Positions 1-42,921 of a stretch of 42,921 bases of DNA are shown in pieces. Both the position numbers and the translations under genes were made by a program. The stretch is from Propionibacteriaceae bacterium (GTDB lineage Bacteria > Actinomycetota > Actinomycetes > Propionibacteriales > Propionibacteriaceae). The notes under the pieces are model-generated. The model was not told where the DNA came from. It did no database searches and was given only the letters and a program-made list of their open reading frames with translations. Location of the stretch: contig JAUNKK010000015.1 of NCBI GenBank assembly GCA_030532825.1, forward strand, positions 1 to 42,921, given 5' to 3'. Numbering within the stretch: the stretch's first letter is position 1; every line of letters starts with the position of its first letter.

Positions 1-1
1 C

Positions 2-523
2 CTGGCTGTCGAAATCCTCCACAGTCTCAACCAGAACGGCCTCACCGTCGAGGTGTTAGCTACCAATATCGGGACAGTCACGCTGCCATGGGGCTACGGG
101 GCTCATCCGTATTTCCGGTTCGATGACCTAGCCGGGGTGGAGCTCACCGTTCCCTTCGACGCCGAGTTGGCGGTCGACGCGGAGCGGCTGCTGCCGCTGC
201 GGCTGGGCCCGGTTCAGGACGCGCATCAATTCTCCGAACCCCGCCGCATCGGGGACACCGTGCTCGACACTGCCTATACCGACCCCTTCAATCGGCACTG
301 GGGTGTCACTCTTCAAAGTGAGGGGCGTCGCATTGAGGTTTGGGGCGAGGCAACGACCCAGTGGGTGCAGGTGTTCACTGCCCCCACCCGGGCTAGCATC
401 GCGGTGGAGCCGATGACCTGCGGCCCTAACGCCTTCAACGAAGGCCCCACCTATCGTGACCGGGTGGTGCTGCGCGCCGGCGAGTCAGCTCGTGCCGTAT
501 GGGGCGTCGCAGCCAGCGCCTAG
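2..523 (+). CDS. Aldose 1-epimerase family protein, 3' part (5' end outside window)
   Basis: The reading frame is open from the left window edge, so the start lies outside and only about 173 C-terminal residues are visible. A GTG at 53 is internal to the fold and is not taken as the start. The stretch ATNIG...PWGYGAHPYF resembles the catalytic-histidine region of aldose 1-epimerases (mutarotases), where the family has an NHxYF-type motif, and the C-terminal part (VFTAPTR, AVEPMTCGPNAFN) fits the end of the beta-sandwich. Proteins of this family interconvert alpha and beta anomers of aldoses in the cytoplasm. The sugar cannot be told from the fragment. The stop codon overlaps that of the convergent RNase Y gene by two bases. 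The family is fairly secure; whether it is galM proper is not. Confidence 0.8.
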   Translation: MAVEILHSLNQNGLTVEVLATNIGTVTLPWGYGAHPYFRFDDLAGVELTVPFDAELAVDAERLLPLRLGPVQDAHQFSEPRRIGDTVLDTAYTDPFNRHWGVTLQSEGRRIEVWGEATTQWVQVFTAPTRASIAVEPMTCGPNAFNEGPTYRDRVVLRAGESARAVWGVAASA

Positions 524-2127
524 TGGGCCAGTTCAACAGCGCGGGATTCTCGAACCACCGTGATCCGGATTTGTCCAGGATAGGTGAGGTTGGCCTCCAC
601 CTCGGCCGCGATCTCGCGGGCCAGCACATGACTGGCGGCGTCATCGACCTCTTCAGGCGAGACCATGATCCGCACTTCCCGTCCCGCTTGCATGGCGTAG
701 GCACGGATGACCCCTTCGTGGGCGGTCGCAATTGACTCCAGGTGCTGCATCCGCTCGACATAGGCTTCAAGGGATTCGCGCCGTGCCCCAGGGCGAGACC
801 CGGATATGGCGTCGGCCGCCTGGGTGAGGACGGCCTCGACAGTACGCGGTTCAACCTCGTTGTGGTGCGCCTCGACGGCATGGACGATGTCGGGATGTTC
901 ACCATGCCGGCGGAGCAGGTCAGCCCCGACGAGCGCATGCGGGCCCTCGGCCTCGTGAGTCAAGGCCTTGCCGATGTCATGGAGGAAGGCGGCGCGCTTG
1001 CATTGGATGATGTCTAGCCCCAGTTCGGCAGCCATAACACCAGCGAGATGAGCGCACTCAATCAGGTGGGCCAACACGTTCTGTCCGTAGCTGGTGCGAT
1101 AGGCCAGGGCGCCAACGATAGGGATGAGGTCGGGGTGCAAGTCCGTGATGCCCACCTCGTGGAGTGCCTCACCTCCGATGGAACGGATGCGTTCGTCAAG
1201 TATCCGCAAGCTGCGGGCGTGCACCTCCTCGATGCGCGCCGGATGGATGCGGCCATCGGCTACGAGGTCCACCAGGGTGAGGCGAGCAGCTTCTCGCCTC
1301 ACCGGATCAAAACAACTCAGCAGCACCGTCTCGGGCGTGTCGTCAACCAGCACGTTCACTCCCGTGATCTGCTCAAAGGCCCGGATGTTGCGCCCTTCGC
1401 GGCCGATAATCCGGCCTTTCATGTCGTCACCGGGTAGGTCGACGCTTGACACCACCGACTCGCTTGTCTGCTCAGCGGCGCAGCGCTGGATGGCCGTGAC
1501 GACGATAGACCGGGCGCGCCGATCCGCCTCTTGTTTAGCCGAGTCCTCAATGTCGCGCGCCAGCGTCGCGGCGGCGAGCCGAGCCTGCCGCTCCGCTTCT
1601 GCCAACACCTCGGCGTGGGCAGCGGCGACGCTTAGGCCCGCCACCCGCTCTCGCTCAGCTTGCACCTCGGCTTCCGCTGTGGCCAGCCGCTCCCGTCCTT
1701 GACGCAGCTCCTTGCGTTGTTGTTCCAGCAACTCCGCCCGTGTGGCCAGGCCGGCAGCCTCAGCCGCAAGCCGGTCTTCCTTCTCCCGGAGCCGCTCCTC
1801 CTGGCGTTCCTGGGCACTGCGCTGGTCCCGCAGTTCTGCACGCTGCGTGGCGATGGCCGCTTCCATATCTGCACGACGCCGCTCAATGTCGGCGCTGGCT
1901 TCACGGGAGCGCTCCTGCGCCTGTTCCAGGGCCCGTTCAGCATCAGAGCGAAGCTGCTCAGCCGCCTCCATGGCTTGTTTCCGGATGGTGGCGGCATCCG
2001 AGCGCGAGCGCCGCTCAAAATTCGCCCGTTCCTCAATGAAGGTTAATGCCACGCGACGCTGGCGCCACGCAAGTACCGCAAGGCTCGCGCCCAGCAGACC
2101 CGCGACGATCCAGCCTAGCCATTCCAT
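520..2127 (-). CDS. rny: Ribonuclease Y
   Basis: Membrane-anchored endoribonuclease that initiates mRNA decay. The layout is typical: an N-terminal membrane segment (WLGWIVAGLLGASLAVLAW), a long charged coiled coil rich in E, R, A and Q (about residues 30-210), a KH RNA-binding domain with GRIIGREGRN near residue 237, and an HD phosphohydrolase domain with LHDIGKA near residue 384. The length of 535 aa is close to the usual size. I chose the ATG at 2127 because AAGGGAG sits just upstream and the membrane segment begins at once; an upstream GTG at 2193 would add 22 residues with no signal. It lies downstream of recX on the same strand with a 180-base gap, so it probably has its own promoter. 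The 3' end meets the upstream mutarotase gene tail to tail. Confidence 0.93.
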   Translation of the reverse strand: MEWLGWIVAGLLGASLAVLAWRQRRVALTFIEERANFERRSRSDAATIRKQAMEAAEQLRSDAERALEQAQERSREASADIERRRADMEAAIATQRAELRDQRSAQERQEERLREKEDRLAAEAAGLATRAELLEQQRKELRQGRERLATAEAEVQAERERVAGLSVAAAHAEVLAEAERQARLAAATLARDIEDSAKQEADRRARSIVVTAIQRCAAEQTSESVVSSVDLPGDDMKGRIIGREGRNIRAFEQITGVNVLVDDTPETVLLSCFDPVRREAARLTLVDLVADGRIHPARIEEVHARSLRILDERIRSIGGEALHEVGITDLHPDLIPIVGALAYRTSYGQNVLAHLIECAHLAGVMAAELGLDIIQCKRAAFLHDIGKALTHEAEGPHALVGADLLRRHGEHPDIVHAVEAHHNEVEPRTVEAVLTQAADAISGSRPGARRESLEAYVERMQHLESIATAHEGVIRAYAMQAGREVRIMVSPEEVDDAASHVLAREIAAEVEANLTYPGQIRITVVRESRAVELAH

Positions 2128-2213
2128 GGCGACTCCCTTTTGCACCTGACGACAGCTCGCCCACCGGCTCCCGCGCACCCAGCCCGAGCGCACGGCGCGA
2201 CCTCAACCTCAAG

Positions 2214-2229
2214 GTGACGCTAACGTCAC
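2214..2229. promoter_or_regulatory. Short perfect inverted repeat upstream of rny
   Basis: GTGACG-CTAA-CGTCAC forms a 6-bp perfect inverted repeat with a 4-base centre, between recX and rny and about 87 bases before the rny start. It could be an operator or a small hairpin. The half-site spacing does not fit the Crp/GlxR consensus. No regulator is suggested by the neighbours. Confidence 0.25.
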
Positions 2230-2306
2230 GCCTGAGGAGTCATATCCGCCCGTCATCGGCGCCAACCAAGATGTCTTGAACCGTGGGTCTAAGAGCCTAT
2301 AGCAAT

Positions 2307-2831
2307 TCACGAACCGCCATCGTCCAGATCCCCCGCCAACTCACCCAGCGTGTCGGCCACTACGCGAGCGATCACTGAAGTGCTGAATCCACGTCGCCCC
2401 AGTGCCCCGTAAAGGCGCCGTTGCGCTACCTGAGGCGGCACTCCCCGCAGACTGCGGCTGCGTCGCGATGCAAAGGCGTGTGCAGCCGCGAGTTCGTCGT
2501 CGCTATCAAGTTCCGTCAGCGCTGCCGCAGCTACCTCATCGGTCACGCCACGGCGGCGCAGTTCGGATCGGATGCGGCTGGCGCCATGGCGGTCTACTCG
2601 AACTCTGGTCTGGACCACGGCTTCAGCGAAGGCCTCGTCATCAACGAGCCCCACTTCACGAAACCGTGTGATCAGTTCGCGAGCGACATCTTCGGGGACG
2701 TTCCGGGAGGCCAGCTTCACCCGCAATTCATGCTCTGAGCGGGGGCGGGCTTCAAGAAACCGGAGGGCTATCTTCCGGGCGAAGTCCAGCTGTTCCTCAC
2801 CGGCGGGCTCAGAAATCAACCTTGACCTCAC
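2307..2831 (-). CDS. recX: Regulatory protein RecX
   Basis: RecX binds RecA filaments and limits RecA recombinase and coprotease activity. The 174-aa product shows the expected tandem three-helix repeats: [23 protein letters not shown], then [20 protein letters not shown], then RSELRRRGV with V/A-rich helices following. The length is normal for actinobacterial RecX. The start is uncertain: GTG at 2831 overlaps the recA end by 23 bases, while TTG at 2819 would overlap by 11. Either way translation is probably coupled to recA and the two form an SOS-inducible operon. No sign of disruption. Confidence 0.92.
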
Positions 2832-3852
2832 CGGTCTCAGGGTCGATCTTCTCCGGTTCCTCTGCCACGCCTAGCGCCGTGCGGATGCGTCGTTCGATCT
2901 CTGCCGCGACCTCGGGGTTCTTCCGCAGGAAATTGCGAGCGTTCTCCTTGCCCTGCCCCAACTGATCCGACTCGTAGGTGAACCATGCCCCAGCCTTACG
3001 GATGATGCCGTTGGCCACGCCCATGTCGATGAGGCTGCCTTCTCGGGAGATGCCCTCCCCGTAGATGATGTCGAACTCCGCCTGCTTGAAGGGCGGGGCG
3101 ACCTTGTTCTTGACCACCTTCACACGAGTACGGTTGCCCACCATATCCGAACCGTCCTTTAGGGTCTCAATGCGGCGCACATCCAGCCGAACTGATGAAT
3201 AGAACTTGAGCGCCCGCCCACCGGTGGTGGTCTCGGGGGAGCCGAACATGACGCCGATCTTCTCACGAAGCTGGTTGATGAAGATCGCGGTGGTGTTCGC
3301 TCCCTTGAGGGCTCCCGTCATCTTGCGAAGAGCCTGACTCATCAAGCGTGCTTGAAGCCCCACATGGGAGTCTCCCATCTCACCTTCAATTTCAGCACGA
3401 GGCGTCAGCGCCGCCACCGAGTCGATGACGACCAGCGCCAAGGCACCTGAGCGGACCAACGTGTCGGCAATCTCTAGGGCCTGCTCGCCATTATCCGGCT
3501 GTGAAACGAGCAACTCGTCAGTCTTGACCCCCAACTGGGCAGCGTACTCCGGATCCAAAGCATGCTCAGCATCAATGAACGCACAGATCCCGCCCTCTGC
3601 CTGGGCATTGGCGATGGCGTGCAAGGCCACCGTGGTCTTGCCCGAAGACTCCGGCCCATAGATCTCGATGATGCGTCCCCGTGGCAATCCACCGATACCC
3701 AAAGCAACGTCGAGCGCCACGCTTCCGGTAGGGATGACGTCGATGGGCAGGCGACTATCTTCCCCCAGCCGCATCACCGACCCCTTGCCATGCACCTTCT
3801 CGATCTGCGACAGCGCGGCTTCGAGCGCTTTCGTACGATCCGCAACGGCCAT
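2809..3852 (-). CDS. recA: Recombinase RecA
   Basis: Central homologous recombination ATPase and SOS coprotease. The 347-aa protein has the Walker A motif GPESSGKTT near residues 66-74, the Walker B-type [12 protein letters not shown], the L1 region with [38 protein letters not shown], and L2 with [12 protein letters not shown]. The C-terminus ([15 protein letters not shown]) is acidic as usual. I placed the start at ATG 3852 ([14 protein letters not shown]) because AAAGGA precedes it at good distance; an upstream start at 3942 would add 30 non-conserved residues. recX overlaps its 3' end. A consensus LexA box lies 136 bases upstream, so SOS control is expected. The gene is intact, with no intein. 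Confidence 0.98.
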
Positions 3853-3987
3853 GATGGGTTCCTTTCGATTCCTACCGCCTGACGGCGGCCCTAGTTCGAC
3901 CTTCACCCTCACTGTAGGAACGAGGGGTGACAAAATCTCCAACGTGTCGGCTGGTTGTGGAGAACTCAGCGACCCCTACACTCTAGC

Positions 3988-4001
3988 CGAACATGTGTTC
4001 G
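3988..4001 (-). promoter_or_regulatory. LexA-binding SOS box of recA
   Basis: CGAACATGTGTTCG is a perfect match to the actinobacterial SOS box CGAAC-N4-GTTCG. It lies in the gap between the DUF3046 gene and recA, and on the minus strand a possible -10 hexamer TAGAGT (3985-3980) follows it directly. This position fits LexA repression of a recA-recX transcript. The match to the consensus is seen directly; function is inferred from knowledge of mycobacterial and corynebacterial recA promoters. Confidence 0.85.
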
Positions 4002-4009
4002 AATGCTGC

Positions 4010-4204
4010 CTAGCGCTCCGACGCAGGAAGTTCGAGTTGGCTCCAAGCCGCCCGCCAGATCTGCTTACACGGCACCCCCGCCGCGAGCGCTTCGTCGACG
4101 GTCCGGCTCCCCAACTCCGGCAGCGCCACCGTGGTCGCCCAGCTTCGGGCATAGCCAGGTCCTAAGGCGGCTTCCAGGCGGGCCCACAGCTCAACTTCAC
4201 GCAT
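4010..4204 (-). CDS. DUF3046 domain protein
   Basis: A 64-aa protein beginning MREVELWARLEAALGPGYARSW, with internal LPELGSRTVDEALAAGV and a WRA...LELPASER end. This is the pattern I know from DUF3046, a small actinobacterial family of unknown function that is typically encoded just upstream of recA, as here. It is mostly helical with several tryptophans and no signal peptide. I chose ATG 4204; a longer frame runs upstream to 4438, but that part overlaps the start of the divergent regulator and lacks conservation. The SOS box lies immediately downstream, so this gene is probably outside the SOS transcript. The family assignment is confident; the function is unknown. Confidence 0.85.
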   Translation of the reverse strand: MREVELWARLEAALGPGYARSWATTVALPELGSRTVDEALAAGVPCKQIWRAAWSQLELPASER

Positions 4205-4311
4205 GGCCGCAACTCTATGCCACCCCCAAAACACAATTCCCGCACATTTTCTCGTACACTTACCCACAACAGTGCACAACAAATGCTGAGAAACTGCCCG
4301 AAGGAGACCGT

Positions 4312-5124
4312 ATGAATGCCGCAGGCACTCATTCTCACAAGCGTTCTGACCGCATGCTCGCGATGCTGGCTTTGCTTCAGGAGAACGGCCAGATGGCTTT
4401 GTCCCACTTGGCCACGGAGTTGGGCACTTCGGAGGCAACGATCCGGCGAGATGTGGCCGTGCTGGCGAGCCAGGGACTGCTTGATCGCACCCATGGCGGG
4501 GCGAGACCCGTGCAGGGCAGCAGGGAACTTCCGGTCCGACTGCGTGATGGCCGTAATCAAGCAGCCAAATCGCGCATTGCTGCGGCAGCAGCGCAGCTTG
4601 TACCTGAAGGTAAACATGCCATTGGGCTCAGCGGTGGCACCACAGCAGCGGAGGTGCTCAGGGCATTGCAGCACCGCACTGACCTGACCATCATCACCAA
4701 TTCCCTGAGTATTGGCCTTGAGGCCGCGGAACAAGGACAGGGCCGAGTGCTCATTGCCGGTGGCGTGCTGCGGTCGAACTCCCTTGAGCTAGTCGGTTCG
4801 CTAGCGGAAGCCACTCTGCGACTGGTGAACGTCGGCACTGCGCTGGTAGGCGCTGACGGGATCAGTTCCTCGGGTGGGCTCACCACGCACGACGACATTG
4901 AAGCCCGGACCAACCACACCATGATTGAGCGCGCCCAACGCGTGATCGCCGTTGCCGACGCCTCAAAGATTGGGCACGTGACGCTGGCGAAGATGGCCGA
5001 TTTGAGCGAGATCGACGTGCTGGTCACCGATTCCGCAGCTCCCGTGGAGGAACTGGCCCACATCCGCGACCTCGGCGTTGAAGTGGTCTTGGTCCCATCC
5101 CCGAACGACTCGAAATCCTCATGA
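4312..5124 (+). CDS. DeoR/GlpR-family transcriptional regulator
   Basis: A 270-aa repressor of the DeoR type. Residues 13-65 form the N-terminal winged HTH (RMLAMLALLQENGQMALSHLA, then the signature TSEATIRRDVAVLASQGLLDRTHGGA). The C-terminal part is a DeoR sensor domain of the ribose-phosphate-isomerase-like fold, with IGLSGGTTAAEVLRAL, TIITNSLSIG, LVGADGISSSGGLTTHD and VADASKIG, which normally bind a phosphorylated sugar. The start at ATG 4312 has AAGGAG six bases upstream. No sugar operon adjoins it, so its targets are unknown; the mutarotase at the window's left end is too far away to link. It sits on the opposite strand between pgsA and DUF3046, where many actinobacteria carry cinA and a Cro/CI-type regulator. 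Confidence 0.92.
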   Translation: MNAAGTHSHKRSDRMLAMLALLQENGQMALSHLATELGTSEATIRRDVAVLASQGLLDRTHGGARPVQGSRELPVRLRDGRNQAAKSRIAAAAAQLVPEGKHAIGLSGGTTAAEVLRALQHRTDLTIITNSLSIGLEAAEQGQGRVLIAGGVLRSNSLELVGSLAEATLRLVNVGTALVGADGISSSGGLTTHDDIEARTNHTMIERAQRVIAVADASKIGHVTLAKMADLSEIDVLVTDSAAPVEELAHIRDLGVEVVLVPSPNDSKSS

Positions 5125-5129
5125 TCTAG

Positions 5130-5717
5130 CTAGTCGGCGGGCTGGGATAATCGGGCCTTCCGCCGGATCCGCATTGCCTCCCGAACGTAGTCGGCCCCCG
5201 TAACAAGGGTCAGGATCAAAGCAGCCCACATGAGCGCCCAGGCCAACACCTGAAGCCACCCGGGCATAGTGGGAAGCCACGCTAGGAAAAGAATCAAGAC
5301 CATGGATTGCGTCACGGTCTTGAGCTTGCCTCCTCGGTTCGCTGCCATGATCCCGTATTTTGCGATCGCGGCCCGAAGCCAAGTGATTCCCCACTCACGC
5401 AGGAGAATCAAAACCGTGAAAAACCACGGCAACTCCCCCAACAGGCTGAGGGACACAAAAGCTGCTCCTGTGAGTGCTTTGTCCGCTATGGGGTCCCAGA
5501 GTTTGCCGAAGTCCGTCACCAGGTTGTAGCGCCTAGCAATGTACCCATCCACCAAGTCCGTGAGGATCGCGACTGCAAATATGACTGTCGCGATCAGTCG
5601 CCAGGTTGGGTTCTCCGGCTGGAGGAACAGCACGATCAAGAAGATCGGCACAAGGAAGATCCGCAGCACCGTCAAGACGTTGGGCACGTTGAGGTTGTTG
5701 GGTCGGCTTTCATTCAC
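5130..5717 (-). CDS. pgsA: CDP-diacylglycerol-glycerol-3-phosphate 3-phosphatidyltransferase
   Basis: Makes phosphatidylglycerol phosphate from CDP-diacylglycerol and glycerol-3-phosphate in the cytoplasmic membrane. The 195-aa protein has the complete CDP-alcohol phosphotransferase signature: D57 G58, A61 R62, G71, D75 and D79. It begins with NVPNVLTVLRIFLVP and has several hydrophobic segments, as in PgsA. The GTG start at 5717 is in frame and overlaps the rimO stop in a GTGA junction, so the two are translationally coupled; a nearby ATG is out of frame. Its 3' end converges on the DeoR-type gene with a 5-base gap. Other CDP-alcohol transferases are possible in principle, but the rimO neighbour and sequence favour PgsA. 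Confidence 0.92.
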   Translation of the reverse strand: MNESRPNNLNVPNVLTVLRIFLVPIFLIVLFLQPENPTWRLIATVIFAVAILTDLVDGYIARRYNLVTDFGKLWDPIADKALTGAAFVSLSLLGELPWFFTVLILLREWGITWLRAAIAKYGIMAANRGGKLKTVTQSMVLILFLAWLPTMPGWLQVLAWALMWAALILTLVTGADYVREAMRIRRKARLSQPAD

Positions 5718-7123
5718 TGTGGTTCTCCAACCAAATCGATTCCCAAAGCTTCCGCGAACCTGACATCAATGAAGGCGCCGATCGGTAGTTGAGCCCCGGG
5801 GAGTTCCACGACGCCGTCGGTTTCTGGTCCCTGGTGTGGGGCCCTTCCTGTTGCACCATCGTCGTTATTGGCTTCCACCAGTACCCGTGCGGCCTCCCCT
5901 ACCCGATCCTCGGCCCGGGCTTCGCACACAGCAGTCGCAATGTCCGCCAGTTCCCGGCGCCGAGCCTCGATCTCGGCCTCATCAAGATGCCCTGTCAGCC
6001 GCTCTCCCTCAGTACCCTCCTCGTCCGAGTAGCCAAACACGCCCAGCACGTCTAGACGCGCCTCGACGATGAAATCGCGCAGCGCCTGCACATCGGCGTC
6101 TCGCTCACCGGGAAATCCCACGATCACGTTGCTGCGGAGGCCTGCCGCCGGGTCCGCATGTCGGATACTTTCGATCAACGCCAAAAAGGAGTCGGGGTCC
6201 CCGAAACGTCGCATCCGACGGAGCACCGCCGGCGCGGCGTGCTGAAATGACAGGTCAAAATACGGCACAACCTTTTCCGTAGCGAACATGGCCTCCAGCA
6301 GCCCCGGCCGGATCTCGGCCGGTTGCAGGTAGGACACGCGAATCCACTCTAGGCCGTCAACAGCGGCAAGTTGCGGCAGCAGCGCCTCAAGACTCGCATC
6401 GGGCAGATCCTTGCCGTAGCTGGAAGTGTTCTCGGAGACGAGCAGCACCTCCTTCACGCCCTGATCCACCAGCCAGCGTGCCTCCGCAAGGATCTCGGCC
6501 ACTGGGCGGGAAAGGTAAGCGCCGCGAAAAGCAGGGATAGCGCAAAAGGCACATCTCCGGTCGCATCCTGAAGCGATTTTCAGTGAGGCCGCCGGGCCGG
6601 AGCCCATCCTGCGGCGGATGGTGCGCGGTCCGGTAGCTGGCGCTAGACCGTCCGGGAGCGGGCCATGGCCCGGTACAGCAACCGAACGTGCGGCTCGCGC
6701 CCGATCGACGGGCGTGATCGGCAGCAGCTTGCGACGATCTCGAGGGACATGGGCTTCATGGGTACCGCCCGCCAGGATCGTCCGCAGCTTGCCAGCGATG
6801 TCGGCGTAGTCGTCGAATCCAAGGACTGCGTCGGCCTCCGGAAGCTCGGTGGCCAATTCGGCGCCGTAGCGCTCCGCCATGCAGCCGACCGCGACCACTG
6901 CCTTGGCCGAGCCCGTCTCTTTCAGATCAGCCGCTGCCAGGAGGGTGTCGATGGAGTCCTTCTTGGCCGACGCAACGAAACCGCACGTGTTCACCACGAC
7001 GGTATCCGCCTCGGCCGGGTCGTCCACGAGACGGAATCCTCCAGCCTCCAAGCGCCCGGCCAACTCCTCGGAGTCGACATCGTTGCGGGCACAACCCAGC
7101 GTGTGGATATGGACTTTATTCAT
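5714..7123 (-). CDS. rimO: Ribosomal protein S12 methylthiotransferase RimO
   Basis: Radical-SAM enzyme that adds a methylthio group to the conserved aspartate of ribosomal protein S12. The 469-aa protein has the N-terminal UPF0004 domain with its three cluster cysteines (C11 in LGCARN, C47 in NTCGF, C81 in VGCMAERY), the radical-SAM motif CxxxCxxC at C187, C191 and C194 (SGCDRRCAFC), and a C-terminal TRAM-like region. The related enzyme MiaB is less likely because of the HTLGCARNxVDSE start and the pgsA/ftsK neighbours. It starts 17 bases after the ftsK stop and overlaps pgsA, so ftsK-rimO-pgsA are probably cotranscribed. Confidence 0.95.
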   Translation of the reverse strand: MNKVHIHTLGCARNDVDSEELAGRLEAGGFRLVDDPAEADTVVVNTCGFVASAKKDSIDTLLAAADLKETGSAKAVVAVGCMAERYGAELATELPEADAVLGFDDYADIAGKLRTILAGGTHEAHVPRDRRKLLPITPVDRARAARSVAVPGHGPLPDGLAPATGPRTIRRRMGSGPAASLKIASGCDRRCAFCAIPAFRGAYLSRPVAEILAEARWLVDQGVKEVLLVSENTSSYGKDLPDASLEALLPQLAAVDGLEWIRVSYLQPAEIRPGLLEAMFATEKVVPYFDLSFQHAAPAVLRRMRRFGDPDSFLALIESIRHADPAAGLRSNVIVGFPGERDADVQALRDFIVEARLDVLGVFGYSDEEGTEGERLTGHLDEAEIEARRRELADIATAVCEARAEDRVGEAARVLVEANNDDGATGRAPHQGPETDGVVELPGAQLPIGAFIDVRFAEALGIDLVGEPQ

Positions 7124-7140
7124 AGCCCTTCCAGTATTGC

Positions 7141-9624
7141 TTAAGCGGCGCCGAAGGAAGCAAGAAGATCGTCGAGGTCTTCGGGTTTGACCAACACTTC
7201 CCTAGCTTTCGACCCCTCGGAAGGCCCAACGACTCCGCGGGATTCCAGAATGTCCATCAGCCGACCGGCCTTGGCAAAGCCCACCCGCATCTTGCGCTGC
7301 AGCATAGACGTCGAGCCGTTCTGTGACCCGACAATCAGGCGGGCAGCGTTCAGCACCAACTCCAGATCGTCGCCGATGTCGTCAACCACTTTTTTCTCGG
7401 CGGCAGCCGTCGTCACGTCCTCACGATAGGTGGGCTGCAGCTGCGTGGAAATGTGGGAGACGATATCGCGGATCTCCGACTCGTTGACCCAGGCCCCCTG
7501 GACACGAATCGGCTTGCCGGCCCCCATGGGGAGGAACAACCCGTCGCCCTTCCCAACAAGCTTCTCCGCGCCAGGCTGGTCAAGGATGACTCGGGAGTCG
7601 GTCATTGATGAGGTGGCGAAGGCAAGCCGAGACGGCACGTTGGCTTTGATGAGCCCGGTCACGACGTCTGTGGAAGGCCGCTGAGTGGCGAGCACTAAGT
7701 GAATGCCAGCCGCTCGGGCGAGCTGAGTGATCCGCACGACCGACTCTTCGACGTCCCGGGGAGCCACCATCATCAAGTCCGCAAGCTCATCCACAACAAC
7801 GAGCAGGTAGGGGTACGGGGTCAACACGCGCTCAGAGCCTGGTAGTTGCTTCACCTGCCCAGCCCTGACCGCCTTGTTGAAGTCGTCCACATGCCGAAAA
7901 CCAAAGTTGGCCAGGTCGTCGTAGCGCATGTCCATCTCGCGCACCACCCAGGCGAGGGCTTCGGCGGCTTTCTTAGGGTTGGTGATGATTGGCGTCACCA
8001 AGTGCGGGATGCCCTCGTACTGATTCAACTCCACCCGCTTGGGGTCCACCAGCAGCATCCGGACCTCGTCAGGTGTGGCACGCATCATGATGGATGTGAT
8101 GAGCGAGTTGATAAAGCTCGACTTGCCAGAACCGGTGGCACCCGCAACCAGCAGGTGGGGCATCTTGGCCATGTTGGCCAGCACGAATCCGCCTTCGACG
8201 TCTTTGCCTAGGCCCACGGTCAGCGGGTGATGGTCGCTTCGCGCCTTAGGCGAGCGAAGCACATCGCCTAGGCTCACCACCTCCTTGTCGACGTTCGGGA
8301 TCTCAATGCCGATGGCGGACTTGCCTGGGATGGGGGTCAGGATCCGGATCTCATTGCTGCCTACCGCATAGGCGATGTTATCGGCGAGGCCCGTCACCTT
8401 GGACACCTTGATGGCGTTGCCTAGTTCCACTTCATACCGGGTGACGGTGGGCCCGCGAGTATAGCCGGTGACTCGTGCGTCAATCTCGAACTCTTCAAGG
8501 GTCGCTGCCAGCTGCCGCACGATGCGGTCCGACGCCTCGGTGCGCGCCTTGGGTCGCGTTCCTGGAGCCAACAGCGACTCCTCGGGAAGCTGGTACATGA
8601 TTTCGCCGCTGAGCTGCAACTGCTCGGCGCGACCCGTCATGGGTGTGTGCGCCGGCGGGGGAAGGTCCGCCTTGTCCGCCGCGACCTCAAGCGGTGTCGG
8701 CTGCGGCGTAGGCTCGGGGGGCGGGAAGAGAGATTCCTCATCCTCGTAGTTGTAGACGGCGTCAAACTCCTCCGTCGGCGGTTCATCATCGGTGATCAGC
8801 GGTGTGTCGTAGGGCACATCCACGCCCAGCTTGAGCTTCTCCCGAGGAGCATCCTCTGGAGCCTCAACCAGGGATGCGAGGCCATGACGGAGGCCAGCCG
8901 CCATCTGTCGAGCCGATTTCCCTGTGATGAGCACCACCCCGTAGAGCGTGATGAGCAACAGCGCTGGGACAGCAACCCAAACGCTCGCTAGATCAGCGAA
9001 CAGGCTGCTGGCAAGGAAACCGAGGATGCCGCCAGCACCTCGCAATTCCAGCATCTGGTCCGGGCGGGGCAAGCCCCGGGCCAGGTTCAAAAGCCCGAGT
9101 CCCCCCATGGTGATGAAGAACCAGCCGAGGCCAGTACGCGGTCCTCGCTCGGGGTCCCTCGGATGGCGCAGCACGCGCCAGGCCCCGTAGAGCAGCACCG
9201 CTGGAACGAAGGTGGCTGCCATGCCGAACACCGTCGTCATGGCAACCTCAATGAGCTCCCCGACCGGACCGGGCAGCATGAACCAAGCACGAGCGGCCAA
9301 AACCATGGCCAACACCAGCATGAACAGCCCGACGCCGTCCCGGCGGCGTTCCGGCTCGACATCTTGCTCTACCCCACCGAAGCTGCGCGCTAAAGCACCG
9401 ACACCGTGAGCCAAGCCGCGAAGCATCCTGCCCAGAAACGCAACCAGCGGATTGGGGCCGGCAGGCTCAATCCGGGTCGTGCGGGTACTGGAGTTGCTGG
9501 CGCGGTTACGGGTGCCCGAACTGGTCGAGGTCTTCCGTCCGGTGGAGCTGGGTTTCCTGCTCCGGGAACCGGTACTGGACTTACTCGACGAGTTCTTGGC
9601 CGAGGAAGAGCCACGTGTCGCCAT
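7141..9624 (-). CDS. ftsK: DNA translocase FtsK
   Basis: Septal DNA pump that moves the chromosome terminus during division and activates XerCD recombination. The 827-aa protein starts with a low-complexity Ser/Arg/Lys-rich cytoplasmic tail, then about four membrane segments (roughly residues 95-235), a short acidic and proline-rich linker, the motor with Walker A GATGSGKSS (K501) and Walker B LLVVVDELADLM near residue 607, and a C-terminal gamma winged-helix domain (STSMLQRKMRVGFAKAGRLMDILESRGVVGPSEGSKAREV) for KOPS binding. The linker is short, as in SpoIIIE-like proteins. It lies 51 bases after thiL and 17 before rimO. Confidence 0.97.
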   Translation of the reverse strand: MATRGSSSAKNSSSKSSTGSRSRKPSSTGRKTSTSSGTRNRASNSSTRTTRIEPAGPNPLVAFLGRMLRGLAHGVGALARSFGGVEQDVEPERRRDGVGLFMLVLAMVLAARAWFMLPGPVGELIEVAMTTVFGMAATFVPAVLLYGAWRVLRHPRDPERGPRTGLGWFFITMGGLGLLNLARGLPRPDQMLELRGAGGILGFLASSLFADLASVWVAVPALLLITLYGVVLITGKSARQMAAGLRHGLASLVEAPEDAPREKLKLGVDVPYDTPLITDDEPPTEEFDAVYNYEDEESLFPPPEPTPQPTPLEVAADKADLPPPAHTPMTGRAEQLQLSGEIMYQLPEESLLAPGTRPKARTEASDRIVRQLAATLEEFEIDARVTGYTRGPTVTRYEVELGNAIKVSKVTGLADNIAYAVGSNEIRILTPIPGKSAIGIEIPNVDKEVVSLGDVLRSPKARSDHHPLTVGLGKDVEGGFVLANMAKMPHLLVAGATGSGKSSFINSLITSIMMRATPDEVRMLLVDPKRVELNQYEGIPHLVTPIITNPKKAAEALAWVVREMDMRYDDLANFGFRHVDDFNKAVRAGQVKQLPGSERVLTPYPYLLVVVDELADLMMVAPRDVEESVVRITQLARAAGIHLVLATQRPSTDVVTGLIKANVPSRLAFATSSMTDSRVILDQPGAEKLVGKGDGLFLPMGAGKPIRVQGAWVNESEIRDIVSHISTQLQPTYREDVTTAAAEKKVVDDIGDDLELVLNAARLIVGSQNGSTSMLQRKMRVGFAKAGRLMDILESRGVVGPSEGSKAREVLVKPEDLDDLLASFGAA

Positions 9625-9675
9625 GATTCCAACCTAGTCCACCGGCACGTCTCTGAACGACTGCCACACCGGGCC

Positions 9676-10599
9676 TCATGCGAAGTGATCCCACCCCGCA
9701 GCGCCCTCCCAAGCCTCGCCGTCAACGAGTACCTGATCCCCCGAGACGACTGTCCCGATGCGGCGCCAGCCGTCAGGAAGCGTCGTCGCCCCCGGAAAAG
9801 TAGCAGCTAAGGCATGGTCCTCGCCCCCTGTCAGGATGAATCCAATTGGCTCTTTGCCGATGGCTGCGCCGAGCCTAGCCAGGCCATCGGGTATCTCAAT
9901 GGCCGAGGAGTCCACGCTGATACCAACCCCTGACCGCTGGCACATGTGGCCGAGGTCCTGCAACAGCCCGTCAGAGACGTCGATCATGGCGTGCGCACCA
10001 CCTTGAGCGGCAGCGGCCCCCTGACCATAGGGCACCGAGGGGCACTGTTGCTCTCGCACAAGGTCCTTGGGTGACCCAAAGCCCCGCTGCAAGATCAGCA
10101 ACCCGCCAGCCGCCCAGCCCAGACGGCCGCATACGGCCACCTGATCCCCCACCTGGGCACCCGACCGCGTGACGGCCCGCCGCCCCTCCAGGTGCCCAAA
10201 CGCCGTGACGCCGATGGAGATCGCCGCGGCAGAAGACAGGTCGCCCCCCACGAGACTCACGCCGGCACGGGCGCACTCGTCGACTACCCCGTCCCGAAAC
10301 TCCCGGATCCAGCGTGGGTCTAGCTCACGGGGGATGGCCAACCCGATGACGAGGGAACTCGGCCTCGCCCCCATTGATTCGACATCAGACACGTTCACCG
10401 CAACGGCTTTGCGTCCGATCTGGAAGGCCTGCGACCAGGAGCGCTTGAAATGCACGTTTTCGATCAAGACATCGGTGGTCACCACGAGGTCCCCGTCGGG
10501 GCGTATCACGGCAGCATCGTCTCCGGGCCCGAGCAGGACATCCTCGCCCAGGGCCAGCCCGTCAGTGATCTCGGCGATCAGATCGAACTCGCCCGTCAT
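9676..10599 (-). CDS. thiL: Thiamine-monophosphate kinase
   Basis: Phosphorylates thiamine monophosphate to thiamine diphosphate, the cofactor used, for example, by the acetolactate synthase encoded further right. The 307-aa protein has the ThiL/PurM-like fold motifs GPGDDAAVI (residues 24-32, metal-binding aspartates), TTDVLIENVHF, AVNVSDVESMGARP, GGDLSSA, MIDVSDGLLQDL and TGGEDHAL. It starts at ATG 10599, sharing a base with the ddl stop (TGATG), so the two are translationally coupled. No TPP riboswitch is visible upstream. The ddl-thiL pairing is usual in actinobacteria. Confidence 0.95.
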   Translation of the reverse strand: MTGEFDLIAEITDGLALGEDVLLGPGDDAAVIRPDGDLVVTTDVLIENVHFKRSWSQAFQIGRKAVAVNVSDVESMGARPSSLVIGLAIPRELDPRWIREFRDGVVDECARAGVSLVGGDLSSAAAISIGVTAFGHLEGRRAVTRSGAQVGDQVAVCGRLGWAAGGLLILQRGFGSPKDLVREQQCPSVPYGQGAAAAQGGAHAMIDVSDGLLQDLGHMCQRSGVGISVDSSAIEIPDGLARLGAAIGKEPIGFILTGGEDHALAATFPGATTLPDGWRRIGTVVSGDQVLVDGEAWEGAAGWDHFA

Positions 10600-11711
10600 C
10601 AGCGCAGCCCCAGGGGGCGCGCCAAGGCCAGCTCAATGAGTTTGCTCACAAGCTCAGGGTAGGTATAGCCCGATACCTGCCACAGCGTCGGGTACATCGA
10701 GATCTCGGTGAACCCGGGCATCGTGTTCACCTCGTTGATCCACGCGCCGTGCTCGTCGACGAAGAAGTCAGCCCGAAGCAGTCCTTCGCCGTCGATGGCG
10801 TTGAAGGCGCGGCAGGCCAACTGTTGGAGGGTTTCGGCCACTTCGGCGCTGGTATCAGCGGGAGCGTCGAGCGCGGCGCCGTCCTCGTCGAAGTACTTGG
10901 TCTCGTAGTCGTAGAATCCGTCTTCCTCGCGAACCCTGATCTCACCTAGGACGGAGGCGCGGCATCCTTCCGGGGCATCGGGATCGCCCAGCACGGCAAC
11001 CTCCAATTCCCGGGCTTGCACAAACCCCTGCTCGAAAATCACTTTGGGGTCATGCCGTTGCGCCTCAGCGATGGCGGCTTCCAACTCGGCGGGGTCGCTC
11101 ACACGCGAGATGCCAATGGAGGAACCACCCCGCGCGGGTTTCACGAAGATCGGATAGGCGAGTTGCGCGACCTCGGCAAGCACGGCCTCCCGTTCGAACC
11201 TAAGCCGACGGTCCGTCGCCACCACATAGGGTCCGACTGGCAGGCCGGCCGCCTCGAAAGCGACCTTCATAAAGTGTTTGTCCATGCCAATAGCCGAAGC
11301 CAACACCCCAGCGCCGACGTAACGAACCCCCATCATCTCGAACATTCCCTGAATGGTGCCGTCCTCTCCGAACGGACCATGCAGCAGCGCAAAAGCCACA
11401 TCAACACCGTGGGAATCAAGGAGGCGTTCCCCAACGCGGCTGGCTATCTCGCAACCCTGCGCCCCCGACAGCCACAAGCTGTCGTGTTCGGGTTCAGCCA
11501 CCGCGGGCGGTTCCCCGTCAACGATGCGATAAGCGGCTACCGTTTCCAAGGGCACCCGAGTCCAACGACCAGACTTCGTGATGCCCACAGCGACCACGTC
11601 GTACCGTTCACGATCCACCGCGCCTAGGACGCTCGCCGCCGTGAGGCAGGAAATTCCATGTTCCGGTGACTGCCCCCCAAAGACGAGGGCAATGCTGATG
11701 CGCTGGGACAT
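10599..11711 (-). CDS. ddl: D-alanine--D-alanine ligase
   Basis: Joins two D-alanines with ATP for peptidoglycan precursors. The 370-aa protein has the N-terminal VFGGQSPEHGIS motif (residues 10-20), the ATP-grasp core with FVKPARGGSSIGIS, and the C-terminal EVNTMPGFTEISMYPTLW with the metal-binding Glu and Asn. I chose ATG 11711, preceded by AGAGGAGG; a longer frame to 11813 has no supporting signal. It heads a minus-strand group ddl-thiL-ftsK-rimO-pgsA and is divergent from the Gfo/Idh/MocA oxidoreductase. gpsA, often found just upstream of ddl in actinobacteria, is absent here. Confidence 0.97.
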   Translation of the reverse strand: MSQRISIALVFGGQSPEHGISCLTAASVLGAVDRERYDVVAVGITKSGRWTRVPLETVAAYRIVDGEPPAVAEPEHDSLWLSGAQGCEIASRVGERLLDSHGVDVAFALLHGPFGEDGTIQGMFEMMGVRYVGAGVLASAIGMDKHFMKVAFEAAGLPVGPYVVATDRRLRFEREAVLAEVAQLAYPIFVKPARGGSSIGISRVSDPAELEAAIAEAQRHDPKVIFEQGFVQARELEVAVLGDPDAPEGCRASVLGEIRVREEDGFYDYETKYFDEDGAALDAPADTSAEVAETLQQLACRAFNAIDGEGLLRADFFVDEHGAWINEVNTMPGFTEISMYPTLWQVSGYTYPELVSKLIELALARPLGLR

Positions 11712-11861
11712 GTGGCCTCCTCTAGTGAACTCGCGGCTCATACTACTGGCTGGAAAGCCCGCGGCCTGGGGCAGGAGCCTGCCGCCTCCACCAGTAGATG
11801 TAGGGTAGAGCAAGCATTTGTCTGAACATCATCGGGGCATCGCCGCCCGGAAGGACTTGCC

Positions 11862-12875
11862 ATGACCGACACCACCCTGCCGGAGCCTCGCCGGACCGAA
11901 CCCACGAGCGTCCCCAGCCTGCGCTGGGGGATATTGGGCACCGGCTGGATCGCCGACCAGTTCGTTAACACCGTGCAACAAAACACGTCCCAGCGCTTGG
12001 TCGCCGTCGGCTCCAGAACTCTGGAACGTGCCCAGGCTTTCGCCCAAGCCCACTCAATTCCACAGCCCTGCGGTTCCTACGAAGAACTTGTCGCCCTGGA
12101 TCTTGACGTCATCTACGTTGCGACGGGACACCTTGACCACGTTGCCCACGCCACACTGGCCCTGGAAGCTGGCCGGGGCGTGCTCGTCGAGAAACCGATG
12201 ACCCCAACCCTGGCCGACACCCAAGAGTTGGTATCCCTAGCCCGGGGCAAGGGGCTTTTCTGCATGGAGGCGCTGTGGTCGATGGCGCTGCCCCGCTTTG
12301 ACGTAGTCCGGCAAGTTCTCGCTTCGGGCTGTCTCGGCGAAATCAAAGCCGTGACCGCCGACATGGGTGAATATCTCATGGACCATCACCGCGCGATGGA
12401 CCCTGCGCAGGGCGGCGGGGCTATGAACGATCTAGGCACCTATCCGTTGATGTTCGTGGACTGGGTGCTGCCGGGTCTAAAAGTCACCTCCGCAGTCGGC
12501 CCGCGCCATGCGACGGGAGCCGTCGGGCAGTTCATGGCTCTCTTGGCCGATGACCAGGGCAGGCAGGCTAGCGTTTTCGCGTCGATGCTCACCGATACCC
12601 CAACCATGGGTGTCATCGCGGGTAGCGAAGCGACCCTGATTCTCGATGGCCCCTTCTACCGGCCCGGCCCCGTCGAGGTTCGGTTCCGGGATGGCCGGAC
12701 CCTGCGCTGGGAGGAGCCGCGCATCCACCATGAGGGCTTGTTCCATGAGGCGATCGAAGTGGCGCGTTGCCTAGGGGCAGGTCTCACGGAATCACCGCTT
12801 CGGCCTCTAGATGCGACGCTGTCCACCGTCACCCTCATGGAACAAGCCCGCCAACTCATGGGCGACCCAGCTTAG
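11862..12875 (+). CDS. Gfo/Idh/MocA-family NAD(P)-dependent oxidoreductase
   Basis: A 337-aa dehydrogenase with an N-terminal Rossmann fold (WGILGTGWIADQF, residues 22-34), the family's conserved VLVEKPM with the catalytic lysine, and a C-terminal dimerisation domain including GGGAMNDLGTYPL, whose aspartate and tyrosine resemble the active site of the dihydrodiol/xylose dehydrogenase branch. Members oxidise or reduce sugars, inositols or related alcohols; the substrate cannot be read from sequence. The start at ATG 11862 has AAGGA upstream. It stands alone on the plus strand, divergent from ddl and convergent with plsC, with nothing nearby that names a pathway. Confidence 0.88.
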   Translation: MTDTTLPEPRRTEPTSVPSLRWGILGTGWIADQFVNTVQQNTSQRLVAVGSRTLERAQAFAQAHSIPQPCGSYEELVALDLDVIYVATGHLDHVAHATLALEAGRGVLVEKPMTPTLADTQELVSLARGKGLFCMEALWSMALPRFDVVRQVLASGCLGEIKAVTADMGEYLMDHHRAMDPAQGGGAMNDLGTYPLMFVDWVLPGLKVTSAVGPRHATGAVGQFMALLADDQGRQASVFASMLTDTPTMGVIAGSEATLILDGPFYRPGPVEVRFRDGRTLRWEEPRIHHEGLFHEAIEVARCLGAGLTESPLRPLDATLSTVTLMEQARQLMGDPA

Positions 12876-12989
12876 CGGTTTCCTCTCAGAAACAGCAGGC
12901 CGGTCCCGGTCTGTGCTCGCCATAGCGATGACGAATCCCGTGGGCGAGGCTGCCCGGGCCGACCCCTTGCGCAGTCGCCAACCGCCGCC

Positions 12990-13793
12990 CTACCGATCGA
13001 CTTCTCCGGAACCCGGAGACACGCGGGCGCCGATCCGCATATCCCAACGACCTTCCGGGGCAGTCTCTCCCCTCAGGTCGGCAACCAGTGCAGTCAGACT
13101 AGACATGATGTGCTGGGTGGCCGCCACCAAATCCTCTCGGCTGGGCTCCGGGTCGACGGCAAAGGTCCCAAGATCAACCGGCGGCCCCGCCAGCACCGAG
13201 ACAGGGCGGCGCCGGAGCGAAAACAGGCGACGCAGTTCAAGGCGCTTGCGACCCAACAGCGCGTCGGAACCAATCTGAGCCACCGGAACTACGGGCACGC
13301 CCGTGGTCAGCGCGAGACGCGCCGCGCCCAGCCTCCCGACCATGGGCCAGCCATCCGGGTCAGCCGTGATCGTGCCTTCGGGAAAAATAGCGACGCAGTC
13401 CCCCGCTTCAAGAGCTTCCCGGGCATGCACCAGCGAGTCCTTGGCGCGGTCAGTGTTACGAAGAACCGGGATTTGCCGACATGTCCGGGCGAACCAGCCG
13501 ACAACCGGCACCCGCCAAATCTCTGATTTTCCGAGGAAACGCGGCCAACGCCCTGACCAGATGAGGTACTCCCCCAAAGCAAGGACATCGAAGTTCGACA
13601 GGTGATTCGACACGACGAGCACCCCACCTGCGGGAAGGTGTTCCTGCCCCTGCCAACTTCGGCGGATTAGCCCCCCGAGAATGCCGTGGGCCACGCAGGC
13701 CAGCAGGCGATATGGCCAGGGCGCTGACTCCCGGTTGGCAACGCGCAGCGATCGCCGCCAGGGCTTTGGGGTGTGTTTCACAGCTGAGGACAA
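12990..13793 (-). CDS. 1-acyl-sn-glycerol-3-phosphate acyltransferase (PlsC-like)
   Basis: A 267-aa acyltransferase with the HX4D motif (H64, D69 in VVSNHLSNFD), a second block GKSEIWRVPVVGWFAR, and FPEGTIT, which binds the glycerol-phosphate substrate. It most probably acylates lysophosphatidic acid at the membrane. The frame opens with TTG at 13793, supported by GGAGG eight bases upstream; an internal GTG at 13781 lacks such a site. It follows leuD by 81 bases on the same strand. In many actinobacteria a plsC-like gene lies between leuCD and gpsA-ddl, and that order is partly kept here. Confidence 0.9.
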   Translation of the reverse strand: MSSAVKHTPKPWRRSLRVANRESAPWPYRLLACVAHGILGGLIRRSWQGQEHLPAGGVLVVSNHLSNFDVLALGEYLIWSGRWPRFLGKSEIWRVPVVGWFARTCRQIPVLRNTDRAKDSLVHAREALEAGDCVAIFPEGTITADPDGWPMVGRLGAARLALTTGVPVVPVAQIGSDALLGRKRLELRRLFSLRRRPVSVLAGPPVDLGTFAVDPEPSREDLVAATQHIMSSLTALVADLRGETAPEGRWDMRIGARVSPGSGEVDR

Positions 13794-13874
13794 TACCGAA
13801 CCCTCCGGCCCCGCAAGAGCGGATCACATGTTTCATGCTCACGTGATCAGCTCTGGCGGCGGGGACACGTTGGG

Positions 13875-14486
13875 CTATCGGGTATCGGCGGTACGAGCAG
13901 GCAGGGTCTTGGGCTTGAAACCGGGACGCGTCGCTTCATAGGCAGCGATATCGTCCGCATGTTGCAGAGTCATGGAGATATCGTCCAGCCCGTTCAGCAG
14001 GCGATGCTTAGTGAAACCATCAATCTCAAACGGCACGGCAAGTTCCCCGCGGGTGATTGTCTGAGCTTTGAGATCAACCGTCGTCAGCACATTCGGGTCG
14101 CCGTCGATTGCCGCCCACAGCCGGTCCCGGTCTGGCTCAGAGATGACGGCCACCAGCAGCCCCGCCTTGCCAGCGTTCGAACGGAAAATGTCCCCGAAAC
14201 GGGTGCCGATGATCACCTTGAATCCGTAGTTCTGCAGGGCCCAGACCGCGTGCTCCCGGGATGAGCCGGTGCCGAAGTCGGGTCCAGGGACCAAGATGGT
14301 TCCCTGCTTGAAGGGGTCTTGATTCAATACGAAATCAGCGTCGCCTCGCCAGGCTGCGAACAGACCATCCTCGAAGCCGGTGCGAGTGATGCGTTTAAGG
14401 TAGGCGGCTGGGATGATCTGATCGGTGTCAACATTGCTGCGGCGCAGTGGGACCGCGATCCCGGTGTGGGTAGAAATGGCTTCCAT
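13875..14486 (-). CDS. leuD: 3-isopropylmalate dehydratase small subunit
   Basis: The swivelling small subunit of isopropylmalate isomerase, which converts 2- to 3-isopropylmalate in leucine synthesis and also acts on citramalate in the citramalate route to isoleucine. The 203-aa protein shows [32 protein letters not shown] and [14 protein letters not shown], all LeuD hallmarks. It begins three bases after the leuC stop, so leuCD are an operon. Length and motifs are complete. Confidence 0.97.
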
Positions 14487-14489
14487 GTT

Positions 14490-15896
14490 TCAGACTCCCA
14501 TCAGGTCAGCGGGCGAGGCCAGTCGGCCAGTGATAGCGGTGGCCGCGGCGACGGCCGGGCTCACCAGGTGGGTGCGTCCGCCCTTGCCCTGGCGACCCTC
14601 AAAGTTACGGTTTGAGGTGGATGCGGAACGCTCACCGGGAGACAGCTGGTCCGGATTCATACCGAGACACATGGAACATCCGGCGGCCCGCCACTCAGCG
14701 CCGAAGTCAAGAAAGACCTGATCCAAGCCTTCGGCCTCGGCCTCAAGCCGCACCCGCGCTGAACCGGGCACGACCAGCATTCGGACCCCGTCGGCAATCT
14801 TGCGCCCTTCCAGGACGGAGGCCGCCAGCCGCAGATCCTCGATGCGCCCGTTGGTACACGAGCCGAGGAAAACCGTATCGACAGCGATGTCACGCATCGG
14901 GGTACCGGGGGTCAGGTCCATGTATTCGAGGGCCCGGCGCGCGGTGGCCTGCTCAACCTCGGAGTCGAAGTCTTCAGGGGCTGGGACCACGGCGCCCAGC
15001 GGCACACCATGACCCGGGTTAGTACCCCAGGTGACGAACGGGGTGAGCTGAGCTGCATCAATATCGACTGTCAGGTCGAAGTGGGCATCGTCGTCAGACT
15101 TCAGAGTCCGCCAGTAGGCGACGGCAGACTCCCAGTCTTCCCCCTGGGGAGCATGCGGGCGCCCCTTCAGGTAAGTGAAGGTCGTCTCGTCCGGCGCGAT
15201 CATGCCTGCCTTGGCGCCCCACTCGATCGACATGTTGCAGATCGTCATGCGCCCTTCCATGGAGAGACTCTCAATGGTGGCGCCTCGATACTCGACGATA
15301 TATCCCTGCCCGCCGCCGGTGCCGACTTTGGCGATGAGCGCCAGCACGACATCCTTCGCGGTAACGCCTTGCGGCAGGTCGCCGTTGATGTTGACCGCCA
15401 TCATCTTCGGTTTCTTCTGCGGCAGGGTTTGGGTGGCCAGTACATGCTCCACCTCGGAGGTGCCGATGCCGAAGGCGAGCGCTCCGAAGGCGCCATGGGT
15501 AGAGGTGTGGGAGTCGCCGCACACGATGGTCATGCCCGGTTGGGTTACGCCGAGTTGGGGACCGATGATGTGTACCACGCCTTGGTCGCGGTCGCCCAGC
15601 GAGTGGAGTCGGATCCCGAACTCCGCGGCATTCTTGCGCAGCGTTTCAACCTGGGTGCGGGAGATTGGATCAGCGATCGGCGCCAGAATATTCAGCGTCG
15701 GCGTGTTGTGGTCCTCCGTCGCGAGGGTGAGGTCGGGGCGGCGAACCTGGCGGCTGTTCATCCTAAGGCCTTCAAAAGCCTGCGGACTGGTCACCTCATG
15801 CACGAGATGCAGATCGATATAGAGCAGATCCGGTTCACCTTCCGCGGAGCGCACCACGTGCGCATCCCAAACCTTCTCAGCGAGGGTCTTCCCCAT
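14490..15896 (-). CDS. leuC: 3-isopropylmalate dehydratase large subunit
   Basis: The 4Fe-4S aconitase-family subunit of isopropylmalate isomerase. The 468-aa protein has [43 protein letters not shown] (first cluster cysteine) and [12 protein letters not shown] (two more), the set needed for the Fe-S cluster. I took ATG 15896, with AAGGA nine bases before it, rather than GTG 15902, which would be too close to that site. leuD follows after three bases. A 9-bp hairpin lies just before the ribosome-binding site, and the IclR-type regulator NdgR is encoded divergently, as is usual for leuCD in actinobacteria. Confidence 0.97.
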
Positions 15897-15908
15897 GTTC
15901 ACGCTTCC

Positions 15909-16139
15909 TTAAGCCTCTGGCGGGCCTGCCGCCAGAGTTGTGGTCTCCAGTGCCAAATGCGCGGCAGCCATCTCAACCGCGAGCCGCATCACGCTAGCTG
16001 CCCGTGCGTCAAGTGCTGCCGTCCCAGCGGTCCTGCCGTTCGTCTGGTTCCACAGGACAAATGCACCGATGTCGGCAGCAGAATCGCGGGGATAGCGACA
16101 GGATACCTTGCATGTCCACATTGTAAAACGGTAGTCTCG
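15909..16139 (-). other. leuC upstream region with possible small frames
   Basis: Between leuC and ndgR lie about 240 bases. On the minus strand an open frame from ATG 16139 ends in TAA at 15909, 12 bases before leuC; its last 26 codons from an internal ATG read MRLAVEMAAAHLALETTTLA plus a short tail. A second overlapping frame contains a cysteine-rich stretch MQGILSLSPRFCCRHRCIC. Neither has a convincing ribosome-binding site and I recognise no homologue. They may be leader peptides, a small unknown gene, or chance. A hairpin at 15915-15937 is listed separately. Confidence 0.3.
15915..15937 (-). promoter_or_regulatory. Hairpin next to the leuC ribosome-binding site
   Basis: CTCTGGCGG and CCGCCAGAG form a perfect 9-bp stem around a 5-base loop, ending about eight bases before the AAGGA of leuC. 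No U-run follows, so a simple terminator is unlikely. It could modulate leuCD translation or mRNA processing. The structure is seen directly; its role is unknown. Confidence 0.4.
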
Positions 16140-16143
16140 CATT
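16108..16143 (+). promoter_or_regulatory. Candidate leaderless promoter of ndgR
   Basis: TTGCAT (16108-16113), an 18-base spacer and TAGTCT (16132-16137) are followed six bases later by the ndgR ATG, which has no Shine-Dalgarno sequence. This is the geometry of leaderless actinobacterial transcripts. On the other strand TACAAT (16125-16120) could be a -10 for leuC, so the two promoters would overlap and NdgR could control both from one site. Confidence 0.5.
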
Positions 16144-16869
16144 ATGGACGAAGGAAGTGGAGTCGGCGTACTTGACAAGGCGGCTGCGGTGCTGACAGCC
16201 CTGGAATCCAGCCCTCTGACGCTTGCGGGGCTGGTGGCGGCCACTGGTCTGGCACGGCCAACCGCTCACCGGTTAGCCGTGGCCTTGGAGTATCACCGCC
16301 TTGTGGGGCGAGATCTGCAGGGCCGGTTCATCTTAGGGTCGCGGCTGGGCGAACTCGCGAGCGCCGCTGCCGAAGACCCGCTTCTCGCAACGGCCGGGCC
16401 GATCTTGACCCGACTGCGCGACATCACAGGCGAGTCGGCACAGCTGTTTCGGCGCCAAGGCGAGAACCGCATTTGTTCGGCCGCCGTGGAGCGGCCCACC
16501 GGGCTCCGTGACACCGTTCCGCTGGGAGCGCAACTGTCGATGCACGCTGGCTCAGCCGCTCAGGTGTTGCTGGCCTGGGAGGACCCAGAACGGTTGCCGC
16601 GCCTGCTGGAGGGGGCGGCGTTCACGATGACTGCGCTCCAACAGGTGCGCCGTCGCGGCTGGGCCCAGTCGGTCGGCGAACGAGAACCCGGAGTGGCATC
16701 GGTGTCGGCTCCAGTGCTGTCGCCAACAGGCCAGATCATCGCGGCCGTCAGTGTCTCCGGACCCATTGAGCGGCTCACCCGGCAGCCCGGCCGCCTCCAC
16801 GCTCCCGCCGTCATGGCCGCCGCTGAACGCCTGAGTGAGGTGCTGCGTCGCAGCGGCGGCACCGAGTAG
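16144..16869 (+). CDS. ndgR: IclR-family regulator NdgR (LtbR-type) of leuCD
   Basis: A 241-aa IclR regulator. It has an N-terminal winged HTH (GVGVLDKAAAVLTALESSPLT, then LVAATGLARPTAHRLAVALE) and a C-terminal sensor domain with GESAQLFRRQGENRICSAAVERPTGLRDTVPLG, AGSAAQVLLAWEDPERL, REPGVASVSAPV and AAVSVSGPIERLTRQPGR. From memory these blocks are nearly identical to Streptomyces NdgR and Corynebacterium LtbR, which control leuCD and other amino acid genes and are always divergent from leuC, as here. Translation appears leaderless. Its autoregulation is likely, given the overlapping promoters, but this is inference. Confidence 0.93.
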   Translation: MDEGSGVGVLDKAAAVLTALESSPLTLAGLVAATGLARPTAHRLAVALEYHRLVGRDLQGRFILGSRLGELASAAAEDPLLATAGPILTRLRDITGESAQLFRRQGENRICSAAVERPTGLRDTVPLGAQLSMHAGSAAQVLLAWEDPERLPRLLEGAAFTMTALQQVRRRGWAQSVGEREPGVASVSAPVLSPTGQIIAAVSVSGPIERLTRQPGRLHAPAVMAAAERLSEVLRRSGGTE

Positions 16870-16914
16870 TACAGCGCCGAGACACGCGAGTTTCCATCGC
16901 CTGGGAGTGGTCAG

Positions 16915-16948
16915 TTAACTTAGGTTTCTAGATCTGATTAACTCAGGT
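16915..16948. repeat. Two 11-base direct repeats before the flavodoxin gene
   Basis: TTAACTTAGGT (16915-16925) and TTAACTCAGGT (16938-16948) differ at one base and are spaced 23 bases start to start; the second ends one base before the ATG. Around them the DNA is clearly AT-rich for this window. They may be an operator or part of the promoter. Similarity to a DtxR/IdeR iron box is only partial. Confidence 0.45.
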
Positions 16949-16949
16949 C

Positions 16950-17678
16950 ATGATTATTAGCACTTTCGCCATTCCTCTTCCATCACGTCGCGCCTTCCTG
17001 GCCCTAGCGGCAGCTGGAACCTTGTCTTGCACGAGCGCGTGCGGCCTGCTCGGGGAGGATGATCGCCCTCCTCGAGGCGGCACGTTGAAGGTCAACCTGA
17101 GCTCGACAGGCGGCCAACCAGGCTCTGGCAGAACGGGCACCCTGGTGGTGTATTTCTCACTCCCCGAAACTACGAACATCACCAACCTGACCAAGGACGA
17201 GGAGAACTCCCTTGTCGTGGTCGACAGGGAACCCTTGGGAAATGCCCAGTACCTGGCTCGGTTGATAGCTGAGGCGACGGGTTCGGAGCAGTTCCGCCTT
17301 GAAACAGTTCAACCGTATCCGCTGCCTCACGATGTTCTCGTTGAATACGCCCAGCAGGAGCAGTACAGCAACGCACGCCCAGACCTCATAGCCACTCCTG
17401 AGTTAACTGAGTATGACACCATCTTCCTGGGCTATCCCATCTGGCTATCTGACTTGCCCATGGCCGTGTACGCCTTCCTGGAGGGGTCTGACTTCAGCGG
17501 GAAGACCATCGTTCCCTTCTCGACTTACAGCAGCACTGGGTTACTGGACACCCCGGAGGCTATCGCGGGGGCAGCTCCTGGCGCTGCTGTCGCTTCAAAT
17601 GCGCTAGCCGTGTCATGCGACGACATGGCTCAGGCACCTGAGACCGTCCGCACCTGGCTGACGGAACTCGGTCTGTGA
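16950..17678 (+). CDS. Tat-exported flavodoxin-like protein
   Basis: A 242-aa protein with a twin-arginine signal (SRRAFLALAAAGTLSC) and a possible, imperfect lipobox (TSAC), followed by a low-complexity linker and a flavodoxin domain from about residue 65. That domain has the phosphate-loop-like TLVVYFSLPETTN, then LGNAQYLARLIAEAT, YDTIFLGYPIWLSDLPMAVYAFLEGSDFSGKTIVPFSTYSST. These resemble the flavodoxin_4-type family, in which FMN is bound. The protein should act outside the membrane, possibly as a lipoprotein. Its stop overlaps the GTG of the next gene, which encodes a membrane flavin reductase, so the two probably form an electron-transfer pair. The partner and final acceptor are unknown. 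Confidence 0.82.
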   Translation: MIISTFAIPLPSRRAFLALAAAGTLSCTSACGLLGEDDRPPRGGTLKVNLSSTGGQPGSGRTGTLVVYFSLPETTNITNLTKDEENSLVVVDREPLGNAQYLARLIAEATGSEQFRLETVQPYPLPHDVLVEYAQQEQYSNARPDLIATPELTEYDTIFLGYPIWLSDLPMAVYAFLEGSDFSGKTIVPFSTYSSTGLLDTPEAIAGAAPGAAVASNALAVSCDDMAQAPETVRTWLTELGL

Positions 17679-18994
17679 CCAGGCAGCGGCCCGCGGATCG
17701 ACCCGCGTTCGACGATGTCATACGTCGTCTAGTTGTCTGGGGGGTGGCGTTCCTGACCCCGCTGCCCCTGATCGCCGCCTATGGGCGCCAGGCTGTGGGA
17801 CCGATGCCCATGCGCGAGGGAGTGGCGCTCGGGATCACCGCCTACACATGGTGGCTCATCGCTGTTGCACTGTCGACACGGCCACGATGGGTCGAGCGAC
17901 ACATCGGTCTGCCCGCACTCTACGGTCTGCACGGCATGCTGGCGCTGGCAGCGCTGGGCTCAGCTTGGCTCCATAAAGCACGCACCAACGGACGAAACCG
18001 CCTGGGCGCCGATCTGGGAAACTGGTCGCTCCACCTATCCACTGCCCTCATCACGCTAGCGGTCTTTTTCCTGTCGGGACTGCTGGTGGACCGCATGACA
18101 GGTCTGGCAAAGCTTCGAACCTGGTGCGAGCGCCTGCTACCGCATGGGCTGAGCGTGTGGGTACACCGCCTGAATCTGCTAGCGGTTCTTTTAGCCTGGT
18201 GGCATGCACATATCCTGGTGAAATTGAAAGGGGGCTACTTCGGATTTCTCTTCATCTTGGATGCCGTAACGGCTCTGGCCCTCGGCTTCTGGGCCTGGAA
18301 TGCGTGGCGGCGGCGCAGACCGCGCGCGACGCTGCTGGAAAATGAGCCCGTCGGACCTAGTCTCCGGCGGCTCCGGCTACAGCTCGATGAGCCTATCCGG
18401 GGCGTTCGGCCGGGTGACTCATTCTTCATCAAGGTTGTAGGACACCACCCAGGTGTTCCGGGCGATTGGCACCCGTTTTCCCTCACCAACTGCGACGAGG
18501 CTGAGTTTGAGTTCCTGATCCGGCAATGCGGTGACTTCACCAACACCCTCTCAATCTTGCCCACCGGCAGCCGGTTCGCCCTGCAGGGACCGTACGGGCG
18601 CTTCGGTGGCATCGCAGCCTCCGGGGGGTCTAGTCCCATGATCCTGCTCGGCCAAGGGGCAGGCGTCGCTCCGCTGCTCAGCCTGTTGACATATCACCGG
18701 GGAGAACGCCCCATCCACCTGCTGTGGAGCCTACGGCGCGGAGAGGAGCATCTAGCGACCGAGTTGCTTGGAGCCGAGCCTGCCCGCGCGGATCCGGCTT
18801 GCGCTCTGCGCAGAACTGTGCAGTCTCACCGATTCTCGCAGGAGGATCTAGCGCAAGCACTCACCCGCGAGGATGTAGAGCAAGGTCAAGTGTTCATCAT
18901 CGGCCCACCCCGTGCTGTCCTAGCGGCACGGCGCATGCTACGCCGCCTGGGTGTCGCGCGCGCTCGCCTCCACGACGAACGGCTCACTATGTGA
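17675..18994 (+). CDS. Membrane ferric-reductase-like flavoprotein
   Basis: A 439-aa protein. Residues 15-210 hold about six hydrophobic helices with histidines suited to haem (GLHGMLALAALGSAWLH, NLLAVLLAWWHAHILV), as in the ferric-reductase transmembrane domain. Residues 215-439 form a ferredoxin-reductase-type module with HPFSLTN (FAD), LQGPYGRFGG, and GQGAGVAPLLSLL for NAD(P)H. It should pass electrons from cytoplasmic NAD(P)H through FAD and haem to the outer face. GTG 17675 overlaps the stop of the Tat-exported flavodoxin gene, so translation is coupled and that flavodoxin may be the acceptor. Iron or another acceptor is possible; substrate is inferred only. Confidence 0.85.
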   Translation: MTRQRPADRPAFDDVIRRLVVWGVAFLTPLPLIAAYGRQAVGPMPMREGVALGITAYTWWLIAVALSTRPRWVERHIGLPALYGLHGMLALAALGSAWLHKARTNGRNRLGADLGNWSLHLSTALITLAVFFLSGLLVDRMTGLAKLRTWCERLLPHGLSVWVHRLNLLAVLLAWWHAHILVKLKGGYFGFLFILDAVTALALGFWAWNAWRRRRPRATLLENEPVGPSLRRLRLQLDEPIRGVRPGDSFFIKVVGHHPGVPGDWHPFSLTNCDEAEFEFLIRQCGDFTNTLSILPTGSRFALQGPYGRFGGIAASGGSSPMILLGQGAGVAPLLSLLTYHRGERPIHLLWSLRRGEEHLATELLGAEPARADPACALRRTVQSHRFSQEDLAQALTREDVEQGQVFIIGPPRAVLAARRMLRRLGVARARLHDERLTM

Positions 18995-19095
18995 CGTAGC
19001 ACTTACCCGATGACTAGTGACCCCGACTAGCCTTCGGACCTCAGCGAAGTCCACCTGGCAGAGTTGAGGGCTGAGGTTAGCGGCCATCACATGAA

Positions 19096-19127
19096 GAATG
19101 CTCCAGCCGAATCTGGCTGGAGCATTC
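19096..19127 (-). terminator. Hairpin terminator after the tRNA pair
   Basis: GAATGCTCCAGCC and GGCTGGAGCATTC form a perfect 13-bp stem with a 6-base loop, three bases past the tRNA-Glu CCA end on the minus strand. The following TTCATGT has few Ts. It could also serve the plus-strand reductase gene ending at 18994. Confidence 0.65.
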
Positions 19128-19130
19128 ACC

Positions 19131-19206
19131 TGGTAGCCCCGACGGGATTCGAACCCGCGCTACCGCCTTGAGAGGGCGGCGTGCTAGGCCGCTACACAAC
19201 GGGGCC
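19131..19206 (-). tRNA. tRNA-Glu (CTC)
   Basis: Minus-strand cloverleaf beginning GGCCCCGTTGTGTAGC, with anticodon stem CCGCC/GGCGG around loop CTCTCAA (anticodon CTC, glutamate), T-loop GGTTCGAATCC and acceptor end CGGGGCT-A-CCA. The CCA end is encoded. The first acceptor pair is a G-U wobble. Coordinates include CCA. It follows tRNA-Gln by 36 bases. Confidence 0.95.
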
Positions 19207-19242
19207 AAGCGTGGTGGATCGGCCTTTCACAAGGCCTTTCCG

Positions 19243-19314
19243 CAGGGGTACCTGGACTCGAACCAAGACTAACTGAACCAGAATCAGTCGGGCTGCCAAT
19301 TACCCCATACCCCT
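19243..19314 (-). tRNA. tRNA-Gln (CTG)
   Basis: Minus-strand cloverleaf with acceptor AGGGGTA/TACCCCT, anticodon stem ACTGA/TCAGT around loop TTCTGGT (anticodon CTG, glutamine), T-arm CTTGG/CCAGG with loop TTCGAGT and discriminator G. CCA is not encoded. In other actinobacteria this Gln-Glu pair usually lies beside gltX, which is missing here. Confidence 0.93.
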
Positions 19315-19386
19315 GTGCGCTCTCGCGAGCACGAAGCTGAACATTACATCCCGCCAGACGGGAACGCAAGTTGGGATTAGCAGGCA

Positions 19387-20337
19387 TCAGCGGGGTGCCA
19401 CGGCTCCGGAATATCCACCGCGCAGCGGTTCCAGTGCCGCCGTCAGCTCGGTCGCAATCTGGACCTCCCCCGCTCCGCTCACCACCTGGTGTCCGAGAGC
19501 GCCCAGGATGGCGTCCATGACCTCGAAGCAGCCCCGTCCCATGCCGTCGCTCAGTTTCAGCGCGATGCCAGTTCCATCCGGTAACCCCACTGCGAGCACT
19601 CCCTCAGCCCCGATCTTCGCGACGACACCAGGAACCTGTGCGGTGAGCTTCGTAATGGGATGCCCGACCCCCGAGGTGTACTCCGGGTGTTGGCGGAAGG
19701 CATCAGCGACGAGGAGCCCAGGCCCACTCCGTTCGGACGCGATACGCCCAAATCCTGCGGCCAGACCCGGCAGGGTCGTCGCAAACGCGGGTGCAGTGCA
19801 ACCATCTACCACCGGCTCCCCCGCTACGTCGCAGTACTCCTCAATCGCGGCGCGGATCGCCGACTGCAAGGGATGAGTGGGATCCCGGTAGTCCGCAATC
19901 CGCCACCCGGCCAGGACACAGGTACGCAGCATAGCCGCGTGCTTACCGGAGCAGTTGTGCGCTAACGGTTCCTTGAATCGTCCAGCGCAGTGCCAGGCAC
20001 GCAAGGCTTCGGGGTCGCACGGCAGATCCGGAGTGTGCTGGAAATCGGCAACCGTCAAGCCGGAAAGCGACAGGATCTCTAACACCCCGGCTAGATGGAT
20101 GTCCTGCCCAACATGCGAGGCCCCAGCCAAAGCCAGCAACTCACCTCGTAGGTCTAGGCCGCTACGGAGCATCGCAACGACCTGGAACGGCTTCAGCGCG
20201 GACCTCGGCAGGATGGGCGTTGCCATATCCCCCAGGACCAGCCGTACACCCTCCGGCCCAACGACACACAGCCTTCCACGATGGCCTGACTCAGCGACCC
20301 AGCCACGATGCACGGTCCCCAGCAGCAGATCAAACAC
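19387..20337 (-). CDS. L-asparaginase II family protein
   Basis: A 316-aa member of the asparaginase II (thermolabile, PF06089-type) family, which hydrolyses L-asparagine to aspartate and ammonia. Typical blocks are ILPRSALKPFQ, ALAGASHVGQ, AHNCSGKHAAML, VDGCTAPAFATTLPGLA, PEYTSGVGHPITKL, and GLPDGTGIALKLSDG. No signal peptide is seen, so it should be cytoplasmic. I chose GTG 20337 (VFDLLLGTVHRGW); the upstream extension to 20376 is not family-like. No Shine-Dalgarno is visible, but TACACT lies six bases upstream, as in leaderless promoters. The gene is separate from the upstream CPBP gene by 159 bases. Confidence 0.88.
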   Translation of the reverse strand: MFDLLLGTVHRGWVAESGHRGRLCVVGPEGVRLVLGDMATPILPRSALKPFQVVAMLRSGLDLRGELLALAGASHVGQDIHLAGVLEILSLSGLTVADFQHTPDLPCDPEALRAWHCAGRFKEPLAHNCSGKHAAMLRTCVLAGWRIADYRDPTHPLQSAIRAAIEEYCDVAGEPVVDGCTAPAFATTLPGLAAGFGRIASERSGPGLLVADAFRQHPEYTSGVGHPITKLTAQVPGVVAKIGAEGVLAVGLPDGTGIALKLSDGMGRGCFEVMDAILGALGHQVVSGAGEVQIATELTAALEPLRGGYSGAVAPR

Positions 20338-20496
20338 GAGCGCAGTGTAAGGGTTCCGCCGACGCCCCGCCAGCATTGATCGGCACGGGTTCCCGGCGCA
20401 TTGCCCGACGGGTTACAAGACAGTGCAGTATGGAGTGGGCCCAGCGAGTTCACGCCTACGGGCGGTAACCCCATCGGACGGTAGCGCCGGCCTCCC

Positions 20497-21384
20497 TCAG
20501 GGAGTTGTCGTTGCTAGGTTCATGCGGCGCCCGATCCACCAGGCTAAGAGCGCGCAGAGCCCAAACCCAGTTAGCGCGGCGATGGCGGCAGTCCAACTGA
20601 TGGCGCGGACCGCGGTGAGCGCCGCCACGCCCCCAGTAAACACGGCATAACCGAATGCCATCAGGTTGTTGACGATATGCACAGCGATGGCGGCCTCCAA
20701 GCCCCCAGTAGCCACAACGAGCCAACCGGCGATGAGCCCAAAGCCGAGTCGGTGAACAAACAACGCTGAATTCTGTCCGCCGTGCATGAACGCGAAGACG
20801 AGCGAGGCGACCACCACGCCCACCCAGGCGCGCCCCGTCACCGAGCCGATGGTCTGCTGCAAGTAGCCGCGAAAGAACACCTCCTCGGCGGCGGCCTGCA
20901 GGGGCGAACCAATCGCGACGATCGCGAGATAGGCACACCACTGGGGTTGGGCTTCCTGCCAGGACATGTTGCGGCCCTCTGGACCAACCCACAGGACGAG
21001 GTTAAGCACTATCGCCGCCGCGAGAACGCAGATCACGAGGTAGCGCCACCGCATGCCCGGCTGAACTGATGCCGTCCACCGCAGTCCCAAGTGGTGGACA
21101 TGACGCATGAACTGCCACACGACGATGATCATGGCAGCCAGCCCCAGGTGTGCGGCCAGTACGCCCTCCGGGAAACGATAAGCCAAAGCATCGGTGATGT
21201 AGGTGGAGAGTTCCTCGGGCTTGCGGAACAACGCCACGATCCCGAGCACCGCCAACGCGATCCCGCTCGGAAGCACCAGCGAGATCCCCAAGCCGACTAC
21301 GGGCCCTATGAGCAGCAACTCCGGCGCTTGCCCCTGCAAGACCCGAGGATGGCTGACCCCAGAAACAGGAATCTGGCCCCTCAT
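20497..21384 (-). CDS. CPBP family intramembrane metalloprotease
   Basis: A 295-aa multi-pass membrane protein of the CPBP (CAAX protease/bacteriocin-processing, Abi) family. The three catalytic motifs are present: EEVFFRG, FAFMHGG and HIVNN, which together place glutamates and histidines for metal or general-base catalysis within the membrane. About seven to eight hydrophobic segments are visible. Its ATG overlaps the stop of the FAH-family gene (ATGA), so the two are cotranslated, though no functional link is evident. Natural substrates of bacterial CPBP proteins are mostly unknown, and this one cannot be assigned. Confidence 0.88.
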   Translation of the reverse strand: MRGQIPVSGVSHPRVLQGQAPELLLIGPVVGLGISLVLPSGIALAVLGIVALFRKPEELSTYITDALAYRFPEGVLAAHLGLAAMIIVVWQFMRHVHHLGLRWTASVQPGMRWRYLVICVLAAAIVLNLVLWVGPEGRNMSWQEAQPQWCAYLAIVAIGSPLQAAAEEVFFRGYLQQTIGSVTGRAWVGVVVASLVFAFMHGGQNSALFVHRLGFGLIAGWLVVATGGLEAAIAVHIVNNLMAFGYAVFTGGVAALTAVRAISWTAAIAALTGFGLCALLAWWIGRRMNLATTTP

Positions 21385-22178
21385 GTTCCAGCGACGGGGT
21401 TGCTCAGGGAACCCAGGCCGTCTATCTCAACGGTGACGACATCACCGTCTTGCATCGGCCCCACTCCTGCCGGTGTGCCAGTCAGGATGACATCTCCCGG
21501 CAGCAACGTGGCGAACGAAGAGATGTAGGACACGAGCTGCGGGATACCGTGCACCATGTGTGTGGTGTTGCCCCGCTGCCGTACTTGTTCCCCCAGCCGT
21601 GTCTCTAGAGTCAGCTGCCCAGCCTCCGCCAGGCTGAGATGAGTGTTGATCCAAGGACCGAGCGGGCAGAAGGTGTCGCAGCCCTTTGCGCGGCTCCACT
21701 GCCCCACCTGCCAGTCCCGTGCGGTGACATCGTTGGCGATGGTGTAGCCGAAGATCACCTCCGAAACTCGGTCAAGAGGGACTTGCTTGCAGATCCGACC
21801 GATCACGATCGCCAGTTCCCCCTCGTAGTGCAGGTCCTGGCAGCCCTCCGGTCGGATGATCGGCTCGTTCGGTCCGATCACGCTGGTGTTGGGTTTGAGA
21901 AACAACAGCGGCTGAGCTGGGACTTCAGCACCCTGTTCCGCGGCATGATCCGCGTAATTACGCCCGACGCCAACGACTTTGCTGCGCGGTATGACCGGCG
22001 CGAGCAAACGCACCTCCTCCAAGGCATGCCGGGCGCCGGTGTAGTTGACGGGTACCCCAGCCAACGGGTCGCCGGTGATGGCGGCGATGGTCCCCGGATG
22101 CTCGCCGCCGTCGACCTCCAACTCAATAATGCCGTAGGCGGGATCCTGGCCAGCCGCGGCGAAACGAGCGATACGCAT
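21381..22178 (-). CDS. Fumarylacetoacetate hydrolase family protein
   Basis: A 265-aa FAH-superfamily enzyme, with VVGVGRNYADHAAE, FLKPNTSVIGP, LHYEGELAIVIGR (metal-binding glutamates), GYTIANDVTARDWQ, GDVILTGTPAGVGPM. Members cleave or decarboxylate 2-oxo acids and acylpyruvates with Mg2+, so 2-hydroxyhepta-2,4-diene-1,7-dioate isomerase, acylpyruvase or oxaloacetate decarboxylase are all possible. In actinobacteria a FAH gene of this kind commonly lies next to gltX and leuB, which fits this position (27 bases after cimA), although gltX is not here. It overlaps the CPBP gene by four bases. Confidence 0.88.
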   Translation of the reverse strand: MRIARFAAAGQDPAYGIIELEVDGGEHPGTIAAITGDPLAGVPVNYTGARHALEEVRLLAPVIPRSKVVGVGRNYADHAAEQGAEVPAQPLLFLKPNTSVIGPNEPIIRPEGCQDLHYEGELAIVIGRICKQVPLDRVSEVIFGYTIANDVTARDWQVGQWSRAKGCDTFCPLGPWINTHLSLAEAGQLTLETRLGEQVRQRGNTTHMVHGIPQLVSYISSFATLLPGDVILTGTPAGVGPMQDGDVVTVEIDGLGSLSNPVAGT

Positions 22179-22205
22179 GGAGATCAGCCTAGTGCCCCGA
22201 GCATC

Positions 22206-23783
22206 TCAGCGCAGGTGAGTGATGATGCCGTAGACGACGGCATCGAACAGTGCCTCCCAGGAAGCCTCGACGACGTTGGTCCCCACGCCCACGGTGGTCC
22301 ATGTCGTCCCCCGCCACGAAGTGTCAATCAGGGTGCGCACGATGGCGTCGGTGCCGTGTCCCTCATCAAGGATCCGGACTCGGTAGTCGGTCAACTCAAA
22401 CTCGGCCGCCTCGGGAAAAGCTCCAGCCACCGCCGCGCGGAGTGCACTGTCGAGGGCGTTCACTGGCCCGTTGCCTTCCCCCACGACCATGCGCCGCTCG
22501 CCCTTGGCAACGACCTTCACGGTAGCCTCCGAGGTGGTGGCTCCTCCGCGTTCTTCCGTGAAGACCCGCCAAGACTCCACTTCGATCGGCACCTCAAGTT
22601 CTCCCAACTCGGCGTGCAGCAACATCGCGAAGGACGCATCGGAGGCCTCGTAGGAGTAGCCCTCGGCCTCCTTCGCTTTGACCCGCTCGGTAATCCGGGC
22701 CGCGAGCGCACCATCAGAGAGATCAAAACCGAGCTGGTTGCCTTTGATCTGGACATTTGCCCGACCCGCCATGTCGGAGATCAGCGTCCGCATGTCGTTA
22801 CCCACCGCTTTTGGTTCAACGTGCTGGTAGAGCTTCGCATCGACCTTCACAGCCGAGGCATGGAGTCCGCCTTTGTGCGCGAAGGCCGAATGCCCGACGT
22901 AGGGCATCCGGCCAAGCAACGGCTGATGGGCAACCAGAGCGATGGCGTGAGCCACCCGCGTCAATTCCGACAGTCGTCCCTTGGGAAGCACCCGCCAGTT
23001 GTATTTCAACTCCAGGTTGGGAATCACGGTAGCCAGGTCGGCGTTACCGGTGCGCTCGCCATAGCCGTTGAAGGTCCCCTGCACATGCATCACCCCAGCC
23101 TCCACCGCGGCCAAGGTGTTGGCGACGGCGCACCCGCTGTCATTGTGGCAGTGGATCCCGAGGTTTGCTCCGGTCTGGGCGGCTGCTGAGATGACCTCGC
23201 CCATCCAGCTGGGAAGCATCCCGCCGTTGGTGTCGCAAAGCACCACTACCTCCGCACCGGCCTCGGCAGCAGTCCGCACCACATCAAGGGCGTACCCAGG
23301 GTTGGAGTGGTAGCCGTCGAAGAAGTGTTCGCAGTCCACGAATACCCGTCGCCCCTGCGAGGTGAGATACGTCACGGTGTCTCGCACCATCTCAACGTTC
23401 TCTTCAAGCGTGCTACGCAACGCTCGGATGACGTGTTCGTCATGGCTCTTCGCAACCACGCACACGTACTCAGTCCCGGCGTCAAGCAGTGCCTGCATCA
23501 TCCCATCGGTGGCCGCCCGACCGCTTGCTTTCCTGGTAGCCCCAAAGGCCACCAGTTTCGATGTCGTAAGCCTCAATTGAGCGGCTTGAGCGAAGAACTT
23601 GGTATCTGCGGGGTTGGCCCCTGGCCAACCGCCTTCGATGAAAGTGACACCCAACTCGTCCAGCAAGGTCGCGATCTTCAGCTTGTCGGTGACGCTGAGG
23701 CTGATGCCCTCCTGCTGCCCCCCGTCGCGGAGGCTGGTGTCGAAGACATGGAACTCTTCAGGACAAATGGGAATGGAAGTCAT
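22206..23783 (-). CDS. cimA: (R)-citramalate synthase
   Basis: Condenses pyruvate and acetyl-CoA to (R)-citramalate, the threonine-independent entry to isoleucine. The 525-aa protein is a DRE-TIM enzyme with FDTSLRDGGQQEGISLSVTDK, FIEGGWPGANP, CDTNGGMLPSW, HCHNDSGCAVANTLAAVEAG and GYGERTGNADLA, then KGGLHASAVKVD and a C-terminal LeuA-type allosteric domain. The FIEGGWPGANPAD block is typical of the CimA group rather than of LeuA. ATG 23783 was chosen because AAGGAG precedes it; the longer frame to 23846 has no such support. It is divergent from leuB, whose product, with LeuCD, also serves the citramalate route. Homocitrate synthase is less likely in this context. Confidence 0.92.
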   Translation of the reverse strand: MTSIPICPEEFHVFDTSLRDGGQQEGISLSVTDKLKIATLLDELGVTFIEGGWPGANPADTKFFAQAAQLRLTTSKLVAFGATRKASGRAATDGMMQALLDAGTEYVCVVAKSHDEHVIRALRSTLEENVEMVRDTVTYLTSQGRRVFVDCEHFFDGYHSNPGYALDVVRTAAEAGAEVVVLCDTNGGMLPSWMGEVISAAAQTGANLGIHCHNDSGCAVANTLAAVEAGVMHVQGTFNGYGERTGNADLATVIPNLELKYNWRVLPKGRLSELTRVAHAIALVAHQPLLGRMPYVGHSAFAHKGGLHASAVKVDAKLYQHVEPKAVGNDMRTLISDMAGRANVQIKGNQLGFDLSDGALAARITERVKAKEAEGYSYEASDASFAMLLHAELGELEVPIEVESWRVFTEERGGATTSEATVKVVAKGERRMVVGEGNGPVNALDSALRAAVAGAFPEAAEFELTDYRVRILDEGHGTDAIVRTLIDTSWRGTTWTTVGVGTNVVEASWEALFDAVVYGIITHLR

Positions 23784-23884
23784 ACGGCCTCTCCTTGAGC
23801 GGTCTGGGACACGATAGCTGTGATGTCTCGGGCATTGGGAAACCACGCGCCACTATCTGAGACGCACGCGTTACGCTTCCCCAC

Positions 23885-24940
23885 ATGACACAACAGACCC
23901 TGGCAGTCATTGGCGGCGACGGCATCGGCCCCGAGGTAACCGCGGAGGCCCTCAAGGTGTTGCGCGCCGCGGCAGGGCCCGATGCCTTCGAAGAAGTCCA
24001 CTATGACCTGGGTGCCGAGCGCTGGCAGCGCACCGGCGAGGTGCTACCCGATTCCGTGTTGGAAGAGCTGGCATCGGCCGACGCCATCCTACTGGGAGCG
24101 GTAGGGGCAGCCCCGGGCTCGAAGGCGATCCCCTCGGGCCTGCTGGAGCGGGGGCTCCTGCTGAAGCTGCGTTTCGCTTTCGACCACGGCATCAACCTGC
24201 GGCCCGCCCGCCTCTATTCTGGTGTACCGACACCCCTGGCCTCCGACGTCACCGCCCAGGGCGAGGTCGACTTCGTAGTGGTGCGTGAGGGCACCGAGGG
24301 GCTTTACTGCGGTAACGGCGGGGCGGTGCGGACTGGTACGCCCCAGGAGTTGGCCACAGAGGTGTCAGTGAACACGGCCTTCGGTGTGGAACGCGTGATT
24401 CGTGACGCCTTCGCACGTGCCCGCGCCCGCCGCGGCAAGCTGACCCTGCTCCACAAGCATAACGTGCTAGTCCACGCCGGCGGCCTGTGGAATCGGCTCT
24501 TCAACCAGGTGGGTGCCGAATTCCCCGATGTGGAGCGCACCTACCTGCACATTGATGCGGCCATGATCGCCTTGGTGGTCAATCCCAGCCAGTTCGACGT
24601 GATCGTCACCGACAACCTCTTCGGAGACATCGTCACCGATCTTGCGGCAGCCGTTACGGGGGGTATCGGGTTGGCGGCATCAGCGAACATCAACCCCTCC
24701 GGGGAGTTCCCGTCGATGTTTGAGCCCGTCCACGGTTCTGCCCCGGACATCGCTGGGCAGGGCATCGCGGATCCGACAGCTGCTATCAGTTCAGCGGCGC
24801 TGCTGCTGGACCACCTGGGACGGCCCGAATTGGCGCAGCGGGTGGACGATGCGGTGGCTGCCGACATCGCTCAACGTCTTCCCGGTCCGGTGCTCACTCA
24901 CGAAGTGGGCGACCGGATCGCGACGGCTGTCGCGGAGTGA
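23885..24940 (+). CDS. leuB: 3-isopropylmalate dehydrogenase
   Basis: Oxidises and decarboxylates 3-isopropylmalate in leucine synthesis and can act on methylmalate from citramalate. The 351-aa protein has [93 protein letters not shown] and [19 protein letters not shown], the standard LeuB set. It has no Shine-Dalgarno; TACGCT (23872-23877) ends seven bases before the ATG, as in leaderless transcripts. It shares a 100-base divergent region with cimA and ends at a strong hairpin. Confidence 0.95.
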
Positions 24941-24946
24941 ACGATT

Positions 24947-24994
24947 TCACAACCGAACGAGCGCCCGGGTTCCCGGGCGCTCGTTCGGTTGTGA
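24947..24994. terminator. Bidirectional hairpin between leuB and the flotillin gene
   Basis: A perfect 23-bp inverted repeat runs from 24947-24969 to 24972-24994 (core CGAGCGCCCGGG/CCCGGGCGCTCG), in the gap between two convergent genes. There is no U-run on either side, as is common for actinobacterial hairpin terminators. Confidence 0.85.
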
Positions 24995-25001
24995 GAGAAG
25001 A

Positions 25002-26444
25002 TTACTCCGCCGTTTCGCCCTTGACGACGCCGGCAGCGTCACCAGTGCGGCTGCGCAGCATGTCGAGCAGATCGATCCCCGTGGTGTTCTTGATCATCTC
25101 GACAGTCTGCAACACGTTGTCGTTGATCTGACGGGGTAGCGCAGCTGCGCCCTCGGTGGAGACCACCGTCAGCTTGTCGATGCTGCCCATGGGCGCAGCA
25201 ACCTTCTCGGCAACCTGCGGCAGAACCTCGATGAGCATCTGGAGGACCGCTGCCTCGTTGTAGTTCGCGAAGGCTGCTGCCCGCTTGTTCATGGCCTCGG
25301 CCTCGGCAGTACCAACCGCTAGCACGGCGGCTGCCTTGGCTTCGCCCTCAGCCCGGGTGGCCTGGGCTTCGGCGATACGACGAGCTTTTTCGGCCTCACC
25401 AGTCAGACGGGCTGTCTCCGCTTGAGCCTCGGCATGGGCGATCGCCGCGGCCTTGCGTGCCTCGGCCTCGAAGATCTCAGAATTGCGGCGGCCTTGAGCG
25501 GCGGTTTCAGCCTCGTAGCGGGCGGCATCGGCAGGTTTACGGACCTCAGTGTCGAGCTGGCGGTCTTTCAGGGCCGCCTGGCGCACCGCTACCTTCTCTT
25601 GCTCGGTCAGGATGGCCTGATCCCGGTCTGCCTGGGCCAACGGACCGGAAGCAGCGGCCTGCGCGCGTGCCGCGTCAGTCTCGGCCTTAATCTCGGCTTC
25701 CTTCAGGACCAGTGCACGCTCAGAGATCGCGATCTCCTGCTCCGCCGCCAGCCGGGCCTGCTCGGCTTCGCGGCGCGCATCAGCCTCGGCGATGGCGGCG
25801 ATCTGACCCACCTTCGCCGATTCGGGACGCCCCAGGTCAGAAAGGTAGGTACCGTCATCGGTGATGTCCTGGATCTGGAAGGTGTCCAAGACCAAGCCCT
25901 GCCCGGTCAGCGAGGCCTCTGACTCGTCGGCCACTCGCTGGGCGAAAGCTGCCCGGTCACGAATGATCTGCTCGACCGACAGGCCGCCGACGATTGAGCG
26001 GAGCGCACCCGCCAGGGTCTCCTGAGTGAATGTCTCGATCTCCTCCTGCTGCATCAAGAACCGCTGGGCGGCCGCACGGATGGAATCCTCATTGCCTCCC
26101 ACCTTGACGATGGCAACGCCGTCAAGGTTCAGTTTGATGCCCTGGCCGGAGACCGCATTACGGATCTGCACCATGATGCGGCGACTGGAGAGATCCAGCA
26201 CATGGAGTCGCTGAATCAGCGGGATTACGAAGACGCCACCCCCCATGATCACCTTCTGTCCGGACAGATCCGTGGATACTAGGCCGGTCTCGGGGTTCGT
26301 GACGGCCTTTCCTTTCTGGCCGGTAATGATGTATGCCTCATTGGGGCGGGCGACCCGGTATCGGCTGGCGATGAGCGAAAGCACCAGCGCGATAAGAAGG
26401 ATGATGCCACCCACTCCCGTGATGAGAGACGAAGTATCGGGCAT
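25002..26444 (-). CDS. Flotillin (FloT/YuaG-like SPFH protein)
   Basis: A 480-aa membrane-associated scaffold protein. It starts with one hydrophobic segment (residues 8-26, GVGGIILLIALVLSLIASR), then an SPFH/band-7 domain (about 30-210, including VIPLIQRLHVLDLSSRRI, GIKLNLDGVAIVKV and ETLAGALRSIVGGL), then a long alanine- and glutamate-rich coiled coil with EA repeats (about 215-400), and a C-terminal oligomerisation segment. This is the flotillin architecture of Bacillus FloT. Sixteen bases upstream is an NfeD-like gene, the usual flotillin partner. Proteins of this type organise membrane microdomains; the cargo here is unknown. Confidence 0.9.
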   Translation of the reverse strand: MPDTSSLITGVGGIILLIALVLSLIASRYRVARPNEAYIITGQKGKAVTNPETGLVSTDLSGQKVIMGGGVFVIPLIQRLHVLDLSSRRIMVQIRNAVSGQGIKLNLDGVAIVKVGGNEDSIRAAAQRFLMQQEEIETFTQETLAGALRSIVGGLSVEQIIRDRAAFAQRVADESEASLTGQGLVLDTFQIQDITDDGTYLSDLGRPESAKVGQIAAIAEADARREAEQARLAAEQEIAISERALVLKEAEIKAETDAARAQAAASGPLAQADRDQAILTEQEKVAVRQAALKDRQLDTEVRKPADAARYEAETAAQGRRNSEIFEAEARKAAAIAHAEAQAETARLTGEAEKARRIAEAQATRAEGEAKAAAVLAVGTAEAEAMNKRAAAFANYNEAAVLQMLIEVLPQVAEKVAAPMGSIDKLTVVSTEGAAALPRQINDNVLQTVEMIKNTTGIDLLDMLRSRTGDAAGVVKGETAE

Positions 26445-26460
26445 GTGGTCGGGGACCTTT

Positions 26461-26967
26461 CTACTGGGAATTGGGAAGTTCTTCGGCAGCCAGGCGAACC
26501 TCTACTGCCGTAGGCGAAACGATGCCCGAGACCCACACCGGGGTCCCGGCGGGAATGGCGATCTCAGAGCGAGCAGCACGTTTGAGAGTACCGATCCGAA
26601 TCTCGCCAAAGCCGCCAACAGGAATGTCGGTGATGACACGTGCTTCGGCACCAACCAGCGAATCACTACGCAGCACGGCCCCCGTTTCGCTGCGCTTCAA
26701 CCAACGAGTCAGCGCCACCGCTCCCCAAGCGGCGGCCGCCCCGCAGACAACCCCAACCAGCGAGGCGATCCATATGGACGTTGTGAACTCGTGGGCTGCG
26801 ACGCCGCCAAATCCAAATGCCCCCAGGAAGGCTGCCACCGCTGAAGTGGAGAAGATCTCACTGTCGAGACCATCAAAATGAAGTGCGGTGCCCAATAAAT
26901 CACCCAACAGCAGCGATAGCAACAGCACCACTACCCCGGCGATGCCCAAGATGAGGAAGACGGTCAT
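26461..26967 (-). CDS. NfeD-like (YuaF-type) membrane protein
   Basis: A 168-aa protein with an N-terminal hydrophobic segment, a second and third membrane region (AVAAFLGAFGFGGVAAHE; IWIASLVGVVCGAAAAWGAVAL), and a C-terminal OB-fold-like beta domain (SLVGAEARVITDIPVGGFGEIRIG, AIPAGTPVWVSGIVSPTAVEVRL). This is the short NfeD1b/YuaF form that accompanies flotillin genes. It starts at ATG 26967 with AAGGGG upstream and ends 16 bases before the flotillin start, so the two form an operon. Recognition rests mainly on the topology and the OB domain with its partner; it has no protease domain. Confidence 0.82.
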   Translation of the reverse strand: MTVFLILGIAGVVVLLLSLLLGDLLGTALHFDGLDSEIFSTSAVAAFLGAFGFGGVAAHEFTTSIWIASLVGVVCGAAAAWGAVALTRWLKRSETGAVLRSDSLVGAEARVITDIPVGGFGEIRIGTLKRAARSEIAIPAGTPVWVSGIVSPTAVEVRLAAEELPNSQ

Positions 26968-27091
26968 CGATACGGCCCCTTCCTGCTGTTGTCGGCTCTC
27001 TCAATGCTAGCAAGACGACAGGTCAGCCCCCGGGGCAGCCTCGGCCATGAGAATCCGCGGTGATCGATCCGCGTCGTGCCCGCTGCCCGAC

Positions 27092-27140
27092 AAAAACTGA
27101 GCAGGGCGGGCCTCCGGCCTTTTGTCGAAGGCCCGCCCTG
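27092..27140 (-). terminator. Intrinsic terminator of ilvBNC
   Basis: CAGGGCGGGCCT and AGGCCCGCCCTG form a perfect 12-bp stem with a 15-base loop, followed on the minus strand by CTCAG and five Ts (27096-27092). It begins about ten bases past the ilvC stop and should end the ilvBNC transcript. Confidence 0.9.
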
Positions 27141-27150
27141 AGCCGAGAGG

Positions 27151-28711
<1,561 letters not shown>

Positions 28712-28715
<4 letters not shown>

Positions 28716-30448
28716 AGTTCTTCCTCTTCCCACACGGGGGCCATGTTACGGGCCACTTGAATTTCGTCGTTGCTGACCCCGGCTGGCACCATCGGCCACA
28801 CCATCGCGTCCTTGTGGACGACGAACTCGACCACGACGGGGCGATCGTTGATCTCAAGGGCCTTGGTGATGCACTCGTCCATCTCCTCCTCGTTGGTGGC
28901 TCGCAGACCGACGCATCCCATGGCCTCGGCCAGCATCGGGAAGTTCGGCAGGTGCTCCGTGTGGAGGTCGGTGTTGGAATAGCGGGAATCGTAGAACAGG
29001 GACTGCCACTGCCTCACCATGCCGAGGGCTTGGTTGTTGATGATGGCGATCTTGATGGGGATGTTGTTGAGCACGCAGGTGACCAGTTCCTGGTTGGTCA
29101 TTTGGAAGCAGCCGTCACCGTCGATTCCCCACACGGTTGCATCGGGCTGGGCGACCTTCGCCCCCATCGCCGCCGGGACGCAGAAGCCCATGGTGCCGGA
29201 GCCACCGGAGGTCAGCCATCGCATTGGCTGCTCATGGGACAGGAAGTGGGCTGCCCACATCTGATGCTGACCCACGCCTGTGACGTAGATCGTGTCTGCC
29301 GGGCTGAGCTGACCGATGCGTTGGATGACCTCTTGAGGCGAGAGTCGACCATCCGGGGCTTCGTCCCAGCGGGGCTGGTACCGGTCCTTGACGCCGACGA
29401 GCTCCTGCACCCAGGCATCGATCTGCGGCGTCTTCTCAATCTGCGGCGTGAGCAACCCCAGGATTTGCTTGCAGTCACCGACGATCGGCACGTCGACAGC
29501 GCGGTTTTTTCCGATCTCCGCTGGGTCGACATCCGCGTGGATCACCTTGGCCTTCGGCGCAAACGAGTCCAGGCGGCCTGTAACCCGGTCGTCGAAGCGG
29601 GTACCGATCGCAATGATCAAGTCGGAGCGCTGCAATGCCCCGACGGCTGCAACCGTCCCGTGCATCCCAGGCATCCCCATGTTCAGCAGGTGCGAGTCGG
29701 GGAAGGCGCCGCGCGCCATGAGCGTCGTCACCACCGGGATACCGGTCTTCTCGACTAGGGCCGCAAGTTCGTCGAAGGCATGAGCCCGCACCACTCCCCC
29801 GCCGATATACAGCACGGGACGCTCGGCCTGCGAGATCATGCGGGCGGCGGCGCGGATCTGCCGGACGTGAGGCTTAATCGTGGGCTTATATCCGGGCAGA
29901 TCCATCTCTTCGGGCCAGTGGAACGGGGCCTTGGCCGCCAGGGCATCCTTGGCGATGTCGACGAGCACTGGTCCTGGCCGACCGGTCGATGCAATGTGAA
30001 AGGCCTCTTTCACGGCCAGCGGGATATCCTCGGTCCGCTTGATGAGGAAGCTATGTTTCGTGATCGGCATCACGATGCCGCGGATGTCGGCCTCCTGGAA
30101 GGCGTCGGTGCCGATAGCCGTCGAGTTGACCTGGCCGGTGATGGCGACGAGCGGCGTCGAGTCCATGTAGGCGTCCCCGATGGCCGTGACCAGGTTGGTG
30201 GCGCCAGGGCCGGAAGTCGCGATGCAGACGCCGACGCGCCCGCTGGCGATGGCGTAGCCCTCGGCGGCGTGCCCTGCACCCTGCTCGTGCCGGACGAGGA
30301 TGTGGCGGATCGGCGAGTCGTAGAGCGGGTCGTAGGCGGGCAGGATGGCACCCCCGGGGATACCGAAGGCCACTTCTACCTCAGCGCGCTCTAACGACTC
30401 AACCAGCGCCTCGGCGCCCGTCAGCAATTGGCCTTCTGCCTTTGACAT
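28712..30448 (-). CDS. ilvB: Acetolactate synthase large (catalytic) subunit
   Basis: ThDP-dependent enzyme that makes acetolactate from two pyruvates, or acetohydroxybutyrate with 2-oxobutyrate. The 578-aa protein begins with a short tail, then [32 protein letters not shown] with the catalytic glutamate, [28 protein letters not shown], the FAD-binding middle domain and a ThDP domain with [19 protein letters not shown]. It starts at ATG 30448 with AAGGGAG upstream and leads ilvBNC. Its 5' leader carries an attenuator with a leader peptide. Confidence 0.97.
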
Positions 30449-30489
30449 TGCTCTCCCTTCAGTTACAGCCCGGAACTACTTCGTTCAAC

Positions 30490-30526
30490 AAAAAACCCCC
30501 GGCGCCGAACTGGCACGCGAGGGGGC
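30490..30526 (-). terminator. Attenuator terminator in the ilvB leader
   Basis: On the minus strand CCCCC (30525-30521) pairs with GGGGG (30500-30496) and the intervening GCGTGCC/GGCGC strengthens the stem; six Ts follow (30495-30490). It lies about 41 bases before the ilvB start and after the leader peptide. A second hairpin, GCGTTTCGAT/ATCGAGACGC (30547-30525, one G-U pair), abuts it and shares its first stem base, giving a possible switch between folds. Confidence 0.85.
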
Positions 30527-30549
30527 GTCTCGATGAAATCGAAACGCTG

Positions 30550-30579
30550 TTAGACGATTACGAGCTGGTGGTTGATCAT
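30550..30579 (-). CDS. ilvB leader peptide (MINHQLVIV)
   Basis: ATG at 30579 and TAA at 30552-30550 enclose nine codons with Ile at position 2 and the run Leu-Val-Ile-Val at the end. Five of nine residues are branched-chain amino acids, as expected of an attenuation leader of an ilv operon. No Shine-Dalgarno is seen; the ATG lies six bases after a candidate -10, so translation is probably leaderless. Shortage of charged Leu, Val or Ile tRNA would stall the ribosome near 30565-30553 and alter folding of the downstream hairpins. Attenuation of ilvBNC is known in Corynebacterium; its operation here is inferred. Confidence 0.82.
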   Translation of the reverse strand: MINHQLVIV

Positions 30580-30585
30580 GGGTCA

Positions 30586-30614
30586 ACAATTGCGGGCCTA
30601 GCGCGCCGTGTCAA
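30586..30614 (-). promoter_or_regulatory. Candidate ilvBNC promoter
   Basis: TTGACA (30614-30609) is a perfect -35. After 17 bases AATTGT (30591-30586) could be a -10, keeping the key second A and final T. Transcription would start at or near the leader-peptide ATG, six bases on. The -10 is weak, so the exact promoter needs care. Confidence 0.55.
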
Positions 30615-30818
30615 GCACCGGTCGCGGAGCGTTCTATATATTGAGACGCCCTGCAGGGCGCGGAAGGGAACCAGGCGTGGTGGGCGGTCCCCCAGCCCTG
30701 GGGCGCGGATGCCGGACGTGCCTTCGCCCCGTTCCGAACCGCTCCCGTCGTCTCACACTGCGTCCAATCGAAGGGCCAGGGCATGGCAGCACCGAGGGAA
30801 CGACCAGTCTCCACTCGA
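30615..30818. other. Intergenic stretch between the Lrp gene and the ilvB promoter
   Basis: About 204 bases. The only clear structure is the 14-base perfect palindrome CGCCCTGCAGGGCG (30647-30660), next to an AT-rich TATATA stretch just upstream of the ilvB -35. It may be an operator or end the Lrp-gene transcript. I see no gene. Confidence 0.4.
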
Positions 30819-31862
30819 TCACACCGCAATGCTTGCGATCTCGGTACCGAACACGGGGGCAACGAGTTCGCCCTTGCAGCGGCCGTCGGCGTTCAGCAGC
30901 CACCCCATCGACTTGTGGCTGCGCAGGTGGATGATCGTCTCGTCGGGGGCCAGGCCGGGGATGGCCACGGCAATGCGCGATTCGAGGGCGCCGAGGGCGC
31001 CTTGGTAGTTGACGCGAAAGTTCACGCGCAGGTTGTTGCTGCCTGTGATCCACATGCACGACCGCAGCGCGGCTTGCTCCTTCAGGAGCTCAACGATCCG
31101 CGTCTTGTGGCTTAGGGGAACCGTCGTCATCCAAGTACATTCCAGCAGCCATCCCGCCAGCTCGGGGGCGATATCGCAGCGCATGATCACGCTCCGGTTT
31201 GCGATCAGGCGGCGCAGTCGGCGATGCACGGTGCTACTCGGCATGCCCAGGATCTGCGACAGCGAGGCGATGCTGGCCCGGCCATTGGCGGTGAGCGCTT
31301 CAGCAAGTGCTAGGTCGGCGGCATCCATCTCCCCGGATGACCGATCCGGCAACAGTTGGGGCCTGGCCTGGTGGATCTGCCGTTTCGCTAGAGCGCTGAC
31401 CTGCCAGGACTCGGCCCCGACAATCACGCTGGTGACGAGCGAGCTGCGGGTGCCATAGACACCGTCGAGGCCACCAATCCAGTCGATGATCAGGTTGGTC
31501 AGGGAGGCCATGTCGGGGGCCATCACAGTCAGGAGAATGTCGCGCCGCCCGGTTGCTTCGTCGACGCTCACGACTAGGGGGTGCCCGCATAGCTTGTGGA
31601 TGACGGGGGGAAGGTATTCGGTCCGGCAGTCCACCTCAACGATCGCGGTGAACCGGTTTTCAGGGTTGGGGTAGGTCGTGATCCACGCGAGGCCATGACT
31701 GACCAGGCGCTGCCAGTGGTTGGCTGCTGTCGTCGGCGAAATCTGGAGGATCTCCCCCGCGCGAGCCCAAGAAATCCGCGGATCGATCTGCAGCAGGTTG
31801 ACCAGGCGCAAGTCAGTTTCTTCAAGCATGACACCAAGCCGGCACGGTTCGCTCTGGGACAT
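30819..31862 (-). CDS. Double-length Lrp/AsnC-family transcriptional regulator
   Basis: A 347-aa regulator made of two Lrp-like halves. The first has an HTH at about residues 12-60 (LEETDLRLVNLLQIDPRISWARAGEIL, SPTTAANHWQRLVSHGL) and a RAM-like ligand domain up to about residue 155. The second has another HTH at about 178-225 (MDAADLALAEALTANGRASIASLSQILGMPSSTVHRRLRRLI) and a second RAM-like domain. Single Lrp proteins are about 150 aa. The ATG at 31862 has GGAGAAGG upstream; ATG 31829 is an alternative. It is divergent from the ornithine operon and lies between it and ilvBNC, so it may sense ornithine, alanine or another amino acid and control the degradation genes. Ligand and targets are inferred. 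Confidence 0.88.
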   Translation of the reverse strand: MSQSEPCRLGVMLEETDLRLVNLLQIDPRISWARAGEILQISPTTAANHWQRLVSHGLAWITTYPNPENRFTAIVEVDCRTEYLPPVIHKLCGHPLVVSVDEATGRRDILLTVMAPDMASLTNLIIDWIGGLDGVYGTRSSLVTSVIVGAESWQVSALAKRQIHQARPQLLPDRSSGEMDAADLALAEALTANGRASIASLSQILGMPSSTVHRRLRRLIANRSVIMRCDIAPELAGWLLECTWMTTVPLSHKTRIVELLKEQAALRSCMWITGSNNLRVNFRVNYQGALGALESRIAVAIPGLAPDETIIHLRSHKSMGWLLNADGRCKGELVAPVFGTEIASIAV

Positions 31863-32202
31863 ATCGCCTTCTCCGTGGCATGCGATGGGCGGATCTCAAG
31901 GTGACGGTTCCTTCGCCGGGGGTTTCCTGCAGGGCTCGACCACCGCCCCCGACCCAGGGGTAGCTTGAGGCCGAAGCGGTCAGCGATGACCTCTTCCTGG
32001 AAACAACTCGACAAGCGACCAGCCGGATATCCAACGGGATCGGGAAGCGCGACATGGCGAACATGTTAACCGCATCCCGACGGCGCCAGAGCTAGTGGTC
32101 AACGTGGCTGCAGCGAAGGCGGCACCCAGGGTCGGCGTCCCCAGGGACCGCGCTGTCCCACTCGGGGAGGCTGTCTGGTAGCGAACTAGCACAAGGAGAG
32201 AA
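31863..32202. promoter_or_regulatory. Divergent control region of the Lrp gene and ornithine operon
   Basis: A 340-base gene-free stretch between divergent genes. It should hold the promoters of both. An 8-base palindrome AACATGTT (32060-32067) lies in a locally AT-richer patch near the middle. Near the right end, AAGGAG lies four bases before the ord GTG. I cannot identify convincing -35/-10 pairs or an Lrp consensus. Confidence 0.5.
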
Positions 32203-33249
32203 GTGAACGGGAATCAGCGACGAATCCGCGTAGCCCAGTGGGGTCTCGGAGCTATGGGGCAGGGCGTGGCCAAGCTCATCTTGGCCAAGGACGGCCTGGA
32301 ACTGGTGGGGGCCCTTGACATCAACCCGGATCTGGCCGGTAAGGACGTCAGCACGGTGCTCGGCGGCGACCCCGTTGGCGTGGCCATCACTAACGATCCC
32401 GCCACCATCCTCGACTCCTCAAAGGTCGATGTCATCACGATCGCGACGACGTCTTGGGTGAAACGCCAACTCCCCGACCTCAAGGCCATCCTGGCCGCTG
32501 GAATCAACGTGGTCAGCATCGCTGAGGAAATGGCCGCACCCGAAGCCCAGAGCCCGGAGGCCGCAGCGGAGCTCGACGCCCTCGCCAAGGAGCACGGCGT
32601 CTCCATCATTGGCGTCGGTGTGAACCCAGGCTTCGTCCTAGATCATCTCGTTGTCGTGTTGACCGCCGGCAGCCAGGAGGTCACGCGCATTGAGGCGAGC
32701 CGCATCAACGACCTCAGCCCCTACGGGCAGACGGTGCTGTCGACCCAGGGGGTCGGCACCACCCCCGAGGAGTTCCAGGCCGGTGTGGCCGACGGCTCGA
32801 TCGTCGGGCATGTTGGCTTCCCCGAGTCGATTCAGCTCATCAGCGACGCTCTCGGTCTTGGCGTCGACAAGGTCGAGCAGACCCTGGAGCCCATCGTTGC
32901 CAAGCAGCCCCGCCAGGCTCGTGACCGGGTGATTGAGCCCGGCAAGGTGGCTGGCTGCAACCACATCGCCGTCGGTTACCGTGGCGGGGAAGAGGTCATC
33001 AAACTGGTTCACCCGCAGCAGGTGGATCCCGGCGCGGAGGGCGTCGACACGGGCGACTACATCACGATCTTCGGCACCCCCGAGATCCACATGTCGACGG
33101 GTCCCGAGATCGCTGGCGGCAAGGCTACGGCTGGCATCGCCGTGAACACCATTCCGCGTATTGCGGCTGCTTCGCCCGGGCTCAAGCGCATCATCGACCT
33201 GCCCTCCCCCACCGCTCTGATGGGACCCGAAGCCTACGAGCGTCGCTGA
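32203..33249 (+). CDS. ord: 2,4-diaminopentanoate dehydrogenase
   Basis: Third step of oxidative ornithine degradation: oxidises (2R,4S)-2,4-diaminopentanoate to 2-amino-4-oxopentanoate, releasing ammonia and NAD(P)H. The 348-aa protein has an N-terminal Rossmann motif (RVAQWGLGAMGQGVAKLI), DAP-dehydrogenase-like DPLA/VIT segments (VDVITIATTSW, GINVVSIAEEMAAP) and GVGVNPGFVLDHLVVVLT. The GTG start has a good AAGGAG. It opens an operon with ortAB, oraSE, a mutL-like gene and orr, which makes the specific assignment strong; by sequence alone a dihydrodipicolinate-reductase-like or amino acid dehydrogenase would be the limit. ortA follows after 22 bases. Confidence 0.92.
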   Translation: MNGNQRRIRVAQWGLGAMGQGVAKLILAKDGLELVGALDINPDLAGKDVSTVLGGDPVGVAITNDPATILDSSKVDVITIATTSWVKRQLPDLKAILAAGINVVSIAEEMAAPEAQSPEAAAELDALAKEHGVSIIGVGVNPGFVLDHLVVVLTAGSQEVTRIEASRINDLSPYGQTVLSTQGVGTTPEEFQAGVADGSIVGHVGFPESIQLISDALGLGVDKVEQTLEPIVAKQPRQARDRVIEPGKVAGCNHIAVGYRGGEEVIKLVHPQQVDPGAEGVDTGDYITIFGTPEIHMSTGPEIAGGKATAGIAVNTIPRIAAASPGLKRIIDLPSPTALMGPEAYERR

Positions 33250-33271
33250 CAGATTGGAGGCATGACGACTC

Positions 33272-33565
33272 ATGACTGTCCAAGAAACCGTCCCGGAAGG
33301 GACCTGGGTCGAGATCCAGAAAACGGTGCTGACTCCCGACGAGCGCGCCCAGGGGGTGCCCCAGGACACTGCCGCTACTCCTCTCCTGGAGTGGGTGGAT
33401 GGGTTCCTGACACATCCCGCCGCCATCGGTGACGAAGCCACTGTTCGCACCCTGATCGGACGCACCCACACGGGGGTTATCAGCCGGATCAACCCGGGCT
33501 ACACGCACAGTTTCGGCGAGACGGTAGGCGAGATTCTGACCATCGGAACGGAGGCCGAAGCATGA
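33272..33565 (+). CDS. ortA: 2-amino-4-oxopentanoate thiolase, small subunit
   Basis: A 97-aa subunit that acts with OrtB to split 2-amino-4-oxopentanoate with CoA into alanine and acetyl-CoA. It is a small all-beta protein (GTWVEIQKTVLTPDERAQGVPQDTAATPLLEWVDGFL, IGRTHTGVISRINPGYTHSFGETVGEIL) of the OrtA family. The start at ATG 33272 has GGAGG 11 bases upstream; an ATG at 33262 is out of frame. The end overlaps ortB by four bases (ATGA), so the two subunits are coupled. Assignment rests on its characteristic sequence and the operon. Confidence 0.92.
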   Translation: MTVQETVPEGTWVEIQKTVLTPDERAQGVPQDTAATPLLEWVDGFLTHPAAIGDEATVRTLIGRTHTGVISRINPGYTHSFGETVGEILTIGTEAEA

Positions 33566-34965
33566 CCGACAATTCCTACCCCGCTGTCATGGCCCGCAAG
33601 AACGAGATCATGCGCTCCGCTCTTGGGTTGGACTACGACGAGTTCAACATCAGCCCCATCGCCTTCGACTACGAGGCCATGATGGCGGCCACCGGCTATT
33701 CCCTTGAGGATGTTGCCCAGATCCAGCGTGACACCAAGGTCGGGCAAACCCCGTTGCACGAACTGCATCGGCTCACCGAGGCGGTGCGCGCCATCGCAGG
33801 GCCCGGCAAGGGGGCCCGGATCCTCGTCAAGGACGAAGCCGCCAATGCCTCAGGCAGTTTCAAAGCGCGTCGCGCCTCCCTGAGCGCCTACGAGGCGCAG
33901 AAGAAGGGGTTTGCCGGCATGGTGACGGCGACGAGCGGGAACTACGGGGCCGCAGTCGCCTCACAAGCAGCGCAGCGGGGCCTGAAGTGCATCGTGATCC
34001 AAGAGGTCTACGACTCCCATCATGTCGGGCAGCCGGAGATCGTCGAGAAGTCGCGGGCCTGCGAAGCCTACGGCGCCGAGGTCCTGAAACTGACCGTCGG
34101 CCCGGAGTTGTTCTACGTGTTGCTGCGCACCCTTGAGGAGACGGGCTACTTCAACGCCAGCCTCTACACTCCCTACGGCATCGCCGGTGTTGAGACGCTG
34201 GGTGCCGAGATCGGCCGAGAAGTGCAGGAGCGCTACGGCCGGCGGCCTGATGTTGTGGCGGTAACCCACGCGGGTGGCGGCAATCTGACGGGTACGGCTC
34301 GCGGGCTGCGCAAGGTCGGCTGCGACGACACGCAGGTCGTGGCCGTCTCGGTCGACCTGACGGGGCTGCATATGGCCTCCGATCGAGACTTCAACAACAA
34401 GTCATTCACCACTGGGCACACGGGCTTCGGCGTGCCCTTCGCCACCTGGCCTGACCGGGTCGATGTTCCACGCAACGCCGCCCGTGCCCTGCGTTACATG
34501 GATGGCTACCACCTAGTGACCCAGGGTGAGGTCTTCTACCTGACCGAGTTGCTGACCAAGCTGGAAGGCCTGGAGCGCGGCCCCGCTGGCAACACCAGCC
34601 TGACCGCGGCCGTTGCCTTGGCCATGCAGATGGACCGCGACCAGATCATCGTCGTCCAGGAGACCGAGTACACCGGCGCTGGCAAGCACCACAACAGCCA
34701 GCTGTCATTCGCCAAGAGTCGCGGCATTGAGGTTCGCCGTGGGGATCCGGCGGACAACGTGCCGGGTAAGGCCATTGTCATCCCGGAGCGTCTTGATCAG
34801 GTGGCAGGGAAGCCACTGGATCTCGAACGACTGCGCGCCAGCTACGTGAAACGGGCCGCTGAGGTGCTGCCCGCTGACCAGTGGAGCCAGGCCGATGTCG
34901 AGTTCTTGGCCGCCGACACGAACACCTCCCCCGACCATGTGCGCTCCGTGGCCCCCACCGCTTAG
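33562..34965 (+). CDS. ortB: 2-amino-4-oxopentanoate thiolase, large PLP subunit
   Basis: The PLP-dependent catalytic subunit of the OrtAB thiolase. The 467-aa fold-type II protein is related to threonine synthase, with the Schiff-base lysine K101 in NASGSFKARR, TATSGNYGAAVASQAA, and a phosphate-binding glycine-rich loop THAGGGNLTGTARG. It converts (2R)-2-amino-4-oxopentanoate and CoA to acetyl-CoA and, in the clostridial enzyme, D-alanine. A C-terminal extension (about residues 400-467) has no obvious motif. It overlaps ortA and precedes oraS by 27 bases. Confidence 0.93.
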   Translation: MTDNSYPAVMARKNEIMRSALGLDYDEFNISPIAFDYEAMMAATGYSLEDVAQIQRDTKVGQTPLHELHRLTEAVRAIAGPGKGARILVKDEAANASGSFKARRASLSAYEAQKKGFAGMVTATSGNYGAAVASQAAQRGLKCIVIQEVYDSHHVGQPEIVEKSRACEAYGAEVLKLTVGPELFYVLLRTLEETGYFNASLYTPYGIAGVETLGAEIGREVQERYGRRPDVVAVTHAGGGNLTGTARGLRKVGCDDTQVVAVSVDLTGLHMASDRDFNNKSFTTGHTGFGVPFATWPDRVDVPRNAARALRYMDGYHLVTQGEVFYLTELLTKLEGLERGPAGNTSLTAAVALAMQMDRDQIIVVQETEYTGAGKHHNSQLSFAKSRGIEVRRGDPADNVPGKAIVIPERLDQVAGKPLDLERLRASYVKRAAEVLPADQWSQADVEFLAADTNTSPDHVRSVAPTA

Positions 34966-34992
34966 GTGGTCATGGATCAGGAAGGAAAACTG

Positions 34993-35367
34993 ATGAATAC
35001 CGAGGAACAAGCCCGGAAGGCTCGCTTTGACGACCTGCGTGCCGAACTGGCGACCATGGACGATGAAGCCCTGAAGACCAGGTTCTGGGAACTGTGCCAC
35101 CAGGTGATGGAGCCGGTGGTGGAGCTGTCCCGGACCCACACCTCCCCCTCGATCGAGCGTTCCGTGCTGCTGCGCATGGGCATCGACTCAGTGACCACCC
35201 ACGCGGTGGTGGAGAACGTGCTGAACGCCGGGCTGCTCGGCAAGGGGGCCGGACACGCTGTGCTCCGCCTGGCCAAGCGAGACGGCATCTCGATCCGCGA
35301 GGCCGGGACCGCCATCGCAGAGGATCCAGCCGTGTTGGCTGGGCTGTTTGAGGAGAAGAAGCAGTGA
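34993..35367 (+). CDS. oraS: D-ornithine 4,5-aminomutase, small subunit
   Basis: The accessory subunit of the B12- and PLP-dependent aminomutase. The 124-aa protein is helical (FDDLRAELATMDDEALKTRFWELCHQVMEPVVELSRTHTSPSIERSVLLRMGIDS) and ends AGLFEEKKQ; its size matches the clostridial OraS of about 121 aa. I chose ATG 34993, with GGAAGGA seven bases upstream; earlier GTG/ATG codons at 34966-34972 lack a site. The stop overlaps the oraE start (GTGA). Confidence 0.92.
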   Translation: MNTEEQARKARFDDLRAELATMDDEALKTRFWELCHQVMEPVVELSRTHTSPSIERSVLLRMGIDSVTTHAVVENVLNAGLLGKGAGHAVLRLAKRDGISIREAGTAIAEDPAVLAGLFEEKKQ

Positions 35368-37568
35368 CAGACAAGCTGGACCCGAACACCAAGATCGACG
35401 TCGAGGCCATCCTCGAGGATCTCGAGAACTACCATCCGCCGCGCAAGGGCTGGACGTGGCGCACTGTGCCCGAGGACGGCGTCGACATGGGCGCCTTCCA
35501 CTACCGAAACATGTCGGAGCCGTTGAAGCGCAGCACCCCGATGCTGACGGCGAAGTACTTCGACAACATCGACCCGCAGCCGCAGCCGGTCATCACCTCC
35601 GAGATCGCGTCCGGGCACTTCGAGGACGACATCCGCCGTATGCGGATGGCTGCCTGGAATGGTGCCGATCACATCATGGTGATCCGCACCACCGGGCAGA
35701 GCCACATCGACGGCCTGATGGAGGGGACCCCTGAGGGGATCGGCGGGGTGCCGATCACCCGCAAGCAGATCCGGGCCAGCCGCAAGGCCTGCGACCTGAT
35801 CGAGGAGGAGGTCGGCCGACCGATCAACTTCCACAGTTACGTCTCCGGGGTCGCTGGCCCTGAGGTGGCGGTGCTGTTCGCGGAGGAGGGTGTCAACGGG
35901 GCCCATCAGGACCCGCAGTACAACGTGCTGTACCGCAACATCAACGCCTACCGCAGCTATGTCGACGCGGGCGAGGCGAAGAAGGTGATGTCCGGGGCCC
36001 GAATCTTCCAGATCGACGGCGCCCACAACGCCAACGCGACCGCCCGGCACGGCTGGAAGGTCATGCCTGAGCTCATGGTCCAGCATGGTCTGAACTCCGC
36101 CTTCTCCGTGATGGTGGGCATGCCGAAGGATCTGATCGGGCTGTCGACGGTGCCCCCGAGTGCCCCACCCGGGCCGAAACTCTGGTATGACCTGCCCTAC
36201 GCCGTGGCCCTGCGCGACTTCTTCTCCGAATACAAGATGCGTGCCCAGCAGAACACCCGTTACATCGAATCGGACCTCAACGAGGCGATCCGCACCCACG
36301 TGGTCGACACCATCATCTCGATGCTGACCAGCGCGGACATTCAGAGCACGATCACCCCCGACGAGGGCCGGAACCTCCCCTGGCACTACAACTCGGTGCG
36401 GGGTGTGCAGACGGTCAAGCAGACCTGGGCCGCACTGGACGGGATCAAGGAACTAGTCAGCATCAACCGAGAAGGCCCGCTGGGCACGATGGTGCGAGAC
36501 CTGAAGGAACGCGCGATCGGTTTCCTGACCGAGATGCTGCACGCCGGCGGCTACTTCGCCGCGGTGCAGGAAGGCTTCTTCGTCGATTCGGCTGAGTTCC
36601 CGGAGCGCAACCACGACGGCATCGCCCGCGACGGCGAGGGCGGCATCGCCGCCGACACCGTGGTGGAGCGAGACCCGGATTATCTGGCTCCCGTCTGCGA
36701 TCACTTCGGCAACAACTCGGTGCCCGAGGGCCTCGACAAGCCGTGCGATCTGATTGACGGCTGCACCCTGTGCAACCCGGAGAAGATCGTCTACATCGAC
36801 GAGCTGGACCCCGAGGACACCGTGCATCAGCGGCTTGAGCGGACCCGCCCGTACCGGAGCGGAAACCTGCTGCGGCCGGAGGCCGAGTGGGCCGGCGACG
36901 GGGTCGCCCTGGTGGAGTTCATGATCCCCGACCGCGCCGAGATCGCCGTCGAGGCAGCGCTGGAGATGGCCAAGCGAATGGGGCTGACCGAACCCGAGGT
37001 GATCAACTTGCAGGTGCTGCAGCCGGCCGAGGGGTGCTTCGTCGAAGTCAAGGGGCACGTCGGGTTCGAGATCGACAAGACCGAACTGACCATCCCCGAG
37101 AAGGTCGAGTTGCTGCCCGAGGAGGAGTTGCGCCAGTTCGTCACCGATCATGATCTGACCGTCGTTGCCGGCACCGTCGGTGAGGACGAGCACAGCGTCG
37201 GGATGCGCGAGATCCTCGACATCAAGCACGGCGGACTGGAGAAATACGGCGTCAAGTACCACTACCTGGGCACTTCGGTGCCGATCGAGAAGATGGTCGA
37301 CGCCGCGATCGAGACTGGTTCTGACGCCATCTTGATCTCGACCGTGATCAGCCACAACGAGGTGCACCGCACCATGATGAAGAAGCTAGCTGAGCTGTCC
37401 CAAGAGCGGGGTATCCGCGACAAGATGGTCCTGATTGCCGGTGGCACCCAAGTGAGCCGTGACATGGCGGGCGAGACCGGACTGGACGCCACCTTCGGGC
37501 GCGGCACCAAGGGCATCGATGTCTTGGACGCCATCGTGCGGACGATGCGCCAACGCGAAGCCGGGTGA
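35364..37568 (+). CDS. oraE: D-ornithine 4,5-aminomutase, large B12/PLP subunit
   Basis: Catalyses the radical 1,2-amino shift of D-ornithine to 2,4-diaminopentanoate. The 734-aa protein has a TIM-barrel part (SEIASGHFEDDIRRMRM, MVIRTTGQSHIDGLMEGTPEG, INFHSYVSGVAGPEVAVLFAEEG), and a C-terminal Rossmann-type cobalamin domain with DEHSVG, the DxHxxG base-off motif. H610 should ligate cobalt, and K621, eleven residues later, occupies the position of the PLP lysine (H618 and K629 in the Clostridium sticklandii enzyme). Both active-site residues are therefore intact. GTG 35364 overlaps oraS. Adenosylcobalamin is required, so the host must make or import B12. Confidence 0.95.
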   Translation: MTDKLDPNTKIDVEAILEDLENYHPPRKGWTWRTVPEDGVDMGAFHYRNMSEPLKRSTPMLTAKYFDNIDPQPQPVITSEIASGHFEDDIRRMRMAAWNGADHIMVIRTTGQSHIDGLMEGTPEGIGGVPITRKQIRASRKACDLIEEEVGRPINFHSYVSGVAGPEVAVLFAEEGVNGAHQDPQYNVLYRNINAYRSYVDAGEAKKVMSGARIFQIDGAHNANATARHGWKVMPELMVQHGLNSAFSVMVGMPKDLIGLSTVPPSAPPGPKLWYDLPYAVALRDFFSEYKMRAQQNTRYIESDLNEAIRTHVVDTIISMLTSADIQSTITPDEGRNLPWHYNSVRGVQTVKQTWAALDGIKELVSINREGPLGTMVRDLKERAIGFLTEMLHAGGYFAAVQEGFFVDSAEFPERNHDGIARDGEGGIAADTVVERDPDYLAPVCDHFGNNSVPEGLDKPCDLIDGCTLCNPEKIVYIDELDPEDTVHQRLERTRPYRSGNLLRPEAEWAGDGVALVEFMIPDRAEIAVEAALEMAKRMGLTEPEVINLQVLQPAEGCFVEVKGHVGFEIDKTELTIPEKVELLPEEELRQFVTDHDLTVVAGTVGEDEHSVGMREILDIKHGGLEKYGVKYHYLGTSVPIEKMVDAAIETGSDAILISTVISHNEVHRTMMKKLAELSQERGIRDKMVLIAGGTQVSRDMAGETGLDATFGRGTKGIDVLDAIVRTMRQREAG

Positions 37569-37575
37569 ACCTACG

Positions 37576-38925
37576 ATGCGAGTCGTCACCACCCTTGAAG
37601 TCGGGTCTACGATCACCAAGGCCAACGCCTTCGCTCTGGAAGACGGGCGGTTTCGCCACATCGGCCAGGGATTTGCCCCCACGTCGGTGAGCGAAGGCGA
37701 TGTGAAGATCGGAATGGACGCCGCGATCGCCGCGATGCGTGAAGCATCCGGCATTGAGATCGACCAGACGCAGGTCTTCGTCAACAGTTCCGCCGCGGGC
37801 GGGCTGCGGATGAGCGTGCATGGCCTGACTCAGGGGATGACGGCCCGCGCCGCCCGCGAGGCGGCGCTCGGGGCCGGGGCAATCGTGTGCCATACCACCG
37901 TCGGCGCGATCGACGACTACGACGTGGCGGATCTCCTGGAGGCCCGCCCGAACATCGTGCTGCTAGCCGGCGGGGTGGACTACGGCGAGAAGGAGATCGT
38001 CGTTGGTAACGCACAGCGGCTGGCTGAATCGGGGCTGCAGGTCCCGGTGATCTATGCCGGCAACATCGCGGTGCGTCGCCGGGTAGCTGACATCTTCGAC
38101 CAGCACGGCATCGAACTGATGTGTGCCGACAACGTCTTCCCGGACGTCGACGTGCTGCAGATCGAACCGGTGCGGCGGTTGATCCACGAGGTGTTCAACA
38201 AGCACATCGTGGGCGCGCCTGGCATGGCCAAGCTGGCCGAGATGTCGACATTCGAGATCCTGCCCACGCCAGGAGCGGTGCTGTTGGCTACCGAGATCTT
38301 CGCAGAACGGTTGGGCGACGCGCTGGTGATCGACGTCGGCGGCGCCACCACGGACATTCACAGCGTCACGGACGGATCACTTGAATGGACAAGCCGCAGT
38401 GTTGACCCTGAGCCGCGAGCGAAACGCACTGTCGAGGGCGACCTCGGCGTGTTCGTCAATGCCCGACAAGTGGCGGCCATGATGGGTGGCTCCGACGATG
38501 AGGAACGGTTGCAATTCCTGCGGGCGATCCCAGCAGACGAGCAGGAAGCCAGCGTCACGCGCTGGCTCGCCCAGCATGCCGTCGAGATGGGCATCCGTCG
38601 GCATGTGGGTTCCGTCAGCGACCTGTTCACCCCGACGGGCAAGAAGCAGATCGTCCGAGGAAAGGACCTCACGGCAGTGCGCTGGATCGTCGGCACCGGC
38701 GGGGCCCTGACCCGGATTCCCGGCGGCGAAGAGATCCTCGGCGGCATTCGACTCGGGGCTGGCGCTCGCCTCATGCCCCCGCCCGAGGCCCAAGTCCTGA
38801 TCGACCGTGATTACAGGTTCTCGGCCCTGGGCACGCTAGCCCAGGTCTATTACGACGAGGTGGGCGCTACGTTTGAAGCCTGGGTCACTCAGGAACTCGG
38901 CGAGCTGCCCCCGGAGGAGGAATGA
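37576..38925 (+). CDS. MutL/GlmL-like ASKHA ATPase, probable aminomutase partner
   Basis: A 449-aa member of the MutL/GlmL family (unrelated to the mismatch-repair MutL), found with glutamate mutase and ornithine aminomutase genes. It has ASKHA-type phosphate motifs, LEVGSTITKANAF near residue 8 and VIDVGGATTDIHSV near residue 250, and VLLAGGVDYGEKEIV in between. Such ATPases are thought to reactivate or chaperone B12 enzymes, by analogy to diol dehydratase reactivase; this has not been shown for every member. ATG 37576 lies seven bases after oraE, and the stop overlaps orr. The longer upstream frame overlaps oraE and is rejected. Confidence 0.88.
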   Translation: MRVVTTLEVGSTITKANAFALEDGRFRHIGQGFAPTSVSEGDVKIGMDAAIAAMREASGIEIDQTQVFVNSSAAGGLRMSVHGLTQGMTARAAREAALGAGAIVCHTTVGAIDDYDVADLLEARPNIVLLAGGVDYGEKEIVVGNAQRLAESGLQVPVIYAGNIAVRRRVADIFDQHGIELMCADNVFPDVDVLQIEPVRRLIHEVFNKHIVGAPGMAKLAEMSTFEILPTPGAVLLATEIFAERLGDALVIDVGGATTDIHSVTDGSLEWTSRSVDPEPRAKRTVEGDLGVFVNARQVAAMMGGSDDEERLQFLRAIPADEQEASVTRWLAQHAVEMGIRRHVGSVSDLFTPTGKKQIVRGKDLTAVRWIVGTGGALTRIPGGEEILGGIRLGAGARLMPPPEAQVLIDRDYRFSALGTLAQVYYDEVGATFEAWVTQELGELPPEEE

Positions 38926-40022
38926 TGAGTTATCCGACGCCCCGGCTGGAGATCCATCTGGACCGCATCGCAGACAACGCCGTCGCTGTGGTGAATGAGT
39001 GCGCCCAACACGGCATCCAAGTCGCGGCCGTCACGAAGGTGATGCAGGCCCACCCAGCGATATTGCGAGCCTTCGCCGACTCGGGCGCGACCATGATTGC
39101 GGACTCCCGCGTCGATAATCTGCGGCGGGTTTCGGAGGCGGGCCTGGGTCTGCCGACGCTGCTCCTGCGCGCCCCCACCCCGCGGAATGCTGCGGAGAGT
39201 GTCTACTGGGCTGATTACTCTCTCGTCTCCTCCGTGGAGACAGCCACGGCGCTCTCGCAGGCCGCTGGTTCCGCCGGGAAACCCCACGGCGTCATCATCA
39301 TGGTGGATGTCGGCGACCTGCGCGAGGGAGTATGGCCCGACCGCGCCGTCGAGGTCGTCACCCAGATCAGTCGACTCCCCCACCTAGAGTTGGCTGGTCT
39401 GGGCACCAACCTGGCCTGTTACGGCGGGGTCATCCCCACAGCCGAGAAGATGCAGCAACTCGTTGATGTCCGCGAACAGTGCCGGGAAGCGACCGGTCGG
39501 CCCCTTGACCTCTTGTCGGGCGGCAACAGCGCAAACTTGCCGCTGTTGGCCAGTGGCCAGATGCCGGACGGAATCAATCAGTTGCGGATCGGCGAGGCCA
39601 TCATCCTGGGACGCAATGTCCTCGACCGGTCTCCCTGGCCAGGCACCGGGCAGGACACCGTCGAGTTGGTGGCTGGCGCCATTGAGGTGCAGCGCAAGCC
39701 GTCTGTGCCCATCGGTGAGACGGGGCAGGACGCCTTCGGCAACACGACTTCGTTTGAGGACCGCGGCTGGCGGCAGCGGGCCATCTGCGATATCGGGCGC
39801 CAGGACGTCGCCCCCGAGGCCCTCACCCCACTGGATCCAGGTATCCAGGTGCTAGGGGGCAGCAGCGACCATCTGCTGCTGGATGTCACCGACGCTCAGG
39901 TCCCGGTCCAGGTCGGCAGCGAAATACGCTTCCGGCCCAACTACGGTGGCCTGCTGGCCCTGTCCACCTCCCCTCATGTCCTTAAACTCACCGGGCACGA
40001 CTCCGTGCCCGGACGAAACTAA
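38922..40022 (+). CDS. orr: Ornithine racemase
   Basis: Converts L-ornithine to D-ornithine, the substrate of OraSE. The 366-aa PLP enzyme has the alanine-racemase N-terminal fold: LEIHLDRIADNA, then the Schiff-base lysine K39 in AAVTKVMQAHP, MIADSRVDNLRR, MVDVGDLREGV (a typical Orr/YhfX-type block), LDLLSGGNSANLP and INQLRIGEAIILGR. The start is one of two tandem ATGs at 38922/38925 and overlaps the upstream stop (AATGATGA), with GGAGGAGG before it. The operon makes ornithine the likely substrate; alanine or serine racemase activity cannot be excluded. Confidence 0.93.
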   Translation: MMSYPTPRLEIHLDRIADNAVAVVNECAQHGIQVAAVTKVMQAHPAILRAFADSGATMIADSRVDNLRRVSEAGLGLPTLLLRAPTPRNAAESVYWADYSLVSSVETATALSQAAGSAGKPHGVIIMVDVGDLREGVWPDRAVEVVTQISRLPHLELAGLGTNLACYGGVIPTAEKMQQLVDVREQCREATGRPLDLLSGGNSANLPLLASGQMPDGINQLRIGEAIILGRNVLDRSPWPGTGQDTVELVAGAIEVQRKPSVPIGETGQDAFGNTTSFEDRGWRQRAICDIGRQDVAPEALTPLDPGIQVLGGSSDHLLLDVTDAQVPVQVGSEIRFRPNYGGLLALSTSPHVLKLTGHDSVPGRN

Positions 40023-40055
40023 CAACCCAACAAATCCAATGAAGGAGATCCCCCA

Positions 40056-41171
40056 GTGAAAATCGCAGTCCCCAAAGAGATCAAGCCGCAGGAGCATCGC
40101 GTGGGGATGACCCCCGCCGGGGTCCATCAGCTGACGGCCCAAGGTCATGATGTGCTGATCGAGCAAGGGGCGGGACTCGGCTCCGGCATCACCGATGAGC
40201 AGTACTCGGCGGCCGGCGCGACGATCATCCCCGACGCGGCAGAGGTGTGGGCTCAGGCTGAGCTCCTGGTCAAGGTAAAGGAGCCGATCGCTGCCGAGTA
40301 CCCCTACCTGCGTGACGACTTGGTGCTCTTCACCTACCTGCACCTGGCTGCCGATGAAGCTCAAACGAAGGCTTTGCTGGATGCGGGCACCACATCCATC
40401 GCCTACGAGACGGTGCAGACCGACCGCAATACCCTGCCCTTGCTTCAGCCCATGAGCCAGGTGGCGGGCCGCCTGTCGGCTTTGGCCGGCACGCACGCGC
40501 TGTACAAGCACAATGGCGGCAAGGGCCTGCTGGTGCCCGGCGTGCCCGGCGTCACGCCCGCGAAGGTGGTCGTCCTGGGTGGCGGTACCGCCGGCCGGAA
40601 TGCGGCGCTGGTGGCCCATGGTCTGCGGGCTGATGTCACCATCCTGGACATCAATCCGCTGACGCTGGAGGCTCTCGACGCCGAGTTCGGTGGTGGTGTC
40701 AAGACGCTGATGTCCACCCCCTATGCCGTCGAGGAGCAGGTGCGGGAAGCCGATCTCATCATCGGCGCGGTGCTCGTGCCGGGTGCTCGGGCGCCGAAAC
40801 TGGTGTCCAACGAGTTGGTGGCCCAAGCCAAGCCCGGATCGGTCTTTGTCGACATCGCCGTCGATCAGGGCGGCTGCTTCGCCGACACCCACGCCACCAC
40901 TCACCAGGACCCCACCTACCCGGTTCACGATTCGGTGTTCTACGCGGTCGCGAACATGCCGGGGGCGGTTCCGGTGACTTCGACGCGTGCGCTGACGAAC
41001 GTCACGCTGCCGTACGTCAGCCAGATCGCCGCGCAGGGCTGGAAGGCCGCCTGCCAGGCCGATTCGTCCCTGGCCCGCGGACTGTCCACCGTGGCAGGTA
41101 AGTTGACCAGCGAGCCCGTGGCTCAGGCCTGGAACCTGGAGTACGCACCTGCCGATCAGTTCCTGAACTGA
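40056..41171 (+). CDS. ald: Alanine dehydrogenase
   Basis: Oxidises L-alanine to pyruvate, NADH and ammonia. The 371-aa protein starts MKIAVPKEIKPQEHRVGMTP, and has K75 in VKVKEPIAAEY, H96 in YLHLAADEAQTK, both active-site residues, then the Rossmann motif VVVLGGGTAGRNAA near 170 and a C-terminal ANMPGAVPVTSTRALTNVTLPY. GTG 40056 has GAAGGAGA upstream. It lies 33 bases after orr, so it is probably cotranscribed with the ornithine genes and takes their alanine further. The thiolase in Clostridia yields D-alanine whereas Ald acts on L-alanine, so a racemase is needed. A 10-bp hairpin follows. Confidence 0.96.
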   Translation: MKIAVPKEIKPQEHRVGMTPAGVHQLTAQGHDVLIEQGAGLGSGITDEQYSAAGATIIPDAAEVWAQAELLVKVKEPIAAEYPYLRDDLVLFTYLHLAADEAQTKALLDAGTTSIAYETVQTDRNTLPLLQPMSQVAGRLSALAGTHALYKHNGGKGLLVPGVPGVTPAKVVVLGGGTAGRNAALVAHGLRADVTILDINPLTLEALDAEFGGGVKTLMSTPYAVEEQVREADLIIGAVLVPGARAPKLVSNELVAQAKPGSVFVDIAVDQGGCFADTHATTHQDPTYPVHDSVFYAVANMPGAVPVTSTRALTNVTLPYVSQIAAQGWKAACQADSSLARGLSTVAGKLTSEPVAQAWNLEYAPADQFLN

Positions 41172-41176
41172 TCTTA

Positions 41177-41200
41177 GGCCGGGGCCGTTTGGCCCCGGCC
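41177..41200 (+). terminator. Hairpin after ald
   Basis: GGCCGGGGCC-GTTT-GGCCCCGGCC is a perfect 10-bp stem six bases past the ald stop. No U-run follows. It may end part of the transcript or protect the upstream mRNA, lowering expression of the permease relative to the catabolic genes. Confidence 0.6.
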
Positions 41201-41242
41201 CCACCCAGTGGCTGTCAGCGCGAAGTTGCGACTGGAAGCCCA

Positions 41243-41264
41243 CCGGATTCACAGCCGAATCCGG
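41243..41264 (+). repeat. Inverted repeat before the permease gene
   Basis: CCGGATTC-ACAGCC-GAATCCGG is a perfect 8-bp stem, 11 bases before the AAGGAG of the permease gene. It could be a regulatory or mRNA-processing hairpin. Its function is unknown. Confidence 0.4.
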
Positions 41265-41289
41265 CTGCCTAACCTAAGGAGTTCTGACA

Positions 41290-42768
41290 ATGACGAACCC
41301 CCAAGAGGGCCTCAGCAACGAAGGCCCACGCGACGACCCGGCGGACGATACCGTGTTGAATGTCAACCCGTACGACCATCATGTCGAACCGAACGAACCC
41401 CCTCCACAGGAACAGGAGTTGCAGCGCGGGCTGAGCAACCGGCATCTCCAACTCATGGCTCTCGGTGGCGCCATCGGCACCGGCATGTTCATGGGTTCCA
41501 GCAAGACGATCAGCCAGGCCGGCCCCTCCAGCATGTTGGTCTACGCGGTGGTCGGGTTCTTCCTGTACTTCATGATGCGGGGCATGGGCGAGATGCTGCT
41601 GTCCAACCTGAAGTACAAGTCCTTTCGCGACATCGCCGAGGATCTGCTAGGCCCCGCAGGCGGATTCATCGCTGGCTGGACCTACTGGTTCGCCTGGATT
41701 GTCGCAGCAATGGCTGATCTGGCCGCGATCACGGGTTACGCCCAGTTCTGGTGGCCGGAGGTGCCGCTGTGGCTGCCGGCGGCCGCCCTCGCACTCGTGC
41801 TATTCGTCTTGAACGTCGTGGCCGTCCGGTTCTTCGGCGAGGCGGAGTTCTGGTTCGCACTGATCAAACTGGTGGCTGTCGTGGCGTTGATTATCGTGGC
41901 TGTCTGGCTGCTAGCCACCGGCTTCGTCTCCCCCGAAGGCCACGCCGCGAGGATCGAGAACCTGTGGAACGACGGCGGATTCTTCCCGAACGGCATCATG
42001 GGCTTCCTGGGCGGGTTCCAGATCGCATTCTTCGCCTTCGTTGGCATTGAGATCGTCGGCACCGCCGCCGCCGAGACCCGCGACCCCACCAAGACCCTTC
42101 CGAAGGCCATCAACGCCATCCCGATCCGCCTAGCGCTGTTCTATGTGCTGGCGCTGGCCGCCATCGTCACCGTCATCCCGTGGCGACAGGTCGTCCCCGG
42201 CGAGAGTCCCTTCGTGGCGATGTTTGGGCTGGCTGGGTTCGGGGCCGCCGCCTCCGTGATGAACTTCGTACTGCTGACCGCTGCCGCGTCCTCCGACAAC
42301 TCCGGGCTGTACTCCACCTCCCGGATGATGTACGGCCTAGCAGTCGATCGGCAGGCACCGCGCATCTTCGCTCGGTTGTCTTCGCGAAGTGTGCCGCAGA
42401 ACGCGCTGATCTGTTCCTGCCTGCTGCTGCTGAGCGGCGTGGTGTTCCTGTACACCTCCGACAGCATCATCCAGGCCTTCACGCTGGTGACCTCGATTAC
42501 CTCGATTCTGTTCTTGTTCATCTGGGCGCTGATCGTGGTGTGCTATCTGGTCTACCGGAAGACCCGCCCCCATCTGCATGCGCAGTCCAAGTACAAGATG
42601 CCCGCCGGCATCGGGATGTCGTGGGCAGTCCTCATCTTCTTCGTGGTGAGCCTGGTCATCCTGTGCTTCGACCCGGAGACGCTGCAAGCCGTCATCTGGA
42701 CGCCCCTGTGGTTCGTTATCGTCGGCATCGGCTATTTCATTCATCGGTCGGTTCAACAGCGGCACTGA
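41290..42768 (+). CDS. CycA-like amino acid permease (D-alanine/D-serine/glycine type)
   Basis: A 492-aa APC-superfamily permease (AAT family) with 12 expected membrane helices after a 45-residue hydrophilic N-terminal tail. LSNRHLQLMALGGAIGTGMFMGS, MRGMGEMLLSNLKYKSF, GWTYWFAWIVAAMADLAAITGYAQFW, FFAFVGIEIVGTAAAETRDPTKTLPKAIN, AASSDNSGLYSTSRM, YLVYRKTRPHLHAQSKYKMP. From memory these are strikingly close to E. coli CycA, the D-alanine/D-serine/glycine transporter, more than to arginine/ornithine antiporters. It starts at ATG 41290 with AAGGAG eight bases upstream. As last gene of the ornithine cluster it may move D-alanine or the starting amino acid. Substrate and direction are inferred. Confidence 0.9.
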   Translation: MTNPQEGLSNEGPRDDPADDTVLNVNPYDHHVEPNEPPPQEQELQRGLSNRHLQLMALGGAIGTGMFMGSSKTISQAGPSSMLVYAVVGFFLYFMMRGMGEMLLSNLKYKSFRDIAEDLLGPAGGFIAGWTYWFAWIVAAMADLAAITGYAQFWWPEVPLWLPAAALALVLFVLNVVAVRFFGEAEFWFALIKLVAVVALIIVAVWLLATGFVSPEGHAARIENLWNDGGFFPNGIMGFLGGFQIAFFAFVGIEIVGTAAAETRDPTKTLPKAINAIPIRLALFYVLALAAIVTVIPWRQVVPGESPFVAMFGLAGFGAAASVMNFVLLTAAASSDNSGLYSTSRMMYGLAVDRQAPRIFARLSSRSVPQNALICSCLLLLSGVVFLYTSDSIIQAFTLVTSITSILFLFIWALIVVCYLVYRKTRPHLHAQSKYKMPAGIGMSWAVLIFFVVSLVILCFDPETLQAVIWTPLWFVIVGIGYFIHRSVQQRH

Positions 42769-42789
42769 GCTTTCACAGGCCTAAGCTAG

Positions 42790-42921
42790 CGGCACGGATG
42801 TGGCATATCGCTGCCGGGGCGGGGGGGGGGGCCCAAGCCCCGGGCCCCCCCCCCCCCCCGCCGGGAGGGGGTACCGAGGGCCCCCCACAACAAAGGTGGG
42901 GGCCGGGTGGGGCCCCCCGTT
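42790..42921. other. Low-complexity contig end, probably poor sequence
   Basis: Contains an 11-base G run (42821-42831), a 15-base C run (42845-42859) and further G/C blocks, unlike anything else in the window. I see no gene or sensible repeat. Sequencing or assembly error at a contig end is the best explanation. Confidence 0.6.

Follow-up and report, generated by a model that had tools for sequence, protein, structure and literature searches.

An oxidative ornithine-degradation operon with its own alanine dehydrogenase gene in a member of the Propionibacteriaceae

The presence of an alanine dehydrogenase gene at the end of an ornithine-degradation operon raises the question of what becomes of the alanine that such a pathway releases, and whether the added enzyme changes how the pathway can be run. 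The locus lies in a contig of 42,921 nucleotides (JAUNKK010000015.1, assembly GCA_030532825.1; the whole stretch is referred to here as the window), and its host is probably an Arachnia (Propionibacteriaceae), a relative of mouth bacteria. A sequence-only reading had described a complete oxidative ornithine pathway, extended by ald, in eight same-strand genes of a high-GC actinobacterium. Open reading frame coordinates and family scores bear out these genes, their order, their strand and their overlaps or short gaps. The limits given for the locus (32203..41171) hold for the eight genes but not for its end, as a permease gene follows one gene further on and a regulator gene precedes ord. The features are as follows.

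30819 to 31862, minus strand: double-Lrp/AsnC regulator (Pfam HTH_AsnC-type in two stretches, plus AsnC_trans_reg)
32203 to 33249, plus strand: ord, 2,4-diaminopentanoate dehydrogenase (NF040740, 488.5 bits, cut-off 400)
33272 to 33565, plus strand: ortA, 2-amino-4-oxopentanoate thiolase small subunit (NF040739, 115.2 bits, cut-off 70; PF22010)
33562 to 34965, plus strand: ortB, 2-amino-4-oxopentanoate thiolase PLP subunit (NF040741, 818.6 bits, cut-off 550)
34966 to 35367, plus strand: oraS, D-ornithine 4,5-aminomutase alpha subunit (PF16552, OAM_alpha, 131.8 bits, cut-off 29.7)
35364 to 37568, plus strand: oraE, D-ornithine 4,5-aminomutase with TIM barrel, dimerisation and B12 domains (NF040743, 1304.6 bits, cut-off 800)
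37576 to 38925, plus strand: MutL/GlmL-like gene, Or-4 (PF13941, 480 bits; NF040744, 515.2 bits, below the cut-off of 600; both computed on a frame starting 18 bp upstream, the ATG at 37576 being picked by eye)
38922 to 40022, plus strand: orr, predicted ornithine racemase (NF040742, 397.5 bits, below the cut-off of 480; position as in relatives)
40056 to 41171, plus strand: ald, L-alanine dehydrogenase, operon-linked second paralogue (TIGR00518, alaDH, 525.9 bits, cut-off 391.85)
41290 to 42768, plus strand: APC amino-acid permease, named CycA-like only because its best NCBIfam match, a D-Ser/D-Ala/Gly transporter, scores 675.7 bits against a cut-off of 732

The identities and order of these genes are direct observations. 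Orr, oraS, oraE, ord, ortA and ortB are all intact within one cluster, and no internal stops are found in any of the eight genes from ord to ald. Overlaps of 4 bp join ortA to ortB, oraS to oraE and the MutL-like gene to orr, the remaining gaps from ord to ald are 0-33 bp, and the permease gene follows ald after 118 bp. For oraS, the real start may lie a few codons downstream of 34966, and an NCBIfam search with its product returned no model above cut-off (best 20 bits). Scans for promoters and terminators gave no excess over shuffled sequence and so add nothing to the case for the single transcript that had been proposed, and no riboswitch or other Rfam RNA was found in 30000-42921 at E 0.1. 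The divergent gene upstream of ord encodes two HTH units and one AsnC ligand-binding domain; it keeps this position in 16/16 fetched Propionibacteriaceae genome stretches (fragmented in two of them, L114 and L119), and its product is probably the regulator of the ornithine module.

The substrate of the aminomutase is central to any reading of the operon. OraE scores 1305 bits against its own NCBIfam family and 140 against lysine 5,6-aminomutase beta, which rules out the lysine enzyme, and OrtB and Ord likewise score as ornithine enzymes rather than as enzymes of other substrates, as had been proposed. Residues 5-732 of OraE align to the solved structure 3kow, and on that alignment K621, H610 and E334, assigned by eye at an offset of 3, correspond to Lys629, His618 and Glu338 in A. 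sticklandii, so that OraE keeps the PLP lysine, the B12 histidine and the counterpart of Glu338. The A. sticklandii positions Lys629 and Glu338 come from an abstract and a title. As to the two proteins below their NCBIfam cut-offs, same-clade relatives fall short as well (two Propionibacteriaceae and one Chloroflexota for Orr, one of each for Or-4), and Bacillota relatives pass (2/2 for Orr, 1/1 for Or-4). The low scores are read as a sign of narrow models rather than of another function, and the substrate of Orr is a prediction. The MutL/GlmL-like Or-4 is probably an accessory or reactivation ATPase of the aminomutase. Ald, with a family score above cut-off, keeps the catalytic residues K75, H96 and D270.

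In the pathway as it is known, the second product of the thiolase is D-alanine, and Ald is L-specific, so a racemase step is needed ahead of Ald. No dedicated alanine racemase lies within the operon; Alr is encoded in the same genome, as is methylmalonyl-CoA mutase. In the proposed route, Orr would racemise L-ornithine, the aminomutase would act with the GlmL-like protein probably maintaining the activity of the B12 enzyme, and Ord would carry out an oxidative deamination to 2-amino-4-oxopentanoate, from which OrtAB and CoA are predicted to give acetyl-CoA and D-alanine. The alanine would first be racemised, either by Alr or through a secondary activity of Orr, then converted by the operon-linked Ald to pyruvate, which the propionibacterial methylmalonyl-CoA route would reduce to propionate. 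All of these enzyme activities, together with the propionate flux and regulation by the Lrp protein, are predictions from sequence. The implied overall reaction, ornithine + 2 H2O -> acetate + propionate + 2 NH3, is fully balanced for the elements C, H, N and O and for electrons, and so would not require a Stickland partner. We give a probability of about 60% to this reading, in which the oxidative ornithine pathway is run as a fermentation and Ald and the propionate route take the alanine carbon onward.

The evidence that bears most directly on this reading concerns the operon-linked ald. In an Ald tree of 25 loci, in which the genus was represented by the 12 best-scoring of its 37 over-cut-off alds and second copies were included from the host genome, G026 and G039 (the G026 copy twice), the operon Ald forms a separate lineage of 4 rows with support of 100/99. 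The tree rules out a fresh duplicate of the chromosomal gene, and on sequence grounds the new element at this locus is ald, a distinct operon-linked paralogue. Four genomes from two genera share it, always between orr and the permease gene, and Arachnia propionica OH887_COT-365 is an isolate that carries it. Another ald is present above cut-off in 37/39 genomes of the genus, and a search of the three genus members with the operon ald found that all three retain a second copy. Since four genomes of the genus carry oraE but not the operon ald, the pathway can do without this gene; the other ald of those genomes could take its place.

These distributions also bear on a simpler explanation, which we consider unlikely, namely that ornithine degradation is of the ordinary kind, that alanine is its end product, with D-alanine exported by the CycA-like permease or used in the cell wall, and that ald is a bystander. 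A permease of the D-Ser/D-Ala/Gly group follows the cluster in 15/16 fetched Propionibacteriaceae stretches, whether or not ald is present, ald was not seen within the flanks read in 7/18 oraE genomes of the family, and C. sticklandii excretes L- and D-alanine according to an excerpt of PMC3091704. A bystander would not be expected as a separate lineage at one place in four genomes of two genera, despite a second ald in the three genus members, nor does it fit the occurrence of ald near ornithine genes in Cutibacterium-type genomes and in two Bacillota loci. The CycA-like permease is a candidate transporter of alanine or ornithine, its direction and substrate being predicted, and if it works as an exporter, alanine might leave the cell through it rather than be oxidised, which would count against the fermentation reading.

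The source of ornithine and the fate of electrons were also considered. Arginine deiminase as a source was set aside on finding no match in the host genome (3/14 controls matched, one above cut-off), and ornithine would then be imported or made another way. Some C. acnes strains secrete L-ornithine, as stated in an excerpt of PMC12993555, and Cutibacterium, the genus of C. acnes, has the ornithine cluster; this secretion is a point against the fermentation reading. PrdA (D-proline reductase) gave no matches in the host genome and in 4/4 other Propionibacteriaceae and matched in 5/5 Bacillota genomes with the ornithine cluster, only 2 of these above cut-off; the three below it mean that PrdA separates the groups poorly and that its absence is a weak sign. 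An improbable alternative is that the module supplies nitrogen and acetyl-CoA from ornithine or D-ornithine during respiration or mixed growth. The sequence does not dictate which electron acceptor is used, and the window carries the amino-acid synthesis genes leuC, ilvC and cimA, which indicate that the host is not an obligate amino-acid fermenter. The encoded methylmalonyl-CoA mutase speaks for fermentation instead, as do B12 radical chemistry, which is suited to anaerobic life, and the propionate fermentation of the Propionibacteriaceae, a possible sink.

With regard to descent, the sequence-only reading had called the operon clostridial-type, which holds for its function but not for its ancestry. 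In five short-search protein trees, built from 95 candidates after removal of loci in which no single tblastn piece spanned more than 80% of the query, the operon groups with Chloroflexota, Myxococcota and others and away from Bacillota. The window falls in a Bacillota-free set of 35/94 rows for OraE (support 100), 30/78 for OrtB (100), 30/81 for Ord (99), 30/74 for Orr (100) and 32/82 for MutL (100). The trees proposed for OraE, OrtB and Ord thus do not place these proteins within Bacillota, and the companion check of GC and codon usage gives no sign of recent import: GC is even along the window, the RSCU correlation between ten genes of the module and ten others in the window is 0.97, and GC3 is 0.735-0.887 in module genes vs 0.641-0.826 in the others. 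Recent transfer from Clostridia is ruled out by the trees, even GC and codon use. Chance is excluded as an explanation of the gene order, which recurs across loci of many phyla. The occurrence in an actinobacterium is less surprising than had been suggested, since OraE passes the cut-off in 18/198 Propionibacteriaceae genomes, and Cutibacterium and Propionibacterium loci share the order and fall with the window in one OraE clade of 18 rows; across the phylum the figure is 8/396 sampled genomes, the host included. Excerpts of PMC9600381 and PMC3666418 already name ornithine aminomutase in the family. The module's position differs from those used by the congeners examined, and no tRNA landing site was found beside it. 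On its right-hand side a scaffold gap follows position 42921.

Ornithine is traded in dental plaque, with S. gordonii as an exporter and F. nucleatum as a user, as described in excerpts of PMC9426547 and PMC4571851. The relatives of the host point to a mouth habitat, and we suggest, tentatively, that oral propionibacteria with a portable ald-bearing module carry out a one-substrate, redox-neutral ornithine fermentation and are direct consumers, with no Stickland partner, of the ornithine that streptococci of the mouth release as they degrade arginine. If so, a propionibacterium would be a further ornithine consumer in plaque and would release ammonia and propionate there, and a single added gene would make self-sufficient a pathway that depends on B12 and is known chiefly from Stickland fermenters.

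Fonknechten et al. 2009 is the founding paper of this field. The core genes are common to the window operon and to clusters of the Clostridium sticklandii/Clostridioides difficile type; the order ord-ortA-ortB-oraS-oraE-mutL-orr, also that of C. sticklandii, is found in three Clostridium loci (L065, L066 and L078) as in the window. Relative to C. sticklandii, the window adds ald and a CycA-like permease after orr and a double-Lrp regulator in front. An excerpt of PMC3091704 describes C. sticklandii as being without alanine dehydrogenase and as coupling its use of ornithine to that of proline or lysine by the Stickland reaction. The clusters of Chloroflexota, Myxococcota and others, the nearest relatives outside the Propionibacteriaceae, have the window order, ending in orr on contigs that extend far enough, and in nine Chloroflexota loci (some short) no Lrp, ald or CycA-like neighbours were found with window queries. 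Most Cutibacterium and Propionibacterium clusters share the window order, with the Lrp gene in front and a CycA-like permease. Five Cutibacterium-type genomes have ald on the far side of the Lrp gene and on its strand; two of these five copies are seen only as fragments (36 and 44 residues) where a contig begins, and the full-length ones fall in another Ald clade. In the clusters of P. australiense and oral taxon 192, unlike the window, ald was not seen nearby. The ornithine gene set is therefore of a known kind, and what differs here is that it comes with its own alanine-oxidising enzyme.

The ornithine pathway in the window is, judged by its gene content, real and complete, and the points worth testing are the operon-linked alanine dehydrogenase (Ald) and the balanced equation that this enzyme permits. 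All eight genes of the sequence-only reading, an ornithine gene set plus ald, were found on one strand in the order claimed and with no internal stops. Three gene pairs from ord to ald overlap by 4 bp and the remaining gaps are 0-33 bp; a permease gene starts 118 bp downstream of ald. The features are as follows.

30819-31862, minus strand: regulator gene, divergent from ord and upstream of it, encoding two Lrp-type HTH units
32203-33249, plus strand: ord, over the curated NCBIfam cut-off
33272-33565, plus strand: ortA, over the curated NCBIfam cut-off
33562-34965, plus strand: ortB, over the curated NCBIfam cut-off
34966-35367, plus strand: oraS, Pfam OAM_alpha
35364-37568, plus strand: oraE, over the curated NCBIfam cut-off
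37576-38925, plus strand: GlmL/MutL-like gene (product Or-4), NCBIfam score 515.2, below the cut-off of 600
38922-40022, plus strand: orr, NCBIfam score 397.5, below the cut-off of 480
40056-41171, plus strand: ald, alanine dehydrogenase, over the curated NCBIfam cut-off
41290-42768, plus strand (as ald): CycA-group permease, best NCBIfam match D-Ser/D-Ala/Gly transporter (675.7 of 732)

The span 32203-41171, earlier taken as the unit, does hold the eight genes but misses the Lrp gene in front and the permease behind. Among Propionibacteriaceae stretches from other genomes, an Lrp gene precedes the cluster in 16 of 16 and a CycA-like gene follows orr or ald in 15 of 16; because both recur around the cluster, the unit is placed at about 30.8-42.8 kb. 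The low Orr and Or-4 scores seem to be a feature of the clade, since the same-clade relatives tested also fall below (Orr, Propionibacteriaceae 2/2 and Chloroflexota 1/1; Or-4, 1/1 of each) whereas Bacillota pass (2/2 and 1/1, respectively). In an alignment of ten Lrp-ord spacers, most rows share one small block close to where the Lrp gene starts (window 31885-31896), which reads TGGG, two bases, GAT and then mixed positions, with no conservation in the rest of the spacer. This block could be an operator, the promoter of the regulator gene itself or N-terminal codons of a longer Lrp protein.

In the window’s genome (3.33 Mb, 219 contigs), the entire Lrp-to-permease unit (within contig C139, 30649-43327) stands between ilvB (28712-30448, identified by eye and adjoining ilvC) and genes for an SH3-like protein and a 1143-aa protein. 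An ilvB relative (83-88% identical) stands apart from the ornithine cluster in the six congeners examined. It is followed by the SH3-like gene (by eye) and then the 1143-aa gene in five of them, and neither gene was seen in the stretch read of the sixth (G017), which is without oraE. DNA similarity to congeners ends at ~30.6 kb and resumes at ~43.4-43.6 kb. The left junction is continuous sequence, and the right one spans a run of ten N just beyond the window end; the G and C runs directly before this scaffold gap (42820-42921) are a probable sequencing or assembly artefact. Elsewhere, loci L022 and L027 have common upstream flanks, and L023, L106, L108 and L109 have common flanks on both sides. 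Since the two groups and the window were found to share no flank gene with one another (some flanks being read short), the unit seems to sit at three distinct locations within one genus. Neither a tRNA nor an Rfam element was found to mark its site.

The pathway had also been presented as a clostridial-type operon in an actinobacterium; its completeness stands, but the implied rarity is weakened and the descent fails. OraE exceeded the cut-off in 18/198 genomes of Propionibacteriaceae, in 7 of 39 of the host’s genus and in 8/396 of a phylum sample (the window’s genome counted), and the window’s OraE shares 96% identity with the protein of a Propionibacteriaceae MAG and 95% with its counterpart in Arachnia propionica OH887_COT-365. 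In print, Propionibacteriaceae are reported to dominate among the families that encode D-ornithine aminomutase on human skin (PMC9600381), and the enzyme’s E component is listed as no. 78 of 79 predicted pseudogenes in a P. acnes strain (PMC3666418). Given these counts and papers, an actinobacterial ornithine pathway is not new at the enzyme level.

A genome-collection search returned 471 candidate stretches, 459 encoding an OraE relative, of which the best 80 were kept. Quick protein trees (short search, midpoint rooting; warnings of long branches for MutL and Orr and of uneven composition for Orr) placed the window within Bacillota-free sets for OraE (35/94 rows, support 100), OrtB (30/78, 100), Ord (30/81, 99), Orr (30/74, 100) and MutL (32/82, 100), which argues against clostridial descent. 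Co-members are Chloroflexota, Myxococcota, Bdellovibrionota and one or two Riflebacteria-type MAGs, joined in some trees by Acidobacteriota and Spirochaetota. All 18 Propionibacteriaceae OraE rows form a single clade (support 100). The OraE of Austwickia, together with that of genome G336, falls in the same large set but separately; that of actinobacterial family f31 adjoins a Peptococcaceae MAG among Bacillota, and the placement of that of family f49 is unsure. Because actinobacterial OraEs scatter over the tree, repeated acquisition or frequent loss of oraE in the phylum is indicated. Operon GC and codon use match the rest of the window (GC3 slightly higher in the operon), and this comparison gave no sign of recent import.

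Several actinobacterial loci differ in content. L154 (G328, f49) and L155 (G256, f31) have OraEs on quite different branches, and oraS, oraE, mutL and orr alone were found within the 17 kb read of L154. In L116 (G062) and L043 (Austwickia chelonae) no ortA or ortB was found between ord and oraS, and OrtB over the cut-off is present at another place in both genomes; the thiolase genes thus seem to have moved out of the cluster twice. In L017/L026 (G064, probably Cutibacterium namnetense) and L025 (C. modestum), an in-frame TAG within oraE, an orr split over two tblastn pieces (L026), and an Lrp gene and permease in pieces (L025) look like signs of decay.

Ald exceeded the cut-off in 37/39 genomes of the host’s genus, and 12 of these 37 entered the Ald tree. 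The three genus members with an operon ald (the window’s genome, G026 and G039) each carry another elsewhere. Their operon Alds form a clade of four rows (support 100/99) with that of G056, a genome of another Propionibacteriaceae genus with the same arrangement, and the second copies fall among other alds from the host’s genus, so that a fresh duplication was rejected. Among the family’s 18 oraE genomes, ald lies inside the operon in four, beyond the Lrp gene and on its strand in five (all Cutibacterium-type, two of which show only partial sequences, 36 and 44 residues long, where the contig begins) and 2.3 kb past the permease in one; in seven no copy was seen within the flanks read, and one contig ends in oraE and cannot be judged. 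In Bacillota loci L077 (Ruminococcaceae D13) and L084 (Peptococcaceae UBA6129), ald stands immediately behind orr; their Alds have long branches that meet in the tree. The pairing of different Ald lineages with the ornithine pathway points to use of alanine, a pathway product. The catalytic residues K75, H96 and D270 are conserved in the window’s Ald.

The pathway is described as racemisation by Orr, an amino shift by OraSE, dehydrogenation with NH3 release by Ord and thiolysis by OrtAB to acetyl-CoA (PMC8803604). The window’s Ald would convert alanine to pyruvate. Propionibacteriaceae carry out propionate fermentation, and methylmalonyl-CoA mutase is encoded in the genome. Conversion of pyruvate to propionate would consume four electrons, two from Ord and two from Ald, and the sum would be ornithine (C5H12N2O2) + 2 H2O = acetic acid + propionic acid + 2 NH3, an equation that is exact by atom count. 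Ald is L-specific; no dedicated alanine racemase lies in the operon, and Alr is encoded on a different contig. No PrdA-like match (PrdA, the D-proline reductase of Stickland fermenters) was found in the window’s genome or four other Propionibacteriaceae; all five Bacillota genomes in the same search match, and since only two of these exceed the cut-off, the missing PrdA does not set this host apart. A search of the window’s genome for arginine deiminase gave no match, and ornithine is therefore probably taken up by the cell. One study reports C. acnes strains that use arginine and release L-ornithine (PMC12993555); as these belong to a cluster-bearing genus, having the cluster does not prove ornithine consumption in every state. 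C. sticklandii is described as having no gene for alanine dehydrogenase and as excreting alanine in both the L and the D form (PMC3091704), whereas the unit in the window has ald.
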